NCBI GenBank assembly: GCA_963170185.1
Contig: CAUJGS010000044.1
Span: 1-64,000, forward strand
From: Bdellovibrionota bacterium
GTDB taxonomy: Bacteria; Bdellovibrionota; Bdellovibrionia; Bdellovibrionales; JAMPXM01
DNA: 64,000 nt
Direction: 5' to 3'
How positions within the stretch are numbered: the stretch's first letter is position 1; the number at the start of each line of letters is the position of its first letter. Below are positions 1-64,000 of this stretch, piece by piece. Made by a program: the position numbers and the translations under genes. The notes below the pieces were generated by a model that worked only from the letters and a program-made list of their open reading frames with translations, did no database searches and was not told where the DNA came from.

Positions 1-2718
1 AACCAATACCGCATCGGTCTCGTTCGTATGGAACGCGCCATCCGCGAGCGCATGTCGCTTCAAGATGTCGACACGATGATGCCGCACGATCTTGTCAACG
101 CGAAGCCAGTGAACGCCGTCTTGAAGGAATTCTTCAATGCGTCTCAGCTCTCGCAGTTCATGGATCAGACGAACCCACTTTCGGAAATCACGCACAAGCG
201 CCGTTTGTCGGCTCTTGGACCAGGTGGTTTGACTCGCGATCGCGCGGGCTTCGAAGTTCGTGACGTTCACCCAACGCACTACGGTCGTATCTGTCCAATC
301 GAAACGCCAGAAGGCCCGAACATCGGTCTGATCGCGTCGCTTGCGACTTATGCTCGTATCAACAACTACGGCTTCATCGAAACGCCGTACCGTCGTGTTG
401 ATGGTGGCAAAGTCGCTTCGAGCATCGAGTACATGTCGGCTCTCGAAGAAGCGGATCACCACATCGCTCAGGCGTCGCGTGAAGTGACGACTGAAATCAA
501 AGCTGATGCGCTCACGGTTCGTGTTAACGGCGAATACGTGAACGTAGATAAAGACAAAGTTTCTCTCATGGACGTCAGCCCTTCGCAGCTCGTCTCGATC
601 GCGGCATCTTTGATTCCGTTCCTCGAGCATGACGATGCGAACCGCGCCCTCATGGGATCGAACATGCAAAGGCAGGCCGTTCCACTTCTCCGTTCGAAAG
701 CTCCGCTTGTCGGAACGGGAGTTGAGCGCCTGGTTGCAAAGGATTCGGGAACAAGCGTAGTTGCACAAAACGACGGGATCGTTGAAGAAGTCGACGCTAG
801 CCGTATCGTTGTTCGTCGTTTCGCAAAAGGCGGAGAGCTTGGCGCGAACGTCGACATCTACAACCTCACGAAGTACCAGCGTACGAACCAAAACACGTGC
901 TTCAACCAGAAGCCGATCGTCTTGGTTGGCGACACTGTTCGCCGCGGTGACATCATCGCCGACGGTCCATCGACAGAGCTCGGTGAGTTGGCGCTTGGTC
1001 AGAACATCCTCGTCGCGTTCACGCCTTGGATGGGCTACAACTTCGAAGACTCGATCTTGATCAGCGAACGTCTCATCAAAGAAGACACGTACACGTCGAT
1101 TCACATCGAAGAATTCGAGTGCTTGGCTCGTGATACGAAACTTGGAAAAGAAGAGATCACTCGCGATATCGCAAACGTCGGTGAAGAGGCCCTTAAGGAC
1201 CTCGATACATCGGGTATCATCCGCATCGGTGCGGAAGTAAAACCTGGCGATATCCTCGTTGGTAAAGTCACTCCGAAGGGTGAATCGCAATTGTCGCCGG
1301 AAGAAAAGCTTCTCCGCGCGATCTTCGGTGAAAAAGCCGGAGATGTTCGCGATACATCGCTTCGTGTTCCAGCGGGTGTTTCGGGTACGGTTATCGACGC
1401 TCAGGTTTATGGTCGTGAAGGTGCTGAGCGCGATGAGCGCTTGCTCTCGATCATCGAAGAGAAGAAACGCAAACTCGAAAAGGATCTCGCGGTCGAGCAG
1501 AACGTTATCAAGAACAACGCTCTCTCGAAGCTGAAGAGCCTTCTTCTTGGTAAAATCACAACGGGCGTCCTCTTAAACGAAGACGGTTCGCAAAAGCTCT
1601 TGTCGAAAGGTCAAAGCATCACGGACGCGGATCTCGAAACGATTCCGTTCGAACTTTTGACTTACATCCCGCTCGAGCAAGATCTTGAATATCAAGTTAG
1701 CCGCGTCATCGATGGTGCTCGTAACCAGCTCGACGCAGTTAAAATGGTCTTCAGCGAAAAAATGGATCGTCTCCGTAAGGGTGACGAACTTCCTGCCGGC
1801 GTCATCAAGATGGTCAAAGTTTACGTTGCGATTAAGCGCAAGCTTCAAGTCGGTGACAAGTTCGCCGGTCGCCACGGGAACAAGGGTGTCGTCTCGAAGA
1901 TCATGCCTGTTGAAGACATGCCGTACCTCGCGGACGGTTCGCCAGTCGACATGGTATTGAACCCGCTCGGCGTTCCTTCGCGTATGAACATCGGTCAGAT
2001 CTTGGAAGTTCACTTGGGGTGGGCCGCTCGCAATCTTGGCGAACAGCTCAAGCCACACATCGAGAAGTTCCAATCGGAAGCTGCTCGTCAGGCGATCAAG
2101 TCGACTTTCCAAGACGACGAGATCTCGACGGTCATCGACAAAGCGGACGACGAATCAGTTCGTAAGATGCTCGTGACGATGCAAAACGGTGTTCACGTTG
2201 GAACTCCTGTTTTCGACGGCGCTCGTGAAACTGACGTTAAAGATCTTCTCACTCGTGCACAGGTTCCAACGAACGGTCAGATGACTCTGTTCGACGGACG
2301 TACTGGTGAGCCATTCCAAAACCAAGTGACAGTCGGCGTGATGTACATGCTGAAACTTCACCACTTGGTCGAAGAAAAGATCCACGCACGGTCTATCGGA
2401 CCATACTCACTCGTTTCGCAGCAGCCTCTGGGTGGTAAAGCTCAGTTCGGTGGTCAGCGTCTCGGGGAGATGGAAGTCTGGGCGATTGAGGCCTACGGTG
2501 CCGCTTATACTCTGCAAGAGTTCCTGACTGTTAAGTCAGACGACGTTGCAGGTCGTACGCGCATGTACGAGTCGATCGTCAAAGGTGAAAACGTACTTGA
2601 GCCGGGCTTGCCTGAATCGTTCAACGTTCTCGTGAAGGAGCTGCAGTCGCTCGCTCTGAACGTGGAACTGATCGAATCAGACATCCTGACCGACAAGACT
2701 CCTGAGGTTGAGCAGTAA
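1..2718 (+). CDS. rpoB: RNA polymerase beta subunit (5' end missing)
   Basis: This is the C-terminal 905 residues of the RNA polymerase beta subunit; the frame is open from base 1, so the true start lies outside the window. The rifampicin-binding segment is near the left edge and reads [20 protein letters not shown], which is the drug-sensitive consensus apart from a T where E. coli has N. It is followed by the conserved [20 protein letters not shown] block. Later come the [12 protein letters not shown] active-site region (about residues 610-625 of the visible part) and the C-terminal [12 protein letters not shown] clamp motif. rpoC follows after 92 bases, as in almost all bacteria. Identity is certain. 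Confidence 0.98.
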
Positions 2719-2810
2719 GCTGACCAAAGGAGTCCTGACGGACGCTTTAAGTATGATGAAATTGAACAGTAACGGCCAATCGTAAAACAGAAAGAGATTG
2801 GGGAACGAAC

Positions 2811-5800
2811 TTGAAAGACTTATTAAACTTTTTCGATAAACCACGTGATCCACTGAGCTTCGACGCGGTTCGCGTATCGCTGGCATCGCCAGAAATGATT
2901 CGCAGCTGGTCGTTTGGCGAAGTGAAAAAACCAGAGACGATTAACTACCGCACGTTCAAGCCAGAGCGTGACGGTCTTTTCTGCGCAAAGATCTTCGGAC
3001 CTGTGAAGGACTACGAATGCTTGTGCGGTAAGTACAAGCGTATGAAGTTCCGCGGCGTCATTTGTGAAAAGTGCGGCGTTGAGGTCACACAATCCAAAGT
3101 CCGCCGTGAGCGCCTTGGCCACATTGAGCTTGCAACTCCGGTTGCGCACATCTGGTTCTTGCGTTCGCTTCCTTCGCGCATCGGCAACATTTTGAACCTC
3201 TCGTTGAAAGACGTGGAAAAGGTTCTTTATTGCGAAGCTTATGTCGTGATCGATCCTATGGAAACGACCCTCGAAGAGGGTGCGGTTCTTAGCGAAGATC
3301 AATACCAAAAAGCTCTCGAAGAAAACGGACCGAACTTCAAAGCAGGAATGGGCGGCGAAGCCGTTCGCGACCTTCTTCGCAAGATCGACCCAGAGTATCT
3401 GTCGCGCAAACTTCGCCTTGAGCTTCAAGATGCGAAGTCCGAAGCGGCAACCAAGAAAATCACAAAGCGCTTGAAAGTCGTTGAGGCGTTCAAGTCGTCG
3501 GTTAACCGTCCAGAGTGGATGATGCTCGAAGCGCTTCCGGTTATTCCACCGGATCTTCGTCCTCTCGTTCCTCTTGATGGTGGTCGTTTTGCGACTTCCG
3601 ATCTGAACGATCTCTATCGTCGTGTTATCAACCGTAACAACCGTCTGAAGAAGCTCCAGGAGCTCAACGCTCCGGATATCATCATACGTAACGAGAAGCG
3701 TATGCTTCAAGAAGCGGTCGATGCACTTCTCGACAACGGTCGCCGCGGCAAGACCTTCACTGGCCCGAACAAGCGTCCACTCCGTTCGCTTTCGGACATG
3801 CTGAAAGGTAAGCAAGGCCGTTTCCGTCAGAACCTTCTCGGTAAACGTGTCGACTACTCTGGTCGTTCGGTTATCGTTGTCGGTCCTCACTTGAAGCTTC
3901 ACCAGTGCGGTCTTCCAAAGAAGATGGCTCTCGAGCTCTTCAAACCATTCGTCTACAACAAGCTTGAAGAGCGAGGCTTAACTGCGACGATCAAGCAAGC
4001 CAAGAAAATGGTTGAGCAGGAAACGGTTGAAGTATGGGACATCCTTTCGGATGTCGTTAAAGAGCACCCGGTTCTTTTGAACCGCGCTCCTACGCTTCAC
4101 CGTCTCGGTATCCAAGCTTTCGAACCGGTTCTTCACGAAGGAAAAGCGATCCAGCTTCACCCTCTCGTATGTACGGCGTTCAACGCCGACTTCGACGGTG
4201 ACCAGATGGCTGTTCACGTTCCGCTTTCGGTTGAAGCGCAGGTCGAAGCGCGCGTTCTCATGATGTCGACAAACAACATCTTGAGCCCTGCGCACGGTAA
4301 GCCGATCATCAACCCATCGCAGGATATCGTTCTCGGTATGTACTACATGACTCGCGTTCGCCCGGGCGCACGTGGCACAGGTCGTACATTCGGTTCGGTT
4401 AACGAAGCGCTCTATGCGTTTGAAACTGGTCACATCGACCTTCAGGCGGCATGTAAAGTTCGCATCAACGGCAAACTCGAAGACACTTCGGTTGGTCGCG
4501 CGATCTTGAGCGACATCGTTCCTCCGGAAGTTCCGTTCTCGGTCATGAACCAAGTCATGAACAAGAAACAGCTCGCGTCGTTGATCGACACGACTTTCCG
4601 TCTTGCTGGCGGTAAGGCGACTTGTATCTTGGCGGACAAGATCATGGAGTACGGCTTCAAATACTCGACTCTCGCAGGTATCTCGATCTCGATCGATGAC
4701 ATGGTCATTCCGAAGTCGAAGACGACATTGCTTGCAGACGCGGAAAACCAAGTGAACGAGATCCAGCATCAGTACGATGAAGGTCTGATCACGGATGGTG
4801 AGCGATACAACAAAGTCGTGGATATCTGGGCTCAAACGGCCGACAAGGTCGCAAAAGAGATGATGTCCGAACTCGACAAAGACGAGTTCGACACGAAAGA
4901 AGGAAAAGTCACGGCTCCTTCGTTCAACCCGATCTTCATCATGGCGGACTCCGGTGCCCGGGGTTCTCAGGCTCAGATTCGTCAGCTCGCTGGTATGCGC
5001 GGTCTTCTTGCGAAACCATCGGGTGAGATCATCGAAACACCAATCACGGCGAACTTCCGTGAAGGTCTGACATGTATCCAGTACTTCATTTCGACTCACG
5101 GAGCTCGTAAGGGGCTTGCGGATACCGCTCTTAAGACTGCGAACTCGGGTTACCTCACACGTCGTCTCCACGATGTTGCGCAAGACGCGATCATCACAGA
5201 GCACGATTGCGGAACTGAAGACGGCATCATCATCACGCCTTTGATCGAAGGTGGCGAAGTGATTCAGCCACTCGGAGACCGTATCCTTGGTCGCGTAGCG
5301 ACTGAAGTGATCTCGCATCCAGTTTCAAACGAAGTGCTTGTTCCACTTGGGCACGAAATCAACGAAACACATATTCGCGCCATCGAAGCTGCTGGTATCG
5401 AGTCGGTTTCTATCCGCTCGGTTCTGACTTGCAAAACGAAGCGTGGAATTTGCGTTAAGTGTTACGGCCGCGATCTTTCTCGCGGTGCGATCGTGAACCT
5501 TGGTGAAGCAGTCGGTACGATCGCCGCTCAGTCGATCGGGGAGCCTGGTACACAGCTCACGATGCGTACGTTCCACTTGGGTGGTGCGGCATCGCGTGCG
5601 GTCGAGCAATCGGTCCACACGGCTCGTCACGATGGAGCAGTGAAGTTCAAAGACGTTTCGTACGTCATGAACAAATCTGGAAAAGCGGTTGTGATGAATC
5701 GTCAGGGCGAAATGCTCTTGATCGATGCAAATGGCGTTAAGCGTGACAGCTTCAAGCTGGTTTACGGTTCGACATTGCAAATCGCAGATGGTGCTACGGT

Positions 5801-6950
5801 TAAGAAGGGTCAACTCCTTGCAGAGTGGGATCCCTACTCGAACCCAATCATCACGGAAGTTGCTGGTCGCGTGAAGTTCCAAGACATCGAAGAAGGTGTC
5901 ACGATGGCCGAGCAAGTCGACGCCGTCACAGGCTTCGCGACAAAGGTTATCACCGAGTCGAAATCGGCGGAACTTCGTCCGGCTGTTTTGATCGTCGATG
6001 AAAACGATCAGCCAGTTATGCTTCCAGGTCGCGAAATCCCTGCTCGCAACATCATCCCAGTTGGCGCTCAACTCCTCGTTACAGAGGGTCAAGAGATCAC
6101 AGCCGGCGAAATGATTGCGAAGATCCACCGCGAGACTTCAAAAACTCGCGATATCACGGGTGGTCTCCCTCGCGTTGCCGAGCTCTTCGAAGCTCGTAAA
6201 CCAAAAGAGGCGGCGATCATTTCTGAAGTCGATGGTTACGTGACATTCGGAAAAGACGTGAAAGGTAAACAGCGTGTGATCGTCACTCCAGAAACGGGTG
6301 ATGAAGCTCGCGAATATCTGATCCCGAAAGGGAAACACGTTGCGGTTCGTGAAGGCGAATTCGTCAAGAAGGGTGAACCTCTGATGGATGGTCCTACGAA
6401 CCCACACGATATCTTGGCGGTCAAAGGGCCTACAGAGCTTTCGGCTTACTTGGTCAACGAGATCCAAGAAGTTTACCGACTTCAGGGTGTTAGCTTGAAC
6501 GATAAGCACATCGAGGTCATCGTTCGTCAGATGTTGCGCAAAGTGCGCATCGTCGACGGTTGCGATACGAAGTTCCTCACGGGCGAACAGGCAGAGCGCA
6601 ACGAGGTAGAAGAAGAGAACATTAAAGTGGGCGCAGAAGGCGGACGCACGGCGATTGTCGAGCCTCTTCTTCTTGGTATCACAAAAGTTTCTCTTTCGAC
6701 GGACTCGTGGATCTCGGCGGCTTCGTTCCAAGAAACGACGAAAGTCCTCACAGAAGCGGCGATCAACTCGAAAACCGACTTCTTGCGTGGTCTTAAAGAG
6801 AACATCATCATGGGCCGCTTGATTCCTGCGGGAACAGGTCTCTCAGCGTACAAGCGCTGGAAGATCGCGGTCGATGAAGCCCAAGGTGAAGCAGCATCGT
6901 TGCTTCCGGGAATGGGTATGCGTTCGCAAACAGTTTCGGCTCAGCAGTAG
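2811..6950 (+). CDS. rpoC: RNA polymerase beta' subunit
   Basis: This is the full-length beta' subunit (1379 residues), the catalytic clamp subunit of RNA polymerase. The N-terminal zinc site is CLCG...CEKCG at about residues 69-88. The catalytic Mg-binding loop [12 protein letters not shown] lies near residue 459, and a second zinc site (C...[11 protein letters not shown]) lies near residue 880. The start is a TTG, chosen because [18 protein letters not shown] matches the family N-terminus and no ATG is nearby; a weak GGGGA precedes it. The gene is co-transcribed with rpoB and ends at a strong intrinsic terminator. Length and domain order are normal. Confidence 0.98.
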
Positions 6951-6979
6951 TAACGAGCTGACGGAAAGTGAAAGCAAAA

Positions 6980-7006
6980 GGGAGGCGAAAGCCTCCCTTT
7001 TTTTTG
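6980..7006 (+). terminator. Rho-independent terminator of rpoBC
   Basis: A perfect 7-bp stem GGGAGGC-GAAA-GCCTCCC with a GAAA tetraloop runs straight into a tract of T. It lies about 30 bases after the rpoC stop, so rpoBC transcription most likely ends here and the Rieske gene beyond has its own promoter. Confidence 0.93.
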
Positions 7007-7120
7007 TGTCGCCCAAAAGGAAACACTTTTTCCTCTGGCTAGATGGCGCCCGTGTTCTTTGGAAGAGGACCGTGCGAGTCTTGGCTTAACTAAACTATAG
7101 CCAAGATGACGAGGATGGGC

Positions 7121-8182
7121 ATGAGTGGGGCACGGCCAATAGATCGTTTTTTTCATCCTGTTTTGCTATCGAAAAAGCTGAAATCGAAGCCGGTTTCGAT
7201 AGATGTGGGATCGGCGGGGCTGCCGGAGCGTGTGGTCTTGTTTCGCACGTCAAAGGGCAAAATTGCGGCCACTCAAGATCGATGTCCTCATCGAGGTTCG
7301 CCTCTTTCTTTGGGGGAGCTGCGAAATGATGAACTTGTTTGTCCCTATCATGGTTGGCGTGTTGATCGCGATGGCGCGACGACTCATCCGACATCGGGGC
7401 CGATTAAGAAATGCCGAGTTCCAACATACAGTGTGCACGAGGCGGACGGGTTCATCTGGATGGCCTCCAGTCATTTGGCAAGACGAGCAAGTTTTCCCGA
7501 TGTGAGCGAGTGGACCCATATGGGGTCTTATGAAATTCCGATAGACGCTCCTCTCGAGCTAGTTCTGGATAACTTCAATGAGGACGAACACTTTCCATAT
7601 GTTCACAAGGTTCTAGGGTGGAATGAAGAGGGCGCGCACGATGTGCAGTTTAGCTGCGATGTGCGTGGCGATGAATTGAGTGTGAACTACCGCGGTCCCC
7701 AACGAGATTTTTTTGGCAGGAGCTTTTTTATGCTCCCGAAGAATGGATTCTTCGACAATAAGTGGGTCGTAAGATTTGACCCTGTTCGGATCAGTTATCT
7801 GGTAACGGCGACGGATTGTGCAGGAAATCCAGTGGCTCCGTTAAGGCAGCACGTGGTGATTTATTTTGTGCCGGTTCAGAAGCACAAAACCGTAATTCGA
7901 GTGATGCAGTACTCCTCGTTGGGAAACTCGCGTTGGCGCCTTCTGTTAAAAATGATGGCACCTCTCACCATCATGGTATCCAAGTGGGATCTTGAACACG
8001 ACAAACATCTCCTCGAAAAAATCGTGGCGCTCTCTCCTGATCCGGGTCCAATTCGATACGGGACGTATGACGAGCCTTTGTTGCAAGCGCGTAAACTTTT
8101 GCGCAAAGTCTATTGGGCAGAGCCGACTCGCGCAGAGGTAGGTCACGAGCGATCCGCTCAAGACCCGGAGTTCAGTCTTTAG
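7121..8182 (+). CDS. Rieske [2Fe-2S] aromatic-ring-hydroxylating oxygenase-type protein
   Basis: This is a 353-residue Rieske non-heme iron oxygenase of the vanillate demethylase / pheophorbide oxygenase type. The Rieske cluster ligands are CPHRG (C55, H57) and CPYHGW (C74, H77). The mononuclear iron site is NFNEDEHFPYVH (H157, H162), with a late Asp expected in DLEHDKH. The substrate cannot be told from sequence, and no reductase partner is adjacent. Three in-frame ATGs lie within 15 bases; the third was chosen because GAGG sits 6 bases before it. The gene sits between the rpoC terminator and a convergent gene, and its stop overlaps that gene's stop by 4 bases. It is an insertion in an otherwise standard rpoBC-rpsL arrangement. 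Confidence 0.85.
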   Translation: MSGARPIDRFFHPVLLSKKLKSKPVSIDVGSAGLPERVVLFRTSKGKIAATQDRCPHRGSPLSLGELRNDELVCPYHGWRVDRDGATTHPTSGPIKKCRVPTYSVHEADGFIWMASSHLARRASFPDVSEWTHMGSYEIPIDAPLELVLDNFNEDEHFPYVHKVLGWNEEGAHDVQFSCDVRGDELSVNYRGPQRDFFGRSFFMLPKNGFFDNKWVVRFDPVRISYLVTATDCAGNPVAPLRQHVVIYFVPVQKHKTVIRVMQYSSLGNSRWRLLLKMMAPLTIMVSKWDLEHDKHLLEKIVALSPDPGPIRYGTYDEPLLQARKLLRKVYWAEPTRAEVGHERSAQDPEFSL

Positions 8183-9585
8183 CGAGCCGATTGGCAACGA
8201 CGAGTGCCGTAGTAAAGCTCGTAATAGCTGACGGCCATTTCGTCGTAGGTGATTCCTCTCGACTGAAGAGTTTGTTTGAGATCCTCGAGGCGCTCCTCAC
8301 TTGCGAGTGTCGACGCCGTTTCAGTAACGGACGAGTCGAACCAGGGGCCGACGCGCTCGGGATACGAGGCGAAGTATTCTCTTAGAAACAAAATGAAGAA
8401 GACCGTTGCAACAGCGAGAAGTGCGGGGCGAAACTTCAGATACCGCTGCCAGAGATACCCAAGTAAGCCTCCGGTGCCGATGGCCAGAAACAAAGCCGCA
8501 CCGAGCGAGCGAAGCGCGTGTGGGTTGGACTCCCAGGTCATTGCGGCTGGGAGAATGCCGGCGAGATATCCCGTCAAGATCAGAACTGCCGGATACAAAC
8601 TCCCCTTCGATAGTTGGCGTTTCCGGAACATGACGAGAGCCAGGACGACGGCGGCGAGGCCCGCCAGGCTGTCGAGCCAACTCCATATTCCGAAGGCGCC
8701 GGTCGAATGTCGAAGGTTGGCGTCGCCGCTGATAAATAAGTATGAGGGGGAGAGCAAGAGCTTAAGGTTTTTCAGGAGAGCTAAGGCTCCTTGGAAGAAA
8801 GTCGCCTCGCCATAGGTTTCGAGAAGATAATGCGGATTGAATACGCTCAGCATGGCGAAGCGTCCTTGGATAGTGCCACTGAGTGTGAGTTGGAGCAGTG
8901 GTAGGCTCGTGACGAGCGCTGTGCCAATGGTGAGAAGATAGGGTCTCCAGCTACGAGTGCGCCATAGAAGAACGCCTATCGCACAGGGCAGTGTGAGTGC
9001 GATCTGCACGCGAAGCGGCGGATAAGAGTACGCGGCAAGGGCGAACAGCACTCCGGAAAGTGCCAGTTCCCAACGACGTTTCCCCCAAAGCGCGGCAAAA
9101 GCCCAGGCCAAGTAGGCTGGCGCTAGAGCCGGATCCCAGGCGATGCGCGCGAATTGAAAGACCCACGGGCTGATCGCGGCCGCGAGAGTCGCGAGCCAGG
9201 CGGCATCGGACGATTGCCAGATTCGTTTAGCGAAAACAAAAACACCGGCGAGAAAGATCAGCGAGAAAAAAGCCGTGAAGAGTCGAAAGCTCTCGATGGA
9301 GCCACCAAATAGTGAGACCCACGCGACGGCAGGGTAGAGATAGGCCGGAGTGAGATACCCGCCGCCCAAGACTTCGGTGAAAAGAGGCCAGCTCTCGCCC
9401 TGCAGATTTGCGCCAGACTGTTGAAAGCACAGCACTTGCGCGCTGATCGCGGCCTCATCGATGTAGAAACCCGGCGGACTTTTGGTAACGCCAATGAAAC
9501 GAGCGAAAGAGGCGACGGCCGTTATCAGTAAAAGTGTGATGTGGGTCCAGCCGGATCGTCGTATTGTTTCAAATAGTTTTGCCAT
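8179..9585 (-). CDS. GT39/ArnT-like polytopic membrane glycosyltransferase
   Basis: This is a 468-residue integral membrane protein with about 10-12 hydrophobic segments. The first periplasmic loop carries the KSPPGFYIDEAAISAQ motif, whose acidic pair (here DE) is typical of GT-C enzymes of the PMT/ArnT (dolichol- or undecaprenyl-phosphate sugar) type. A soluble C-terminal tail of about 60 residues follows the last membrane segment. By family it would transfer a sugar from a polyprenyl-phosphate carrier to a protein or glycan on the outer face of the inner membrane; acceptor and sugar are unknown. It runs against the operon direction and converges with the Rieske gene. The ribosome binding site is weak. 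Confidence 0.75.
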   Translation of the reverse strand: MAKLFETIRRSGWTHITLLLITAVASFARFIGVTKSPPGFYIDEAAISAQVLCFQQSGANLQGESWPLFTEVLGGGYLTPAYLYPAVAWVSLFGGSIESFRLFTAFFSLIFLAGVFVFAKRIWQSSDAAWLATLAAAISPWVFQFARIAWDPALAPAYLAWAFAALWGKRRWELALSGVLFALAAYSYPPLRVQIALTLPCAIGVLLWRTRSWRPYLLTIGTALVTSLPLLQLTLSGTIQGRFAMLSVFNPHYLLETYGEATFFQGALALLKNLKLLLSPSYLFISGDANLRHSTGAFGIWSWLDSLAGLAAVVLALVMFRKRQLSKGSLYPAVLILTGYLAGILPAAMTWESNPHALRSLGAALFLAIGTGGLLGYLWQRYLKFRPALLAVATVFFILFLREYFASYPERVGPWFDSSVTETASTLASEERLEDLKQTLQSRGITYDEMAVSYYELYYGTRRCQSAR

Positions 9586-9699
9586 TTCTTTTATTGAACC
9601 ATCTGTGGCAGGCTCGTGGAATTCTTTCCTGACGAGAGGTGTTATCTCGAATGGGCGTCAGGCCGGCTGGCGCCTAAGGCGAGTCGTTTAATCTCTCCG

Positions 9700-9736
9700 A
9701 AGGGCGTTCTCGGGCTCTCCTGGGCGCCCTTTGGTT
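9700..9736 (+). terminator. Terminator-like hairpin upstream of the str promoter
   Basis: The arms AAGGGCG and CGCCCTT enclose an 18-base GC-rich loop and are followed by TGGTTTTCATTTTC. The long loop makes this weaker than the other terminators here. It would insulate the rpsL promoter from read-through. Confidence 0.4.
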
Positions 9737-9767
9737 TTCATTTTCTCGCTATTTTCAATGGTTTCCT

Positions 9768-9796
9768 TGACGCCAGCCGGCTTTCTCCCTTAAAAC
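9768..9796 (+). promoter_or_regulatory. Putative sigma70 promoter of rpsL-rpsG
   Basis: TTGACG (5 of 6 to the -35 consensus) is followed after exactly 17 bases by TAAAAC (4 of 6 to -10). It lies about 90 bases before the rpsL start, after the insulating hairpin. The assignment is by consensus only. Confidence 0.5.
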
Positions 9797-9883
9797 CGCC
9801 ATTCCGGTCCGCACCTCCTTAAGGTGCAGTAAACCCTGTCGCTCAGCTTCGTCGGCTGGGATGTGCAGAGAAAGGTTGAAGGA

Positions 9884-10258
9884 ATGCCGACGATTAACCA
9901 ACTGATCCGCCGCGAGCGGGAAGTTCAGAAAAACAAAACGGCGTCGCCAGCCCTCAAAGGCTGTCCACAACGTCGTGGTGTTTGCACACGTGTTTACACG
10001 ACAACTCCAAAGAAGCCGAACTCGGCTCTTCGTAAAGTTGCCCGTGTTCGTTTGTCCAACGGATACGAAGTCACTTCGTACATCCCAGGCATCGGTCACA
10101 ACCTTCAGGAGCACAGCGTGGTCCTGATCCGTGGTGGTCGTGTTAAGGATTTGCCAGGTGTTCGTTATCACATCGTCCGTGGAACCCTTGATACTCAAGG
10201 TGTTAACGGCCGTCTTGTCTCTCGTTCGAAGTACGGAACGAAGCGACCTAAGAAATAA
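9884..10258 (+). CDS. rpsL: 30S ribosomal protein S12
   Basis: S12 (124 residues) lies at the decoding centre of the small subunit. It shows the hallmark [19 protein letters not shown] and the [20 protein letters not shown] block, with the two lysine positions linked to streptomycin sensitivity unchanged. The ATG was chosen over a longer in-frame start because [10 protein letters not shown] is the family N-terminus and AAAGG sits about 8 bases upstream. It is the first gene of the rpsL-rpsG unit; rpsG follows after 9 bases. Confidence 0.97.
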
Positions 10259-10267
10259 GGAGGACTC

Positions 10268-10741
10268 ATGTCACGTCGTCGCAGAGTACATAAAAGAGAG
10301 ATCCTCCCGGATCCAATCTATAACGATATCGTCATCACGAAGTTCGTAAACAAAATGATGTACGGTGGGAAAAAGAGCACAGCTCAGGCGATCTTCTACG
10401 GAGCGCTTGATGAACTGAAAACGAAAGTTACGGAAGATGATCCAGTAACAGTTTTCCGTAAGGCTCTCGAGAACACTAAGCCGCAAATCGAAGTCCGTTC
10501 ACGCCGCGTAGGTGGAGCGACTTATCAGGTTCCGGTTGATGTTCGTCCATCGCGCCGTGTAGCTCTCGCTATGAAATGGCTCATCGAGTATTCTCGTGAG
10601 CGTGGTGAGAAGGACATGGGAAAACGTCTCGCTGGAGAGTTGATCGACGCTTACAACAACCGTGGTAACGCGATCAAAAAGAAAGAAGACGTTCACCGTA
10701 TGGCGGAAGCAAACAAAGCCTTCTCGCACTACAACTGGTAA
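10268..10741 (+). CDS. rpsG: 30S ribosomal protein S7
   Basis: S7 (157 residues) nucleates assembly of the 16S rRNA 3' domain. The start [16 protein letters not shown] and the block [17 protein letters not shown] identify it. A strong AAGGAGG lies just upstream of the ATG, immediately after the rpsL stop. A terminator follows, so fusA appears to be transcribed separately, unlike the E. coli str operon. Confidence 0.97.
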
Positions 10742-10782
10742 GAGTCTTAAGACTAGTCTCTTAAGAGCAAATCAGAAGTCGA

Positions 10783-10815
10783 AACGGGTCCCTGGCGGGC
10801 CCGTTTTGTTTTTTG
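10783..10815 (+). terminator. Rho-independent terminator after rpsG
   Basis: An 8-bp stem ACGGGTCC/GGGCCCGT (one G-U pair, 5-base loop) is followed by TTTGTTTTTT. The palindrome AGTCTTAAGACT lies just before it. It separates rpsL-rpsG from fusA. Confidence 0.85.
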
Positions 10816-10897
10816 GCTCATAATCGTTCTCAGGGCGCGGTTTTTTCGCTAAGCTTGGCTCCACGATCCGTGAAGCTTCCGTCCAAAGGAACAAGAC

Positions 10898-13045
10898 TTG
10901 GCCACATCTTCATCTGTGAAAATTCAAACGAAAGACGCTCTTCTGGTTGAGGCTGCGAAGTTTCAGGGCCTTGAGTCTTTGTACGCAACTCGCAACATCG
11001 GCATCATGGCTCATATCGACGCCGGAAAGACCACAACGACTGAGCGGATCTTGTTCTACACCGGTAAGTCTCACCGCATGGGTGAGGTCCACGATGGCGA
11101 TACCATCATGGACTGGATGGAACAGGAGCAAGAGCGTGGCATCACCATCACCTCGGCTGCGACAACGTGCTTCTGGAAAAACTATCGCATCAATATCATC
11201 GACACGCCCGGGCACGTTGATTTCACGATCGAGGTGGAGCGTAGTCTTCGCGTTCTTGATGGCGCTGTTGCCGTATTTGACGGCGTTAACGGTGTCGAAC
11301 CGCAGTCCGAAACGGTCTGGCGCCAAGCGGATCGTTACCGTGTGCCGCGAATTTGCTTTATCAACAAGATGGATCGTATCGGAGCAAACTTCCACGGAAG
11401 TGTTCAGACGATTATCGATCGCCTTGAGGCCTCGCCTGTCTGCATTCAGATTCCGATTGGAGCCGAGGACAAGTTTCAGGGTGTGATTGATCTGGTCCGC
11501 ATGAAGGCGGTGACTTGGCCGGAAGCTGGTCAGGGTGACCAGATGGTTGAGGGCGAGATCCCGTCGGATCTTCTCGACGAAGCGAAGTCCTATCGTGAAA
11601 AGCTCCTCGATCGGGTGACAGAGATCGACGAGGCTCTTGCCGACAAATATTTAATGGGCGAAGAAATCTCAGAAGAAGAAATCGTCGTGGCTTTGCGCAA
11701 GGGCACGATCGAGATGAAGTTCTTCCCAGTGCTCTGCGGGTCTGCATTTAAGAAAAAAGGCGTGCAGCTGCTCCTGGACTCGGTTCTTCGTTATCTCCCG
11801 AGTCCGCTCGAGGTGCCAAACGTCGTAGGAAAAGATCCCGCGCGTGAAGAAAACGAAATCGAATGTAAAACCGATTGGGATTCGAACCTGGCGGGGCTGG
11901 CGTTTAAGATCGCGAGCGATCCGTTCTCAGGTGCGCTCACTTATGTGCGTGTCTACTCGGGCATCTTGAAAGTGGGCGATCAGGTTTTCAATCCTCGAGA
12001 GCAAAAGAAGGAGCGCATTCAGCGTCTTGTTCGCATGCATGCGAACTCGCGCGAAGAGATTCAAGAGATCAAGGCGGGCGATATCGGTGCTGTCATCGGT
12101 CTTAAATTTGCGGCGACAGGCGATACGCTCTGCCATGTTTCCCATCCTGTTGTGCTTGAGTCGATTCAGCTTCCTGAGCCGGTGATTGCCGTCGCGATCG
12201 AGGCGAAGTCATCGGCTGATCAAGAGAAGATGATGGCCGGTCTTCAGCGCCTGGAGCGTGAAGACCCATCATGTCGTTTGCGGGTCGATGCCGAGACTGG
12301 GCAAACCCTGCTGTCGGGTATGGGCGAGCTTCACTTGGAGATTCTGGTGGATCGTCTTTTGCGTGAGTACAAGGTTCAGGCAAACGTCGGTAAGCCTCAG
12401 GTGAGCTACCGGGAGACTGTTGGTAAGTCGGCACGTGGTGAGGCTCGCATTGAGCGTGTGATCGCAGGTGAGAACCAGTTTGGTCACGCGATTGTTGAAG
12501 TGAAGCCGGGCACTGTTGGTTCCGGCTTCAAGTTTAGCAACTTGATTCCGCCGGATCGTCTTCCTAAGACGATGAGTGCTCCAATTGAGCAGGGTATCAA
12601 AGAGTCTTTAGAAAACGGTGTCTTGGCCGGGTTTTTGACAACCGATCTCGAAGTCGCTCTGGTCGGTGCGGAGTACAATCAGGAGACGGCCTCGGAGATG
12701 GCCTACAAAGTGGCGGGAGCAAACGCCTTCCGCGAGGCGGCCCGAAAGGCTGACCCTCAGCTTTTGGAGCCGATCTTTAAGGTGGAAGTGACGACCCCCG
12801 ATGAGTTTATGGGTGGGGTAATTGGTGATCTGAACTCTCGCCGTGGCAAGGTTCTCTCGATGAATGCCCGCGCAGGTCGTCAGGTCATCGACGCAGAGGC
12901 GCCATTGATGGCCATGTTTGGCTATGCGACGGACTTGCGCTCTTTGACGCAGGGGCGAGGAACTTTTTCAATGGAGTTTAAGCAGTTCGCGGCTACGCCT
13001 CCCAAGGTTTCGCAGGAAATTCTGCAAAAACTTGGTCGAATTTGA
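10898..13045 (+). CDS. fusA: Translation elongation factor G
   Basis: EF-G (715 residues) is the GTPase that drives translocation and, with RRF, ribosome recycling. G1 is AHIDAGKTT (about residues 38-46), the switch region has [13 protein letters not shown]3 is DTPGHVDF and G4 is NKMD. Domains II-V are complete and end in QILQKLGRI-like sequence. The start is a TTG with AAAGGA 8 bases upstream, giving an N-terminal extension of roughly 25 residues before the usual start of the G domain. The gene lies between a terminator and a promoter-like site and may be monocistronic; tuf does not follow it. Confidence 0.97.
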
Positions 13046-13511
13046 TTTGACTTTCATCTCGTCAAAAACGCATACTGCGCGCCTTGAGTAGCCCAAAGTG
13101 CGGGCGGACGTCGGCTTTCTTCGAAGCGGACTTGTCTAAGAGGTTGAATTTGCGAAGAAATACGTTTTCTGAGCAAACCCCCTGAGACCGGTTAGTTGAG
13201 AAAAATTCGGCGCGATTCTGAAGCGATAGCGGATTTCGATTGATGCCAGTGGATCCAAAAGGACCCCATGATGGCCGAAGCCGGAAAACGATAAAGCCGT
13301 AAAGAGTCGGTTTTCTTGGAGAAATGCAAACGAAGTCCCAGGTTTTCTGGGGAACACGTTGAGCCTCTCCAGGGCGGATAACCTTTTGTCTTTGGCTTCT
13401 TTCGAGTTTCGAAAGAAGTGGAAGACAGGTGAATCCCCGAAGAATGCTCCTCCGAATTTGAAGCTGAAATTAGTGAATGAAGATAGTGAACGAAGAAAGG
13501 AAAAGAGGATC
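13046..13511 (+). other. Long leader between fusA and rpsJ (no tuf)
   Basis: These 466 bases hold no gene that I can recognise. An open frame continuous with rpsJ from 13359 exists, but its 51 extra residues match nothing in S10, so it is taken as chance. A small hairpin CCCAG-GTTTT-CTGGG lies at 13337-13351. The position corresponds to the place of tuf in many genomes and to the L4-regulated S10 leader of E. coli, so a regulatory leader RNA is possible but unproven. Confidence 0.5.
13047..13076 (+). promoter_or_regulatory. Putative promoter of the S10 operon
   Basis: TTGACT (5 of 6) starts one base after the fusA stop and is followed after 18 bases by CATACT (4 of 6). It would start the S10 operon transcript about 430 bases before rpsJ. 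Call by consensus only. Confidence 0.5.
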
Positions 13512-13829
13512 ATGCAAAGCCAGAAGATCCGAATTCGACTGAAAGCATTCGACTACAAGTTGCTCGATCAATCGACTCGAGAAATTGTAGAAACAGCTCG
13601 TCGCACAGGTGCACGAGTTGCGGGTCCAATCCCGCTCCCGACGCGCATCAATCGCTACACGGTTCTTCGTTCGCCACACGTCGATAAAAAATCGCGCGAG
13701 CAGTTCGAGATCCGTACGCACAAGCGCATGCTCGATATCCTCGAGCCCACTCAGCAGACAGTAGATCAGCTCATGAAGCTCGATCTCTCGGCTGGTGTCG
13801 ACGTCGAAATCAAATTGTCGCAAACGTAA
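13512..13829 (+). CDS. rpsJ: 30S ribosomal protein S10
   Basis: S10 (105 residues) is a head protein of the 30S subunit and also NusE in transcription antitermination. The sequence [18 protein letters not shown] and the [20 protein letters not shown] core are typical. The ATG was chosen over a longer frame since family members start here; AAAGG and GAGG lie just upstream. It opens the S10 operon. Confidence 0.97.
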
Positions 13830-13868
13830 TTAAGAGAATCTAACAACTCGATTGAGGAGTAGTTGAAA

Positions 13869-14564
13869 ATGACGGATTCGGGTGAACAGCAAGTAACCGC
13901 TGATGCAGCGACTGCAGCTTCTGCAGCTCCAGCTGGCGTCAAGTTGCGTGGGCTGTTTCTTAAGAAAGTCGGCATGACATCGGTATACGGTGATGCCGGA
14001 GAGATGATCCCTGTGACGGTTCTAAAGATGGACCCATGGGTCGTGACGCAATTGAAGACTGTCGAGAAGGACGGCTATGCAGCTGTTCAAATCGCAAGCG
14101 GTCCAAAGAAAGCGGTACGTTCTTCGAAAGCAGAACGCGGCCATCTTTCTAAAGCAGGTTTCGAAAACGGCGCGCAGTTCGTTCGTGAGATTCGTCAGGA
14201 TCTCGCCTCGGACCTGCAAGTCGGTGCGCGTGTCACAATCGACACTCTCGCAAAAGGTGACGTTGTAAAGGTCACTTCGACGTCGAAAGGAAAAGGCTTT
14301 GCTGGTTCGGTTCGCCGATTCGGTTTTGCTGGTGGTCCTGCATCGCACGGTTCGAAGTTCCATCGTCAACCTGGTTCAAGCGGTAACCGTACTTGGCCAG
14401 GACGGGTTATGCCCGGCAAACGTTTCCCGGGCCATCTTGGCGCGGAAACTGTGACGGTGAACAACGTGAAGGTCGTGGACGTTCTCCATGATGAAAACGT
14501 GATCCTTGTGAAGGGTCCAGTTCCAGGAGCTCGCAACTCGCTTGTGAAGCTTGTGAAGGAGTAA
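13869..14564 (+). CDS. rplC: 50S ribosomal protein L3
   Basis: L3 (231 residues) is an early-assembly protein near the peptidyl transferase centre. The core GLFLKKVGMTSVYGDAG and the central GFAGGPASHGSKFHRQPGS loop are conserved. Ahead of the core lies an alanine-rich extension of about 28 residues (VTADAATAASAAPAG) that most homologues lack. A TTG two codons upstream is possible, but GAGGAG is better spaced (10 bases) for this ATG. rplD follows after 3 bases. Confidence 0.96.
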   Translation: MTDSGEQQVTADAATAASAAPAGVKLRGLFLKKVGMTSVYGDAGEMIPVTVLKMDPWVVTQLKTVEKDGYAAVQIASGPKKAVRSSKAERGHLSKAGFENGAQFVREIRQDLASDLQVGARVTIDTLAKGDVVKVTSTSKGKGFAGSVRRFGFAGGPASHGSKFHRQPGSSGNRTWPGRVMPGKRFPGHLGAETVTVNNVKVVDVLHDENVILVKGPVPGARNSLVKLVKE

Positions 14565-14567
14565 GCC

Positions 14568-15194
14568 ATGGCTACATTGACGGTTTACAACTGGGATAAA
14601 AAGAAAGTTGGCGATGTTGAATTGCCTGACGCGGTTTTCGCTCAGCCAGTTCGTAAGGACATTCTCCACACTGTTGTTCGTTGGCAGCTGGCTTGCCGCC
14701 GCCAAGGTACAGCGATGACAAAAACTAAAGGCCTCGTATCGGGCGGTGGTAAAAAGCCGTTCAAGCAAAAAGGCACAGGTAGCGCTCGTCAAGGTTCGAG
14801 CCGCTCTCCTCTGATGCCTGGCGGTGGTACGATGTTTGGTCCGGAGCCACGTAGCTACGCTTACTCGCTCCCTAAGAAAGTTCGTCAAGCTGGCTTGCGC
14901 AGCGCTCTTTCTTTCCTCGCGAAAGAAGGCCGCCTGCACATCGTCGACGAATTGTCTTCGACTGGAAAAACAAAAGAATTGGCAAAGAACCTCGAGAACT
15001 TCGGCCTGAAAAAAGCGGTTCTTCTTGATGGATCGGCGAACGAGAAGATGACTCGTGCAGCTCGCAACCTTCCTAAGTTCCGTTACTACGGAACAGAAGG
15101 TTTGAACGTGTACGACCTCCTCAAGTTCGACAACGCTATTCTCGCAAAAGGCTCGATCGCGAAGATCGTAGAGCGTTGCGGAGTGGAGGGTTGA
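14568..15194 (+). CDS. rplD: 50S ribosomal protein L4
   Basis: L4 (208 residues) lines the exit tunnel; in E. coli it also represses its own operon. The tunnel loop KPFKQKGTGSARQGSSRSPL and the GGGTMFGPEPRSYAY block are clear. It sits in the conserved place between L3 and L23, one base before rplW. Whether it regulates the long leader upstream of rpsJ is unknown. Confidence 0.96.
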   Translation: MATLTVYNWDKKKVGDVELPDAVFAQPVRKDILHTVVRWQLACRRQGTAMTKTKGLVSGGGKKPFKQKGTGSARQGSSRSPLMPGGGTMFGPEPRSYAYSLPKKVRQAGLRSALSFLAKEGRLHIVDELSSTGKTKELAKNLENFGLKKAVLLDGSANEKMTRAARNLPKFRYYGTEGLNVYDLLKFDNAILAKGSIAKIVERCGVEG

Positions 15195-15195
15195 T

Positions 15196-15477
15196 ATGAG
15201 TCACGTAATTAAGGCGCCTCTGATTTCGGAGAAAAACGCTGCACACGCTGAGGACGCGAACACATACGCGTTTGAAGTGGCGTTGGATGCGACGAAGCCA
15301 GAGATCCAAAAAGCAATTGAGAAGTCGTTCAACGTAAAAGTTGAAAGTGTTCGCACTTTGATCTGCCGCGGAAAGTACTTCCGCAAACAAATCAAGATGG
15401 GACCACCAAAACACTGGAAGAAAGCTCTCGTTAAGCTCAAAGCTGGCGAGAAGATTTCGATCTTTGAGGGGGCTTAA
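15196..15477 (+). CDS. rplW: 50S ribosomal protein L23
   Basis: L23 (93 residues) lies at the tunnel exit and docks trigger factor and SRP. The pattern [12 protein letters not shown]...[19 protein letters not shown] followed by the basic loop [10 protein letters not shown] is typical. The ATG begins one base after the rplD stop region, indicating translational coupling. Confidence 0.95.
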
Positions 15478-15479
15478 AG

Positions 15480-16298
15480 ATGGGCATTAAAACATACCGT
15501 CCCCGTACACCTGGTTTGCGTCAAAAGACGGGCTATGATTTCGCGGAAATCACGAAGTCGACGCCAGAGAAGTCGCTGACTCAGCCACTTCGCGGAAAAG
15601 CGGCTCGTAACAACCACGGGCAAATCACGATTCGTCACCAAGGTGGTGGACACAAGCGTCGTTATCGCTTGATCGACTTCCGTCGTACGAAACTTGAGAT
15701 CCCTGCAGTTGTTGCTTCGATCGAGTACGATCCAAACCGCACTGCGCGTATCGCTCTCTTGCACTACCGTGATGGCGCGAAGGCATACATTGTTGCTCCA
15801 ATCGGTTTGAATGTCGGTGACACTGTCATCTCTAGCGCGCAAGCGGACATCAAGCCTGGCAACACATTGCCTCTGTCGGCGATCCCTACTGGTACTATCA
15901 TCCACAACGTTGAGCTTCGCCCTGGTAAAGGTGCGCAGCTCGCTCGCGGAGCGGGTGTTGGCGCGACTTTGGTTGCGAAACTTGGTCAGTATTGCCAGGT
16001 TCGTCTGCCATCGGGCGAAGTTCGTCAGGTTCTGTCGACTTGCTTGGCTTCAATCGGCCAGGTTGGAAACACAGACAACGAGAACATCAGCATCGGTAAA
16101 GCAGGTCGCAATCGTTGGAAAGGTATCCGACCCAGCGTACGTGGTATGCACATGAACCCAATCGATCACCCGCTCGGTGGTGGTGAGGGTGTTGGTAAAG
16201 GTCACCATCCAGTTACGCCTTGGGGTCAGCCTTGCAAAGGCTATAAGACTCGTAAGAACAAGCGTACTGATAACATGATTATCAAGCGGCGCAAGTAA
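15480..16298 (+). CDS. rplB: 50S ribosomal protein L2
   Basis: L2 (272 residues) supports peptidyl transferase and subunit association. The start [20 protein letters not shown], the [20 protein letters not shown] block and the C-terminal [17 protein letters not shown] with its essential histidine are all present. Length is standard. It overlaps the end of rplW's spacing by only two bases. Confidence 0.97.
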
Positions 16299-16310
16299 GA
16301 GGAGATCGCT

Positions 16311-16598
16311 GTGGCACGTTCAATTAAAAAAGGTCCATTTGTCGATCACCACCTTGTGAAGAAGATCCAGGTGGCGATTGAAAAAGGCGATAAGAAGATC
16401 ATCAAGACTTGGTCGCGTCGCTCGACAGTCCTACCGGAAGCGGTTGGTTTGTCCTTCGCGGTTCACAACGGTCGTAAGTTCGTTCCTGTTTACGTAACTG
16501 ATCAAATGATCGGTCACAAACTCGGTGAATTTGCACCTACACGTACTTTCCACGGGCACGCTGAGAAAAAAGCAGCAGCCGGCGCTCCGAAGAAGTAA
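16311..16598 (+). CDS. rpsS: 30S ribosomal protein S19
   Basis: S19 (95 residues) sits in the 30S head with S13. [19 protein letters not shown] and the [20 protein letters not shown] block identify it. The start is GTG with GAGGAG about 8 bases upstream. The tail [12 protein letters not shown] is slightly lysine/alanine-rich. Confidence 0.96.
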
Positions 16599-16611
16599 GA
16601 GGCGGTGAGTA

Positions 16612-16944
16612 ATGGAAATTAAGGCTTACCTAAGAAATGCAAGCGTCGGATGTCAGAAGGCACGTACAGTTGCCGACCTCGTCCGCGGTAAAGATGTGAA
16701 CGATGCGATTCGTATCTTGGCGTTCATGCCGCAAAAGTCGGCTGGAATGCTCAAGAAGCTTTTGGAATCGGCTGTTGCGAACGCGGAAGCGAAGAAAGTT
16801 GTCGACGTCGACAACCTCTACGTGAAGCACGTTTCGGTTGATATGGGACAGTCGCTCACGCGATTCCGCCCTCGCGCGCAAGGTCGTGCGACACCGATCA
16901 AGCGCAAGAGCAGTCACTTTAACTTAGTTTTGGACGAGAGGTAA
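16612..16944 (+). CDS. rplV: 50S ribosomal protein L22
   Basis: L22 (110 residues) has a beta-hairpin that reaches into the exit tunnel; the hairpin region is RFRPRAQGRATPIKRKSSH. The N-terminal YLRNASVGCQKARTVADLVRG segment also matches. It stands between S19 and S3 in the usual order, 3 bases before rpsC. Confidence 0.96.
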   Translation: MEIKAYLRNASVGCQKARTVADLVRGKDVNDAIRILAFMPQKSAGMLKKLLESAVANAEAKKVVDVDNLYVKHVSVDMGQSLTRFRPRAQGRATPIKRKSSHFNLVLDER

Positions 16945-16947
16945 TCG

Positions 16948-17613
16948 ATGGGTCAGAAGGTTAACCCGATTGGTCTTCGCGTAGGTGTTATTCGTAACTG
17001 GGATTCGCGTTGGTACGCGAAAGGCCAAACCTACATCGAAAATCTCCACGAGGATTTCAAGCTTCGCAAATATCTTCAGGAAAAACTGAAGCACGCTAGT
17101 ATCGCGAAAATCGAGACTGAGCGCGCGGCGAAGAAAGTGAAAGTGATCATCCACACGGCTCGTCCGGGTGTTGTGATCGGTAAAAAAGGTGCGGGCATTG
17201 ATCAGCTGAAAGCTGAAGTTCAAAAGCTCACTTCGAACGAAGTGTTCGTGAACATTCAAGAGGTTCGCAAGCCAGATATCGAAGCGCAGCTCGTTGCGGA
17301 AAGCATCGCTCAGCAGCTCGAAAAGCGTATCTCTTGGCGTCGTGCTCTTAAGAAGTCGATCGCAGCTGCAATCCGTGGCGGCGTTCGCGGTATCAAAGTT
17401 CAAGTCGCTGGACGTCTTGATGGGGCGGAGATCGCTCGTACCGAGTGGTACACAGAGAAGAGCGTTCCTCTTCACACGCTTCGTGCGGACATCGATTACG
17501 GTGTTGCTCGTGCGATGACTGCATACGGCATCATCGGCGTAAAAGCGTGGATCTACAAAGGCGATATCATGACTCAGCGAGAAGCTGATGAGGTGACACG
17601 TGCTAAGTCCTAA
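16948..17613 (+). CDS. rpsC: 30S ribosomal protein S3
   Basis: S3 (221 residues) lies at the mRNA entry channel. [20 protein letters not shown], the KH-domain loop [11 protein letters not shown] and the C-terminal [20 protein letters not shown] block are diagnostic. Its 3' end overlaps rplP by 14 bases in another frame. Confidence 0.97.
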
Positions 17614-18007
17614 ACGTACAAAATATCGTAAGACCCACAAAGGTCGTCGCAAGGGTTTTGCTTGCCGCTCGAACTTCGTCGCTTTCGGTGATTTCGGTCT
17701 GCAAGCGGTCGAGGACTGCGCTCTGACTTCGCGTCAGATCGAAGCAAGCCGTATCGCGATCAGCCGCTCCGTAAAACGTGGTGGTAAAGTTTGGGTTCGC
17801 GCGTTCCCTCATAAGCCGGTTACTAGAAAGCCAGCTGAAGTTCGTATGGGTTCCGGTAAAGGTAACCCAGAACTATGGGTCGCAGTTGTTAAGCCTGGAC
17901 AGGTTATTTTTGAAATCAACGGTGTCACGCGTGAGCAGGCTCTTGAGGCATTCCGCCTTGCTGGCCACAAGCTCCCGCTGAAAACCAAGTTCTTGGCTCG
18001 GGAGTAG
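17600..18007 (+). CDS. rplP: 50S ribosomal protein L16
   Basis: L16 (135 residues) helps organise the A site of the large subunit. [19 protein letters not shown] is the family start. [20 protein letters not shown] is the conserved core. The start is GTG and lies inside the end of rpsC, so translation is probably coupled. Confidence 0.96.
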
Positions 18008-18009
18008 AC

Positions 18010-18291
18010 ATGTTTTTCTCTGAAATCACAGGCCTCACGGCAAAAGAACTCGTGAAAATGAAGAAAGAGCTCCAAGCATCTATGTTTGAAGCTCGTATGA
18101 AGAATTCTCTGGGTCAGCTCGCGAACCACACGGTGATCCGCAATGCCCGCAAGGACATCGCGCGTATCAACACGGCTTTGACTGGACTCGCGACGGGCAA
18201 GACAGCTGCTTCTAAAGCGCCAGCTAAAACGGCGAAAAAGACGGCTGCGAAAGCGAAGAAGAAAACAGCTTCTCGCGGGAAGAAAGGTTGA
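18010..18291 (+). CDS. rpmC: 50S ribosomal protein L29 with basic tail
   Basis: L29 (93 residues; usual length 60-75) sits near the tunnel exit beside L23. The core is ELVKMKKELQASMFEARMKN and NHTVIRNARKDIARINT. After it comes a tail of about 30 residues made almost only of A, K, T and S (SKAPAKTAKKTAAKAKKKT), like histone-H1-type tails. Order and core make the identity secure; the role of the tail is unknown. Confidence 0.93.
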   Translation: MFFSEITGLTAKELVKMKKELQASMFEARMKNSLGQLANHTVIRNARKDIARINTALTGLATGKTAASKAPAKTAKKTAAKAKKKTASRGKKG

Positions 18292-18297
18292 TAGCCA

Positions 18298-18594
18298 ATG
18301 AAAAAGCCTGAAACAACAGCCGGACGTGGCCGTCAGATCGAAGTCGTAGGAGAAGTCGTCAGCGATAAAATGCAGAAGACGATCACGGTTCAGATCTATC
18401 GCCTCATTCGTCATAAAAAATACGGAAAGTTCATGCGTCGTAGCTCGGTTTTCAAAGCTCACGACGAAAAGAACGTCGCAAAGATCGGTGACATCGTTCG
18501 CATCGTCCACGCTCGTCCTCTTAGCAAGACGAAGCGTTGGGCTTTGAAAGAAGTTGTGCAAGCTGGTCGTCGCACTCAAGAGGTGGACGTATGA
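18298..18594 (+). CDS. rpsQ: 30S ribosomal protein S17
   Basis: S17 (98 residues) is an early-binding small-subunit protein. [20 protein letters not shown] and the C-terminal [19 protein letters not shown] motif identify it. The N-terminus has about 10 residues more than many homologues. The stop overlaps the rplN start (ATGA). Confidence 0.95.
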
Positions 18595-18959
18595 TTCAGA
18601 TGCAAACGCGTCTCCGAGTTGCAGATAACTCTGGAGCAAAAGAAGTCATGTGTATCAAGGTTCTGGGCGGGTCCCAGCGCCGATACGCTTCGGTAGGCGA
18701 CATCATCGTTGTTTCGATCAAGGAAGCTCTTCCTCAGTCGAAAGTTAAAAAGGGTGATGTGGCGAAGGCCGTGATCGTGCGCACTTCGCGCAAAGTTCGC
18801 CGTCCAGACGGGACATTCATCCGTTTCGACGACAACTCTGCGGTATTGATTAACAACCAAAAAGAACCGATTGGGACTCGTATTTTCGGGCCAGTCGCTC
18901 GTGAACTCCGTGCAAAGCAGTTCGTTAAGATCGTCTCGCTTGCACCGGAAGTTCTGTAA
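18591..18959 (+). CDS. rplN: 50S ribosomal protein L14
   Basis: L14 (122 residues) contacts the small subunit and binds the silencing factor Rsf[20 protein letters not shown] and the [20 protein letters not shown] block are textbook. The ATG was chosen over a longer frame because it overlaps the rpsQ stop as ATGA and fits the family length. Only 10 bases separate it from rplE, so the L24 gene expected here is missing. Confidence 0.97.
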
Positions 18960-18969
18960 GGAGTGGGCC

Positions 18970-19533
18970 GTGGCAACAACGAAGCACACGACGAATAATA
19001 GAGTTCAAAAGCGCTACAAAGAAGAAGTTGTTGGCGCTCTTCAGAAACAGCTTGGTTGCTCGAGCTCGATGCAGGTTCCACGTCTTGAAAAAGTCGTGAT
19101 CAACGTCTGCTTGGGCGACGCAACTCAAAACCCGAAGCTTGTGACTCAAGCAGCTGAAGAGCTGACTGTGATCGCAGGTCAAAAGGCAGTCATCACAAAA
19201 GCGAAGAAGGCGATTTCGAACTTCAAGCTTCGTGAGAACATGCCAATCGGTGCTCGCGTCACTTTGCGTGGCGACCGCATGTGGGCGTTCATGGATCGCC
19301 TCATGAGTTTGGCGCTTCCTCGTGTACGCGACTTCCGCGGGCTTCCACCTAAGGGATTCGATGGACGTGGGAACTACAATTTGGGCCTCAAGGAACAAAT
19401 CGTTTTTCCTGAGATCAACTATGATCGCGTCGACAAGGTTCGTGGTATGAATATCACGATCTGCACGACAGCGGTTGATGATGCGGCTGGTAAGGCCCTT
19501 CTGGAAGCTTTGGGGATGCCTTTCCGCAAATAG
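18970..19533 (+). CDS. rplE: 50S ribosomal protein L5
   Basis: L5 (187 residues) binds 5S rRNA. The core [20 protein letters not shown], the [20 protein letters not shown] segment and the C-terminal [20 protein letters not shown] are clear. The start is GTG with TAAGGAG 7 bases upstream; a longer frame reaches back into rplN and is rejected. L24 is absent before it and S14 after it. Confidence 0.96.
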
Positions 19534-19591
19534 GCGGATTGGTGGTCGGGCCTCGAGCTCGATCTGACAGAAACTTCGATTTGGAGCGAAG

Positions 19592-19981
19592 ATGGATACG
19601 ATCGGTGAATTTCTGACTCGAGTACGCAATGCAGGTCTCGCACGCCACGAGAAAGTGGATGTACCGAGTTCTAAAGTACGTGTGGGTATTGCAAATGTTC
19701 TCAAAGAGAGCGGCTTTATCCGTGATTTCAAAGTCGTAAAAGACGGTAAGCAAGGTATGATGCGAATCTACCTCCGCTACTTGGACGACGGCCGCCATGC
19801 GATCACGAAAGTGGATCGTGCGAGCCGCCCTGGTCGCCGTCTCTACGTCGCATGCGATGCAATTCCGAAAGTTCGTTCGGGATTCGGTATTGCGGTATTG
19901 AGCACGAGCAAAGGAATCATGAGCGACAAGAAGGCTACAGAACAGCGTCTCGGTGGAGAGCTGGTCTGCACCCTCTGGTAA
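19592..19981 (+). CDS. rpsH: 30S ribosomal protein S8
   Basis: S8 (129 residues) binds the 16S central domain and represses the spc operon in E. coli. The N-terminus MDTIGEFLTRVRNAGLARHE and the C-terminal STSKGIMSDKKATEQRLGGE identify it. The 58-base gap to rplE is too short for an rpsN gene, which normally stands there. Confidence 0.96.
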   Translation: MDTIGEFLTRVRNAGLARHEKVDVPSSKVRVGIANVLKESGFIRDFKVVKDGKQGMMRIYLRYLDDGRHAITKVDRASRPGRRLYVACDAIPKVRSGFGIAVLSTSKGIMSDKKATEQRLGGELVCTLW

Positions 19982-19999
19982 CGGAATTGGTGGTGAAAT

Positions 20000-20542
20000 A
20001 TGTCAAGGGTAGGTAAAGCACCCGTCGTGATCGCAGGCGGGGTACAAGTGACGATCTCTCCGACCAATGAAGTGGTCGTGAAAGGCGCGAAGTCTTCGAT
20101 GAAGGTTTTGATGCGTCCTGAGGTCTCGGCAAAAGTTGAAGGCAATCAGATCGTTCTGACTCGCAAAGATGATTCTCGTGAGGCGCGTTCGCTTCATGGT
20201 CTCTACCGCGCATTGATCCAGAACGCGATGACAGGTGTGACAGCTGGTTTCACGAAGTCTTTGGACCTCGTTGGTGTCGGTTATCGCGCGGCTGTCAGTG
20301 GTAAAAAACTTGAGCTCTCGCTCGGTTATAGCCACCCGATTCACTTCCAAATTCCGGAAGGGATCGAGATCAAAGTTGATAAACAAACAAATATTTCCGT
20401 CACCGGTGCGAGCCGTGAACTTGTTGGCCAAGTGGCTGCCAAGATCCGTGGGTTCCGTCCGCCAGAGCCGTACTTGGGCAAAGGCGTGAAGTACTCAGAT
20501 GAGAAGCTTCGCCGTAAAGAAGGAAAGTCGGCAGGTAAATAA
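20000..20542 (+). CDS. rplF: 50S ribosomal protein L6
   Basis: L6 (180 residues) lies near the GTPase-associated region. MSRVGKAPVVIAGGVQVTIS, the DLVGVGYRAAVSGKKLELSL core and the KIRGFRPPEPYLGKGVKYSD tail are typical. Spacing within the spc operon is normal. Confidence 0.97.
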   Translation: MSRVGKAPVVIAGGVQVTISPTNEVVVKGAKSSMKVLMRPEVSAKVEGNQIVLTRKDDSREARSLHGLYRALIQNAMTGVTAGFTKSLDLVGVGYRAAVSGKKLELSLGYSHPIHFQIPEGIEIKVDKQTNISVTGASRELVGQVAAKIRGFRPPEPYLGKGVKYSDEKLRRKEGKSAGK

Positions 20543-20554
20543 GGTGGGTGCACA

Positions 20555-20926
20555 GTGAGAATTCGTACTACCAAGCACACGGCAACTAAGGCCGTAGCGC
20601 GAGAAAAAAAGAAGCTGAAGATCCGCAAGAAAGTTATCGGTTCGGCTGAGCGCCCCCGTCTCTGCATCTTCCGCAGCACGAAGCATGTCTATGCTCAAGT
20701 GATCGACGATGCGACTGGAACAACTCTGGTTGCAGCATCGACTCTCGACACAGACGGAGTGAAGGGTGCTAACAAAGATGCATGCGCGGCGATCGGCAAA
20801 GAAGTCGCGAAGCGTGCTCTTGGCAAAAACATTAAAAATGTTGTCTTTGATCGCAACGGGTACTTGTACCATGGTCGCGTGAAGGCACTTGCAGACGGCG
20901 CCCGTGAAGCCGGACTCGAATTCTAA
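20555..20926 (+). CDS. rplR: 50S ribosomal protein L18
   Basis: L18 (123 residues) binds 5S rRNA with L5. The [20 protein letters not shown] segment and the C-terminal [20 protein letters not shown] are conserved. The start is GTG, 12 bases after rplF. Confidence 0.96.
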
Positions 20927-20942
20927 GAATTAGGAGCTATAC

Positions 20943-21419
20943 GTGGAAGCAAACGATAGAAGAGAAGCCGGTTCGGAATTTGAGGAACGCGTAGTCGCTA
21001 TTAAGCGTGTTGCGAAGGTTGTAAAGGGCGGTAAGCGCTTTTCATTCGCGGCACTCGTTGTAGTGGGTAACCAAACAGGTGATGTCGGATTCGGAACTGG
21101 AAAAGCAGGTGAGGTTCCTGAGGCAATCGGTAAAGCGAGCCGTGGCGCGAAGAAGAGCTTCCGCAAGGTTCCTTTGATCGACGGTCGTACGATCGCTCAC
21201 GAAGTTATCGGTACATTTGGTGCGGCAAAGGTCGTTATGCGTCCGGCAGCTCCAGGTACCGGTGTGATCGCAGGTGGTGCGGTTCGTGCGGTTCTGGAAT
21301 CTGTTGGTGTTAAAGATATCCTCACGAAGTGCGTTGGTACTCGCAATGCGAACAACGCAGTTCGTGCGACTTTGGATGGTCTGGCTCAGCTTCGTGGCGA
21401 AGCGGTCAAGGCTGAGTAA
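20943..21419 (+). CDS. rpsE: 30S ribosomal protein S5
   Basis: S5 (158 residues) works in decoding fidelity and mRNA unwinding. The dsRNA-binding core [20 protein letters not shown] and the [19 protein letters not shown] block match, and the second domain has [20 protein letters not shown]. The start is GTG with TAGGAG upstream. Confidence 0.97.
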
Positions 21420-21443
21420 GAGTCTGAACAGACGAGGTAGCAA

Positions 21444-21629
21444 ATGGCTAAGAAGTTTAAAGTGACATTGAAGCGCAGTTTGATCGGCTGCACGCAAGAC
21501 CAGCGTGAGACGGTTCGCTGTTTGGGACTTCGTAACCGCCAACAGACGGTCGTAGTTGCCGACAATCCGGCGATGCGTGGTCAGATCATGAAGGTTCAGC
21601 ATTTGCTGGACGTTCAGGTTGAGAAGTAA
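21444..21629 (+). CDS. rpmD: 50S ribosomal protein L30
   Basis: L30 (61 residues) is a small large-subunit protein present in only part of the bacteria. [20 protein letters not shown] and [20 protein letters not shown] follow the family pattern, and the place between S5 and L15 is standard. Confidence 0.95.
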
Positions 21630-21640
21630 GGAGTAAGCCC

Positions 21641-22096
21641 ATGAGTATTCTTTCGCATTTGATGCCGAAGCGTGGCTCGACTGGTGTGACAAAGCGTCGT
21701 GGACGCGGTCATGCGACTGGCCAGGGTGGTACGGCAGGTAAGGGTCACAAAGGTCAAAAAGCTCGCGCTGGCGGCCGTGTTCGCTGGGGCTTCGAAGGTG
21801 GTCAAACTCCTTTGATGCGTCGTTCGCCAAAATGGGGCTTCAACAACAAGGACTTCCGTACGGAGTACCAGGTTGTGAACCTTAAGGACCTTTCTGGTTT
21901 GACTGGTGACGTGACTCCCGAGTCTTTGAAAAAGGCCGGTCTTGTTCACACGGGACTCGTTAAGATTCTTGCTACAGGCACGATTTCGAAAGCTTTGAAC
22001 GTAAAAGCGCACAAGTTCAGCGCTAAAGCGAAAGAGGCGATCGAGAAAGCCGGCGGGAAAGCAGAAGTTGTTCCTGTAAAGGTAGCGAAAGCTTAA
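21641..22096 (+). CDS. rplO: 50S ribosomal protein L15
   Basis: L15 (151 residues) is a late-assembly protein. The glycine-rich basic N-terminal half (GRGHATGQGGTAGKGHKGQK, then GFEGGQTPLMRRSPKWGF) is diagnostic. It is the last ribosomal gene before secY; the 130-base gap that follows contains two hairpins. Confidence 0.96.
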   Translation: MSILSHLMPKRGSTGVTKRRGRGHATGQGGTAGKGHKGQKARAGGRVRWGFEGGQTPLMRRSPKWGFNNKDFRTEYQVVNLKDLSGLTGDVTPESLKKAGLVHTGLVKILATGTISKALNVKAHKFSAKAKEAIEKAGGKAEVVPVKVAKA

Positions 22097-22138
22097 GCAC
22101 TCGCCTATTGCGGTGCGATGATAGTCAAAGCTAGTTGC

Positions 22139-22175
22139 GCGCTACCCCTCTTTTTAGAGAGATTAGGGCTAGCGC
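22139..22175 (+). other. Imperfect stem-loop between rplO and secY
   Basis: GCGCTA-CCCCT pairs with AGGG-(C)-TAGCGC around a 15-base loop containing TTTTT. It lies in the secY leader and could be a processing or attenuation element; no T-tract follows it. Confidence 0.4.
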
Positions 22176-22182
22176 AAATCGA

Positions 22183-22203
22183 GCCTCCGGCAGCCCCGGG
22201 GGC
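22183..22203 (+). other. Strong hairpin just upstream of secY
   Basis: An 8-bp stem GCCTCCGG/CCGGGGGC with a 5-base loop ends 23 bases before the secY start. It is followed by TTCGTTAATTTCC rather than a clear T-run, so it is more likely an attenuator, a processing site or a translational control element than a full terminator. Confidence 0.5.
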
Positions 22204-22226
22204 TTCGTTAATTTCCGAGGTGTACA

Positions 22227-23558
22227 TTGTCGACCAAAGCATCACCATTAGCCAACGAAGCACTTTCAGGTAACTCGGATCTCAAGAAGCGGATTCTGTT
22301 CACGCTCGCGATGATCGTCGTTTATCGCTTAGGGGTTCACGTTCCTACTCCTGGAGTAGATGGTAAAACAGTTTTCGAATTCTTTCAGAACCAAGGCGGG
22401 ATCTTGGGGCTCTTCAACACCTTCACCGGTGGAGCTCTCAACCAGTTCTCGATCTTTGCTCTCGGAATCATGCCGTACATCTCGAGTTCGATCATTTTTC
22501 AGCTTTTGACGTCGGTTGTTCCGGCTCTTGAGCAGTTGAAAAAAGAAGGCGAGCCTGGTCGTCGGAAAATCACTCAGTACACGCGTTATGGAACAGTTGT
22601 ACTCGCGATCATTCAAGGTTTCGCGATTAGCTCGTGGCTGATGAACTCCAGCTTCGAAGGCCGTCCACTTGTTCTGTCGGCGACGGTTGGCTTCTTGCCA
22701 TTCCAAATGCTGACGATCCTCACGCTCACGGCAGGTACATGTTTTATCATGTGGCTTGGCGAGCAGATTTCTGAGCGTGGCTTTGGCGACGGAACATCGT
22801 TGATTATCTTCTCTGGTATTGCGGCTGGGATCCCTTCCGGGGCGATCAAGCTCTGGCAGATGGTCGGCTCGAAAGAAATGAACGGTCTTGTGGCCGTTGT
22901 TTTGATCGTCATGATGATCGTCGTTATTGGAATGATCGTGTTCCTCGAGTGGGGGCAGCGTCGGATTCCTATTCATTTCTCGCAAAAAGGCGGTAAAGCG
23001 CTTCTTGGATCACAGGCTAGCCACTTGCCTTTGAAGATCAACTTGGCCGGTGTTATCCCGCCGATCTTCGCCAGTTCGCTTCTTTTGTTCCCTGCGACAC
23101 TTGCGCAGTTTGTGAAGGCGCCTTGGGTTGTGGCTCTTCAGGAGTCGCTAACTCCAAGTGGTGGTTTGTACCTTGTTCTTGAAGTCGCATTGATTGTGTT
23201 CTTCTGTTTCTTCTACACAGAGATCGTGATGAACCCGGTCGAGATGGCGGAGAACCTGAAGAAGGGTGGAAAGTTCATCCCTGGTATTCGTGCTGGTAAG
23301 AGCACATCGGATTACATTCAACGTGTGATGGATCGTTTGAACGTCGGTGGAGCGATCTATCTAAGCGCGATCGTCGTTCTTCCAACGCTTTTGATCGATA
23401 AGCTAAAAGTCCCGTTTTACTTCGGGGGGACGAGTATCTTGATCTTGGTGGGGGTTGCGCTGAAGACGACTCAAGATCTTCAGGCGTATCTGATGACCCA
23501 GCGTTATGAGAGCCTCCTTCGCGGTGCTCGTCAGCGTACACGGAGGGTTCAGTTCTAA
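22227..23558 (+). CDS. secY: Preprotein translocase subunit SecY
   Basis: SecY (443 residues) is the channel of the Sec translocon, with ten membrane spans. [20 protein letters not shown], the plug-adjacent [36 protein letters not shown] and the C5-loop [20 protein letters not shown] are present. The start is TTG, preceded by GAGG 6 bases away and by a structured leader. Its stop overlaps the adk start by one base (TAATG). Confidence 0.96.
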
Positions 23559-24196
23559 TGAACATTATCCTGTTTGGTGCCCCGGGGGCTGGAAAAGGGA
23601 CTCAGTCGGCGCTCTTGGTTGAGCGACGTAACATGCGACACATTAGCACCGGCGATTTGTTCCGCGCGCACGTTAAACAGGGTACTCGTTTGGGTACTGA
23701 AGCAAAGACCTACATGGACGCAGGGAAACTTGTTCCCGACGAAATCGTCTTGGGTATGGTGGAAGATGTTCTAAAGGAGCTCGGCTCACAGAGCTTTATC
23801 CTTGATGGCTTTCCTCGTACGGCTCCCCAGGCCGAGGCGCTTGAGGCCATGCTAAAAAACTACGATCTCAGTATCTCCAAGGCGTTGTTCTTGGAGGTTC
23901 CAACCGAGCGCCTGATGGCGCGATTGACGGGGCGCCGGGTGTGCTCGTCCTGCGGGGCGAGCTACCATATCGAGGCTAAGCCCCCTCAGCGGGCCGGAAT
24001 CTGCGACCTCTGTGGAGGCATCGTGGACCAGCGCCCAGATGACCAGGAAAGTGTGATTAGAACCCGTCTAGAGGCTTACGAGAAGTCGACGGCTCCTTTG
24101 AAATCCTATTTTACGGGCAAGGGGCAGTTCGTCGCTGTTCCGGGCTTGGGATCGACTGAGGACGTCTACAAGCAGCTGGTTTCTCACCTCGATTGA
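23558..24196 (+). CDS. adk: Adenylate kinase with zinc-type LID
   Basis: Adenylate kinase (212 residues) converts ATP and AMP into two ADP. The P-loop GAPGAGKGT is at residues 8-16, the AMP-site motif is LDGFPRT, and RLTGRR opens the LID. The LID holds C-X2-C-X16-C-X2-C (CSSC and CDLC), so it should bind zinc, as in Gram-positive enzymes and some proteobacteria. It is translationally coupled to secY, the common arrangement. Confidence 0.96.
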
Positions 24197-24695
24197 GGGG
24201 AGAAAAGGCTGCGGTTCTCTAGGAAATTTGGCATCACAATGCTGGACTTCCTTGGGCCAAACTGGTATCACGGCACGCTGGATTGCTATTTTTGGGCTTT
24301 TTCCCCTCTATTTTAGCGTCGAAATTTCAGGATTTTCGCTCTGTTTTCGGGGCTGATTGTCTGCAGAATCTCGCGTTGGTTGGCGGTGTTTTTAGGTCGG
24401 AAGTAGTGGTCCGACGATTCATTTTCTCCTAGGCAATGCGCTTTCAGCGGCTGTCAATCGGATAGACCAAGTACGGTCACGAGGGACTTGGAAGCGAGAA
24501 GTTTTTGGGGAAACGAGTGGGTCGTTAGCAAGTTGTCACGATGGAGTTGTCGTAGTTTCTATCTCGGTAGTCTCTTGCAGACTTGCATGAGAGATCGAGG
24601 CGAGCAGGCAAAGCGTTGTTGGCGATGAGCAAATGAAGAAGCAGTAACAGGAACTTTTAAGACCGCTCTCGCAGCGGTGATTAGGAACAGAAGCA
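24197..24695 (+). other. Gene-free region between adk and rpmJ
   Basis: About 500 bases contain no recognisable gene; in particular there is no infA, which often lies here. Two imperfect copies of a TGG(C/T)ATCAC-N4/6-GCTGGA motif occur at 24229-24246 and 24263-24282, and a hairpin ACCGCT-CTCGC-AGCGGT lies at 24662-24678, 18 bases before rpmJ. The alpha-operon promoter is probably inside, but I could not pick a convincing -35/-10 pair. Confidence 0.5.
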
Positions 24696-24809
24696 ATGAA
24701 AGTCAGAGCTTCCGTCAAACGGATCTGCAACAAGTGCAAAGTTCTCAAACGTAAAGGCGTTATTCGCGTGATCTGCGAAAACCCTAAACACAAACAGCGT
24801 CAGGGGTAA
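24696..24809 (+). CDS. rpmJ: 50S ribosomal protein L36
   Basis: This is a 37-residue protein read from [20 protein letters not shown] to a stop after KHKQRQG. It is the zinc-binding (C+) form of L36 with ligands C-X2-C-X12-C-X4-H. It starts the alpha operon, 3 bases before rpsM. A hairpin lies just upstream. Confidence 0.95.
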
Positions 24810-24812
24810 GAA

Positions 24813-25187
24813 ATGGCTCGTATTGCTGGTGTTGATTTGCCGCGCAACAAGAGAGTTGAAGTTGCACTTCAGTACATCTATGGAATCGGGAAGACTCGCG
24901 CAAAACAAATTTGTGACTACGCGAAGCTGCCTGCAAGTCTTCGGTCGGACGATCTGACCGATGCACAAATCGCAAAAATTCGTGAATTTCTCGAAGCCAA
25001 TCTCAAGGTTGAGGGTGACCTCCGCCGCGATATCGGTCTCGCGATCAAGCGTCTGATGGACCTTGGTTGCTACCGTGGTCTTCGTCACCGCAAAGGACTT
25101 CCTGTCCGCGGTCAGAGCACGCGTCAGAACGCGCGTACTCGTAAAGGTCCTCGTAAGACCGTCGCGAACAAGAAGAAAGCTGTATAA
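24813..25187 (+). CDS. rpsM: 30S ribosomal protein S13
   Basis: S13 (124 residues) forms intersubunit bridges and touches the P-site t[23 protein letters not shown], the [13 protein letters not shown] helix-hairpin-helix and the C-terminal [19 protein letters not shown]-like block (here [20 protein letters not shown]) are present. Order rpmJ-rpsM-rpsK-rpsD-rpoA-rplQ is conserved. Confidence 0.97.
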
Positions 25188-25201
25188 GGGGGCGATAACT
25201 A

Positions 25202-25588
25202 ATGGCTGCAAAGAAAACTGGAAAAAAGAAAGTCAGAAAAGTCGTCGCTCACGGGAAATGCTTCGTGCAAGCGGGTTTCGGCAACACGATCGTGACACTC
25301 ACGGACCCCACTGGGGAAGTGATCGCATGGTCGAGCGCTGGTCACTTGGGCTTCAAAGGGTCGCGTAAAGGGACTCCTTTCGCAGCTCAGGTCGCGGCAG
25401 AAGATGCTGCAAAGAAGGCGATGGAACAGGGCCTCCGCTCTGTCGATCTCTTCTTGAAAGGACCAGGCGCAGGTCGTGAACCGGCTGTGCGTTCGCTTTC
25501 TTTGGCTGGTATCCGCGTCGCAACTATGCGCGACGTGACACCAATCCCCCACAACGGGTGCCGTCCTCCAAAACGGCGCCGGATCTAA
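25202..25588 (+). CDS. rpsK: 30S ribosomal protein S11
   Basis: S11 (128 residues) lies on the 30S platform at the mRNA exit. [33 protein letters not shown] and the C-terminal [18 protein letters not shown] are diagnostic. Normal length and spacing. Confidence 0.97.
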
Positions 25589-25602
25589 TAGGGAGTTGAA
25601 CT

Positions 25603-26229
25603 GTGAGTTGCATTAATCAAAGCGTCTGCAAACTGTGCCGTCGCGAAAACGTAAAGCTCTTCTTGAAGGGCGATCGTTGTTTCACTGATAAATGTTCGTT
25701 TGATCGTCGTCCTTATCCGCCAGGGCAACACGGCCAAAGCCGTTTGAAGTTCTCGGAATTCGCACTTCAGCTTCGCGAGAAGCAGAAGACTAAACGCTAC
25801 TACGGCGTTTACGAAAAGCAGTTCCGCAAGTATTTCCAAGAGGCTGACCGTCGCCGCGGCGTGACAGGTACGGAACTTCTCCGTCTCCTTGAAACTCGTT
25901 TGGACAACGTTGTCTTCACATTGGGGTATGCAACAAGCCGTCGCGAAGCGCGCCAGCTTGTTAAGCACAACCACTTCACGGTCAACGGTCGCAAAAACAA
26001 CATCCCTAGCTTCAACCTTGAAAAAGGTGACGTTGTGGAAGTTCGTGAGGCAAGCCGTGCGATGAACAAGATTCTCGCGGGGATCGAAAGCGCGAAGAAG
26101 CGTGAAATCCCAAGCTGGCTGGAAGCTGACCACGGTGCTTTCAAAGGTACCGTTAAGGATCAGCCGAGCCGTGACAACATCACGTTGGCTGTCGAAGAGA
26201 ACATGATCGTCGAATACTACTCGCGATAA
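25603..26229 (+). CDS. rpsD: 30S ribosomal protein S4 (zinc form)
   Basis: S4 (208 residues) starts 16S assembly and represses the alpha operon in E. coli. The N-terminus CKLCRRENVKLFLKGDRC...DKC has the four cysteines of the zinc-binding C+ form. The S4 RNA-binding domain is LETRLDNVVFTLGYATSRRE and RQLVKHNHFTVNGRKNNIPS. The start is GTG. Confidence 0.96.
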   Translation: MSCINQSVCKLCRRENVKLFLKGDRCFTDKCSFDRRPYPPGQHGQSRLKFSEFALQLREKQKTKRYYGVYEKQFRKYFQEADRRRGVTGTELLRLLETRLDNVVFTLGYATSRREARQLVKHNHFTVNGRKNNIPSFNLEKGDVVEVREASRAMNKILAGIESAKKREIPSWLEADHGAFKGTVKDQPSRDNITLAVEENMIVEYYSR

Positions 26230-26240
26230 GCGGGATTTGC

Positions 26241-26266
26241 GCGCAGCTTCTAATTAGAAGTTGCGC
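26241..26266 (+). other. Near-perfect palindromic hairpin between rpsD and rpoA
   Basis: GCGCAGCTTC-TAATTA-GAAGTTGCGC forms a 10-bp stem with one G-U pair, and the loop TAATTA is itself self-complementary. No T-tract follows, so it looks like an RNA processing or attenuation element that could set RpoA level apart from S4. Confidence 0.55.
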
Positions 26267-26389
26267 AGCTGGTATCGATGTAGCGTAGGGTTATAAACGA
26301 GACGCCGAAACCTGAGAGATCACGAGCGCGAGGAAAATAAGCTCGGCTTGTTTGGATCCCTCAAAGAGGCGATTGTTAGGAGACTAAGG

Positions 26390-27451
26390 GTGCAAGGGCA
26401 TAACCAAGGTTTTAATGGCGGCAGCATGCAAGAGCATTACTACAAGTTCTGGCGCGATCTGATTAAGCCGAAAGGCTATGAAGTTGAGCGTGAGACACTG
26501 ACTGATGAATACGGTAAATTCATCATCCGTCCGCTTGAGCGCGGTTACGGAGTAACTCTTGGCAACTCGCTTCGCCGCATTTTGCTGAGCTCGATGATGG
26601 GTTCGGCAGTTTCTGCTGTGAAATTTGATGGCGTATTGCACGAGTTCTCGACGATGCCAGACGTTCGTGAGGACGTGACTGATATCATTTTGAACTTGAA
26701 GCAGCTTCGTTTCAAACAACATAGCCCAGAGGCGCAAACACTTCGGATCACGAAAGTTGGTCCGGGCGTTGTGACGGCTCGTGATATTCAAGTAAATGAC
26801 AAGATCGAGATTTTGAATCCCGATCAGCACATCGCGACTCTCGGTCCAAACGCGAAGTTCAATGCTGAACTTTTCGTGACATTTGGCCGCGGTTACGTAG
26901 CAGCTGACGAGAACTCGCACCAGCTTCCAGTTGGATTCATTGGTGTTGACGCTCTCTACAGCCCGATCCGCAAAGTGAACTACCACGTTTCGAACGCACG
27001 CGTAGCGCAGCGTACTGACTACGATGCTTTGACTTTCGAAACATGGACAGATGGTTCGCTTAAGCCGGAAGAGGCAGTTGCTTTGGCGTCGAAGATCATG
27101 AAGGAACAGCTTCAGATCTTCCTGACGTTCGACGAAGCGATGGAGCCGACAGAAGAACAAGAAATCAAATCGACACCTGTTCTCAATGAGAACTTGTTCC
27201 GTTCGGTTGATGACTTGGAACTCTCGGTTCGTTCGGCAAACTGCTTGAAGAACGCCAACATCCGTTTCATCGGCGAACTCGTTTCGCGCAGTGAAGCTGA
27301 GATGCTGAAGACAAAAAACTTCGGGCGTAAGTCGTTGAACGAAATTAAAGAGATCCTCTCGGAGATGGGTCTTCACTTGGGTATGAAGGTCGATGGATGG
27401 CCTCCTCAAGGTTGGGATCCAAACACGGCAGTTCCTCGTAAAGATGCGTAA
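26390..27451 (+). CDS. rpoA: RNA polymerase alpha subunit
   Basis: The alpha subunit dimerises to scaffold RNA polymerase. The N-terminal domain shows [20 protein letters not shown] (dimer helix). The C-terminal domain shows [20 protein letters not shown] and the DNA/UP-element-binding [15 protein letters not shown]. Two starts compete. The GTG used here has TAGGAG 7 bases upstream and gives 353 residues; the ATG at 26426 ([17 protein letters not shown]) gives 341 residues, nearer the family length, but has only a weak upstream site. Identity is certain and the first 12 residues are not. Confidence 0.95.
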
Positions 27452-27556
27452 TTGATGGTGTGAGAAGCGAGGCCCGCTGAAAAATCTGAAAGGTCGAATG
27501 ATTGACCAAGAAGATCACGGTGGGCGGGGGCTTCTCCGCGAAAGAAGAGTTAGACA

Positions 27557-28060
27557 ATGAGACACAATGCAAGAGTGAAACATTTTGGTCGCAAGACAGG
27601 CCCACGCAAGGCACTTTTCCGTGGCTTGGTGAACTCGCTTGTTGAAAACGGCCGCATTAAGACGACTTTGGCTAAAGCGAAAGAACTTCGCCGCCACGTC
27701 GAAAAGGCAATCACAGTAGGCAAGAAGAACACCTTGCATGCTCGCCGCCTCCTTCTTTCTCGTTATCCAAACGAGAAGGTCGTAGCGACGATCATGTCGG
27801 ACCTCGCGCCTCGTTTCCAAGATCGCGAAGGTGGTTACACCCGCATTTTGAAACTTGGAATGCGTCCTGGTGATCGTGCTGAGATGGCTTACATCCAGTT
27901 TGTTGATTTCAACGCTACAGAGAAAGCAGCGAAAGAAGTTGATAAAAAGGTTGAGGCGAAAGCGAAGCGCGTTGCTACTAAGGCGACAGCGGCGAAGAAG
28001 AAGCGTGTTCGTAAGCTTCAGCGCACGGCTCGCGCCGTTCAGCGCAAAAACCGCAAGTAA
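27557..28060 (+). CDS. rplQ: 50S ribosomal protein L17 with basic tail
   Basis: L17 (167 residues; usual about 120-130). The core RHNARVKHFGRKTGPRKALF, LVENGRIKTTLAKAKELRRH and GDRAEMAYIQFVDF are typical. A tail of about 45 residues rich in K, R and A (AKRVATKATAAKKKRVRKL) follows. It ends the alpha operon just before a strong terminator. Confidence 0.95.
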   Translation: MRHNARVKHFGRKTGPRKALFRGLVNSLVENGRIKTTLAKAKELRRHVEKAITVGKKNTLHARRLLLSRYPNEKVVATIMSDLAPRFQDREGGYTRILKLGMRPGDRAEMAYIQFVDFNATEKAAKEVDKKVEAKAKRVATKATAAKKKRVRKLQRTARAVQRKNRK

Positions 28061-28138
28061 TTTGCTGCAGGTAGGTTGCGGCACGCGGCTTCGGTACGCG
28101 TTTAATACGCAATTTATCAGACAGACAGGTTGAGCGAA

Positions 28139-28172
28139 GCAAAAGGCTGGTGTCCCCAGCCTTTTTGCTTTT
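28139..28172 (+). terminator. Rho-independent terminator after rplQ
   Basis: A perfect 10-bp stem AAAAGGCTGG/CCAGCCTTTT with loop TGTCC is followed by TGCTTTTTAC. It closes the ribosomal-protein region. Confidence 0.93.
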
Positions 28173-28236
28173 TACTGGCCGAAGTTTGGTTCCGATGATT
28201 TGGGTGGACGCCTGGGTCGTTGTTGAGGGAGCGGGA

Positions 28237-28875
28237 ATGAGTCGGAAGGTTACTTGGGGTCTTGGGTTTGTTGTGTTTTTGGTTGTCCTGGCGGCGGCGT
28301 GGTTTGCGCTACAGAAGAAGTACGACATGGACATCGCACCGGAGACCTACTCATTTGTGGACCGGTTTGAGCGAGACGGCGTACCGGACATCGAAGTGCC
28401 CGCTATTGCGCCTGCCACCGCAAATGGAAAAGCAAACGTAAACGAGAGATCCGCAAAAGATGGTCCGGCGAAAGGCGCGCACCAGTTGGGAGTTTTGCGG
28501 CTGGGAGATATCAAGGAGCCTATTGTGATAGTGAACTTCTGGGCGTCATGGTGCAATCCGTGCGTTGAGGAGTTTCCTTCGATGTTGAAGCTGGTTGAGG
28601 CTCTCGACGGCAAGGTGGCGATCGTCGCTGTGTCCATGGATGACGAGCTGAATGATCTCACAGCGTTCTCGAAGCTCTTTGGCGTTCCACGCAAAGGGTT
28701 TTATGTCGGGTGGGATGAGAAGAAGAAGGTCATGGAAGATTACGGAGTCGGAAAGCTGCCGGAGAGCTACATCGTTGGCCGCGATCGCAAACTGATCCGA
28801 AAAGTTTTGGGAATCGAGAACTGGGCTTCAGAAAATGCCATCGCCTACTTCAAAGAACTCGCGCAAAGCGAGTAG
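28237..28875 (+). CDS. TlpA/ResA-like membrane-anchored thioredoxin
   Basis: This is a 212-residue protein with one N-terminal membrane anchor (about residues 6-24) and a periplasmic thioredoxin fold. The active site is FWASWCNPC (C106, C109), which suggests a disulfide reductase of the TlpA/ResA/DsbE type, for example in cytochrome c maturation. A cis-proline region is in GVGKLPESYIVGRDRK. A longer frame reaches into the terminator and is rejected; the ATG follows GGGAGCGGG. No cytochrome biogenesis genes are adjacent, so the substrate is open. Confidence 0.85.
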   Translation: MSRKVTWGLGFVVFLVVLAAAWFALQKKYDMDIAPETYSFVDRFERDGVPDIEVPAIAPATANGKANVNERSAKDGPAKGAHQLGVLRLGDIKEPIVIVNFWASWCNPCVEEFPSMLKLVEALDGKVAIVAVSMDDELNDLTAFSKLFGVPRKGFYVGWDEKKKVMEDYGVGKLPESYIVGRDRKLIRKVLGIENWASENAIAYFKELAQSE

Positions 28876-28933
28876 GATCTCAGACCTTAAGCGCTCTTCG
28901 CAGTTTAAACGGCGAGGGGTATAGGAGGTTACC

Positions 28934-29590
28934 GTGATCGATCTTTATTCTTTGGCCACACCGAATGGACAGAAGGTTTCTATCGCTTTGGAAGAGATGG
29001 GGCTTTCGTACACACCACATACGATTGATATCATGAAGGGCGATCAGTTTAAGCCCGAGTTTGTGTCGGTGAATCCGAACTCGAAGATTCCTGCGATCGT
29101 GGATCAAGATGGGCCTGGTGGAAAACCGTTCGCGGTGTTTGAGTCGGGTGCGATTCTTGTTTATCTCGCGAAAAAATCTGGAAAGTTTTTGTCGAAAGAC
29201 CCTCGTCTTGAGAGTGAGACGTTGCAGTGGCTTTTCTTTCAAGTCGGTGGTGTTGGGCCGATGTTTGGTCAGTTCGGCCATTTCTATAAATACGCTGGAG
29301 CCAAGTGTGAGCATCCGTATCCGGTCGAGCGCTATGCGAACGAGAGCAAGCGGCTATTGAAAGTGCTTGATACAAGACTGGCTGGGGAGCGCGGTGGTCG
29401 AGACTTTTTGGTTGGCGACGAGTACTCGATTGCGGACATGGCGATGATGCCTTGGGTGCATTGCCTTAAGGTGTTTTATGGCGCCAAGGATGTCTTGGGA
29501 TTAGAGGGCTTTGCGAATGTCGAGAAGTGGGTGGCGCGCTGTCTTGCGCGACCGCAGACCGCGGCGGGCATGAAGGTCTGCGATTTCTAG
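28934..29590 (+). CDS. Glutathione S-transferase family protein (YghU/YfcG-like)
   Basis: This 218-residue protein has the thioredoxin-like N-domain LYSLATPNGQKVSIALEEMG, the cis-Pro NPNSKIPAIVD, FESGAILVYLA, and the all-helical C-domain with DEYSIADMAMMPWV. The TPNGQKV pattern is typical of the YghU/YfcG (Nu-class) group, which act as disulfide reductases with glutathione. The GTG start has a perfect AGGAGG. It follows the TlpA-like gene by 58 bases and may be co-transcribed. Confidence 0.88.
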   Translation: MIDLYSLATPNGQKVSIALEEMGLSYTPHTIDIMKGDQFKPEFVSVNPNSKIPAIVDQDGPGGKPFAVFESGAILVYLAKKSGKFLSKDPRLESETLQWLFFQVGGVGPMFGQFGHFYKYAGAKCEHPYPVERYANESKRLLKVLDTRLAGERGGRDFLVGDEYSIADMAMMPWVHCLKVFYGAKDVLGLEGFANVEKWVARCLARPQTAAGMKVCDF

Positions 29591-29627
29591 CGGCGAGCCG
29601 AGTGCGGTGCTTAGGTGACACGGAAAC

Positions 29628-29669
29628 GGTGCTGGGGGACTGCCAGCACCCATTTGGATTTTCTTTTTT
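29628..29669 (+). terminator. Rho-independent terminator after the GST gene
   Basis: An 8-bp stem GGTGCTGG/CCAGCACC with a 7-base loop is followed, after a short spacer, by TTTTCTTTTTTT. It lies between the converging GST and MscS genes. Confidence 0.75.
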
Positions 29670-30925
29670 TAAGGAGCGTTTGGCCGGAATGGGAGCGCTT
29701 GCTCGGGGATGGTCGAGGGTGAGCCATCTCGCACGGCCATGTAGTTTGGCGACATGATTTCGATGTCGTGCTTTTTGAAGCTCGCTTGGATTGCCGTGTG
29801 AATATCGGAGTAAGACTGCGCCATGGAGTTCGCGTCTTCTGTGTAGGCATTGATCTCGTAAGCGACGGCGAAGTCATTGAGTGCCGTTTGAAATACGAAG
29901 GGTTTAGGCTCTTGAAGAACTTTGGGACAGGCAAGCGCGGCTTCGACGAGAGCCTGGTGAACTTGCGGCCACGGTACGTCGTAGCCGATCGTGACGGTGG
30001 TGTTGAGAATGAGGCCCTTCTGTTTTGAGACCGCGCTGTAGTTGATGATGTGCGTATTCAAAATCAGCGAGTTCGGAATCGTGACGTCGACGTTTTTGAT
30101 GGTGCGAATTCGGGTGACGAGAAGTGATTTCTCCATGATGTCGCCGATGGTGTCGCCGATTCGGACTCGGTCACCGGGCTTGAAGGGGCGCATGTAGGTC
30201 ATGACGATTCCGGCTATCATGTTGGAGATGGCCGAGGACGACCCGAACGAGACCAAGACGCCAAGGAAGACGGACACGCCTTGAAAGGCCGGTGAGCTGG
30301 AGCCCGGAATGTATGGGAAACACATCACGGCCGCTAGCAAGATGACAAAGATGCGAACGATTTGAAAGCTTGGACGGGCCCAATCTTGGTGGAAGCCATC
30401 GAATTGGATGCGGCCGGACTCCACCGCCAAGAAGAGCGCGTTGAGAACCTTTAAGAGATAGCGCGTGAAGACGATGATGACGGCGATGAAAAACAAGTTC
30501 GGGATGAGGGTCGTGAGCCCATTCCAAATCCACAGAACTGGTTCGGCGACCATTTCGAAGATGCGATCGGCCCAACCTTGAGTCCAGTGGAAGAAGCTTA
30601 GGACAATCGGGATATAGAAATAAGTCAGGACGAGAGTGAAGCCGATCCACGTGGTTTCGATGAGAACATCGACGATCGTGCCGATGGCGTGACGGTCGAG
30701 AATTCGGGATTGGAACAGAACTCGAAACGGCCCTTTTTCGAAGATGTGAGAAACAGAGAGCCAGTTGGCGAGTTTCACTTTCAGGTTTGTGGTTGCGCCA
30801 CGGCCGAGTCGAAGCAGGCCAATGTACAAAAGTGTGACGACAATGGCGGCGAGGGCACCGGCAAGCAGGGTTTGGTTGGTGTTGAGGGTGAGGTTGAACT
30901 TGGTTCCGAGTTCAGCAAAATCCAT
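29669..30925 (-). CDS. MscS-family mechanosensitive channel
   Basis: This is a 418-residue small-conductance mechanosensitive channel. About four or five N-terminal membrane spans come first. Then come the pore helix region GVSVFLGVLVSFGSSSAISN and the beta domain RPFKPGDRVRIGDTIGDIME, and last a cytosolic C-domain (VTIPNSLILNTHIINYS). By family it opens under membrane tension to release solutes. The start has GGAGG 6 bases upstream. It is the third gene of a leftward operon, 62 bases after the TIGR03545-type gene, so it may serve an envelope complex as well as osmotic protection. Confidence 0.92.
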   Translation of the reverse strand: MDFAELGTKFNLTLNTNQTLLAGALAAIVVTLLYIGLLRLGRGATTNLKVKLANWLSVSHIFEKGPFRVLFQSRILDRHAIGTIVDVLIETTWIGFTLVLTYFYIPIVLSFFHWTQGWADRIFEMVAEPVLWIWNGLTTLIPNLFFIAVIIVFTRYLLKVLNALFLAVESGRIQFDGFHQDWARPSFQIVRIFVILLAAVMCFPYIPGSSSPAFQGVSVFLGVLVSFGSSSAISNMIAGIVMTYMRPFKPGDRVRIGDTIGDIMEKSLLVTRIRTIKNVDVTIPNSLILNTHIINYSAVSKQKGLILNTTVTIGYDVPWPQVHQALVEAALACPKVLQEPKPFVFQTALNDFAVAYEINAYTEDANSMAQSYSDIHTAIQASFKKHDIEIMSPNYMAVRDGSPSTIPEQALPFRPNAP

Positions 30926-30987
30926 GGGGTCCTCCGGGAGCGAGAGTTCGGCCGACTGTGAAGCCGGCTTGTGAAGTCAGCTTCGGG

Positions 30988-32895
30988 TTAGAAGCCGAGG
31001 CGTTTTTTGAGTTCGTCGGCGGCTTTTTGAGCTTCGTTTTGAAGTTTGCCTTTTTGTTCGTTGATCGCTTTGTTCTTTTGCTTTTCGAGCTCACCTTTGA
31101 GGCCGTTGATCGCGGACTCTTTTCCTTGCAGAACCTTGGTGATATCGCCTTGGCTCGAAGAGAACTCGCCCAGCAGTTTGTTCTTTTCGGAGCCGATGGT
31201 GTCGTCGATCATTTTTTGGAGCTTACCTTTGGCTTCGTTGATCTTGGCTTGAAGCTGTTTTTCAAAACCTTTTTGTAGCTCGGAGCCCAGATTGGAGTCG
31301 AAACCAAATGAGAGGTTTGTCCAAGAGCCCTTGATCTCCGCGTTGAGCGTGACCTTGGTGAGATCGTTCATCACGTTCTTTAAGATCTCGTCGACGACCG
31401 CATTTTTTGCATTGGCCTCGTGGGTGATCTTCGTGAAGACCGACTCGAGGTTCATTTTAAGCTCTTGGTTGCGAAGAACGGCCATGAGCTTAGATGAGCC
31501 AGTGGCCTGTTTGAAACCGATGTTGACTTCATCGCTTTGCAAAAGTTTTTGCTCGGTGATTGGGAAGCTTGCGACCGTTAACTCAAGCGACTCGACCGGC
31601 TCTTCGGTGCGGTGATCGATGGTGATGAGGCCTTTAACACCTTCGATTTGTGAATGCGGGAAACGGCCCGTGAACGAAAGCGTCGTGGGCAGTCCCAACA
31701 TTGGCGGATCGTCGGTGAGGTTTTTGAGTTCGCCAGTGAGGTCTCCCGATGGTCCGTCGGGAGATTCTTTCGATGAGATCGCGGCTTTTTTTAGCCAGAA
31801 CATCGGATAGGCTTTTTGTTTTCCGAATTTGTAGGTGCGACCTTCCGAGCGTTCGCGAGCTGTGGGCTTGGCGAATTCCGCTTTCTGTTCGGCCGTCTTC
31901 TTGGGCGGCATGTATTGGCGTGCTTTGTTGGCGTAGGTTTCAAACTGCCGCACGCGCGCGAGGATCATGGGACCAAAGATGCTTTTGGCGATGGAAGCCG
32001 CGTCGAGAGAGGGAATTTTGAAGCGGTTTTGCAGATCCTTGATGTCGTTGTCGACGAAGGACTTGAGTTCATCCATGCTTTTCTTAAGAGAGCTCATTTC
32101 GGTGCTGACAGCTTGGCTGGTGCTTTGTACCTCTTTTACTTTGCCGTCGACGTCTTTTACGAGCGCATCGATCTGCTGGAAGGATTGCGTGACTTCCATC
32201 GGATTCGAAAAGCCGCTTGTCTTGATGGATTTCGCTCGTGTTTCAAAGCCCTTGATGTCTTCGTTTTTCGGCAAGCGTGCTATGCGTGCTTCCCATTCGG
32301 TTTTCTTCTTTTGGAGTTCTTGTTCGAGTTCTTTGATACGTTTCGAGCTTTTGAGTTCGCCTTCGATGTTTTTGAGCTGGCTAGCCGGGTCGGCACCCTG
32401 CAGAAGAGAGGCGGCATCGCCGAGCACATTGTGTTGGAATTGTTTCTCCATGCTGGCAAGGGCCTCAGCTTTTAGCTGCTCGGACTTTGATTCTGATGGC
32501 GGAGTCGGCGGCAGCACGCGCCCTGGGCGTTTGCGTTCGGTACCCAGGCGGATGTCGAGAATGCTGGCGTCTTCGACGGCGACTTTGCCGCGCAAAAGAG
32601 CGTCCCAGAGCATTTCGAATCGGATGAGTCCGAGTTCGATAAGGTTTTTTGCCGGTGCTTCGGCGTTCGTGACTTGAATGCCACGGATTTCAAGCGAGGC
32701 GCCGAGGAAGTCGGTTTTCACACTAGCGACGTTGACTTCTGCGCCGTGAGCAAGTGTCCCGCCGTACTCAAGCGCTCGGCGCACGTGTGAATCGAAGAAG
32801 AAAAAGAAGTACGCCCAGATAAGACCAATGATGATCGAAATCGGGAGAATGGCTTCAAAGCGAATCGGCCCTTTGGCTTTTTTTGGTTTGCTCAT
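30988..32895 (-). CDS. TIGR03545-type AsmA-like envelope protein
   Basis: This 635-residue protein has one N-terminal membrane anchor (ILPISIIIGLIWAYFFFFF, about residues 16-35). An AsmA-like beta region then contains LGASLEIRGIQVTN and AVEDASILDIRLGTERKRPG. A long alpha-helical or coiled-coil section covers about residues 140-310, and the charged C-terminus is rich in K, E, Q and A (GELEKQKNKAINEQKGKLQN). I recognise the pattern of the TIGR03545 family, whose function is not established. It pairs, as usual, with a TIGR03546-type gene just upstream (18 bases). A role in inter-membrane lipid or envelope transport is an inference from AsmA resemblance only. Confidence 0.75.
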   Translation of the reverse strand: MSKPKKAKGPIRFEAILPISIIIGLIWAYFFFFFDSHVRRALEYGGTLAHGAEVNVASVKTDFLGASLEIRGIQVTNAEAPAKNLIELGLIRFEMLWDALLRGKVAVEDASILDIRLGTERKRPGRVLPPTPPSESKSEQLKAEALASMEKQFQHNVLGDAASLLQGADPASQLKNIEGELKSSKRIKELEQELQKKKTEWEARIARLPKNEDIKGFETRAKSIKTSGFSNPMEVTQSFQQIDALVKDVDGKVKEVQSTSQAVSTEMSSLKKSMDELKSFVDNDIKDLQNRFKIPSLDAASIAKSIFGPMILARVRQFETYANKARQYMPPKKTAEQKAEFAKPTARERSEGRTYKFGKQKAYPMFWLKKAAISSKESPDGPSGDLTGELKNLTDDPPMLGLPTTLSFTGRFPHSQIEGVKGLITIDHRTEEPVESLELTVASFPITEQKLLQSDEVNIGFKQATGSSKLMAVLRNQELKMNLESVFTKITHEANAKNAVVDEILKNVMNDLTKVTLNAEIKGSWTNLSFGFDSNLGSELQKGFEKQLQAKINEAKGKLQKMIDDTIGSEKNKLLGEFSSSQGDITKVLQGKESAINGLKGELEKQKNKAINEQKGKLQNEAQKAADELKKRLGF

Positions 32896-32913
32896 GTTGT
32901 TGTTCTCCAGATG

Positions 32914-33441
32914 TTAGGCGCCGTAAAGTTCGTCGTATTTTGCGTAGAATTTGTAGAGGGTCGTTGTCTGCATAGCTTTAAAGAGTTTTGTCTCTTTGAA
33001 GCGTGCGACCACAGTTGCGCGGTATTTTTCAACCATGATGCGTGAGACGAAGAAGACGACCGGGAAGAGCGCGATGCTCATCACGGCCGATCCCATGACG
33101 ATGGAGTTGTTGAAGCGAGTGAATGGCACGATCGGCATGTTGTACATCTCGGTGAAGAGCCCTTGAAGAGCTGGCATTTCGAGGACGACTGTGCCGATGG
33201 CGTGAGCGACGGGATCAAGTGCCCAAGCGATCAACGAAAAGAAGAATGCGAAGACGGTGGCCGCGCCGATCTGAATACGGAAGAAGAGTAGCAACAAAAT
33301 CACCAGCAGGGTTTGGAGCGAGAATGCCGGAGCAAAACCGAGAATCAAACCGCAGGCGATACCGCTTGCGATTTGATTGGTCCCCGTGTCGCTGTTGAGA
33401 AGTTTTAGGAAAGCGAAGATCTGCTTGAGGATGAATGTCAT
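32914..33441 (-). CDS. TIGR03546-type (DUF2062-like) membrane protein
   Basis: This is a 175-residue membrane protein with about three spans. The pattern IASGIACGLILGFAPAFSLQ and ALDPVAHAIGTVVLE resembles the TIGR03546 / DUF2062 group. It is first in the operon with the TIGR03545-type gene and an MscS channel. An ORF extending 57 codons upstream was rejected: it is low-complexity P/S/R-rich sequence, and AGAGG stands just before this ATG. Function unknown. Confidence 0.75.
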   Translation of the reverse strand: MTFILKQIFAFLKLLNSDTGTNQIASGIACGLILGFAPAFSLQTLLVILLLLFFRIQIGAATVFAFFFSLIAWALDPVAHAIGTVVLEMPALQGLFTEMYNMPIVPFTRFNNSIVMGSAVMSIALFPVVFFVSRIMVEKYRATVVARFKETKLFKAMQTTTLYKFYAKYDELYGA

Positions 33442-33601
33442 GAGGGTCCTCTGGTTGAAAGGTAGAGGCTTTACGCTAGCGAGGAGTGGGGAGGACGGGC
33501 AAGAGGTGGCGCACCTAGGGGAAGTATGCCGGGGCGGGGCGTCGGTGGCTGGCCGGGAGGGCGTGCGGCTCGGTCGGCCTGACTTTGTCGGAGGGACGGG
33601 C

Positions 33602-33631
33602 TTTGACTGCATGTCAAAGAGGCGGCATGAT
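33602..33631 (+). promoter_or_regulatory. Putative promoter and operator of the aminotransferase gene
   Basis: TTGACT (5 of 6) is followed after 17 bases by CATGAT (4 of 6), 48 bases before the ATG. The -35 lies inside a 6-bp inverted repeat TTTGAC-TGCAT-GTCAAA (33602-33618), which could be a repressor site. The 120 bases upstream of it are very G-rich. Confidence 0.5.
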
Positions 33632-33678
33632 GCTGGTCTCGTTGGCCCCTCTGTATGGGCTTATTAGAAAGGCAGCTT

Positions 33679-34806
33679 ATGTCGACCAACTCGACTCCGA
33701 TTCCTTACCTTGATCTCAAACATCAGTACAAAGCGATGGAAGCCGCGATCCAAAGTCGGATCACTACCGTTTTGAATCACGGGCAGTTCATTCTCGGACC
33801 TGAAGTGGAAGAGAGCGAAAAGGCACTGGCGGCGTTTGCGGGCTCGAAGTACTGCCTGACGGCTGCGAGTGGAACAGATGCATTGATGATGGCCTTGATG
33901 GCTCTTGGCGTAGGCCCGGGTGATGAAGTGATCACGACGGCGTTTTCGTTCTTTGCGACGGCGGAAGTCGTATCGCTTGTCGGCGCGACACCGGTTTTTG
34001 TCGACATCGATCCTGTGACCTACAATCTGAATCCGGCGCTGGTCGAAGCGGCGATCACGAAGAAGACGAAGGTCATCATGCCGGTTTCTTTGTACGGACA
34101 GCCTGCGGACTTCAAAGAGTTTGATCAGATCGCGAAGAAGCATGGTTTGTTTGTCGTGGAGGATGCGGCGCAAAGTTTCGGCGCTTCTTACGAGGGTGCT
34201 GGCGGCCGTAAGAGCGGTGCGCTTGGACATATTGGTGCCACGAGCTTCTTCCCGGCAAAACCTCTTGGTTGCTACGGTGACGGTGGCGCGGTTTTCACGG
34301 ATGACGAAACGCTTTACAAGAAAATGGCGATGATTCGTGTGCACGGCCAGGAGTCGCGCTATCACCATGTGGTGATGGGGATCAACGGTCGCCTGGACAC
34401 GATTCAGTGCACAATTCTGATCGAGAAACTTAATCGCTACGGTTGGGAAATTGAACGCCGTCAGCGTGTGGCGAAGATGTACAACGAAGCGTTTGCGGCT
34501 CTTGGCGCAAAGCTCGTGATTCCGAAAGTGAAATCGGATCGTCAGTCGGTGTGGGCGCAGTACACGGTTTTGGTTGAAAATCGCGAGCAGTTTGCTGCGA
34601 AGTTAAAAGAGCTTGGTGTGCCGACTTCGGTGCATTACCCAAGCCCGCTTCATCACCAGCCGGTCTATAAAGAATTGCGCGATCGCTACAATCTGCCAGA
34701 GAGCGAGAAGGCGGCGAAACGTTGCATCAGCCTTCCGCTCTACGCGGATATGCCAGACGAGCATGTTGAGCGCGTGATCGCGGCTGTGAAGCAGGTTTTG
34801 GCGTAG
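33679..34806 (+). CDS. DegT/DnrJ/EryC1/StrS-family sugar aminotransferase
   Basis: This is a 375-residue PLP-dependent aminotransferase that adds an amino group to a keto-sugar nucleotide. The motifs ASGTDALMMALMALGVGPGD, FVVEDAAQSFGA (Asp162 and Gln165 around the PLP ring) and FFPAKPLGCYGDGGA with the PLP lysine K194 are complete. It resembles WbpE/ArnB-type enzymes; the substrate cannot be fixed. The ATG was chosen over an upstream TTG because AAAGG precedes it by 6 bases. The surrounding genes suggest surface polysaccharide synthesis. Confidence 0.9.
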   Translation: MSTNSTPIPYLDLKHQYKAMEAAIQSRITTVLNHGQFILGPEVEESEKALAAFAGSKYCLTAASGTDALMMALMALGVGPGDEVITTAFSFFATAEVVSLVGATPVFVDIDPVTYNLNPALVEAAITKKTKVIMPVSLYGQPADFKEFDQIAKKHGLFVVEDAAQSFGASYEGAGGRKSGALGHIGATSFFPAKPLGCYGDGGAVFTDDETLYKKMAMIRVHGQESRYHHVVMGINGRLDTIQCTILIEKLNRYGWEIERRQRVAKMYNEAFAALGAKLVIPKVKSDRQSVWAQYTVLVENREQFAAKLKELGVPTSVHYPSPLHHQPVYKELRDRYNLPESEKAAKRCISLPLYADMPDEHVERVIAAVKQVLA

Positions 34807-34835
34807 ACGTGGCGTTGTCGCCTCTTAAGGGTAGA

Positions 34836-35138
34836 TTAGCCAACCTTGAGTTTCACTTTTGGGTTGAGCTTTTCATAGAGGTTGATGAGGCGATCTGTTG
34901 AGAACCCTTCTATGCGATTGCGCAGGATTTTGCTGATCTTGCCTTCGTCGATGCCGAGGGTTTTCGCAAGCTCGCGTTGTGAGAGCTTGTGATCGAGTTT
35001 GTAGGCGACAAACTTTTGCTGGAGATCAAATCGAAACCTTTCAAGTGGTGTTGGGTGAGTCGGTGGCGCTAGTGTGCCTTCGGTTTTTTCAAGATCCTTT
35101 AAGGCTCGCTTGATTCGCTCTTTTTTTGGAAACGGCAT
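34836..35138 (-). CDS. XRE-type helix-turn-helix protein, probable antitoxin
   Basis: This is a 100-residue protein with a Cro/XRE helix-turn-helix at about residues 52-85 (LSQRELAKTLGIDEGKISKI). A basic N-terminal arm (KKERIKRALKDLEK) precedes it. It lies 3 bases after a small unknown gene on the same strand and has a strong GGAGG upstream. The arrangement (small upstream protein, then XRE protein) is that of HigBA-like toxin-antitoxin pairs, so it is probably the DNA-binding antitoxin that binds the inverted repeat before the operon. Confidence 0.75.
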   Translation of the reverse strand: MPFPKKERIKRALKDLEKTEGTLAPPTHPTPLERFRFDLQQKFVAYKLDHKLSQRELAKTLGIDEGKISKILRNRIEGFSTDRLINLYEKLNPKVKLKVG

Positions 35139-35141
35139 GTT

Positions 35142-35432
35142 TCACCTCCGGTAGGCGTTTACCACGCCAATGTACGACTCATTTTCTTCAAGCAGCCAGA
35201 TGAGCTTATAGAACTTGCCGTTCAATCCGATCTGATCCTGGCTGAAATAGTTAAACGGCGGATCTTCGACATCGGGTTCGACGAACTTCCCGTCGAGCAT
35301 TTGAACAAGCCTCAGAATGATCTCGTCGTCAATCGACGACGAGTGCTTTTCCTCATAGTGTGGATCGACAACTACCTTTGTTATGCGCTTTCTATTCACC
35401 GTGAGATCAAGACTGTACTCTCGTCGCTTCAT
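35142..35432 (-). CDS. Small basic protein, probable toxin of a TA pair
   Basis: This is a 96-residue protein of unrecognised family. Visible features are a basic N-terminus (MKRREYSLDLTVNRKRITKV), a histidine-rich VDPHYEEKHSSSI stretch, and the C-terminal end KFYKLIWLLEENESYIGVVN followed by AYRR. The size, basic ends and C-terminal beta pattern are like RelE/HigB-type ribonuclease toxins, but no catalytic set can be named. The ATG follows AGGGTGAAA; a longer start would run into the inverted repeat. It is translated just before the XRE gene. Confidence 0.6.
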   Translation of the reverse strand: MKRREYSLDLTVNRKRITKVVVDPHYEEKHSSSIDDEIILRLVQMLDGKFVEPDVEDPPFNYFSQDQIGLNGKFYKLIWLLEENESYIGVVNAYRR

Positions 35433-35444
35433 TTTCACCCTATC

Positions 35445-35470
35445 AGAACTTGCCGTTTTTGGCAAGTTCT
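35445..35470 (-). promoter_or_regulatory. Perfect 10-bp inverted repeat, candidate TA operator
   Basis: AGAACTTGCC-GTTTTT-GGCAAGTTCT ends 13 bases upstream of the toxin-like gene. The position and perfect symmetry suit autoregulation by the XRE protein. As RNA it would also form a stable hairpin. Confidence 0.6.
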
Positions 35471-35580
35471 TGGTCCGAAATTGGCCTAGCTATGAAGGGA
35501 ATAGGCTCTAAGGTCAAACTGGCTTGGCCGCAGGCCGATTGGCGGACGGTATAGTTGGCTCTCCTTTGAGGGAGGCTTTG

Positions 35581-36741
35581 TTACTGAACGCTTTCTGGGG
35601 TGAAGAGGAGGCGGTCGGCCTCTTTGGTGACTTCGGAGAAGTCGTAGGTTTTTAGGATGAGGTTTTGGGCATGGCTTGTGATCTCGGGCCAGCGTGGGCG
35701 TTCTGCGAGAGCTTGCATGAGGGTCTTGGTGAGGCTTGCCTGGCTTTCTGGTTCGAAGAGCCAGCCGGTTTTAGAGGGAGCGATGAGATCGGGCGTGCCG
35801 CCGGAGTTTGTGCCGAGGCAGGGAACACCAGCCAGCAGGGCTTCCAAAAGTGTAAGCGCGAAGTTCTCTTTGTAGGTTGCGAGTATAAAGAGATCAAAAG
35901 CGCTTAAGTAGTTGGTGCCGCCATCGAGTCGCCCCAGTTTGGTGATACGGCTTGCGACTTCGGGCTCTGTTTGTCTGAGGCCTTCGAGTTCAGCTTGGAG
36001 TTCCGCATCGAGTTTCACGGCCTTGGGGTCGCTGGCTGTTGCTGGGCCGATCATCAGAAAATGTGTTTCGGGCTTTTCGCGTAAAACTGTGAGTGCCGAG
36101 TCCCATAGCTCGCGACTGCCTTTGCCGGCGTCGACGCGTGCAAGTGTGCCGAAAACAATCGCCTGTTCGGGGATATCCAGGAGCCTACGGGCTTCGCCGC
36201 GTGGGAGGAGATTCGCCATGAGACTTTTTGTGTCGCGGCCGTAGCGTACGACTTTGATTTTATCTGCCGCAATCGGAAGAAATTTTTCGAGTGTGGCTTT
36301 GGAAGCATTCGACGAGCACCAGAATTGATCGATGAGAGAGTAGACCAGGGCGTGCAGTGGATCGCGCTTGGAGTGGCTGATCCAGATATGTGAGTAGAGC
36401 ACGACGAGAGGGCATTTGGCTTTTGGTGTGAACAGTCGAAGTTTTGCAAGATGCCACTTGAGAAGTTTTAGTTCTTGCGTGGAGTGAAGCACGATCACGT
36501 CGAAACTTGACCAGTCGACAGCGTCCGGTGAATCGAAGACTTTGCAGAGGCGTTTTCCTACGTGAGGTTTGTTTTCTTCGTGAAGCCTGTTGGCGAGCGG
36601 GGAACCGCCGAGAGCGAGGAAGCCGACATCGTGCCCACTTGAAAGGTGGTACTCGGCGAACTCTTTGGCGTAGGCTTCCGCCCCAGAGAAGCTGGGGCTT
36701 TGATAGACGTGAAGGATGCGTCGACTCGTGTGTTTGGTCAC
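35581..36741 (-). CDS. GT4-family glycosyltransferase
   Basis: This is a 386-residue GT-B glycosyltransferase. The N-terminal acceptor domain starts HVYQSPSFSGAEAYAKEFAE. The C-terminal nucleotide-sugar domain has FGTLARVDAGKGSRELWDSA and the E-X7-E-like motif KENFALTLLEALLAGVPCLG, which hold the donor. Donor and acceptor are unknown. The start is GTG, 4 bases after the wecE stop, so the two genes form one leftward operon for a surface glycan. Confidence 0.88.
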   Translation of the reverse strand: MTKHTSRRILHVYQSPSFSGAEAYAKEFAEYHLSSGHDVGFLALGGSPLANRLHEENKPHVGKRLCKVFDSPDAVDWSSFDVIVLHSTQELKLLKWHLAKLRLFTPKAKCPLVVLYSHIWISHSKRDPLHALVYSLIDQFWCSSNASKATLEKFLPIAADKIKVVRYGRDTKSLMANLLPRGEARRLLDIPEQAIVFGTLARVDAGKGSRELWDSALTVLREKPETHFLMIGPATASDPKAVKLDAELQAELEGLRQTEPEVASRITKLGRLDGGTNYLSAFDLFILATYKENFALTLLEALLAGVPCLGTNSGGTPDLIAPSKTGWLFEPESQASLTKTLMQALAERPRWPEITSHAQNLILKTYDFSEVTKEADRLLFTPESVQ

Positions 36742-36745
36742 GAGA

Positions 36746-37963
36746 CTAGGTGTCCAGCGGCGAACGGTAGTTTACGCCTTTGGTAGAGAGCGTTTTTAGG
36801 AAGCGCTTCGCGATATCCAAAACTCGCTCGGAGTGTTCGAGCTCCGCGAAAAGTGGAAGCCGAACGAGTCGATCGGAAACCGCGTCTGTTACGGGCAATG
36901 AGCCGCCAACGCTCGAGTTGGAGCCTGCGCCGACACGAGGACTGACGCGGCCAAATTTCTTTCCGCCAGGACTAGAGTGCAGAGGTACATAGTGAAACGG
37001 CGCTTGAATGCCTTCGGCTTTTAAGCCCTCGATGAGCGCCGAGCGAGTTTCGAGATCGGGAAGCAGCAAGTAGAAGATATGGGCGTTGTGTCGACATTCG
37101 GTTGGGATCGTTTGTAGACGAATGAGCTTGGCGTCCGCGAACTCTTGAAGTCCCTTTCGATAGTGATCCCAGATTGCTAGTCGCTTGTCGGTGATTTCGC
37201 GCGCGCGTTCGAGCTGCGCCAAAAGCAAAGCCGAGAGCAAGTCACTAGGGAGATATGACGAACCGATGTCGACCCAAGTGTATTTGTCGATTTGGCCGCG
37301 GAAGAACTGGCTTCGGTTTGTACCCTTCTCGCGGATGATTTCGGCTCTTAGCGCGAGCTTGTCGTCTTGAATGAGGAGAGCTCCGCCTTCGCCAGAGACG
37401 ATGTTTTTTGTTTCATGAAAACTAATCGCGCCGAAATCGCCGATCGTGCCTAAGGCACGTCCTTTGTAGGAGGCCATCAGGCCCTGTGCGGCGTCTTCGA
37501 TGACGAGGAGATTGTGCTTGCGCGCGATCTTTAAAATCGTGTCCATCTCGGCTGCGACACCGGCGTAGTGAACAGCGCAGATGGCTTTGGTTTTTGGTGT
37601 GATCGCGGCTTCAATTTCCGTCTCGTCGATATTGAGCGTATCTTCTCGCACATCAATGAAGACCGGGACCGCTTGTCTAAGCGCGACGGCATTGGCCGTT
37701 GAGACGAAGGTGTAAGACGGCATGATGACTTCGTCGCCGGGCTTGAGATCGGCCAGCAGAGCTGCCATTTCAAGTGCGGCCGTGCACGAGTGCGTGAGAA
37801 GAGCATGCGGTGTTTCGAGATTGGCTTTTAGCCAATCGTGACAGCGCTTGGTGAAGCCTCCGTCGCCGGAAAGCTTGCGGGTGGCCAAGCACTCGAGAAG
37901 ATAATCTCGTTCTTTGTCAGAAATCGAAGGGGAATGAAATGGAATGTTTGTCGGTTTTGACAT
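36746..37963 (-). CDS. wecE: dTDP-4-amino-4,6-dideoxygalactose transaminase
   Basis: This is a 405-residue PLP aminotransferase that closely follows enterobacterial WecE/RffA, which makes dTDP-4-amino-4,6-dideoxy-D-galactose. Shared blocks are LSGDGGFTKRCHDWL, LLTHSCTAALEMAALL, GDEVIMPSYTFVSTANA, IREKGTNRSQFFRGQIDKYT and FHETKN with the PLP lysine K186. An unusual extra segment of about 20 residues (VGAGSNSSVGGSLPVTDAVS) stands before the last strand, where WecE has a short HGEDRYTTKES-type loop. The ATG has GGAG 6 bases upstream; the longer frame overlaps the divergent gene and is rejected. Confidence 0.9.
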   Translation of the reverse strand: MSKPTNIPFHSPSISDKERDYLLECLATRKLSGDGGFTKRCHDWLKANLETPHALLTHSCTAALEMAALLADLKPGDEVIMPSYTFVSTANAVALRQAVPVFIDVREDTLNIDETEIEAAITPKTKAICAVHYAGVAAEMDTILKIARKHNLLVIEDAAQGLMASYKGRALGTIGDFGAISFHETKNIVSGEGGALLIQDDKLALRAEIIREKGTNRSQFFRGQIDKYTWVDIGSSYLPSDLLSALLLAQLERAREITDKRLAIWDHYRKGLQEFADAKLIRLQTIPTECRHNAHIFYLLLPDLETRSALIEGLKAEGIQAPFHYVPLHSSPGGKKFGRVSPRVGAGSNSSVGGSLPVTDAVSDRLVRLPLFAELEHSERVLDIAKRFLKTLSTKGVNYRSPLDT

Positions 37964-38018
37964 CGTTCTCCGCTCTTGAGAGGTTTTACCGAGTGAGCGG
38001 TAGCTTGCGGGAGGCTTT

Positions 38019-39164
38019 GTGCAGCGCGTGGGATGGATCAGGACCGGAGCCTTGGGCGATCTTCTGGTTGGACTTGCTAGTTTGAAGGAGACGCTTGAGC
38101 TTTGGCCGGAGGCGAAGGTCACCGTTGTGGGGCCCAAGCTATGGTTGCAGGTTTTGGAGCCGGGGGCCTGGCCGCAGATTGATCGAGTTCTGACACTGGA
38201 GCGAAAAGCGACCGCAGGTGAGGTTTACGAATGCAGGCCTGCCGGTTCAGAAGCGAGTTCAGGCGCTGGTTCGAACGAGTTTCGGTGGTCCAAGACGGCG
38301 GGCTTTCGAACGCTTCGTGATGAGTTCGCGGACTACGACGCGATTTTCAACACACGAGTCGATTCCCCTCGCGAGGGGTTTCCGGCGTTTTGGTCGAGAG
38401 TCCCCGAGCGTTGGGGCACGGCCGATGGTTTAGCGAAGTGGATTTACACGCATCGCGGGACACACTTTGGCAAAGATCCGTTGATTCACGAGCGCGATGT
38501 GCCGTTGCTTTTGATGGACGAGGCCTCGCGCTCGGATATAGGCACGAAACTTCGGTCGATTTCGGATTTGCGCGGAAAGCTTGAGGCCTCGCCGCGAATT
38601 GCGAAATGGAGAAAGTTAGGGCTTCCGTGTCCTAGGCGATTTGCCGTCGAACGACCGACTGGGGCTTTGGCTGTGAGACGAGGAATTTTAGTGAACCCGA
38701 CTTCGTCTCGTCGGGAAAAGGCGTGGCCAGCGGAGAAGTTTCGCGACCTTTTGCCAAAGCTTCAAGCGCAGGCGGAGCGCTTGGGGGCATTCGGTCAAGG
38801 TGGCGCCGGTCTTGTGAAAGTCATTGGCGCACCAAATGAGACAGAGTGGTTGCGAGAGGTGGCGGGGCACGACTTTGAGATCGTGCAACCGAAGGGAATT
38901 GGCGAACTGTTTGAGGTGGTGTCGCGAGCCGCGACGCTTTTGACCAATACGAGTTCCGTGCAGTTTATCGCAGCGGCGACAGGGACACCGACTGTCACCT
39001 TGATGGGGCGGGCGCGACCTGAAGTCTGGGGACCACTTGGACCGCATGACCGCCTCGTTCGAGGCAAAGAGCCGTCTGGCGTTGAAGATCTTTTCGAACG
39101 AGAGCGTCTTGCCTACGAGAGTATCGAGCTTGAGGCGGTGTTAGAGGCGTTTACCAAGTTTTAA
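38019..39164 (+). CDS. GT9-family (heptosyltransferase-like) glycosyltransferase
   Basis: This is a 381-residue protein with the GT9 pattern. The start WIRTGALGDLLVGLASLKET is the usual IR.GALGD acceptor loop. RREKAWPAEKFRDLL, then LLTNTSSVQFIAAATGTPTV and LMGRARPEVWGPLGP in the C-domain, are the donor-site blocks. Family members add heptose (or another sugar) to lipid A core. The start is GTG with GGAGG 5 bases upstream. It is divergent from wecE with 55 bases between them. Confidence 0.85.
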   Translation: MQRVGWIRTGALGDLLVGLASLKETLELWPEAKVTVVGPKLWLQVLEPGAWPQIDRVLTLERKATAGEVYECRPAGSEASSGAGSNEFRWSKTAGFRTLRDEFADYDAIFNTRVDSPREGFPAFWSRVPERWGTADGLAKWIYTHRGTHFGKDPLIHERDVPLLLMDEASRSDIGTKLRSISDLRGKLEASPRIAKWRKLGLPCPRRFAVERPTGALAVRRGILVNPTSSRREKAWPAEKFRDLLPKLQAQAERLGAFGQGGAGLVKVIGAPNETEWLREVAGHDFEIVQPKGIGELFEVVSRAATLLTNTSSVQFIAAATGTPTVTLMGRARPEVWGPLGPHDRLVRGKEPSGVEDLFERERLAYESIELEAVLEAFTKF

Positions 39165-39344
39165 AGTGACCAAACCCGGCAGGGGTTCGCAATGTTTTCC
39201 TAGGTAGTACGGCCGAGCGGGCCCGAGGCGAGGGCCTATTTTGGCAAGCTGTTTGCCATCCCAAACCATTGGAACGGTACAGAGGGCTTCGGGGCTATAG
39301 AACTTGAGGCCCCTTACGCAACTGAAATTGAAACGGGAAATGGT

Positions 39345-39827
39345 ATGAAACGCTCGCAAGCTGGAACTGTCTTAGGTCTTTTACTTTCAACGCTGATTCT
39401 TTTGCCGACTAGCCGTGCGGAAGCTGGCGAATTGACGACGTCGGAGACGTTGGTCATGTACGCTCGCGAGAGCTTGCAGCGAGGACTTGGTGAAGAGCTT
39501 CAGCTGGCTCTCGGCTCGATTGAGCTGGAAGACGAGGCGGGTGTTGATGTTGGAAACGCGTTTCGTGCAATCGTGGGTGCGGAAAAGAAGCGCTACGAGC
39601 TTCAGTTTCGTGCAATCGACCGCAGCGGTCAGCAATACACAGGGCGCACGAAGTTGATCGTGCAGGCCATTTCGAACATGGACGATGACAAAGGAAACGA
39701 CAACAACACGACTCTTCGTGGTCAAGATCTTGGCACGGGCCGCTTGATCCGAGCTCAGCTTCAAGTTTATTCGGCGCCTGCCGTTGCGGTGACTTCGAAG
39801 TCGTTGTTCCTGCGTCCGATCAAGTAA
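39345..39827 (+). CDS. Small secreted protein of unknown function
   Basis: This is a 160-residue protein that I do not recognise. A signal peptide is clear (KRS, then GTVLGLLLSTLILLPTS, probable cleavage after SRA or AEA near residue 25). The mature part is about 133 residues, begins ELTTSETLVMYARESLQRGL, includes an acidic DDDKGNDNN loop and ends in a beta-like stretch (IRAQLQVYSAPAVAV). It has no cysteine in the mature part. The upstream 180 bases contain an inverted repeat TGGCAA-GCTGT-TTGCCA (39242-39258). It converges with the OsmC gene, 3 bases apart. Confidence 0.7.
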   Translation: MKRSQAGTVLGLLLSTLILLPTSRAEAGELTTSETLVMYARESLQRGLGEELQLALGSIELEDEAGVDVGNAFRAIVGAEKKRYELQFRAIDRSGQQYTGRTKLIVQAISNMDDDKGNDNNTTLRGQDLGTGRLIRAQLQVYSAPAVAVTSKSLFLRPIK

Positions 39828-39830
39828 TTC

Positions 39831-40235
39831 TCAAAGCCAGCTAAATGTCATCGGTGCCTCGAGCGCTTCGGCGAGGCTTCTTGCGACCGGACAGCCACGT
39901 GCGATGGTTTCAAGCTTCGCGCGTGCCGCCTCGGGAATTTTTGCGGGCATCGTCACGCTAACGGTTAGTTTTGCGACTCGTCTCGGGTTGGCCGCCATCT
40001 CTTTGATCACTTCGGCCTTTGCACCCGTCATATCCAAACCATCTTGCTCGGCACTGATCGCCATCACTGTTAGCAGGCAGCTCCCAAGAGCGGCCGCCGT
40101 GAGATCGGTGGGCGAGAATGTTTCGCCTTTGCCATTGTTGTCTTTCGGGGCATCGGTTTCGATGACTGACTGCGACGGGCCGTGGGTGATTTTCGTGTGT
40201 TTTTGGCCTGTGTAGACTGCTTCGACTTTGACCAT
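39831..40235 (-). CDS. OsmC/Ohr-family protein
   Basis: This is a 134-residue peroxiredoxin-like protein. The two catalytic cysteines are in ALGSCLLTVMAI and ARGCPVARSLAEAL. FSPTDLTAAAL is the usual block before the first. Family members reduce organic hydroperoxides with a Cys pair. The ATG has GGAGG 6 bases upstream. It is divergent from lemA with 68 bases between the starts. Confidence 0.88.
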   Translation of the reverse strand: MVKVEAVYTGQKHTKITHGPSQSVIETDAPKDNNGKGETFSPTDLTAAALGSCLLTVMAISAEQDGLDMTGAKAEVIKEMAANPRRVAKLTVSVTMPAKIPEAARAKLETIARGCPVARSLAEALEAPMTFSWL

Positions 40236-40303
40236 CGTGACCTCCGGAAAATTCAAGGGTAGGATTTTAGGACTTGGCGGCTTTGGCTAAAGGAGAAATG
40301 AAA

Positions 40304-40906
40304 ATGCGTCAACTTATGGATCAATCATTGTTGCGAATCGCTCTGTTGGTGGGATTTGTCGTTTTGGCTTCGGGCTGCGGTATCCAGTCGATCCCGATGG
40401 CGAAAAACGAAGTGGATGCTTCTTTGGCGGAAGTCATGAACCAGTACAAACGTCGTTCCGACTTGATCCCGAACCTCGTCGAAACGGTGAAGGGCTACGC
40501 TAAGCAAGAGAATTCGACATTGACGGCGGTCACGGAAGCTCGTGCACGTGCGACGTCCATGAATATCGACCCGTCGAAAGTTTCTCCGGAAGATTTGCAG
40601 AAGTTCTCTCAAGCTCAGGGGCAGCTTTCGCAGGCGCTTGGCCGTCTTTTGATGGTTACGGAAAACTACCCGGACCTGAAGTCGAACCAGAACTTTCGTG
40701 ATCTCCAAGCGCAGCTTGAGGGAACGGAAAACCGCATTACAGTGGCGCGCAATCGTTACATCGAGTCGATCAAGACATTCAACAATCTCGTGACGGTCTT
40801 TCCGACAAGTCTGACGAACTCGTTCATGTTCAAACATCAGCCGATGCCGCAGTTTGGGGCTGAGGTCACCGAGGAAGAGAAGAAAGCTCCAGCGGTGAAG
40901 TTCTGA
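40304..40906 (+). CDS. lemA: LemA-family lipoprotein
   Basis: This is a 200-residue LemA protein. A lipobox LASGC follows a hydrophobic segment (RIALLVGFVVLASGC), so lipid anchoring is likely. The conserved helical body has YKRRSDLIPNLVETVKGYAK, TALTEARA-like VTEARARATS, TENYPDLKSNQNFRDLQAQL and GTENRITVARNRYIE. The ATG with AGGAG 8 bases away was preferred over one 6 bases upstream. It is the first gene of a LemA-TPM-TPM operon; the function of LemA is not settled. Confidence 0.93.
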   Translation: MRQLMDQSLLRIALLVGFVVLASGCGIQSIPMAKNEVDASLAEVMNQYKRRSDLIPNLVETVKGYAKQENSTLTAVTEARARATSMNIDPSKVSPEDLQKFSQAQGQLSQALGRLLMVTENYPDLKSNQNFRDLQAQLEGTENRITVARNRYIESIKTFNNLVTVFPTSLTNSFMFKHQPMPQFGAEVTEEEKKAPAVKF

Positions 40907-40917
40907 GAGGACTCGTC

Positions 40918-41685
40918 GTGCTTAAAGCCACGTTCGCGAGAATCATTTTCGGCTGTTTGATTTTGGCTCCGACGGCGGCGTTGGCGGACTTTGTCGTGCC
41001 TCGACTGACCGGACCGGTTGTCGACGAGGCGAAGGTTCTTTCGAGCGAGACGCGTAGAGAACTCGACTTCACGATTCGACGCTTGCAGGAAGCTGGTGGC
41101 CCACAGGTGAACGTCGTGACGGTTGAGTCGCTTGGTGGGCTTCCAATTGAAACGGCGTCGATTCGTATTGCCGACGCCTGGAAGCTTGGCGATCAGAAGC
41201 GCGATGATGGCGTGATCTTGTTGGTCGCCATGGCCGACAAGAAGATTCGCATTGAGGTTGGGCAGGGGCTTGAAGGGCTTCTGACCGATCTCGACAGTCG
41301 CCGGATCATTGACGAACAGATGGTTCCCTACTTCCGAAGTGGGCAGGCGGATTTTGGCATTCTGACGGGCGCCAAAGCTATCATCGGCAAAGTGGCGCCG
41401 ACGCACGCAAAAGGGGAGTTCGCGGCGATGCCCGTCCGAAAACGGTCGTCGTCGACAGAAATCCCACTGCCGTTGTTGTTGTTGATCATCGCCATTTTCG
41501 TTATCGCAAGTCGGCTACAGAAACGTGGACGTTATCGTCGCTTCAGGGGCTACGATCCGCGGCGTTCGGCGGGAGGTTGGACAAGTGGCGGCGGTTATTG
41601 GTCCGGCGGTGGTGGCAGCAGTGGTGGCGGTTGGTCCGGCGGCGGCGGCGGTTTTTCTGGCGGCGGCGCTTCGGGGGGTTGGTAA
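40918..41685 (+). CDS. TPM-domain protein (YgcG-like) with Gly-rich tail
   Basis: This 255-residue protein has a signal peptide (IIFGCLILAPTAALA), a periplasmic TPM domain at about residues 27-160 (GPVVDEAKVLSSETRRELDF, GDQKRDDGVILLVAMADKKI, IEVGQGLEGLLTD), one membrane span near residues 180-196 and a Gly/Ser/Trp-rich tail (GGGYWSGGGGSSGGG). TPM domains are proposed to be phosphatases or folding factors. The start is GTG. The gene follows lemA by 11 bases, a widespread pairing, and overlaps the next TPM gene (TAATG). Confidence 0.9.
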   Translation: MLKATFARIIFGCLILAPTAALADFVVPRLTGPVVDEAKVLSSETRRELDFTIRRLQEAGGPQVNVVTVESLGGLPIETASIRIADAWKLGDQKRDDGVILLVAMADKKIRIEVGQGLEGLLTDLDSRRIIDEQMVPYFRSGQADFGILTGAKAIIGKVAPTHAKGEFAAMPVRKRSSSTEIPLPLLLLIIAIFVIASRLQKRGRYRRFRGYDPRRSAGGWTSGGGYWSGGGGSSGGGWSGGGGGFSGGGASGGW

Positions 41686-42428
41686 TGAAACGGCAAGAAC
41701 TTCCTGACTGGATCGGCGAATACCTTTCCTACGAAGAAGCGGAGCGTATCGAAGAGGCTGTGAAAGAGGTTGAGAAACGAACATCGGCCGAGATCGTGCC
41801 GATGATTGTGCGTCGGTCGACAATGAAGGCCACCGGTGAACGGATCATTTTTTGGATCTGTTTTGGTTTTCTTGGTGTTGGTGGAGCGACGTGGTTTGCG
41901 TTTGTTGGCGGCCTCGACGAAGCCTTGCTCAGTCGCTTGATCGAGCGCTTTGGTCTTTGGCCGTCGGAGTGGATGTATCGGGTGATGGCTGGAGCGGCTG
42001 AGACGGCGGTGGCCGGAGCTATGTTCCTTCTCTCTTGGTTCGTCGCGGGACAGATTGCCGATGTGGAGTGGTTGCATCGCTTGGTGTTTCCGCCGAGAGA
42101 TCAGGCTTTGCAGGTTGAGCATCGCGCACAGGCGGAATTTTTCGCGTCGGATTTGAGATCGACATCGGGACGAACCGGGGTTTTGGTTTTTGTTTCGTTG
42201 TTGGAGCGGCGGGCGGTGATCTTGGCCGACGAGGCGATCTCCTCGAAACTGGATCGCGAAGTTTGGAAGTCGACGCTTGAGACTTTGGTGAAAGCGATCG
42301 CCAACGGTGAGATGGCGCGCGGTTATATCGCGTCGGTCGGTATTATAGGCCGCTTGCTCGAGCCACTTTTTCCGCCATGTGAGCGAAACCCCAATGAGCT
42401 AGACGACCGCCTCCGCATAAAAGAATAG
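41685..42428 (+). CDS. Second TPM-domain membrane protein
   Basis: This is a 247-residue relative of the preceding protein with a changed layout. A TPM-like N-terminus (YEEAERIEEAVKEVEKRTSA, EIVPMIVRRS) is interrupted by two membrane spans (about residues 56-75 and 100-125). It then resumes with FFASDLRSTSGRTGVLVFVS, LLERRAVILADEAISSKLD and GEMARGYIASVGIIGRLLEP. A longer frame overlapping the Gly-rich tail is rejected. It is coupled by TAATG overlap to the first TPM gene. Function unknown, presumably with LemA. Confidence 0.82.
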   Translation: MKRQELPDWIGEYLSYEEAERIEEAVKEVEKRTSAEIVPMIVRRSTMKATGERIIFWICFGFLGVGGATWFAFVGGLDEALLSRLIERFGLWPSEWMYRVMAGAAETAVAGAMFLLSWFVAGQIADVEWLHRLVFPPRDQALQVEHRAQAEFFASDLRSTSGRTGVLVFVSLLERRAVILADEAISSKLDREVWKSTLETLVKAIANGEMARGYIASVGIIGRLLEPLFPPCERNPNELDDRLRIKE

Positions 42429-42577
42429 GGCGAAGCAAAGCGCAGGCGAAGCCGTAGCGGTATATGAAAAATTGCTGAGCCAAGGGCGAAGCAAAGCGCA
42501 GGCGAAGCCGTAGCGGTATATGAAAAATTGCTGAGCCAAGGGCGAAGCAAAGCGCAGGCGAAGCCGTAGCGGTATAT
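42428..42577. repeat. 56-bp tandem repeat, 2.7 exact copies
   Basis: The unit begins GGGCGAAGCAAAGCGCAGGC and ends TTGCTGAGCCAA. Copies start at 42428, 42484 and 42540; the third stops after 38 bases at TATAT, right at the stop codon of erpA. No difference between copies was seen. The first copy begins on the last base of the TPM gene's stop. The array fills the whole space between two converging genes. Confidence 0.95.
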
Positions 42578-42904
42578 TTAGACGCCGAAAGACGAGCCGC
42601 AGCCGCAGGTTTTTGAGGCGTTCGGGTTCTGGAAGACGAAGCCTTTGCCGTTAAGCCCGCCCTCGTAATCGAGGACCATACCGACGATATAGAGAAAGCT
42701 CTTTTTGTCGATCACCACACGCGTGCCGTGTTGATCGAAGATCTTGTCGTCGTCTGTGGTTTTGGAGTCGAAGTCGAGCTTGTAGGACATGCCAGAGCAG
42801 CCGCCGGGAACGATTTTAACTCGTAAGAAACCGTCGTCCTCGACGTTGGATTCGGATTTGAGTTTGAGGATCTGTTTTGCTGCGGATTCGCTGACTTGAA
42901 CCAT
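42578..42904 (-). CDS. erpA: Iron-sulfur cluster insertion protein (IscA/ErpA type)
   Basis: This is a 108-residue A-type carrier with the three cluster cysteines: GGCSG near residue 36 and CGCGSSF at the C-terminus. VSESAAKQILKLKSE and NPNASKTCGCGSSF match ErpA/IscA. It carries Fe-S clusters to target proteins. It stands alone, without iscSU, so ErpA is more likely than IscA. It converges on the 56-bp repeat array. Confidence 0.92.
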   Translation of the reverse strand: MVQVSESAAKQILKLKSESNVEDDGFLRVKIVPGGCSGMSYKLDFDSKTTDDDKIFDQHGTRVVIDKKSFLYIVGMVLDYEGGLNGKGFVFQNPNASKTCGCGSSFGV

Positions 42905-42998
42905 GAGACCAGTCTAGCAGATTCCCTAGAGGTGGGCAAAGGCCCTTGCTTGAACTGGGTCGGGTTTCAGACGCCTTTACTTTGTTTCGCGGCCTAAA

Positions 42999-43021
42999 CC
43001 CTTTAAACTCGGTTTAAAGGG
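42999..43021 (+). promoter_or_regulatory. Perfect hairpin covering the nrdJ ribosome binding site
   Basis: CCCTTTAAAC-TCG-GTTTAAAGGG is a 10-bp perfect inverted repeat with a 3-base loop. Flanking GGCC (42991-42994 and 43022-43025) can extend the pairing across a 4-base bulge. The only Shine-Dalgarno for the nrdJ GTG (AAAGGGGG) is in the 3' arm. It could sequester translation or act as a DNA operator; it does not resemble the NrdR box. Confidence 0.65.
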
Positions 43022-43028
43022 GGCCTGA

Positions 43029-45332
43029 GTGGCAAAACGATCGGGGCTGCGGTTCACCGAATCTCGAAATGGACTGGCGGGGGTGACATGGAAACACCGC
43101 GAAAGTCTGATTCGTGGCGAGAGCGGCGAAGCCTTGCAAAGCGCTCGGCAGATTGAGGCTCCTGCTTCTTGGTCGGATCAGGCCGTGAATATCGTCGCTC
43201 GCCAGTATCTGCGCTCGCGACTTCCGGGCGATGTCGCCGAAACCAGTATCCGCGCGATGATTGCGCGCGTGGTGAACGAAGTTCGCGAGTTTGGCGAAAG
43301 TCATATTGCGGTGTTCGACGGTGCGGAATCGGCCGCGAGGTTTCAGCAGGTGCTGGAAGAAATTTTGGTTTCGCAGAAGGCGTCGTTTAATTCTCCGGTT
43401 TGGTTTAATTGCGGAATTTGGAAGACCTACGGAGTTGTCGGCAACGAAGGCAACTGGGCGATCGAATTGAGTTCGCTGACGGCGTCGACCGGCGGTCGCA
43501 AGGAGTTTCGGCGATTGGACAACTCTTACGAACGACCGCAAGTCTCCGCCTGTTTCATTCAGAGTATTGAAGATGATCTGAACTCGATTTTTGATCTGGT
43601 AAAGAGTGAGGCTCGTCTTTTTAAGTTTGGTAGCGGTTCGGGAACGAATTTTTCGAATCTTCGTTCTCGCTATGAACTCCTCTCGGGCGGCGGCACGAGT
43701 TCGGGGCTGATGAGCTTTCTTGAGGTCTTTGACCGGGCTGCGGGTGCGACGAAATCGGGTGGCACGACGAGGCGTGCGGCGAAGATGGTTTGTTTGGATC
43801 TCGACCATCCAGAAATTTTCGAATTTGTTCGCTGGAAAGCCAAAGAAGAGGCCAAAGCGCAGACGCTGATCAAGGCGGGTTTTTCGGGCGGGATGGACGG
43901 CGAAGCCTACCGAACGGTGTCGGGGCAGAACTCAAACAACTCGGTGAGGATTCCTGACGCTTTCATGCAGGCCGTGGAAAGCGACGGCGATTGGTCGACC
44001 GTGGAGAGAACGACGGGTAAAACCGTGCGCACATTTAAAGCGCGCGAGCTGATGCGTGCAATTTGTGAGTCGGCTTGGATTTGCGCCGACCCGGGTGTTC
44101 AGTTTGAGGCGTCGATTCAGCGTTGGCACACGTGTAAGGTGACGGGGCCGATTAGGGCCTCGAATCCTTGCTCGGAGTTCATGTTTCTCGACGACACGGC
44201 CTGCAATTTGGCGTCGTTGAATCTGCTGAAGTTTCTGGACGAAAGCGGACGGTTTGATATTGCCGACTTTCAATCGGCGGTTCGCACACTCATTGTTGCG
44301 CAAGAGACCTTCGTGGATTTGGCGAGTTATCCGACCAAGGAGATTGCCGAGCGATCGCATCGCTTTCGTCCGCTGGGTTTAGGCTATGCCAACCTCGGGG
44401 CGACCTTGATGGCGCTTGGGCTTCCCTATGACTCGGACGAAGCGCGAAGCTTTGCAGCGGCATTGACCTCACTGATGACAGCCACGGCATACACCGCGAG
44501 TTCGGAGTTGGCGGCCTGTCTAGGTACGTTCGAGGGATTCGCCGAAAACCGTGAGGCGATGCTTGGCGTGATCGCGCTTCATCGCCAGGCGGATCAAGAC
44601 CGTGCGAAGAAGGCGCAGTTTAAAACTTTGGACGAGGCCGCCGCTTTGGCTTGGGCCCGCGCAGAGGAACTTGGCGGCAAGCAGGGATTTCGCAACGCTC
44701 AGGTAACGGTGTTGGCGCCAACAGGCACGATCGCGTTTATGATGGATTGTGACACGACGGGGATTGAGCCGGATTTCGCGCTGGTGAAACGAAAGGCTCT
44801 TTCTGGCGGCGGAAGTCTTTTGATCGTCAATCGAACGGTTGGACGAGCGCTTCGTGGCCTCAAATACGATGAAGCGACGATTCGCCGAATAGAAAGTGGT
44901 CTTGAAAACGGCACGGAAGCAGGAAGTGCTTCGGGTCTTGCGAAGCTAGGAGTTCGGCCGGAACATCTGTCGGTGTTTCATTGCGCTTCGGAAATTCGCC
45001 CCGAAGCTCATTTAAAAATGATGGCGGTCGTGCAGCCGTTTTTAAGTGGTGCGATTTCGAAGACGGTGAACCTTCCGGCGCGGGCTTCTGTTGAGGATGT
45101 TGAAGCGGCGTATCGCTTGGCGTGGAAGCTTGGCTTAAAAGCCGTTGCGATCTACCGAGATGGTTCGAAGGGAGCTCAGCCGCTAGTGACGTTGGGCGTC
45201 GGCGGCAACGCTGCTAGCTCGATGTCGTTTCAAGCTCAGTCGGAGCGTTGTCCTGTGTGCCGTCATCCGTCTGTTCTGAGCGGGACGTGCTGGGTGTGCC
45301 CAAACTGTGGCCATTCGATTTCATGTTCGTGA
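43029..45332 (+). CDS. nrdJ: Adenosylcobalamin-dependent (class II) ribonucleotide reductase
   Basis: This is a 767-residue class II ribonucleotide reductase, which makes deoxynucleotides using B12. [30 protein letters not shown] and the thiyl-site motif NPCSE (N379, C381, E383) followed by [15 protein letters not shown] are clear. The redox partner cysteine is in [13 protein letters not shown]. The C-terminus has paired cysteines ([20 protein letters not shown]) like a zinc ribbon. It is shorter than the long NrdJ form of about 950 residues. The start is GTG within a hairpin leader. Its last 119 bases overlap a gene on the other strand. Confidence 0.93.
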
Positions 45333-46203
45333 TCGCCAGTCTTACATCCGGCAGTGAGCGCGAGACTCTAGCGAGCTGATGGCGCACAATCATATTCATT
45401 TCGGGATGCGACGCGGGTTGAATCGGATCGCGTGCAAGTTCGATCGCAAGCTTGATTGTTTCATCGAAGGCGGTGTCGATCTTTTTGAAAGTCGAAAGAC
45501 GCCGGCCTTGAGCGAAAGTTTCAAAAGACCATCTCGAAGAGATCAAGAAGTAGAGCTTAAGGCGTAAGGACCAGTTGGGAGCAGTCGCTAGAGCGTGGTT
45601 TGCCTCTTTCCAAAGGTCTGTCGCCACGGCCGTCAAAGTTTCGCGGCTCCGCGTGCGCCAAGTTTCGGGAAGCCAATCTGGCCGTGCGCTGGGTGTTGTG
45701 GTTGCCAGCCGTGCGAGTTGAAGGGACAAGGTGAGATCGGCAAGCGCTTGCAAAGGTGGAGTTTGCGAATCCGACGTGAGTGCCGTGGCCAGTAGCGCGT
45801 TTTTGGTCTGCTCAAGACGATGGAAGACTCGAAGAACATCTTCGTCGGTGCGGGGGTGAATGCGGCGAAGAACGACTTCCACGCCGTTTAGGTGATCGAC
45901 CACCAATTGCATCGGAAATGGTCGAATCTGAAACTCGGCGATCTGAAGCTCGTGCCAGGCGCGTAGTGCCACGGCGACGTTCGGATAATCCAGCATGAGC
46001 TCGCGTTGGATATCGGTGGTTTCGGGGCTTGTCGCGTCGGGCTTCAGAAGCACGGTCTCTAGGCGCCGGAGGCTTTCGAGGGCTTCTTGAGTTGAGCCAA
46101 AGCCAGCAAGCAGTTTGCGAAAGACCGTTTCCATGGTGCGACAGTTTTCAAACGCGCGCCGTTTGCGGCTGTCGAGGAGAATCTTTGCAAGGAACTGCTT
46201 CAT
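45214..46203 (-). CDS. Unknown protein, co-oriented with crtY
   Basis: This is a 329-residue, mostly alpha-helical protein that I do not recognise. It has no signal peptide or membrane span. It begins [20 protein letters not shown] and ends in a low-complexity Ser/Thr/Asp tail ([20 protein letters not shown]). A start at AAGGGA-N6-ATG was chosen; a longer frame overlaps crtY. It lies 10 bases after crtY on the same strand, so a link to carotenoid metabolism is possible. The tail overlaps the 3' end of nrdJ by 119 bases, which is unusual, so the true end may be shorter in relatives. Confidence 0.65.
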
Positions 46204-46213
46204 GGCGGTCCCT

Positions 46214-47470
46214 TCATGCTGGAGTCTCGGGTTCTTTTGCGATTTCTTTTTCAGACGCCCAGTTGCGATAAATCTTGCCAGTGCGGAGCGGTGGCTTTGT
46301 CGCCAGAATCTTTGTCGCATCGGACTTCGAAGTTTCACCCGTTAAAAAGCGTCCGACGACATCGTCTTTTAGGCTGAAGAGGCGGTCGAAGGCGACATGG
46401 CGAAGTGAGGGCTCCGCCGCCTTGAAGATCATGCGATTAAATGTTCGATAGAAGGCTTGTTGGCTGACCCAGTCGCGTCGGAAGTCGCGGAGCGCGGCAC
46501 GTACGGGGCCGGTTCGCAGACGAGGCTGTGAGGCGATGAACTCGGCCACGCGTAAGGAGTCCGATACGGCTTGCCCCGTCGTGGGGTGGTACCAGCCTTT
46601 CGCGGAAGAAATCTGAATGGGACTTCGGTCGATAAAATCCTCGGCCGCGGTTACTTCGAGAGCTTGTTCCTTGGCTAGGACGCGGTCGTCGCTAAACACA
46701 TGTAGCGGCAGTGGGACCACGGCTTCCTCTTGGCGAATGATCGGAGAAGTGGGATCGAGTTCCCAGCCGAGGCGCTTCACGTAGGTGATCAGGCTGCGCG
46801 ACAGGCGATGAGGGTTGAGGTTGGGGTTTGAGCTCAGGAAAGTTTCCTGAACGTAGAGAGTTTCTTCGTCTATGGGAATTGTAGAGAACGAACGAAACCC
46901 ATCCATCTGCGGAACGCGTGCATCGAAGATCGTCGGGTTTGAGTGCCAGTCGTTTTTGGTTTTCGTGCCGGTCCGAACTTTGAGATCAAAGCCGATGTAT
47001 TTCATCCAGCCGCAGGGCACATCGGCGTAGCGACTGCGCCCGATATCGATGAGTTCGTCGTGGATCCCTGTTGCGTCGATCACGAGTGGAGCACGGTAGA
47101 CTTTTCCATCACGAGTGCTCACATGGGAGTCGGAAATCTGAGAGACTTCGCAATTGAGGACGATGTTGGGGCCAAGTCGCGTTTTGAGGCCCTTGTTGAA
47201 GTCTTGCGAGCGGATCACGTGAAATTGAAGATCGAAAGCTTTGTCTGTTCGGGGGAATCGAACATCGAACTTCGTCCACGTTTTCGAGATAATGGGTCGA
47301 AGCCACTCTGGGGCGTCCCCTGTTGTGGAAAAGCCCCACGTGTGATTTCCGCCCAACGTATTTGAACGCTCAAGCAGGAGAATGCGGGGTTCCGGTTGAC
47401 CCAACGCAAGGCGCAAAGCAAGAAGACCCCCGGAAAGTCCGCCACCAACTATGATCACATCTGCGTGCAT
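46214..47470 (-). CDS. crtY: Lycopene beta-cyclase (CrtY type)
   Basis: This is a 418-residue FAD/NAD(P)-binding cyclase that closes the ends of lycopene to beta-rings. The N-terminal dinucleotide site is DVIIVGGGLSGGLLALRLA, the CrtY hallmark is LGGNHTWGF, and the later block is AKGWYHPTTGQAVSDSLRVA, with the C-terminal LFSLKDDVVGRFLTGE. A longer frame was rejected for lack of homology upstream of MHADV. No crtE, crtB or crtI lies in the window. The unknown gene downstream is probably in the same operon. Confidence 0.88.
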   Translation of the reverse strand: MHADVIIVGGGLSGGLLALRLALGQPEPRILLLERSNTLGGNHTWGFSTTGDAPEWLRPIISKTWTKFDVRFPRTDKAFDLQFHVIRSQDFNKGLKTRLGPNIVLNCEVSQISDSHVSTRDGKVYRAPLVIDATGIHDELIDIGRSRYADVPCGWMKYIGFDLKVRTGTKTKNDWHSNPTIFDARVPQMDGFRSFSTIPIDEETLYVQETFLSSNPNLNPHRLSRSLITYVKRLGWELDPTSPIIRQEEAVVPLPLHVFSDDRVLAKEQALEVTAAEDFIDRSPIQISSAKGWYHPTTGQAVSDSLRVAEFIASQPRLRTGPVRAALRDFRRDWVSQQAFYRTFNRMIFKAAEPSLRHVAFDRLFSLKDDVVGRFLTGETSKSDATKILATKPPLRTGKIYRNWASEKEIAKEPETPA

Positions 47471-47577
47471 GACTCTGATCTTAGCGGAAAAGCGCTCAAG
47501 CCAGTCAAAGAAGAAGAGGCTCTTGACGCGCGCGGTTTCGTTTCGCAAGAGTACCAACTCTTGTGGAGGAACGACGT

Positions 47578-48771
47578 ATGAACTGGCGGGAATTTGATCT
47601 CTTCAACCCATCGGACGAGCATAAGATGCTTCGTGAGGCCGTGGCCTCGTTCGTTAAAGCCGAGGTGGAACCTCAGGCCCTCGAATACGATCGGACGGAG
47701 CGCTTCAATTTGCCGCTGTTCCGCAAGCTAGGCGAGATGGGGCTCTTGGGGATCACGGTGCCCGAGGTCTATGGTGGGTCGGGTTTGGATGCCGTCGCGG
47801 CGGTGATCGCCCACGAAGAGATCGCGTCGAGTGATCCGGGGTTTTGTTTGGCCTACCTCGCGCACGCGATGCTTTTTGTGAACAACCTGGCTGTGAATGG
47901 CTCAGAGGAGCAGAAACGCCGAGTCTTGCCTGGTGTTTGTGCAGGTACGCATGTCGGCGCGATGGCGATGTCGGAGCCCAACTACGGAACAGACGTTTTG
48001 GGTATGGAGACGACGGCCAAGCGCGACGGGGATCACTATGTGATCAACGGCCAGAAGATGTGGATCACCAATGGCTGCATCGATGAAGAGGGAACACCGG
48101 CCGACTACGTTTGGGTGTATGCCAAGACCGGCGAAAAAAATGGGCGTCCGCAAATTTCGACATTCCTCGTGGAAAAAGGGATGCCTGGTTACAGCGTCGG
48201 CCAAAAGATTCGTGATAAGTCTGGGATGCGTGCCTCAAATACGGCGGAACTTGTTTTCAACAACTGTCGCGTGCCGGTATCGGCGCTCGTTGGGCAAGAG
48301 GGTGAGTCGGTTCGCCACATGATGCGCAATCTTGAGATCGAACGCGTGACATTGGCGGCGATGAGTCTCGGTATCGCACGTCGATCGGTTGAAGCGATGG
48401 TGAAATACTCAAAAGAGCGCAAGGCCTTTGGCCAACCGCTTTCATCCTTCGGTCAGATTCAGCGACACATTGCCGAGAGTTATGCCGAATACAATGCGTG
48501 CGCGGCTTACGTTTACGATACGGCTCGTAAGATGAATCTCGACGATCACGGTGCAACGGGGAATCGCCTGGCTTCGGACGGCGTGAAGCTGGTGACGACG
48601 ACGGCTGCGAAAAATATCGCGGATCGTGCGATTCAAGTTCTCGGTGGCTACGGGTATGTCGGTGAGTACGTCGTCGAACGTTTGTGGCGAGACGCGAAGC
48701 TATTGGAAATAGGCGGCGGAACGTTGGAAGCGCACCAAAAGAACATAACTCGCGATTTGACTCGCGACTAA
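47578..48771 (+). CDS. Acyl-CoA dehydrogenase, isovaleryl-CoA-dehydrogenase-like
   Basis: This is a 397-residue FAD-dependent acyl-CoA dehydrogenase. AMSEPNYGTDVLGMETTAKR and MWITNGCIDEEG mark the family. At the usual catalytic Glu site near the C-terminus the sequence is LEIGGGTLEAHQ, with Gly in place of Glu, as in isovaleryl-CoA dehydrogenase. The alternative base is E255 in NLEIERVTLA, aligned with E254 of that enzyme. It therefore probably oxidises a branched short-chain acyl-CoA in leucine breakdown, though no partner genes are adjacent. GGAGG stands 8 bases before the ATG. Confidence 0.87.
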   Translation: MNWREFDLFNPSDEHKMLREAVASFVKAEVEPQALEYDRTERFNLPLFRKLGEMGLLGITVPEVYGGSGLDAVAAVIAHEEIASSDPGFCLAYLAHAMLFVNNLAVNGSEEQKRRVLPGVCAGTHVGAMAMSEPNYGTDVLGMETTAKRDGDHYVINGQKMWITNGCIDEEGTPADYVWVYAKTGEKNGRPQISTFLVEKGMPGYSVGQKIRDKSGMRASNTAELVFNNCRVPVSALVGQEGESVRHMMRNLEIERVTLAAMSLGIARRSVEAMVKYSKERKAFGQPLSSFGQIQRHIAESYAEYNACAAYVYDTARKMNLDDHGATGNRLASDGVKLVTTTAAKNIADRAIQVLGGYGYVGEYVVERLWRDAKLLEIGGGTLEAHQKNITRDLTRD

Positions 48772-48889
48772 GGTCGTGAACGACGAGTAGCTAGAGCCTC
48801 GATGCTTCAGCAAGATTGAATGTGAAGTTGCGCGATGGGAAACTATTCCCAAGTGTTTTCCATCTTCTAGCTGATTCGGAGTTTGCATC

Positions 48890-50944
48890 GTGGTGAGCAA
48901 CATCTCGGTTCTCCTTTTCTCACTGGCCACATTTCAAATTGGATTCGGAGTTTTTCGCTCCCTTGAGTCTGCCGCTTTTGAACAAGGCGTATTCGGTCTG
49001 GTTCTTGGCTGCCTGTGCTGGGCTTTGGGAGCCATCGCGAGTCGTCCTCTGACGGGACCCAAGCCCTACCGCATGCGCTGGTTGACCTATTTCACATTGC
49101 TGATTGCGACGGCTGTTTGGCCATGGGTTGGGATCGGTCTATTCGGTTGGATTTTGCTGGGGCTTGCCGCTTTCATGTCGGGTGTTTTTATTCCGATGCA
49201 CGTTCGTTATGTCGAGCAGTCCGAAGCTTTGCGCCATGCGTATGGTCGAATGCTTTTGGGTGGAGCCCTGGGTTCGTTGAGCGCGGCTTTGATCGACTCG
49301 ATGTTTGGCGTCGGGGGCGTGTTCGCGTTTGCTTCGGCGGCCATCGCGTTGGTGCCGTTTCTCGAGCCGTCGCTGTTTTTTGGTGATCACTTGGCGAAGC
49401 TTGAAAAAGCCCGTTTTGCCAGCCTGCCTTTGGCGGCAGTGCTCTTGGTCATGGTGGGGCTTGCTCCCGATCCGAAAGGGATTGGTGAAGAAGACGCGGT
49501 GTCGGCCTTGCCGACGAGTTTCGGAAATGACTTGGCGCTTGGCCCGGTGGGTGGAGAGTCGAGGAAACTGGATATTCTCATAGCCGGCGCCAATGTCGAA
49601 GAGCACTTGCGCCTGATCTCGGAAGACGTGATGAAGTCTCACGTGCGCAGCGTGACTCTTTTTGAAGAGGACCCGATCGCGGCCAAGACGATTGGGGCTT
49701 TGCAGGCTCCCGAGGGCATAGAGTTTAAGGCGATGAACGGCGATGTGAGAAGATTTCTTCGCTCTGAAAATCGCCGTTTCGACGTGATTCAGATACTGAC
49801 GCTAAAAGGACTGGGTGAAACGGTCGGTAGCTCGAGCGTGATTACGCCAGAGCGCGCGAGAGTCACTGTCGAGTCGGTGCGGTTGTTCCTTGAGCGCTTA
49901 AAGGAAGATGGTGTTTTGCATTTTCCTCGAACGGTTCACGGCGACTGGGCGCATAGTGTGATGGCGACGATGGCGGAGGCTTGGAAGAAGCTCGCTCGTC
50001 CCAATGTGAATTTGCATATCCTTGGAATCGCCGATGCGGGTGATGGACCCATGAGCTTAAGAGCGGCCATGATTCGCCTGAAGCCTTTCATGAAGGAAGA
50101 TCGCGACGCGGCCGAAAAGGCGATCGGTATTGTTCCTACCGATAGTGAGCCAGGAGCGGCCGGGCAATACCGTTGGGTTTTGGCGACAGACGGATCGGGA
50201 CTTATCTTGACCGACGATCGCCCGATTTTGGGCCATGCTTGGACGAGCGGGGCTTTCCCGAACGTGCTTTTGGGGCTCACGGCTTTGATGTTTTGCGGGA
50301 TCGTATTTTGGATCGTCTCGCAAGAGCGTCGTAAGGAGATCACGTCTCGTTGGCAGACGTTCAGTGTGGCGACCTACTTCGGCGGTCTTGGAGTTTCATT
50401 TGCCTTCTTTGAAGTTTTCTTCGTGATGCGCGCGATGCGTGTGTGGGGGGCGCCTGATATCGCCTTTGCTTTGGCGATGGGTGCGATACTTGGCTCGCTC
50501 GCTCTGGGAGCGACGGTGTTTGCAAGCCACCCGAAGCGTCGCTACGGCGTTCGTATTCAACCGCTTGCAAACTTTGTTTTCGCGGTTCTCTTTACCTACC
50601 TGGCGCTTGCGCTGTTTGAGCCGCTGATGAACTCTAGCCCTGTTTGGCTTGCGTGTTTCATTGGAATGTCGGTGTTGCTACCGTTTGGTGTTCTCGGAGG
50701 TTCGTTCTTTCCAAATGCTTTGGAAGAGGCCAGCGAGAAGCTGCCACCGCGTGCGGTGTCGCTCTTGTGGGCGCTCTTCGCTATCGGCTCGGGTATCGGA
50801 ATCTGTGGCGGAGCCTATGTGTCGCTGAGTTACGGTCTTGATCTGGCTTATCTGGCGGGGCTGTTCTGTTTTGCGTGGGTGGCGATTTCGTCAGGCCTCA
50901 TTCGGCCGTGGAGCGTTCGCAAGCCCGCGAAAGTCGAAAATTAA
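48890..50944 (+). CDS. Membrane protein with degenerate spermidine-synthase-like domain
   Basis: This is a 684-residue polytopic protein with about six N-terminal spans (residues 5-200) and a soluble middle of about 230 residues that reads like a spermidine-synthase methyltransferase fold (VTLFEEDPIAAKTIGALQAP, FDVIQILTLKGLGETVGSSS, TDDRPILGHAW). About six further spans follow (residues 465-675). The glycine-rich S-adenosyl binding loop of active enzymes (GGGDG) is here IAGANVEEH, so catalysis is doubtful. The start is GTG with GGAG 8 bases upstream. The last 47 bases overlap the converging kinase-like gene. Function unknown. Confidence 0.75.
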   Translation: MVSNISVLLFSLATFQIGFGVFRSLESAAFEQGVFGLVLGCLCWALGAIASRPLTGPKPYRMRWLTYFTLLIATAVWPWVGIGLFGWILLGLAAFMSGVFIPMHVRYVEQSEALRHAYGRMLLGGALGSLSAALIDSMFGVGGVFAFASAAIALVPFLEPSLFFGDHLAKLEKARFASLPLAAVLLVMVGLAPDPKGIGEEDAVSALPTSFGNDLALGPVGGESRKLDILIAGANVEEHLRLISEDVMKSHVRSVTLFEEDPIAAKTIGALQAPEGIEFKAMNGDVRRFLRSENRRFDVIQILTLKGLGETVGSSSVITPERARVTVESVRLFLERLKEDGVLHFPRTVHGDWAHSVMATMAEAWKKLARPNVNLHILGIADAGDGPMSLRAAMIRLKPFMKEDRDAAEKAIGIVPTDSEPGAAGQYRWVLATDGSGLILTDDRPILGHAWTSGAFPNVLLGLTALMFCGIVFWIVSQERRKEITSRWQTFSVATYFGGLGVSFAFFEVFFVMRAMRVWGAPDIAFALAMGAILGSLALGATVFASHPKRRYGVRIQPLANFVFAVLFTYLALALFEPLMNSSPVWLACFIGMSVLLPFGVLGGSFFPNALEEASEKLPPRAVSLLWALFAIGSGIGICGGAYVSLSYGLDLAYLAGLFCFAWVAISSGLIRPWSVRKPAKVEN

Positions 50945-52292
50945 TTGCCTTCTCGACAAGCTCTCGGCTCTGGGTTTTGGCCTCGAGCTTCGAGAGCAGG
51001 CAAAATAATCCGGTCGATTTGCGATCAAGGAAAAGTGCCTCGCGTGGTGGTGGACGAAACTCTCGGGCTTGAATGACTCGATTGAGCTGATCCGCCAAAC
51101 GCTTCGGAAGGTCGTTATTCTTCCAGCAGTAACATTCGCGTTCGTGACCAAATGGTTCGACCACAAGGCGACAAAACTCGTAAAACTCGCGATGGACATC
51201 CTCGGAATCGCAGCTCTTAAGAAATCCCAGTTCGGTGCCTTTTTCGACCACCGCGAGGCGGTCTTCGGCAAAGGTCGCGCGCACGAGCCCAGCGTACGCC
51301 GAGAGGAAGTCCGTTGAAAATTCGCGAATCGCGCCGAAGTCGAGAAGGATGATTTGGTCTGGCTTCTCATGGGGAGCGGACGAAACAGAAACGAGAAAGT
51401 TTCCAATATGTGAGTCTGTCTGCACGCGGCCAAAACAAAAAAGTTCACGAAGATAGAGATCAAGCAGCGCTTGTCCGAGTTGGTTTTTTCGATCTTGCGG
51501 AAGGCTTTTGATCGTCGCGGAGTCGATGCGTTCGCCGGTCATGTAGTCGAGGGCGAGAACTCGCTTGGTGGAAAACGCTTCGTGCACGCGCGGCACAAGG
51601 TAGCGAGCGTCTTGCATCAGCTCATTGCGGACTCTCGTGTAGTTGTCGGCTTCGATGCGATAGTCGGTTTCGCGCGCAAGCATTTCCTCAACTTCTTGTA
51701 AGAGCTGATTCATGCGTTCGCCTTTGAAAGCGCCGGGCGCAAAAAGCAAAATCGTTTTCAGTGCCCGCAGGTCGTTTTCGATCGCGCGTTCGACTTCGGG
51801 GTACTGAATTTTTAGAACGATGGTTTCGCCGGTGGTTTTGATCTTGGCGCGGTGAACTTGGCCAATGGAAGCCGCGGCGAAGGCCTTCGGCTCGATTTCG
51901 AGGTCCTTAAAGCGCTCTCCGAGCTCTTTTTTTACGTGATGCTCGATGCAGCTCCATTCGAGCGAGGGTGAGTCGGCTTGCAGGAGCTTGAGGACGGAGT
52001 TCACTTGAGGTGGAAGAAAGTGTTCGCCGAACACGGAGAGAAGCTGGCCCACCTTCATGACGGACCCTTTTAAAGTTCCAAGCTCACGAGAGATATCTTT
52101 GGCTTGTGCTTCGATTTGGGATCGTAGTTCCGGATCGACTTCGAGATCCCTCATGCGGTCCGGGGAGAAAAGGTCGCGTTTGGCACTGAGCGCGAGTTTC
52201 GCGAGTGCCAATGTGCGTACGAACAACCCTGTACGAATGCTGTTCAGGGTCTCCGGCGAAGATGATCCGCATGGATTTTCGACTTTGGACAT
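50898..52292 (-). CDS. ABC1/UbiB/COQ8-family kinase-like protein
   Basis: This is a 464-residue ABC1 atypical kinase. It has the N-terminal KxGQ helix (GSVMKVGQLLSVFGE), the Ala-rich nucleotide loop AAASIGQVHRA, the lysine strand VLKIQYPEVE, the acidic ERIDSATI region, the catalytic-like QTDSHIGNFLV (usual QADPHPGNF) and the metal motif LLDFGAI. Homologues support ubiquinone synthesis or lipid homeostasis, and several are ATPases rather than protein kinases. It lies 81 bases after a GbsR/MarR regulator on the same strand. No hydrophobic C-terminus as in UbiB is seen. Confidence 0.87.
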   Translation of the reverse strand: MSKVENPCGSSSPETLNSIRTGLFVRTLALAKLALSAKRDLFSPDRMRDLEVDPELRSQIEAQAKDISRELGTLKGSVMKVGQLLSVFGEHFLPPQVNSVLKLLQADSPSLEWSCIEHHVKKELGERFKDLEIEPKAFAAASIGQVHRAKIKTTGETIVLKIQYPEVERAIENDLRALKTILLFAPGAFKGERMNQLLQEVEEMLARETDYRIEADNYTRVRNELMQDARYLVPRVHEAFSTKRVLALDYMTGERIDSATIKSLPQDRKNQLGQALLDLYLRELFCFGRVQTDSHIGNFLVSVSSAPHEKPDQIILLDFGAIREFSTDFLSAYAGLVRATFAEDRLAVVEKGTELGFLKSCDSEDVHREFYEFCRLVVEPFGHERECYCWKNNDLPKRLADQLNRVIQAREFRPPPREALFLDRKSTGLFCLLSKLEAKTQSRELVEKAINFRLSRACERSTAE

Positions 52293-52373
52293 TGGCCAGA
52301 TCGTACCAAAAAAACCGACGAAATTCTCGTCTGCCGAGCGATTCCTGGAAAAATTGAAATGCTTGTCAGAGGG

Positions 52374-52919
52374 CTATTCTTTGCGGTCTTTCCCAGAGGC
52401 CTCACAATTGAGCTTGTTCCAGGAGGTGAAGGAGATATCGCGGAAAAGCAGGAGGCTATCGAGCGTGCGTTCGGCCATGTCCACCATTTCGTGAAGCCGA
52501 CCCGCTCGCTCGCGGCTGATGCCACACTCGCCGTCGAGCTCCGGTGGGAGTGTCGAGAGGACCTTTGCGGCCGATGAAAGGCCGGCCAGCATACGGCGTT
52601 CGCGCTTTCTCAAAACTCCCGCGATCACGGCGGCCAGATCGGTATTGGCGTCGTAGAGGGCGGCTCCTGTAGGGGATTTTCCAACCGAACGGATGACGTC
52701 GTATTCTAGGAGTTCGTTGAGCGTCATGCTGAGCAGAGCCTTGGAGATACCTAGGCGAGCCAAAAGGCAGTGTGTATCCATCGGGCGGCCACCAAGGAAG
52801 AGATGGGCCCAGACGCGCCCGTGGACGTTCTTAAAGCCCCAATACTGAATGAAGTCGCCAACTCTGCTGACGACGTCCTCAAGTTCCGGAGATGGGCGTT
52901 GGTTCTTGTTTTTAGCCAT
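52374..52919 (-). CDS. GbsR/MarR-type transcriptional regulator (copy 1)
   Basis: This is a 181-residue winged-helix regulator. YWGFKNVHGRVWAHLFL and ISKALLSMTLNELLEYDVIR form the DNA-binding domain of the GbsR branch of MarR proteins. A helical C-terminal part of about 85 residues follows. It is a paralogue of the regulator on the other side of the photolyase (54450-55247), with nearly the same YWGFK.VHGR.W.HL core. It is divergent from the photolyase with 69 bases between starts, where CTTGT-TTG-ACAAG (52950-52962) is a small inverted repeat. Confidence 0.85.
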   Translation of the reverse strand: MAKNKNQRPSPELEDVVSRVGDFIQYWGFKNVHGRVWAHLFLGGRPMDTHCLLARLGISKALLSMTLNELLEYDVIRSVGKSPTGAALYDANTDLAAVIAGVLRKRERRMLAGLSSAAKVLSTLPPELDGECGISRERAGRLHEMVDMAERTLDSLLLFRDISFTSWNKLNCEASGKDRKE

Positions 52920-52988
52920 GTTTAATCTCTTCTGAAGCTAGAGGCGTCTTGTTTGACAAGCAACTAGAATCCGGTCGAGGTTGGCGAG

Positions 52989-54395
52989 ATGCTCGCACCA
53001 GTTCAGGGTTCCGAAGTCTACGTTTTTTGGTTTCGTCGCGATCTTCGATTGGAAGACAATCGAGGTTTTTCCGTGGCTTTGAGGGCCGCACGGAAAGCGG
53101 GAAAGCCGTTGATCCCGATTTTTATCTTTGATCAGGATATTTTGGAGCGCCTGGAAGATGAGGATGATGCGCGAGTCGGTTTTCTGCATCGCACTCTCGC
53201 GGAAATGAAGGCTGTGCTTCGCAAGCAGGGGTCTGATCTTGTGATTTTGCATGGTCGCCCTCGGGCAATTTGGGAAGACGTGGCGAAGCGGGGGCTTTTT
53301 GCCTCAGGTGAAAATCGCTCAGGCGGCGAAGTGTTTTTGGGTCGCGTGGTGAAGGCCTTTGCGAATCACGACTACGAGCCTTTGGCGATTGCGCGTGATC
53401 AGCGGGTTTCGAGCGTGCTTCAGGGGTGCGGGATTGCCTTTGAGACATTCAAAGACCAAGTCATCTTCGAGCGAGCAGATGTCGTGAAAGACGACGGCAA
53501 GCCCTACACGGTGTTTACTCCGTACTCGCGAAAGTGGCTGTTGGAGTTTGAGCGTCGGCTTAAGGGCGGCGTCGATGAGTCACAGGCGGAGAGCTGTGGA
53601 CCACACTTTTCGTCTTTGTATAGTGGGTTGCCCGCATTGTGGTTTCCCTCTCTAGAGGAGTTGGGTTTTCGCGCCAATGACAAAGTCGATTTGCCTGGCG
53701 TTCGGGTGCCAACCGCGACGTTGACCGAATATGCCCTTAAAAGAAATACGCCGGCGATTGCTGGCACGACACGTTTGGGGCTTCACCTGCGATTTGGCAC
53801 GGTGAGTATTCGAAAACTAGTGCGCCTGGCGCGAGAGTTGGGTGCGGAAACTTGGCTGAATGAATTGATCTGGCGCGAGTTTTTTATGCAGATCTTGTTT
53901 CATTTTCCTAGGGTGCAAGACGAGGCGTTTCGACCGGAATACGATCGTATCGCGTGGAGAAACGTGCCTGAGGAATTCGAGCGATGGTGTCAGGGGCGTA
54001 CAGGGTTTCCGATCGTGGATGCCGGAATGCGCGAACTAAATGCCACGGGGTTTATGCACAATCGGGTTCGAATGATCGCCGGTAGTTTTCTGGTCAAACA
54101 TCTTTTGATCGACTGGCGTTGGGGCGAAGCGTACTTCGCTCGCAAGCTGCTTGATTTCGACTTGGCCGCGAACAATGGAAACTGGCAGTGGGTAGCCGGA
54201 TCGGGTTGCGATGCGGCTCCTTACTTCCGAGTGTTTAGTCCGGAGTTACAGACGAAAAAGTTTGATCCTGATTTGCGTTACATTCGTGCGTGGGTGCCGG
54301 AGTTTGGGAGCGCAGAGTATCCCGAACCGATGGTTGGTCATGCAGCTGCGCGTGCGCGGGCTCTGCAGGCGTATCAGGTGGTAAAAGCCCCGTAG
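52989..54395 (+). CDS. phr: Deoxyribodipyrimidine photolyase (class I)
   Basis: This is a 468-residue photolyase/cryptochrome-family enzyme that repairs UV-made pyrimidine dimers with light. The N-terminal antenna domain starts VYVFWFRRDLRLEDNRGFSV. The FAD domain has ELIWREFFMQILFHFPRV, GRTGFPIVDAGMRELNATG and FDLAANNGNWQWVAGSGCDA, including the tryptophans expected for electron transfer. It follows class I CPD photolyases rather than (6-4) or CRY-DASH types; the exact lesion cannot be proved. The ATG follows a weak GAGG. It is bracketed by two GbsR-like genes and closed by a terminator. Confidence 0.92.
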   Translation: MLAPVQGSEVYVFWFRRDLRLEDNRGFSVALRAARKAGKPLIPIFIFDQDILERLEDEDDARVGFLHRTLAEMKAVLRKQGSDLVILHGRPRAIWEDVAKRGLFASGENRSGGEVFLGRVVKAFANHDYEPLAIARDQRVSSVLQGCGIAFETFKDQVIFERADVVKDDGKPYTVFTPYSRKWLLEFERRLKGGVDESQAESCGPHFSSLYSGLPALWFPSLEELGFRANDKVDLPGVRVPTATLTEYALKRNTPAIAGTTRLGLHLRFGTVSIRKLVRLARELGAETWLNELIWREFFMQILFHFPRVQDEAFRPEYDRIAWRNVPEEFERWCQGRTGFPIVDAGMRELNATGFMHNRVRMIAGSFLVKHLLIDWRWGEAYFARKLLDFDLAANNGNWQWVAGSGCDAAPYFRVFSPELQTKKFDPDLRYIRAWVPEFGSAEYPEPMVGHAAARARALQAYQVVKAP

Positions 54396-54409
54396 CCGAC
54401 GAGGACACT

Positions 54410-54444
54410 AAGCGGGGGCGCCGTGTGGGTGCCCCCTTGCTTTT
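54410..54444 (+). terminator. Terminator between phr and the second GbsR-like gene
   Basis: The stem GGGGGC/GCCCCC, extended by AAGC/GCTT across a small bulge and with an 11-base loop, is followed by TTTTA. It lies between the two converging stops. Confidence 0.65.
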
Positions 54445-54449
54445 ACGAA

Positions 54450-55247
54450 CTAGTAAATCCGAAAGCCGATGCCTTTGCCTGATGCCAGCACGGGGGCCGA
54501 CTCGGCAACGGGCTTGGTCTCTTCGGTCGTGATCGCAGCCTGGTGATGGCCAGCGGCTCCCGAAGAAGGAGTCGCTTCGGTCTTGGTTTGGCGCTTCACT
54601 GGGTTGGCTTGAGCAATTGAGCGCGCTCGAAGCTCGGCCTCGGCTGCGAGGTCTGTCGTGATGAAAGCCTTGCGCCACTCGCCGAAATCGACCGACTTGA
54701 AGGCGATAAAGCTCTCAAGGCCAATCGAGGCTTTGGAGATCAGTTCGCCCAGCATTTTTAAACTCTCGTCGCTCATGCCGTGTGCTTCGCGATCGGCCGG
54801 TGAGGTTCTTTCAAGCGAGCTTTGTGCCGCTTGGATGCGCGCAATGATGCGTTTTTCGCGTTGGCGCAAAACCGATAAGATGACTTTCAAGATATCGGGG
54901 TTTGTTCGGTATAGATGGGTCCCCTTGGGGCTCTTCCCGACTTCCTCAATGACCTCGTATTCCAAGAGTTCGCGTAGCGAAATGCTCACCAGTGCCTTGG
55001 AGATTTTCATTTGCCGAACAAGGTCGGCGGCATCCAATGGGCGCTGGGCTAGGTAGAGATGGGTCCAAATGCGGCCATGGACGCGCTTAAAGCCCCAGTA
55101 GTGAATGAATTCACCGATCTGCTCAGCAAGGTCTTCCATCTCAGGCATTTTTGGGAGGCCGGTTGGAAGAGACGAGTCATCGATTGCCGAGTTTTGCTCT
55201 TCGATTGTGGTGTTCGAGAGGTCTTGTGATGTTGAATAGTCCGTCAT
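54450..55247 (-). CDS. GbsR/MarR-type transcriptional regulator (copy 2, extended)
   Basis: This is a 265-residue paralogue of the regulator before the photolyase. An acidic N-terminal arm of about 35 residues precedes the winged helix (YWGFKRVHGRIWTHLYL, then ISKALVSISLRELLEYEVIE). A C-terminal disordered tail of about 70 residues (KRQTKTEATPSSGAAGHHQA) is absent in copy 1. It is divergent from the TIGR01777-type gene across an AT-rich gap that holds two palindromes, the most likely binding sites. CGGAG stands before the ATG. Confidence 0.85.
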   Translation of the reverse strand: MTDYSTSQDLSNTTIEEQNSAIDDSSLPTGLPKMPEMEDLAEQIGEFIHYWGFKRVHGRIWTHLYLAQRPLDAADLVRQMKISKALVSISLRELLEYEVIEEVGKSPKGTHLYRTNPDILKVILSVLRQREKRIIARIQAAQSSLERTSPADREAHGMSDESLKMLGELISKASIGLESFIAFKSVDFGEWRKAFITTDLAAEAELRARSIAQANPVKRQTKTEATPSSGAAGHHQAAITTEETKPVAESAPVLASGKGIGFRIY

Positions 55248-55487
55248 ATCTGCACTCCGTTCTAGTCGATGTTTGCGATTTTAAGCTCACATAAACCTTG
55301 ATTGAAAACGAGCCTCTTGAGACAATATGGCTCATATTCATTTAGGAATCAATGAAAGTATAGATTTTCTAATAAATGTAGTATTATTAGATATTTAGTG
55401 TATGATTTTTATCAATGTTCAAGACATCTTGAAAGACGGTTCGGTGGTCAATATGTCTAGTTTAAGACTGTGTGAAGAGAGGGAGCG
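55248..55487. promoter_or_regulatory. AT-rich divergent control region with two palindromes
   Basis: These 240 bases are visibly much richer in A and T than the rest of the window. They contain AATATG-GCT-CATATT (55324-55338) and TCTAATAA-N8-TTATTAGA (55368-55391). A weak promoter toward the fusion gene is TTGAAA-N17-TATGTC (55429-55457). The palindromes are candidate operators for the neighbouring GbsR-like protein. Confidence 0.6.
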
Positions 55488-56951
55488 ATGAAGATCCTAA
55501 TCACGGGAGCGACAGGGTTGATTGGCAAGGAACTTGGGCGCGAACTGGTTGGGCGCGGGCACCGCGTTTTGGCTTTGGTGCGTGATCCAAAAGGTGTGGC
55601 AAGCCACCTTCCATTTCCGGCGGAGAGTTTCTCATGGCGAGAAGCTCTGTCCGAGACGCCTTCGAAGGCATTTCTTGAGGCGCTGGCAGGAGTCGACGCG
55701 ATTGTGCATTTGGCGGGCGAACCGATTGCCGATGGACGCTGGACAACGGCGCGTAAGCGGGCGCTGCGCGAGTCGCGTGTGGATCTCACGCAAGCGCTCG
55801 TCGGTGTTGCCAGGGCTCACATGCCGAAGCTGAAGGTCTTTGTGCAGGGATCTGCTCTCGGCATTTACGGAGAACGCGGCGATGAGGAGTTGGATGCCGG
55901 TTCGGAAGTAGGAAGTGGATTTCTTCCGAATCTAGTTCGCGATTGGGAAGAGCCTTCTCTGGAACTCGCCCGAAACTCGCCACGAGACGCTGAATCAGTC
56001 GGCGAACCAAACAATGAGCCAAGCAACGAACCAGGCGCTGTGCGAGTGGTCGCTTTGCGTACGGGCATTGTCTTGGCTAGGCAGGGCGGAGCGCTTGCGA
56101 AGATGTTGCCGGTGTTTCGACGTGGCTTGGGGGCTCGGCTTGGTCTGAGTGGGCGGCAATGGATGTCTTGGATTCACCTTGCAGATATCGTGGGCCTAAT
56201 ATGTTGGGCGCTTGAAACGCCGTCGGTAAAAGGGGTGATCGAGGGGGCTTCGCCAAACCCGGTTCGAAATGCGGAGTTCACCAAGGTGCTCTGCAAAACT
56301 CTTGGTGTGATGCAGGCGCCTCCGGTGCCGGCGTTGGCGCTGCGTGCGCTGTTTGGCGAGATGGCCGATGTCTTGTTGGAGTCGACGAAGCTCTTGCCTC
56401 GTCGAGCGCAGGAGCTTGGATACAGGTTTCGTTTCCCGAGTTTCGATCTGGCCATGCAGGATCTCGTTTCGCCCCTTCGAGGACGCATCTATGAAAAACT
56501 TGAAGAACAGTGGGTTCCTGTTCCTGTTGAAAAAATCTGGCCATACTTTTGTGACGAAAAAAACCTGGAGTCTCTGACGCCTCCGATGCTGCGTTTTGAA
56601 GTGCTGGGTAAGTCGACTCCAGAAATTCAGACCGGCACACTGATCGATTATCGGCTCAGTTTGAACGGATTGCCGTTTGGTTGGCGCACAAGGATTGAAG
56701 ACTGGGTTCCGAATAGAAAGTTCGTGGACTCGCAGATCAAAGGTCCTTATTCGCTCTGGCATCACACACATGAGTTTCTTCCGCTTGCGGGCGGAACCTT
56801 GATGCGGGATCGCGTTTTCTATCGTTTGCCAATGGGAATTCTCGGAGACTTGGCCGCAAGTTGGAAAGTCGTGCGCGATGTCGACGCGATTTTTCAGTTT
56901 CGAAGAAAAGTCATCCATGAGAAGTTTGGCGCTCCGGCCGAAAAGACATAG
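55488..56951 (+). CDS. TIGR01777-type epimerase fused to an SRPBCC domain
   Basis: This is a 487-residue two-domain protein. Residues 1-310 are a short-chain dehydrogenase of the TIGR01777 (YfcH-like) group: ILITGATGLIGKELGRELVG, HLAGEPIADGRWTTARKRAL, GSALGIYGERGDEELD and MSWIHLADIVGLICWALETP. Residues about 335-487 are an SRPBCC (START-like) ligand-binding domain starting QWVPVPVEKIWPYFCDEKNL. An insertion rich in N, E and P (about residues 165-185) looks disordered. Natural substrates of this family are unknown. GAGGGAG precedes the ATG. Proximity to the photolyase and GbsR genes suggests shared control. Confidence 0.87.
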   Translation: MKILITGATGLIGKELGRELVGRGHRVLALVRDPKGVASHLPFPAESFSWREALSETPSKAFLEALAGVDAIVHLAGEPIADGRWTTARKRALRESRVDLTQALVGVARAHMPKLKVFVQGSALGIYGERGDEELDAGSEVGSGFLPNLVRDWEEPSLELARNSPRDAESVGEPNNEPSNEPGAVRVVALRTGIVLARQGGALAKMLPVFRRGLGARLGLSGRQWMSWIHLADIVGLICWALETPSVKGVIEGASPNPVRNAEFTKVLCKTLGVMQAPPVPALALRALFGEMADVLLESTKLLPRRAQELGYRFRFPSFDLAMQDLVSPLRGRIYEKLEEQWVPVPVEKIWPYFCDEKNLESLTPPMLRFEVLGKSTPEIQTGTLIDYRLSLNGLPFGWRTRIEDWVPNRKFVDSQIKGPYSLWHHTHEFLPLAGGTLMRDRVFYRLPMGILGDLAASWKVVRDVDAIFQFRRKVIHEKFGAPAEKT

Positions 56952-56977
56952 GCCGGTTTTCTACACGGGAGATTCAC

Positions 56978-58267
56978 ATGAGCGCGAAACCGGAATTTTA
57001 CTCTCGTATTCGGGTTGCGACTTTGGCGATCGGGACCGAGCTGACGGATGGTCAGGTTTTGGATCGAAACTCGAAATGGCTTTCAGAGGTCGTGCTTGAG
57101 ACGCTTCGGTTTGAATGCGAGATCGTTGAGCATCGGTGCGTGCCCGACAACCGTGCCAAGATTCAAGAGAGTCTAAGCGAGCTTTGTGCGCAGGGCGAGT
57201 TGGTTTTGGTCACGGGCGGCCTGGGGCCGACCAGCGATGACTTCACTCGCGAAGAGATCGCGACATTTTCTGCGGCTCAGCTGCAGTGGTCGGACGAGGC
57301 CTGGGACTGGGTACAAGAGCGACTTAAGCAACGTGGAGCGCCGGTTTCAGAAAATCAAAAGCAGCAGTGTTATTTTCCCTCGGGCTCGATTTTGCTTAAA
57401 AACTCGCAAGGGACGGCTTACGGGTTCTGGCTTTCCCAGGAGCGAACGAAAGGCCCTAGGGATGGCGCGGTTGAAACCGTTGTGGTCTCCATGCCTGGCC
57501 CGCCGACCGAGATTCGCGCGATTTGGAAAGAAGGATTGCGTGAGCGTCTTCTGAATTGGACGGCCTCATGGCGAGAAAAGGTGACGGGGCAAGGGGGTGC
57601 GCCGCAAGCACGCAGTCTTCACATCGTGCGTACGATGGGAATTGGCGAAGGCGCGCTAGCTAGTGGTGTCGAGGAAATCGTGACGGAGGTACAAGCGCGG
57701 TTTCGCGAGTCGGGGCCGCTTATGATGGGGTACCGCGCCCACGTGCCGTATGTCGAAGTGAAGATCTGGTCAGAGCCGCATCAGGCGGAAGCTTTGGCCG
57801 CGCTTTTGGCGGAGATTCGAAAGCGGTATCGCTCTCTGATCGTCAACGAAGGAGATGCCGATGTCGCGGATGGTTTCATTAATCGCATCGTGCGAAACGA
57901 GATGCGAAAAGTGAGAACTTTGGTCTGTGATGAGGTCACGGATGGGGAGTTTTTCCGACGCATCCAAGAGCGCGCTCGCGAGCGTTCGGAAACGGGAGAA
58001 GAGAATCGAACCCTTCTTGAGGCTCTTCGGCAGGACATGGCGTATTTTCAAGGGCAAGGCCAGTGGCTTAAGGAGATTCAAGGGGGCGTGCAGTCCTCGA
58101 GCGTCGAGACATTTTTCTTGGAGCAGGGGAGCAATTCCCGTGAGCTTGTGTTAAGGGTCGGCTCGGAAGCGCGGGTTTTGGAGTTGCCGACTTTGGCGTC
58201 GACTTTGATGTCCGAGCGCGGTCGAAAGTGGACCACGGAAATCGCGCTTCGAGAGTGGTCGAAGTAA
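56978..58267 (+). CDS. cinA: CinA-family protein with divergent C-terminal domain
   Basis: This is a 429-residue protein. The N-terminal molybdopterin-binding-like (COG1058) domain is clear: ATLAIGTELTDGQVLDRNSK, LVLVTGGLGPTSDDFTREEI and VVSMPGPPTEIRAIWKEGL, a domain with ADP-ribose pyrophosphatase activity in some relatives. The C-terminal part (after about residue 310) is in the place of the NMN-amidase domain, but the usual AESCTGG is replaced by LVCDEVTDGEFF, so amidase activity is unlikely. GGAG precedes the ATG. It follows the SRPBCC fusion by 26 bases. Confidence 0.82.
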   Translation: MSAKPEFYSRIRVATLAIGTELTDGQVLDRNSKWLSEVVLETLRFECEIVEHRCVPDNRAKIQESLSELCAQGELVLVTGGLGPTSDDFTREEIATFSAAQLQWSDEAWDWVQERLKQRGAPVSENQKQQCYFPSGSILLKNSQGTAYGFWLSQERTKGPRDGAVETVVVSMPGPPTEIRAIWKEGLRERLLNWTASWREKVTGQGGAPQARSLHIVRTMGIGEGALASGVEEIVTEVQARFRESGPLMMGYRAHVPYVEVKIWSEPHQAEALAALLAEIRKRYRSLIVNEGDADVADGFINRIVRNEMRKVRTLVCDEVTDGEFFRRIQERARERSETGEENRTLLEALRQDMAYFQGQGQWLKEIQGGVQSSSVETFFLEQGSNSRELVLRVGSEARVLELPTLASTLMSERGRKWTTEIALREWSK

Positions 58268-58288
58268 AAGCCTTAGGACGTTTAAGAC

Positions 58289-59005
58289 ATGAAGCCTCGT
58301 TTTTTTCATAACGATCCGATCGACATGGCGCCTTACGGCGGAACTGGTTCCCAGTACTCGGTCGAAGCTGTGCTCACGCATTTGGCGCCTAGGCTGACTC
58401 CAGAGCGATGGGCGAAGATTCAGAAGGTCGTAGCTGGTCGCACCTGCGATGTTACTGGCGTTCTTGAGAACATTTATGACCGTGGAAACACGTCAGCTGT
58501 GATGCGTTCGGCCGAGGCGATGGGCTTTCAAAATATCCATATCATCGAGCCCGGCGAGAAGTTCAAGGAAGCCAATCGGGTCACGGCTGGTGCCGACAAG
58601 TGGCTTGATGTCGCGAAGTTTCGAGAAACTCCCAGCGCCATCCAGGCGCTTCGCGAGCGTGGTTACAGGATTCTTGCGACACATCTCGATGCGAAGGCAA
58701 AACCCTTGGAAGAGGAAGATCTCACGCGTCCCATTGCAATCGTATTTGGAAACGAAAAGGATGGAATCTCGCCTGAGATGCAGGCTATGGCCGATCAGAC
58801 GGTGATCTTGCCGATGCGGGGATTTGTGCAGAGCTATAATATCTCGGTCGCAGCCGCGATTGCGTTTCAGACGATTTCCTCGGCGCGCTCGCGCGCGGGG
58901 CTTGGGGGAAGTTTGTCGGCTGATGAGCAAAGGCTATTGCAAGCGCACTATGTGTTGCGGACTTTGGATAACCCGTTTGAAATCCTTCGTCGGCTAGCTC
59001 CATAG
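58289..59005 (+). CDS. trmH: tRNA (guanosine-18-2'-O)-methyltransferase TrmH
   Basis: This is a 238-residue SpoU-family methyltransferase with the trefoil-knot SAM fold. Motif 1 is ENIYDRGNTSAVMRSAEAMG, motif 2 is IAIVFGNEKDGISPEM and motif 3 is MRGFVQSYNISVAAAIAF. It fits TrmH, which methylates the ribose of G18 in tRNA. It has about 40 residues before motif 1. It follows cinA by 21 bases and converges with the lipoprotein gene. Confidence 0.88.
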   Translation: MKPRFFHNDPIDMAPYGGTGSQYSVEAVLTHLAPRLTPERWAKIQKVVAGRTCDVTGVLENIYDRGNTSAVMRSAEAMGFQNIHIIEPGEKFKEANRVTAGADKWLDVAKFRETPSAIQALRERGYRILATHLDAKAKPLEEEDLTRPIAIVFGNEKDGISPEMQAMADQTVILPMRGFVQSYNISVAAAIAFQTISSARSRAGLGGSLSADEQRLLQAHYVLRTLDNPFEILRRLAP

Positions 59006-59029
59006 TGCCCGGGCGGGCGAAGCAAGAGC

Positions 59030-59695
59030 TCAGATGGATTCGAGTTCCCGAATGGCGAGATCATTGCGGGCGCGCATATCGCGCAAGTCTTGTAACTCCC
59101 GTTGGAGCTGTCGTTGGCCATCGTTGCCGGCCTGGCGTTTGAGCGCATCGGAAAGAATGCTCGAGGGGCCAGAAGGCAGGCCTGCTGAGGGGCCGGACTC
59201 TGACGACGGTGCCGAGGACGATGTGGCCGCGATTCTGGCAATGCGCTCGTCGATCTGCGCCTCGATCGCGATATTTTTGCGCTCGAGCTCGGCGATTTGT
59301 GCGCCGATCTTAAAGCGTTTTAAGAAGGCGGCCTCCATGTGGGCGGGGCAGACGCCGGTGTACTCCACGCCTGATCGTCCGGCGTCGAAGCCACGCTCAG
59401 GTGTGCAGTATTCGATGAGCCCTTTTTGCCAGCCGGCTTGGTAAAGCTCTTGGTCAAAGTCTCGCCCTTGCGAAAGGCAGCGTCCCACGTAGGTGCTGCT
59501 GTCTTGTGTAGCGCCGCTTAGACCGTCGACGCGTCCAACCTCAAACCAGTCGGCGTGGCCGCATGGGTCCCCTGAAACGGCTGGGTTTCTGACTTTTCCT
59601 AGGCCGCGTCCGACAGTCTCGCAGCCAGTCGTGCCGAAGCACAGGCCGAGAAGGCCGAGGATGACGAGAACTCGGAGGGCGGGGCGTTTTGACAT
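59030..59695 (-). CDS. DUF2799-type lipoprotein
   Basis: This is a 221-residue lipoprotein with signal peptide and lipobox (VLVILGLLGLCFGTTGC). The middle matches the DUF2799 pattern: CGHADWFEVGRVDGLSGA, YQAGWQKGLIEYCTPERGFD, AGRSGVEYTGVCP. The C-terminal 100 residues are helical and probably coiled-coil (AELERKNIAIEAQIDERIAR). A longer frame of 64 codons is rejected for lack of signal features. Function unknown. It is divergent from the sugar operon. Confidence 0.8.
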   Translation of the reverse strand: MSKRPALRVLVILGLLGLCFGTTGCETVGRGLGKVRNPAVSGDPCGHADWFEVGRVDGLSGATQDSSTYVGRCLSQGRDFDQELYQAGWQKGLIEYCTPERGFDAGRSGVEYTGVCPAHMEAAFLKRFKIGAQIAELERKNIAIEAQIDERIARIAATSSSAPSSESGPSAGLPSGPSSILSDALKRQAGNDGQRQLQRELQDLRDMRARNDLAIRELESI

Positions 59696-59866
59696 GCTCT
59701 GAACTTGACCGATTTCTAGGGGGATCGTCCACCTAGAATCTCGAGAATGATGAGAGAGTGGGGCATTCATGGAAAGGCGACAGGATGCAGGGAGAAGCGC
59801 TGCGTAAGTCCCTTCGTAGAGAGGGAAAAGTTTGCGAAGTTTTCGCGGAAAAGGCACTTTGCAGCC

Positions 59867-60913
59867 ATGCATATTGGGCTCCTTCACGAATCGGACTTAC
59901 CCCCGCGAACTTACGGCGGAATTGAGAGAATTGTTGTGGCTCTTTCGAGGGCCTATATCCGCCGCGGTCACACGGTCACGGTGATCTGCCGAAACGGCGA
60001 TGCCGAGAAAATTGCCGAGCACCCAGAAGACGCGCGCGAGGGTCGATTGAAAGTCCACAAACTTCCTTCCGACTATCACAATCGGCCGCCGAAAGATTGG
60101 CTCCCGAAATTGGACTTCCTGCACTCGCATCAGCCATTGGTGTTTAACGGAACCGATGAGTTTCGTCCGCCGATGCCGTTTCTGGTGACCATTCACGGAA
60201 ACGGAAGTGTCCAAGAAAACTACTACAAGAACACGGCATTCCTAAGCGAGTCACACGCGGCCAATCATTCGGCGAAGTACTTTGTTTATAACGGCGTCGA
60301 TCCGACTCGTTACACGTTTCAGCCTAAGAAAGACGATTACTTCGTATTTTTGGCCCGCACCACGTGGCGTGTGAAGAACGTGAAGACGGCCATCGCTTGG
60401 GCGCAAGACCTTGGTGTTCGGCTTGAGATCATGGGCGGTAGTGGAGTTTCGCGCGGCCAGATTCACTATAACGGTTTGGTTGATGAACCAGAGAAGGTGA
60501 AACTTCTCGCGGGTGCACGCGCCTTGATTTATCCGACGAACTGGAACGAACCTTGCGCCGGTGCTCCGCTAGAAGCACTCGCATGCGGCACGCCTGTGAT
60601 CGCTACACCCAATGGCTGCATGCCAGAACTCGTTCGCCCGGGTACGGGCATAGTTTGTCGCAACTACGAAGAGCTTCTCAAGAGTGCCGAGCAGGTGAAA
60701 GCTGTGAAGCCTGCGGATTGTCGCCGGTCCGTTGAAACATTTTTTAGCGACGAGCGCATGACAGATGACTACTTAAAGCTTTTTGAAAAGGTGATCGCGA
60801 TGGGCGATCTCGATCACGAGCCACGTTGGTCGTCTGAGCCACAAAAAGTCGAGCTCATATACAAGCCGACATTGTTCAATCGCTTGCGCCTGGCCGCGAC
60901 AGGCAAGATCTAA
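59867..60913 (+). CDS. GT4-family glycosyltransferase
   Basis: This is a 348-residue GT-B enzyme of the GT4 family. The N-terminus HIGLLHESDLPPRTYGGIER, the DYFVFLARTTWRVKNVKTAI start of the donor domain, YPTNWNEPCAGAPLEALACG (the E-X7-E site) and TPVIATPNGCMPELV are typical. A longer frame was rejected because MHIGLLHE matches the fold start. It leads a rightward operon with an epimerase and heptose genes (11 bases to the next start), so it may transfer the sugar made there. Confidence 0.87.
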   Translation: MHIGLLHESDLPPRTYGGIERIVVALSRAYIRRGHTVTVICRNGDAEKIAEHPEDAREGRLKVHKLPSDYHNRPPKDWLPKLDFLHSHQPLVFNGTDEFRPPMPFLVTIHGNGSVQENYYKNTAFLSESHAANHSAKYFVYNGVDPTRYTFQPKKDDYFVFLARTTWRVKNVKTAIAWAQDLGVRLEIMGGSGVSRGQIHYNGLVDEPEKVKLLAGARALIYPTNWNEPCAGAPLEALACGTPVIATPNGCMPELVRPGTGIVCRNYEELLKSAEQVKAVKPADCRRSVETFFSDERMTDDYLKLFEKVIAMGDLDHEPRWSSEPQKVELIYKPTLFNRLRLAATGKI

Positions 60914-60924
60914 GAGGTGGTGTG

Positions 60925-61920
60925 ATGAAAGTTTTTATCACAGGTGGAGCGGGGTTTATCGGAAGCCAGATGGCGGAAGTCTTCTTGCGAGAAGGGCATG
61001 AAGTCGTTTGCTATGACAATTTGATTTTAGGGAAGCGAGAGTTCTTAAAAGGCTGCGAGCAAAACGCGAAGTTTCGCTTTGTTGAAGCCGATCTCTTAGA
61101 TCTTGACCGCGTGGTAGCGGAAATTGCGGGAACGGACTTGGTGGTTCATCTTGCGGCCAATAGCGATATCTCGCAAGGGGCAGAAAAATCAGATGTCGAT
61201 TTAAAAAATGGAACGATTGCGACCTTTAACACGCTTGAGGCCATGCGCCGGGCAAAGGTTCGAAATCTTTTGTTCGCCTCGACTTCCGCCATTTACGGCG
61301 AAGCTTCGAAAAAACCCACGCCAGAAGACTACGGGCCGCTGTTTCCAATTTCGTTTTACGGCGCAAGCAAGCTTGCTTGCGAGGGCCTGGTCTCGGCGTT
61401 CGTTCATAACTGTGGCTTTCGCGCGGTGGTGTTTCGGTTTGCCAATATCGTGGGCCCGCGTTCAACTCATGGGGCGATTCACGATTTCATCGGTCGCTTG
61501 GTGAAAGACTCTTCGGTTTTGAAAGTTCTTGGAAACGGCACTCAGCAAAAGTCATACTTGCACGTTACGGATTGTATCGACGGCATGCGCTTCGCTTGGG
61601 ACAAGTGCAGCGCCAAGCACGGCGAGAGCGAGTTTTTTGAATGCTTCAATCTCGCAAGCCACGGTGTATCCAATGTGAAGTACCTGGCGCAAACCACGGT
61701 CGAGGAATTTGCGAAAGCTCGCGAAATGAAATCTGTGCCAAAGGTGGAGTTCGGCGAAGGCAATCGCGGCTGGGTCGGTGATGTCCCATTCACGTGGCTT
61801 GATGGTTCACGACTGGAAGCGCTTGGTTGGAAGGCGCGGCTTGAAAGCGATCAAGCGGTGCGTGAAGCTGTGAAGCAGATCATTCGCGACAAACTTGGTT
61901 CGAAGGAGAGTTTCCTTTGA
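60925..61920 (+). CDS. NAD-dependent sugar epimerase/dehydratase
   Basis: This is a 331-residue extended short-chain dehydrogenase acting on nucleotide sugars. The NAD motif is KVFITGGAGFIGSQMAEVFL, the catalytic triad is Ser in LLFASTSAIYGEAS and Y-X3-K in SFYGASKLACEG, and NIVGPRSTHGAIHDFIGRLV follows. It resembles GalE-like 4-epimerases; the substrate may be the heptose nucleotide made by its neighbours. The ATG with AAGAGG 7 bases upstream was chosen over the GTG one codon before. The stop overlaps the hddC-like start (TTGA). Confidence 0.87.
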   Translation: MKVFITGGAGFIGSQMAEVFLREGHEVVCYDNLILGKREFLKGCEQNAKFRFVEADLLDLDRVVAEIAGTDLVVHLAANSDISQGAEKSDVDLKNGTIATFNTLEAMRRAKVRNLLFASTSAIYGEASKKPTPEDYGPLFPISFYGASKLACEGLVSAFVHNCGFRAVVFRFANIVGPRSTHGAIHDFIGRLVKDSSVLKVLGNGTQQKSYLHVTDCIDGMRFAWDKCSAKHGESEFFECFNLASHGVSNVKYLAQTTVEEFAKAREMKSVPKVEFGEGNRGWVGDVPFTWLDGSRLEALGWKARLESDQAVREAVKQIIRDKLGSKESFL

Positions 61921-62684
61921 GAAAGCAGGTTCTGATTCTCGCAGGGGGCTTGGGCACACGGCTAAGACCCATCACAGAGAAATGTCCGAAGCCGATGGTT
62001 CCGGTTTTAAACGAACCTTTTTTGCATTGGCAGATTTTGGACTTAAAAGAGCAAGGCTACACCGACATCATTTTGCTGGTTGCGTACTTGGGCGAGCAGG
62101 TGAAGGCGCACTTTGGTGACGGAGAGAAATGGGGAGTTCGCATCGAGTACGTGTTTGAAAACACGCCGATGGGAACAGGCGGCGCGATTCGCCACGCGAT
62201 TGAAACTTTGAAAGATGATCTCGAAGACGAGTTCATGATTTTTAACGGCGATAGTTTTTTGCGTGCGCCGCTAGACGACTTAGCCGGCTTTTTCGACGAA
62301 GGCCGCTTTGAAGCGGTGGTCACGACGTATGACAACGCCGTGCCCACACCGGTCCCCAATAACTTGAAAGTGCGAAACCAAATGGTGGTGGAGTACGAAA
62401 AGGGCGCTGGGCGAGAAAAGGGTTTTGAGTGCGTGGATTCTGGGATCTACGTCGTAAAGAAGTCTGTTTTTTTGTCGGAATTGGCGAGTGGCCTAAAGGT
62501 TCCGTTTCAATTGGAAGACGTCTTAAGGCCGATGATGACGGCGCGCACGTACGGCGCGTTTGCCGTGGCCAATCGCTTTTATGATATCGGTACACCTGAG
62601 CGTCTAAAAGAGTTTGAAGAATTCGTTGCGGCCGAAACAGCGGCCGGCCGGCTTCACGGTCGCGAGCCAGAAGGGACGTTATGA
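61917..62684 (+). CDS. hddC: HddC-like heptose-1-phosphate nucleotidyltransferase
   Basis: This is a 255-residue nucleotidyltransferase that activates a sugar-1-phosphate. The NTP-binding loop LILAGGLGTRLRPIT and EKCPKPMVPVLNEPFLHWQI are at the N-terminus. ENTPMGTGGAIRHAIE and FNGDSFLRAPLDDL (metal Asp) follow, and VDSGIYVVKK is the sugar site. With the HddA-like kinase next door it is most simply D-glycero-alpha-D-manno-heptose-1-phosphate guanylyltransferase. The start is TTG, overlapping the previous stop, with AAGGAG upstream. Confidence 0.82.
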   Translation: MRKQVLILAGGLGTRLRPITEKCPKPMVPVLNEPFLHWQILDLKEQGYTDIILLVAYLGEQVKAHFGDGEKWGVRIEYVFENTPMGTGGAIRHAIETLKDDLEDEFMIFNGDSFLRAPLDDLAGFFDEGRFEAVVTTYDNAVPTPVPNNLKVRNQMVVEYEKGAGREKGFECVDSGIYVVKKSVFLSELASGLKVPFQLEDVLRPMMTARTYGAFAVANRFYDIGTPERLKEFEEFVAAETAAGRLHGREPEGTL

Positions 62685-63673
62685 TTATCGCTCGAACACC
62701 TTTTCGCGTGAGCTTTCTTGGCGGAGGAACCGACCTCCCCGATTTCTGGCAGGAAGAAGAAGGGGCAGTGCTTTCGACGGCGATCGACAAGTACATGCAC
62801 ATCACCGTGAACAATCGCTTTGATCGCACTTGGCGATTGGCTTATTCCAAAACGGAAATCTGCGAAGATATCAAACAAGTGGAACATAAGATCTTTCGCC
62901 GGGTTTTAGAAAAGTACGGCGTCGAAGCGCGCGAAAAAAATGGCGGCAATGGTCTTGAGATTCTTTCGATGGCCGATATTCCGTCGGGAACTGGGCTTGG
63001 AAGCTCTTCGAGCTTCACAGTGAGTGTGCTGCACGCGCTGAAGGCTCACCTTGGCCGTTATCAAAGTGCCGAACAATTGGCCGCGGAAGCGAGCCAGATT
63101 GAAATCGAAGACTTAAAAGAACCTATCGGAAAACAAGATCAATACGCGGCCGCTTTCGGTGGCCTTCGTTACATTCGGTTTTTGCCATCTGGCGAAGTCG
63201 CAGCCGAACCCGTCATCTGTTCGGAAGCGACGAAGCAGGATCTTGAAGCCCACATGCTGGTGCTCTACACAGGTGTCACGAGATCGGCGTCAGGAGTGTT
63301 AAGTGAGCAGAAGTCCAATACCGCACAAAAGCGTGAAACGCTTCGGACGATGCGCGATCTTGCGTTTCGTATGAAGGTCGGTCTTGAAAAAAATGAACCG
63401 ATAAAAAGGGCGGGCGAGCTTTTAGATGAGGGCTGGCAGCTTAAAAAGACTTTGGCGAGCGGAATTTCGGCAGGTCCCATAGATGAATGGTATGACCGGG
63501 CCAAGGCTGCTGGTGCCTATGGTGGCAAGATCCTCGGTGCTGGCGGGGGCGGGTTCCTCATGGTACTCTGTCCGCCAGATAAGCAAAAACGGGTCTGCGA
63601 AGAGCTCAAAGAGCTTCGGTCAGTGAAAATGCGATTTGATAGTTTCGGAAGCCGTATTGTTTTTGTCGGCTAA
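62681..63673 (+). CDS. hddA: HddA-like D-glycero-alpha-D-manno-heptose-7-phosphate kinase
   Basis: This is a 330-residue GHMP kinase. The N-terminus TPFRVSFLGGGTDLPDFW, the ATP motif PSGTGLGSSSSFTVS (residues 101-115), IGKQDQYAAAFGGLRYIRF and the C-terminal GGKILGAGGGGFLMVL are the family signatures. HddA phosphorylates heptose-7-phosphate at C1 to the bisphosphate. The ATG overlaps the hddC stop as ATGA. The co-occurrence with hddC and gmhA supports the heptose assignment over a fucose-kinase-like one. Confidence 0.87.
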   Translation: MIIARTPFRVSFLGGGTDLPDFWQEEEGAVLSTAIDKYMHITVNNRFDRTWRLAYSKTEICEDIKQVEHKIFRRVLEKYGVEAREKNGGNGLEILSMADIPSGTGLGSSSSFTVSVLHALKAHLGRYQSAEQLAAEASQIEIEDLKEPIGKQDQYAAAFGGLRYIRFLPSGEVAAEPVICSEATKQDLEAHMLVLYTGVTRSASGVLSEQKSNTAQKRETLRTMRDLAFRMKVGLEKNEPIKRAGELLDEGWQLKKTLASGISAGPIDEWYDRAKAAGAYGGKILGAGGGGFLMVLCPPDKQKRVCEELKELRSVKMRFDSFGSRIVFVG

Positions 63674-63699
63674 GGTTTTTGGGCCAAAGGAGAATGGAA

Positions 63700-64000
63700 A
63701 TGCAATCTGAGCATAAAGCAGTTGGCGCAGACGATTTTGCGAAGAACTACCTGACGGAAACTCTTCCTCTGTTTCAGGAGTACGCAAAAATAGAGTTTCA
63801 AACGGCGATGAATGCGATGGTGCAGGCTTATCACCGAGGAAACACCGTGTTCATCTGCGGAAACGGTGGCTCGGCTGGAACGGCTGGGCACATGGTGAAT
63901 GATCTGGCCAAGGGTTCGGTTGTCGAGGGTAAAAAACGTCTTCGTGTTCTGGGCCTTGCCGACAACATGAGTCTTCTCACGGCGTATGCAAACGACTGCG
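63700..64000 (+). CDS. gmhA: Phosphoheptose isomerase (3' end missing)
   Basis: The first 100 residues of a SIS-domain isomerase are visible; the window ends inside the gene. GNTVFICGNGGSAGTAGHMV followed by NDLAKG is the GmhA signature loop, and LGLADNMSLLTAYANDC continues as in the family. GmhA turns sedoheptulose-7-phosphate into D-glycero-D-manno-heptose-7-phosphate, the substrate of HddA. The ATG with AAGGAG 7 bases upstream was preferred over one 6 bases earlier. Confidence 0.9.
   Translation, partial: MQSEHKAVGADDFAKNYLTETLPLFQEYAKIEFQTAMNAMVQAYHRGNTVFICGNGGSAGTAGHMVNDLAKGSVVEGKKRLRVLGLADNMSLLTAYANDC

What the first reader, a model, noticed from the sequence alone, without database searches (positions are those of the whole stretch)
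29669..33441. Three-gene membrane operon: TIGR03546, TIGR03545 and an MscS channel
The TIGR03545/TIGR03546 pair is a known but uncharacterised partnership. Here it is tightly joined to an MscS channel. An AsmA-like bridge with a long coiled-coil, a small membrane protein and a tension sensor could form an envelope lipid-transport or tension-response system.
Basis: partly seen in the sequence, partly recalled or inferred. Interest (0 to 1): 0.5.

Follow-up and report, generated by a model that had tools for sequence, protein, structure and literature searches.

The report
Envelope gene pair plus stray MscS
Two genes that nearly always travel together, perhaps for a membrane-anchored lipid carrier between the two bacterial membranes and its partner, have in this one genome apparently gained an unrelated pressure-channel gene behind them.

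Summary
The three-part system is not supported. Of 177 other distinct proteins with a TIGR03545 match, from Bdellovibrionota and two further groups (Gammaproteobacteria, spirochaetes), none has an intact MscS gene behind it (163 had at least 1 kb of DNA there). TIGR03546 adjoins or is fused to TIGR03545 in 169 of 171 testable cases, with four natural fusion proteins. The sister genome G228 carries a decayed MscS remnant in the same slot; the other three genomes of the genus have none there. Eleven other genomes of the order hold this MscS subfamily, all away from the pair. So the channel is a lineage-specific neighbour, dispensable to the pair. The 'AsmA-like' part holds up: about 110 N-terminal residues of TIGR03545 are related to AsmA/DUF748 (hhalign E 5e-10), and the model shows a membrane anchor, beta-rich domains and long helices. 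I read the pair as a two-part AsmA-type envelope lipid carrier (inferred, about 50%). The MscS link is ordinary.

The parts
32914..33441 (-). TIGR03546 gene (DUF2062 membrane protein, 175 aa): small inner-membrane partner
   Evidence: NCBIfam TIGR03546 159.3 bits over cut-off 79.45; Pfam DUF2062 42.7 bits over 27.4; start taken at 33441 from the AGAGGA site and the alignment of 34 proteins; the longer mechanical frame starts at 33612
30988..32895 (-). TIGR03545 gene (635 aa): membrane-anchored AsmA/Chorein-N-like N-terminus, helical hairpin, beta domain, long C-terminal helix
   Evidence: NCBIfam 419.5 bits over 173.35; model mean pLDDT 83.1; hhalign to AsmA/DUF748-type proteins, probability 96.6, E 5.1e-10, window residues 11-119
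29669..30925 (-). MscS-type mechanosensitive channel gene (418 aa); neighbour in this genome only, not part of the conserved module
   Evidence: Pfam MS_channel_1st, 2nd and 3rd over cut-offs; no intact co-directional MscS within 1 kb behind any of 177 other distinct proteins with a TIGR03545 match

Best explanation
The functional unit is the two-gene pair TIGR03546-TIGR03545; the MscS gene behind it is a lineage-specific neighbour that may share the transcript but is not part of the machine. [quoted passage not shown] TIGR03546 is a small polytopic inner-membrane protein that works beside that anchor. The most likely role is to take lipid from the inner membrane at TIGR03546 and pass it along the beta groove of TIGR03545 towards the outer membrane, with the helical rod as spacer or tether. 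Shown: gene pair, natural fusions, N-terminal AsmA relationship, predicted architecture, non-conservation of MscS. Inferred: periplasmic location, lipid cargo, direction, contact of the two proteins, groove, rod as spacer. My confidence is about 0.95 that MscS is not a conserved part and about 0.5 for the lipid-carrier role; the single figure below is for the whole.
For: Pair: TIGR03546 directly before TIGR03545 in 76 of 76 Bdellovibrionota loci; in 44 of 44 further distinct proteins of a set found through TIGR03546; and in 48 of 50 TIGR03545 proteins of the two other groups (43 adjacent and 4 fused by script, plus L294 read by eye). With the window 169 of 171. Fusions: L252 passes both NCBIfam cut-offs in one 776-aa frame (188.8 and 88.5 bits); L254, L255 and L256 pass the TIGR03546 cut-off and carry a TIGR03545 N-terminus below its cut-off (74-85 bits). 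A paper reports plausible fusions in Nautilia and Francisella (PMC4035852, passages). Model. MscS side: decayed remnant in the sister genome, none in the slot of G232, G291 and G292, and 11 of 11 other genomes of the order with this MscS subfamily keep it elsewhere. The MscS profile recognised 18 of 18 loci with distant MscS relatives in the order, one of which (L320) was in its training set. Precedent: Levine argues that the AsmA/TamB N-terminus is a Chorein-N lipid-transfer domain (PMC6791001, passages); YhdP, TamB and YdbH are jointly essential and needed for outer-membrane lipid homeostasis in E. coli (PMC8593681, abstract).
Against: The window TIGR03545 protein reaches no Pfam AsmA-clan family at E 0.1; the relationship covers about 110 N-terminal residues, and the proteins used to show it were themselves found as weak TIGR03545 hits. 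Other weak hits fall on the coiled-coil parts and say nothing about AsmA. Foldseek finds no solved structure at E 0.001 for either model; VIA-align rows are mostly helical bundles and beta barrels. The fused-protein model has pTM 0.43 and a low-confidence linker, so no TIGR03546-TIGR03545 contact can be claimed. L244 and L251 have no TIGR03546 nearby. Groove lining was not measured and nothing here tests lipid binding.
Confidence: 0.6

Rival explanations
1. A real three-part lipid-transport/tension-response system: the MscS channel senses tension and gates or reports to the TIGR03545/TIGR03546 bridge.
For: The three genes are co-directional, tightly spaced and without a terminator-like site between them on that strand; the slot was probably already occupied in the ancestor shared with G228.
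Against: None of 177 other distinct proteins with a TIGR03545 match has an intact MscS behind it; the sister lineage let the gene decay; 11 of 11 other genomes of the order with this MscS subfamily keep it away from the pair.
Confidence: 0.04
2. The pair is a structural tether or periplasm-spacing device (helical rod) rather than a lipid carrier.
For: 98-residue C-terminal helix plus a helical hairpin; hairpin and C-terminal lengths co-vary over 162 proteins (Spearman 0.48), also within Bdellovibrionota (0.45, 117 proteins), more than the other region pairs tested (0.16-0.28).
Against: Not significant in the 17 proteins (0.36, p 0.15) and absent in the 27 (-0.21, p 0.29); relatedness was not corrected for and some contig-truncated proteins were included. 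The AsmA-type segment and beta domain point to lipid handling.
Confidence: 0.25
3. The pair assists outer-membrane or surface protein assembly or secretion (TamB- or GspN-like) rather than lipid transport.
For: AsmA relatives include TamB (PMC6791001, passages); the fused protein L252 has a sub-threshold match to GspN_Lepto (17.6 bits, cut-off 50, E 0.0021).
Against: No TamB-domain match in the window protein; the genome has a TamB-type 1378-aa frame elsewhere; the GspN match is far below cut-off and was not seen in the window protein.
Confidence: 0.12

Closest known systems
TIGR03545 / TIGR03546 NCBIfam families (uncharacterised pair)
   Same: The window proteins are plain members over the curated cut-offs, in the usual order and close spacing
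   Different: Only the extra MscS gene behind them
AsmA-like clan: AsmA, DUF748, YhdP, TamB
   Same: N-terminal membrane anchor plus beta segment, about 110 residues related in sequence; long beta strands behind it
   Different: No Pfam AsmA-clan match in the window protein; large helical hairpin and 98-residue C-terminal helix; a TIGR03546/DUF2062 partner, sometimes fused
MscS/MscK mechanosensitive channels
   Same: MS_channel TM2/3, beta and C-terminal domains present over cut-offs; best solved relative MscK 7uw5, E 2.7e-19
   Different: Below the NCBIfam cut-offs of MscK, MscM and the MscS models; lacks the N-terminal region of about 160 residues of the relatives in G232 and G292, as do the roughly 400-aa members in five genomes of genus g11

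Membership tests
TIGR03545 | NCBIfam score over cut-off 173.35 | tested here: met
   419.5 bits over residues 10-574
TIGR03546 | NCBIfam score over cut-off 79.45 | tested here: met
   159.3 bits; gene directly before TIGR03545, 18-nt gap
MscS-type channel | Pfam MS_channel beta, C-terminal and TM2/3 domains over cut-offs | tested here: met
   68.5, 45.4 and 26.4 bits against 20.2, 21 and 23.1
MscK, MscM and MscS NCBIfam models | NCBIfam curated score | tested here: not met
   MscK 75.3 against 991, MscM 67.6 against 809, MscS models 61.7 against 400, 52.5 against 321 and 26.2 against 500
AsmA-like clan | Pfam AsmA, DUF748, YhdP or TamB match in the window protein | tested here: not met
   No such match up to E 0.1
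AsmA-like clan | Sequence relationship of the N-terminal anchor and Chorein-N-like segment | tested here: met
   hhalign probability 96.6, E 5.1e-10, against 6 proteins found as weak TIGR03545 hits; 4 of the 6 typed, 2 over an AsmA or DUF748 cut-off and 2 just under that of DUF748
AsmA-like clan | Periplasmic hydrophobic beta groove | tested here: inconclusive
   Nine strands at residues 366-534 in the model; groove lining not measured; no solved-structure match at E 0.001
AsmA-like clan | Role in inner-to-outer-membrane lipid transport | not testable with these tools
   Needs genetics and lipid assays
Three-part MscS/TIGR03545/TIGR03546 system | MscS conserved beside the pair | tested here: not met
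   1 of 178 distinct proteins with a TIGR03545 match, the window itself
Three-part MscS/TIGR03545/TIGR03546 system | Predicted or measured contact of MscS with the pair | not tested
   No complex prediction with MscS was run

The most novel reading that the evidence does not exclude
TIGR03545/TIGR03546 is an unrecognised AsmA-type inter-membrane lipid carrier with a dedicated inner-membrane partner (DUF2062) that feeds it, present in over half of the sampled genomes of this phylum (163 of 290 over the cut-off) and in parts of two other groups (18 of 369 and 41 of 247); in this genome it would act beside TamB, no Pfam-AsmA match being found there.
Probability: 0.4. Interest if true: 0.55.

Novelty: new member of a known kind. 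Interest (0 to 1): 0.25.

Why it matters
It removes the MscS link, which would otherwise send an experiment the wrong way, and gives the pair a testable identity: a membrane-anchored AsmA relative with a fixed, sometimes fused, membrane partner. How phospholipids reach the outer membrane is an active question, and inner-membrane partners that feed AsmA-type proteins would be of interest.

Tried and rejected
Three-part tension-response system: rejected on the neighbourhood survey, the remnant in G228 and the unlinked relatives. A conserved MscS upstream: another, short MscS lies 2.6-3.0 kb upstream on the opposite strand in L040 (the same locus as L212), L177, L179 and L192; it points away and I did not take it as a partner.

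Origin of the window MscS: the tree of 12 subfamily members and 4 outgroup proteins has five deep supports of only 37-60, so I cannot say whether the gene moved within the genus or came from outside.

Solved-structure searches: Foldseek gave no match at E 0.001 for the TIGR03545 model or the fused-protein model. VIA-align rows (best Z 11.9 to a designed three-helix bundle; LPD-3 complex Z 5.7, rmsd 9.8, 211 aligned) lie in the range that its own note calls common arrangements. The profile search of PDB sequences gave helical look-alikes, best apolipoprotein A-IV at E 5.9e-05. Contact of TIGR03546 with TIGR03545 by folding a natural fusion: domains good, mutual placement not (pTM 0.43). The length test of the helical rod is suggestive only.

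Limits of the MscS count: the MscS profile was made from 21 relatives in the window's family and the two longer loci; it found 18 of 18 distant relatives in the order, but no control from the other groups was run. Loci hold about 1.5 kb either side of the match. At least 1 kb lay behind TIGR03545 in 73 of 76, 38 of 44, 50 of 55 and 2 of 2 distinct proteins, 163 of 177. The 177 include 5 weak hits without TIGR03546 (L257, L258, L259, L261, L263), and G291 twice, as two pieces of one gene (L149 and L145). The first set is 76 of the 162 other genomes over the cut-off, chosen mostly one per genus. The second set was found through TIGR03546, so there the test runs the other way: TIGR03545 follows in 79 of 80 loci, and the 80th (L158) ends 144 nt behind TIGR03546.

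Rows dropped: 35 exact duplicates and 1 locus without TIGR03545 in the second set, 2 duplicates and 3 loci without a match at that threshold in the third. For the pair count I left out the 5 weak hits and the two contigs that begin inside TIGR03545 (L144, L145), and counted L294 as paired although the script missed it: its TIGR03545 frame is interrupted by a stop and TIGR03546 lies before the first piece.

Naming: 'spirochaete' and 'Gammaproteobacteria' for the groups rest on the record titles of L188 and L174, and 'Bdellovibrionota' on the titles; the genome tool tells no names.
Full report
What is there. On the minus strand lie TIGR03546 (33441-32914), TIGR03545 (32895-30988) and an MscS-type channel (30925-29669). 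Gaps are 18 and 62 nt, each gene has a plausible ribosome site, and no terminator-like site was found on that strand.

Is MscS part of the unit? TIGR03545 is over its cut-off in 163 of 290 sampled genomes of the phylum. I fetched the surroundings of 76 of the other 162, mostly one per genus: TIGR03546 precedes TIGR03545 on the same strand in 76 of 76, and an MscS gene follows in none. A scan of named genomes with TIGR03546 gave 80 loci, 44 of them with further distinct TIGR03545 proteins: the pair in 44 of 44, MscS behind in none. Sixty loci from two more groups gave 55 distinct proteins, none with MscS behind. With the two contigs of G291 and G292 that hold the end of TIGR03545, this makes 177 proteins without, against the window with; 163 of the 177 had at least 1 kb of DNA behind the gene. 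As a control the MscS profile recognised 18 of 18 loci with distant MscS relatives in the order, one of them (L320) in its training set.

Close relatives. The genus has five held genomes. G228, the sister of the window genome on a four-protein tree (support 87), holds a broken C-terminal MscS remnant between TIGR03545 and the TlpA-like gene. In G232, G291 and G292 TIGR03545 is followed directly by the convergent TlpA-like gene, without an MscS match between. G232 and G292 keep longer MscS relatives (583 and 570 aa by first start codon) elsewhere, with an N-terminal region of about 160 residues that the window copy lacks. In the order, 11 other genomes of 140 hold this MscS subfamily at over 350 bits, each at a different place from its TIGR03545 (positions; nearest 68 kb, in G264). 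The simplest history is arrival of MscS behind the pair in the ancestor of G000 and G228, then decay in G228. A glutathione-S-transferase-type gene also lies in this slot in the window and has no match in the slots of the relatives compared.

What the pair is. Adjacency or fusion with TIGR03546 holds in 169 of 171 testable cases, within 30 nt in 52 of 76, 36 of 44 and 36 of 43 of the adjacent ones. Four fused single proteins were met; plausible fusions in Nautilia and Francisella are in print (PMC4035852, passages). That paper calls both families functionally uncharacterised and was the only one found for either family name.

TIGR03545 model (mean pLDDT 83.1): helix 13-50, strands 58-117, helices 137-340, nine strands 366-534, helix 535-632 (98 residues, about 15 nm at the textbook 1.5 A per residue). 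Window residues 11-119 match AsmA/DUF748-type proteins by profile (probability 96.6, E 5.1e-10). Those proteins were first found as weak TIGR03545 hits, so the comparison confirms and is not independent; of 4 typed, L262 is a clear AsmA protein (275 bits), L257 is over the DUF748 cut-off, and L258 and L263 are just under it. Levine argues that this segment in AsmA and TamB is a Chorein-N lipid-transfer domain (PMC6791001, passages). YhdP, TamB and YdbH are jointly essential and needed for outer-membrane lipid homeostasis in E. coli (PMC8593681, abstract). The window genome has one TamB-type frame and no Pfam AsmA match.

How it most likely works. TIGR03546 (helical, mostly well-predicted as a domain of the fusion) would sit beside the TIGR03545 anchor; lipid would pass from the inner membrane into the AsmA-type segment and beta domain; the helices would form a rod that spans or spaces the periplasm. 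Shown: pairing, fusion, N-terminal relationship, predicted architecture. Inferred: contact, cargo, direction, groove, spacing. Length co-variation of hairpin and C-terminal helix (Spearman 0.48 over 162 proteins; absent in the group) is weak support for a bundled rod.

Verdict. The three-gene cluster is real but ordinary: a conserved, uncharacterised pair with a lineage-specific MscS neighbour. The interest lies in the pair as a likely AsmA-type system. Paper searches for MscS with AsmA and operon (2 papers), MscS in Bdellovibrio (5 papers), DUF2062 (4 papers) and the fused genes (1 paper) listed no title that describes this arrangement; apart from PMC4035852 I did not read those papers.

Noticed in passing
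L032 4742-4486 (-), genome G228: Decayed C-terminal remnant of an MscS gene in the same slot as the window's intact MscS.
   Followed up: yes
window 28934-29590 (+): Glutathione-S-transferase-type gene in the slot between MscS and the TlpA-like gene; no match to it in the loci of relatives compared.
   Followed up: partly
L040 (= L212), L177, L179, L192: Another, short MscS lies 2.6-3.0 kb upstream of the pair on the opposite strand.
   Followed up: no
window 25603-28875 (+): The pair converges on the end of a ribosomal operon (rpsD-rpoA-rplQ) with a TlpA-like gene between; TlpA-like, rpoA and rplQ genes occur in 24, 21 and 19 of 77 loci.
   Followed up: no
L147 4789-7005 (+): 738-aa frame that looks like a DedA/TVP38-type membrane domain fused to a lipoamide-dehydrogenase-type flavoenzyme (recognised by eye, no family search).
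   Followed up: no
   Followed up: no
L265-L293: Many TIGR03545 proteins of this group have a longer N-terminal part (median 196 against 130 residues before the conserved Arg).
   Followed up: no
L244, L251: TIGR03545 proteins without TIGR03546 in about 1.3 kb either side.
   Followed up: no
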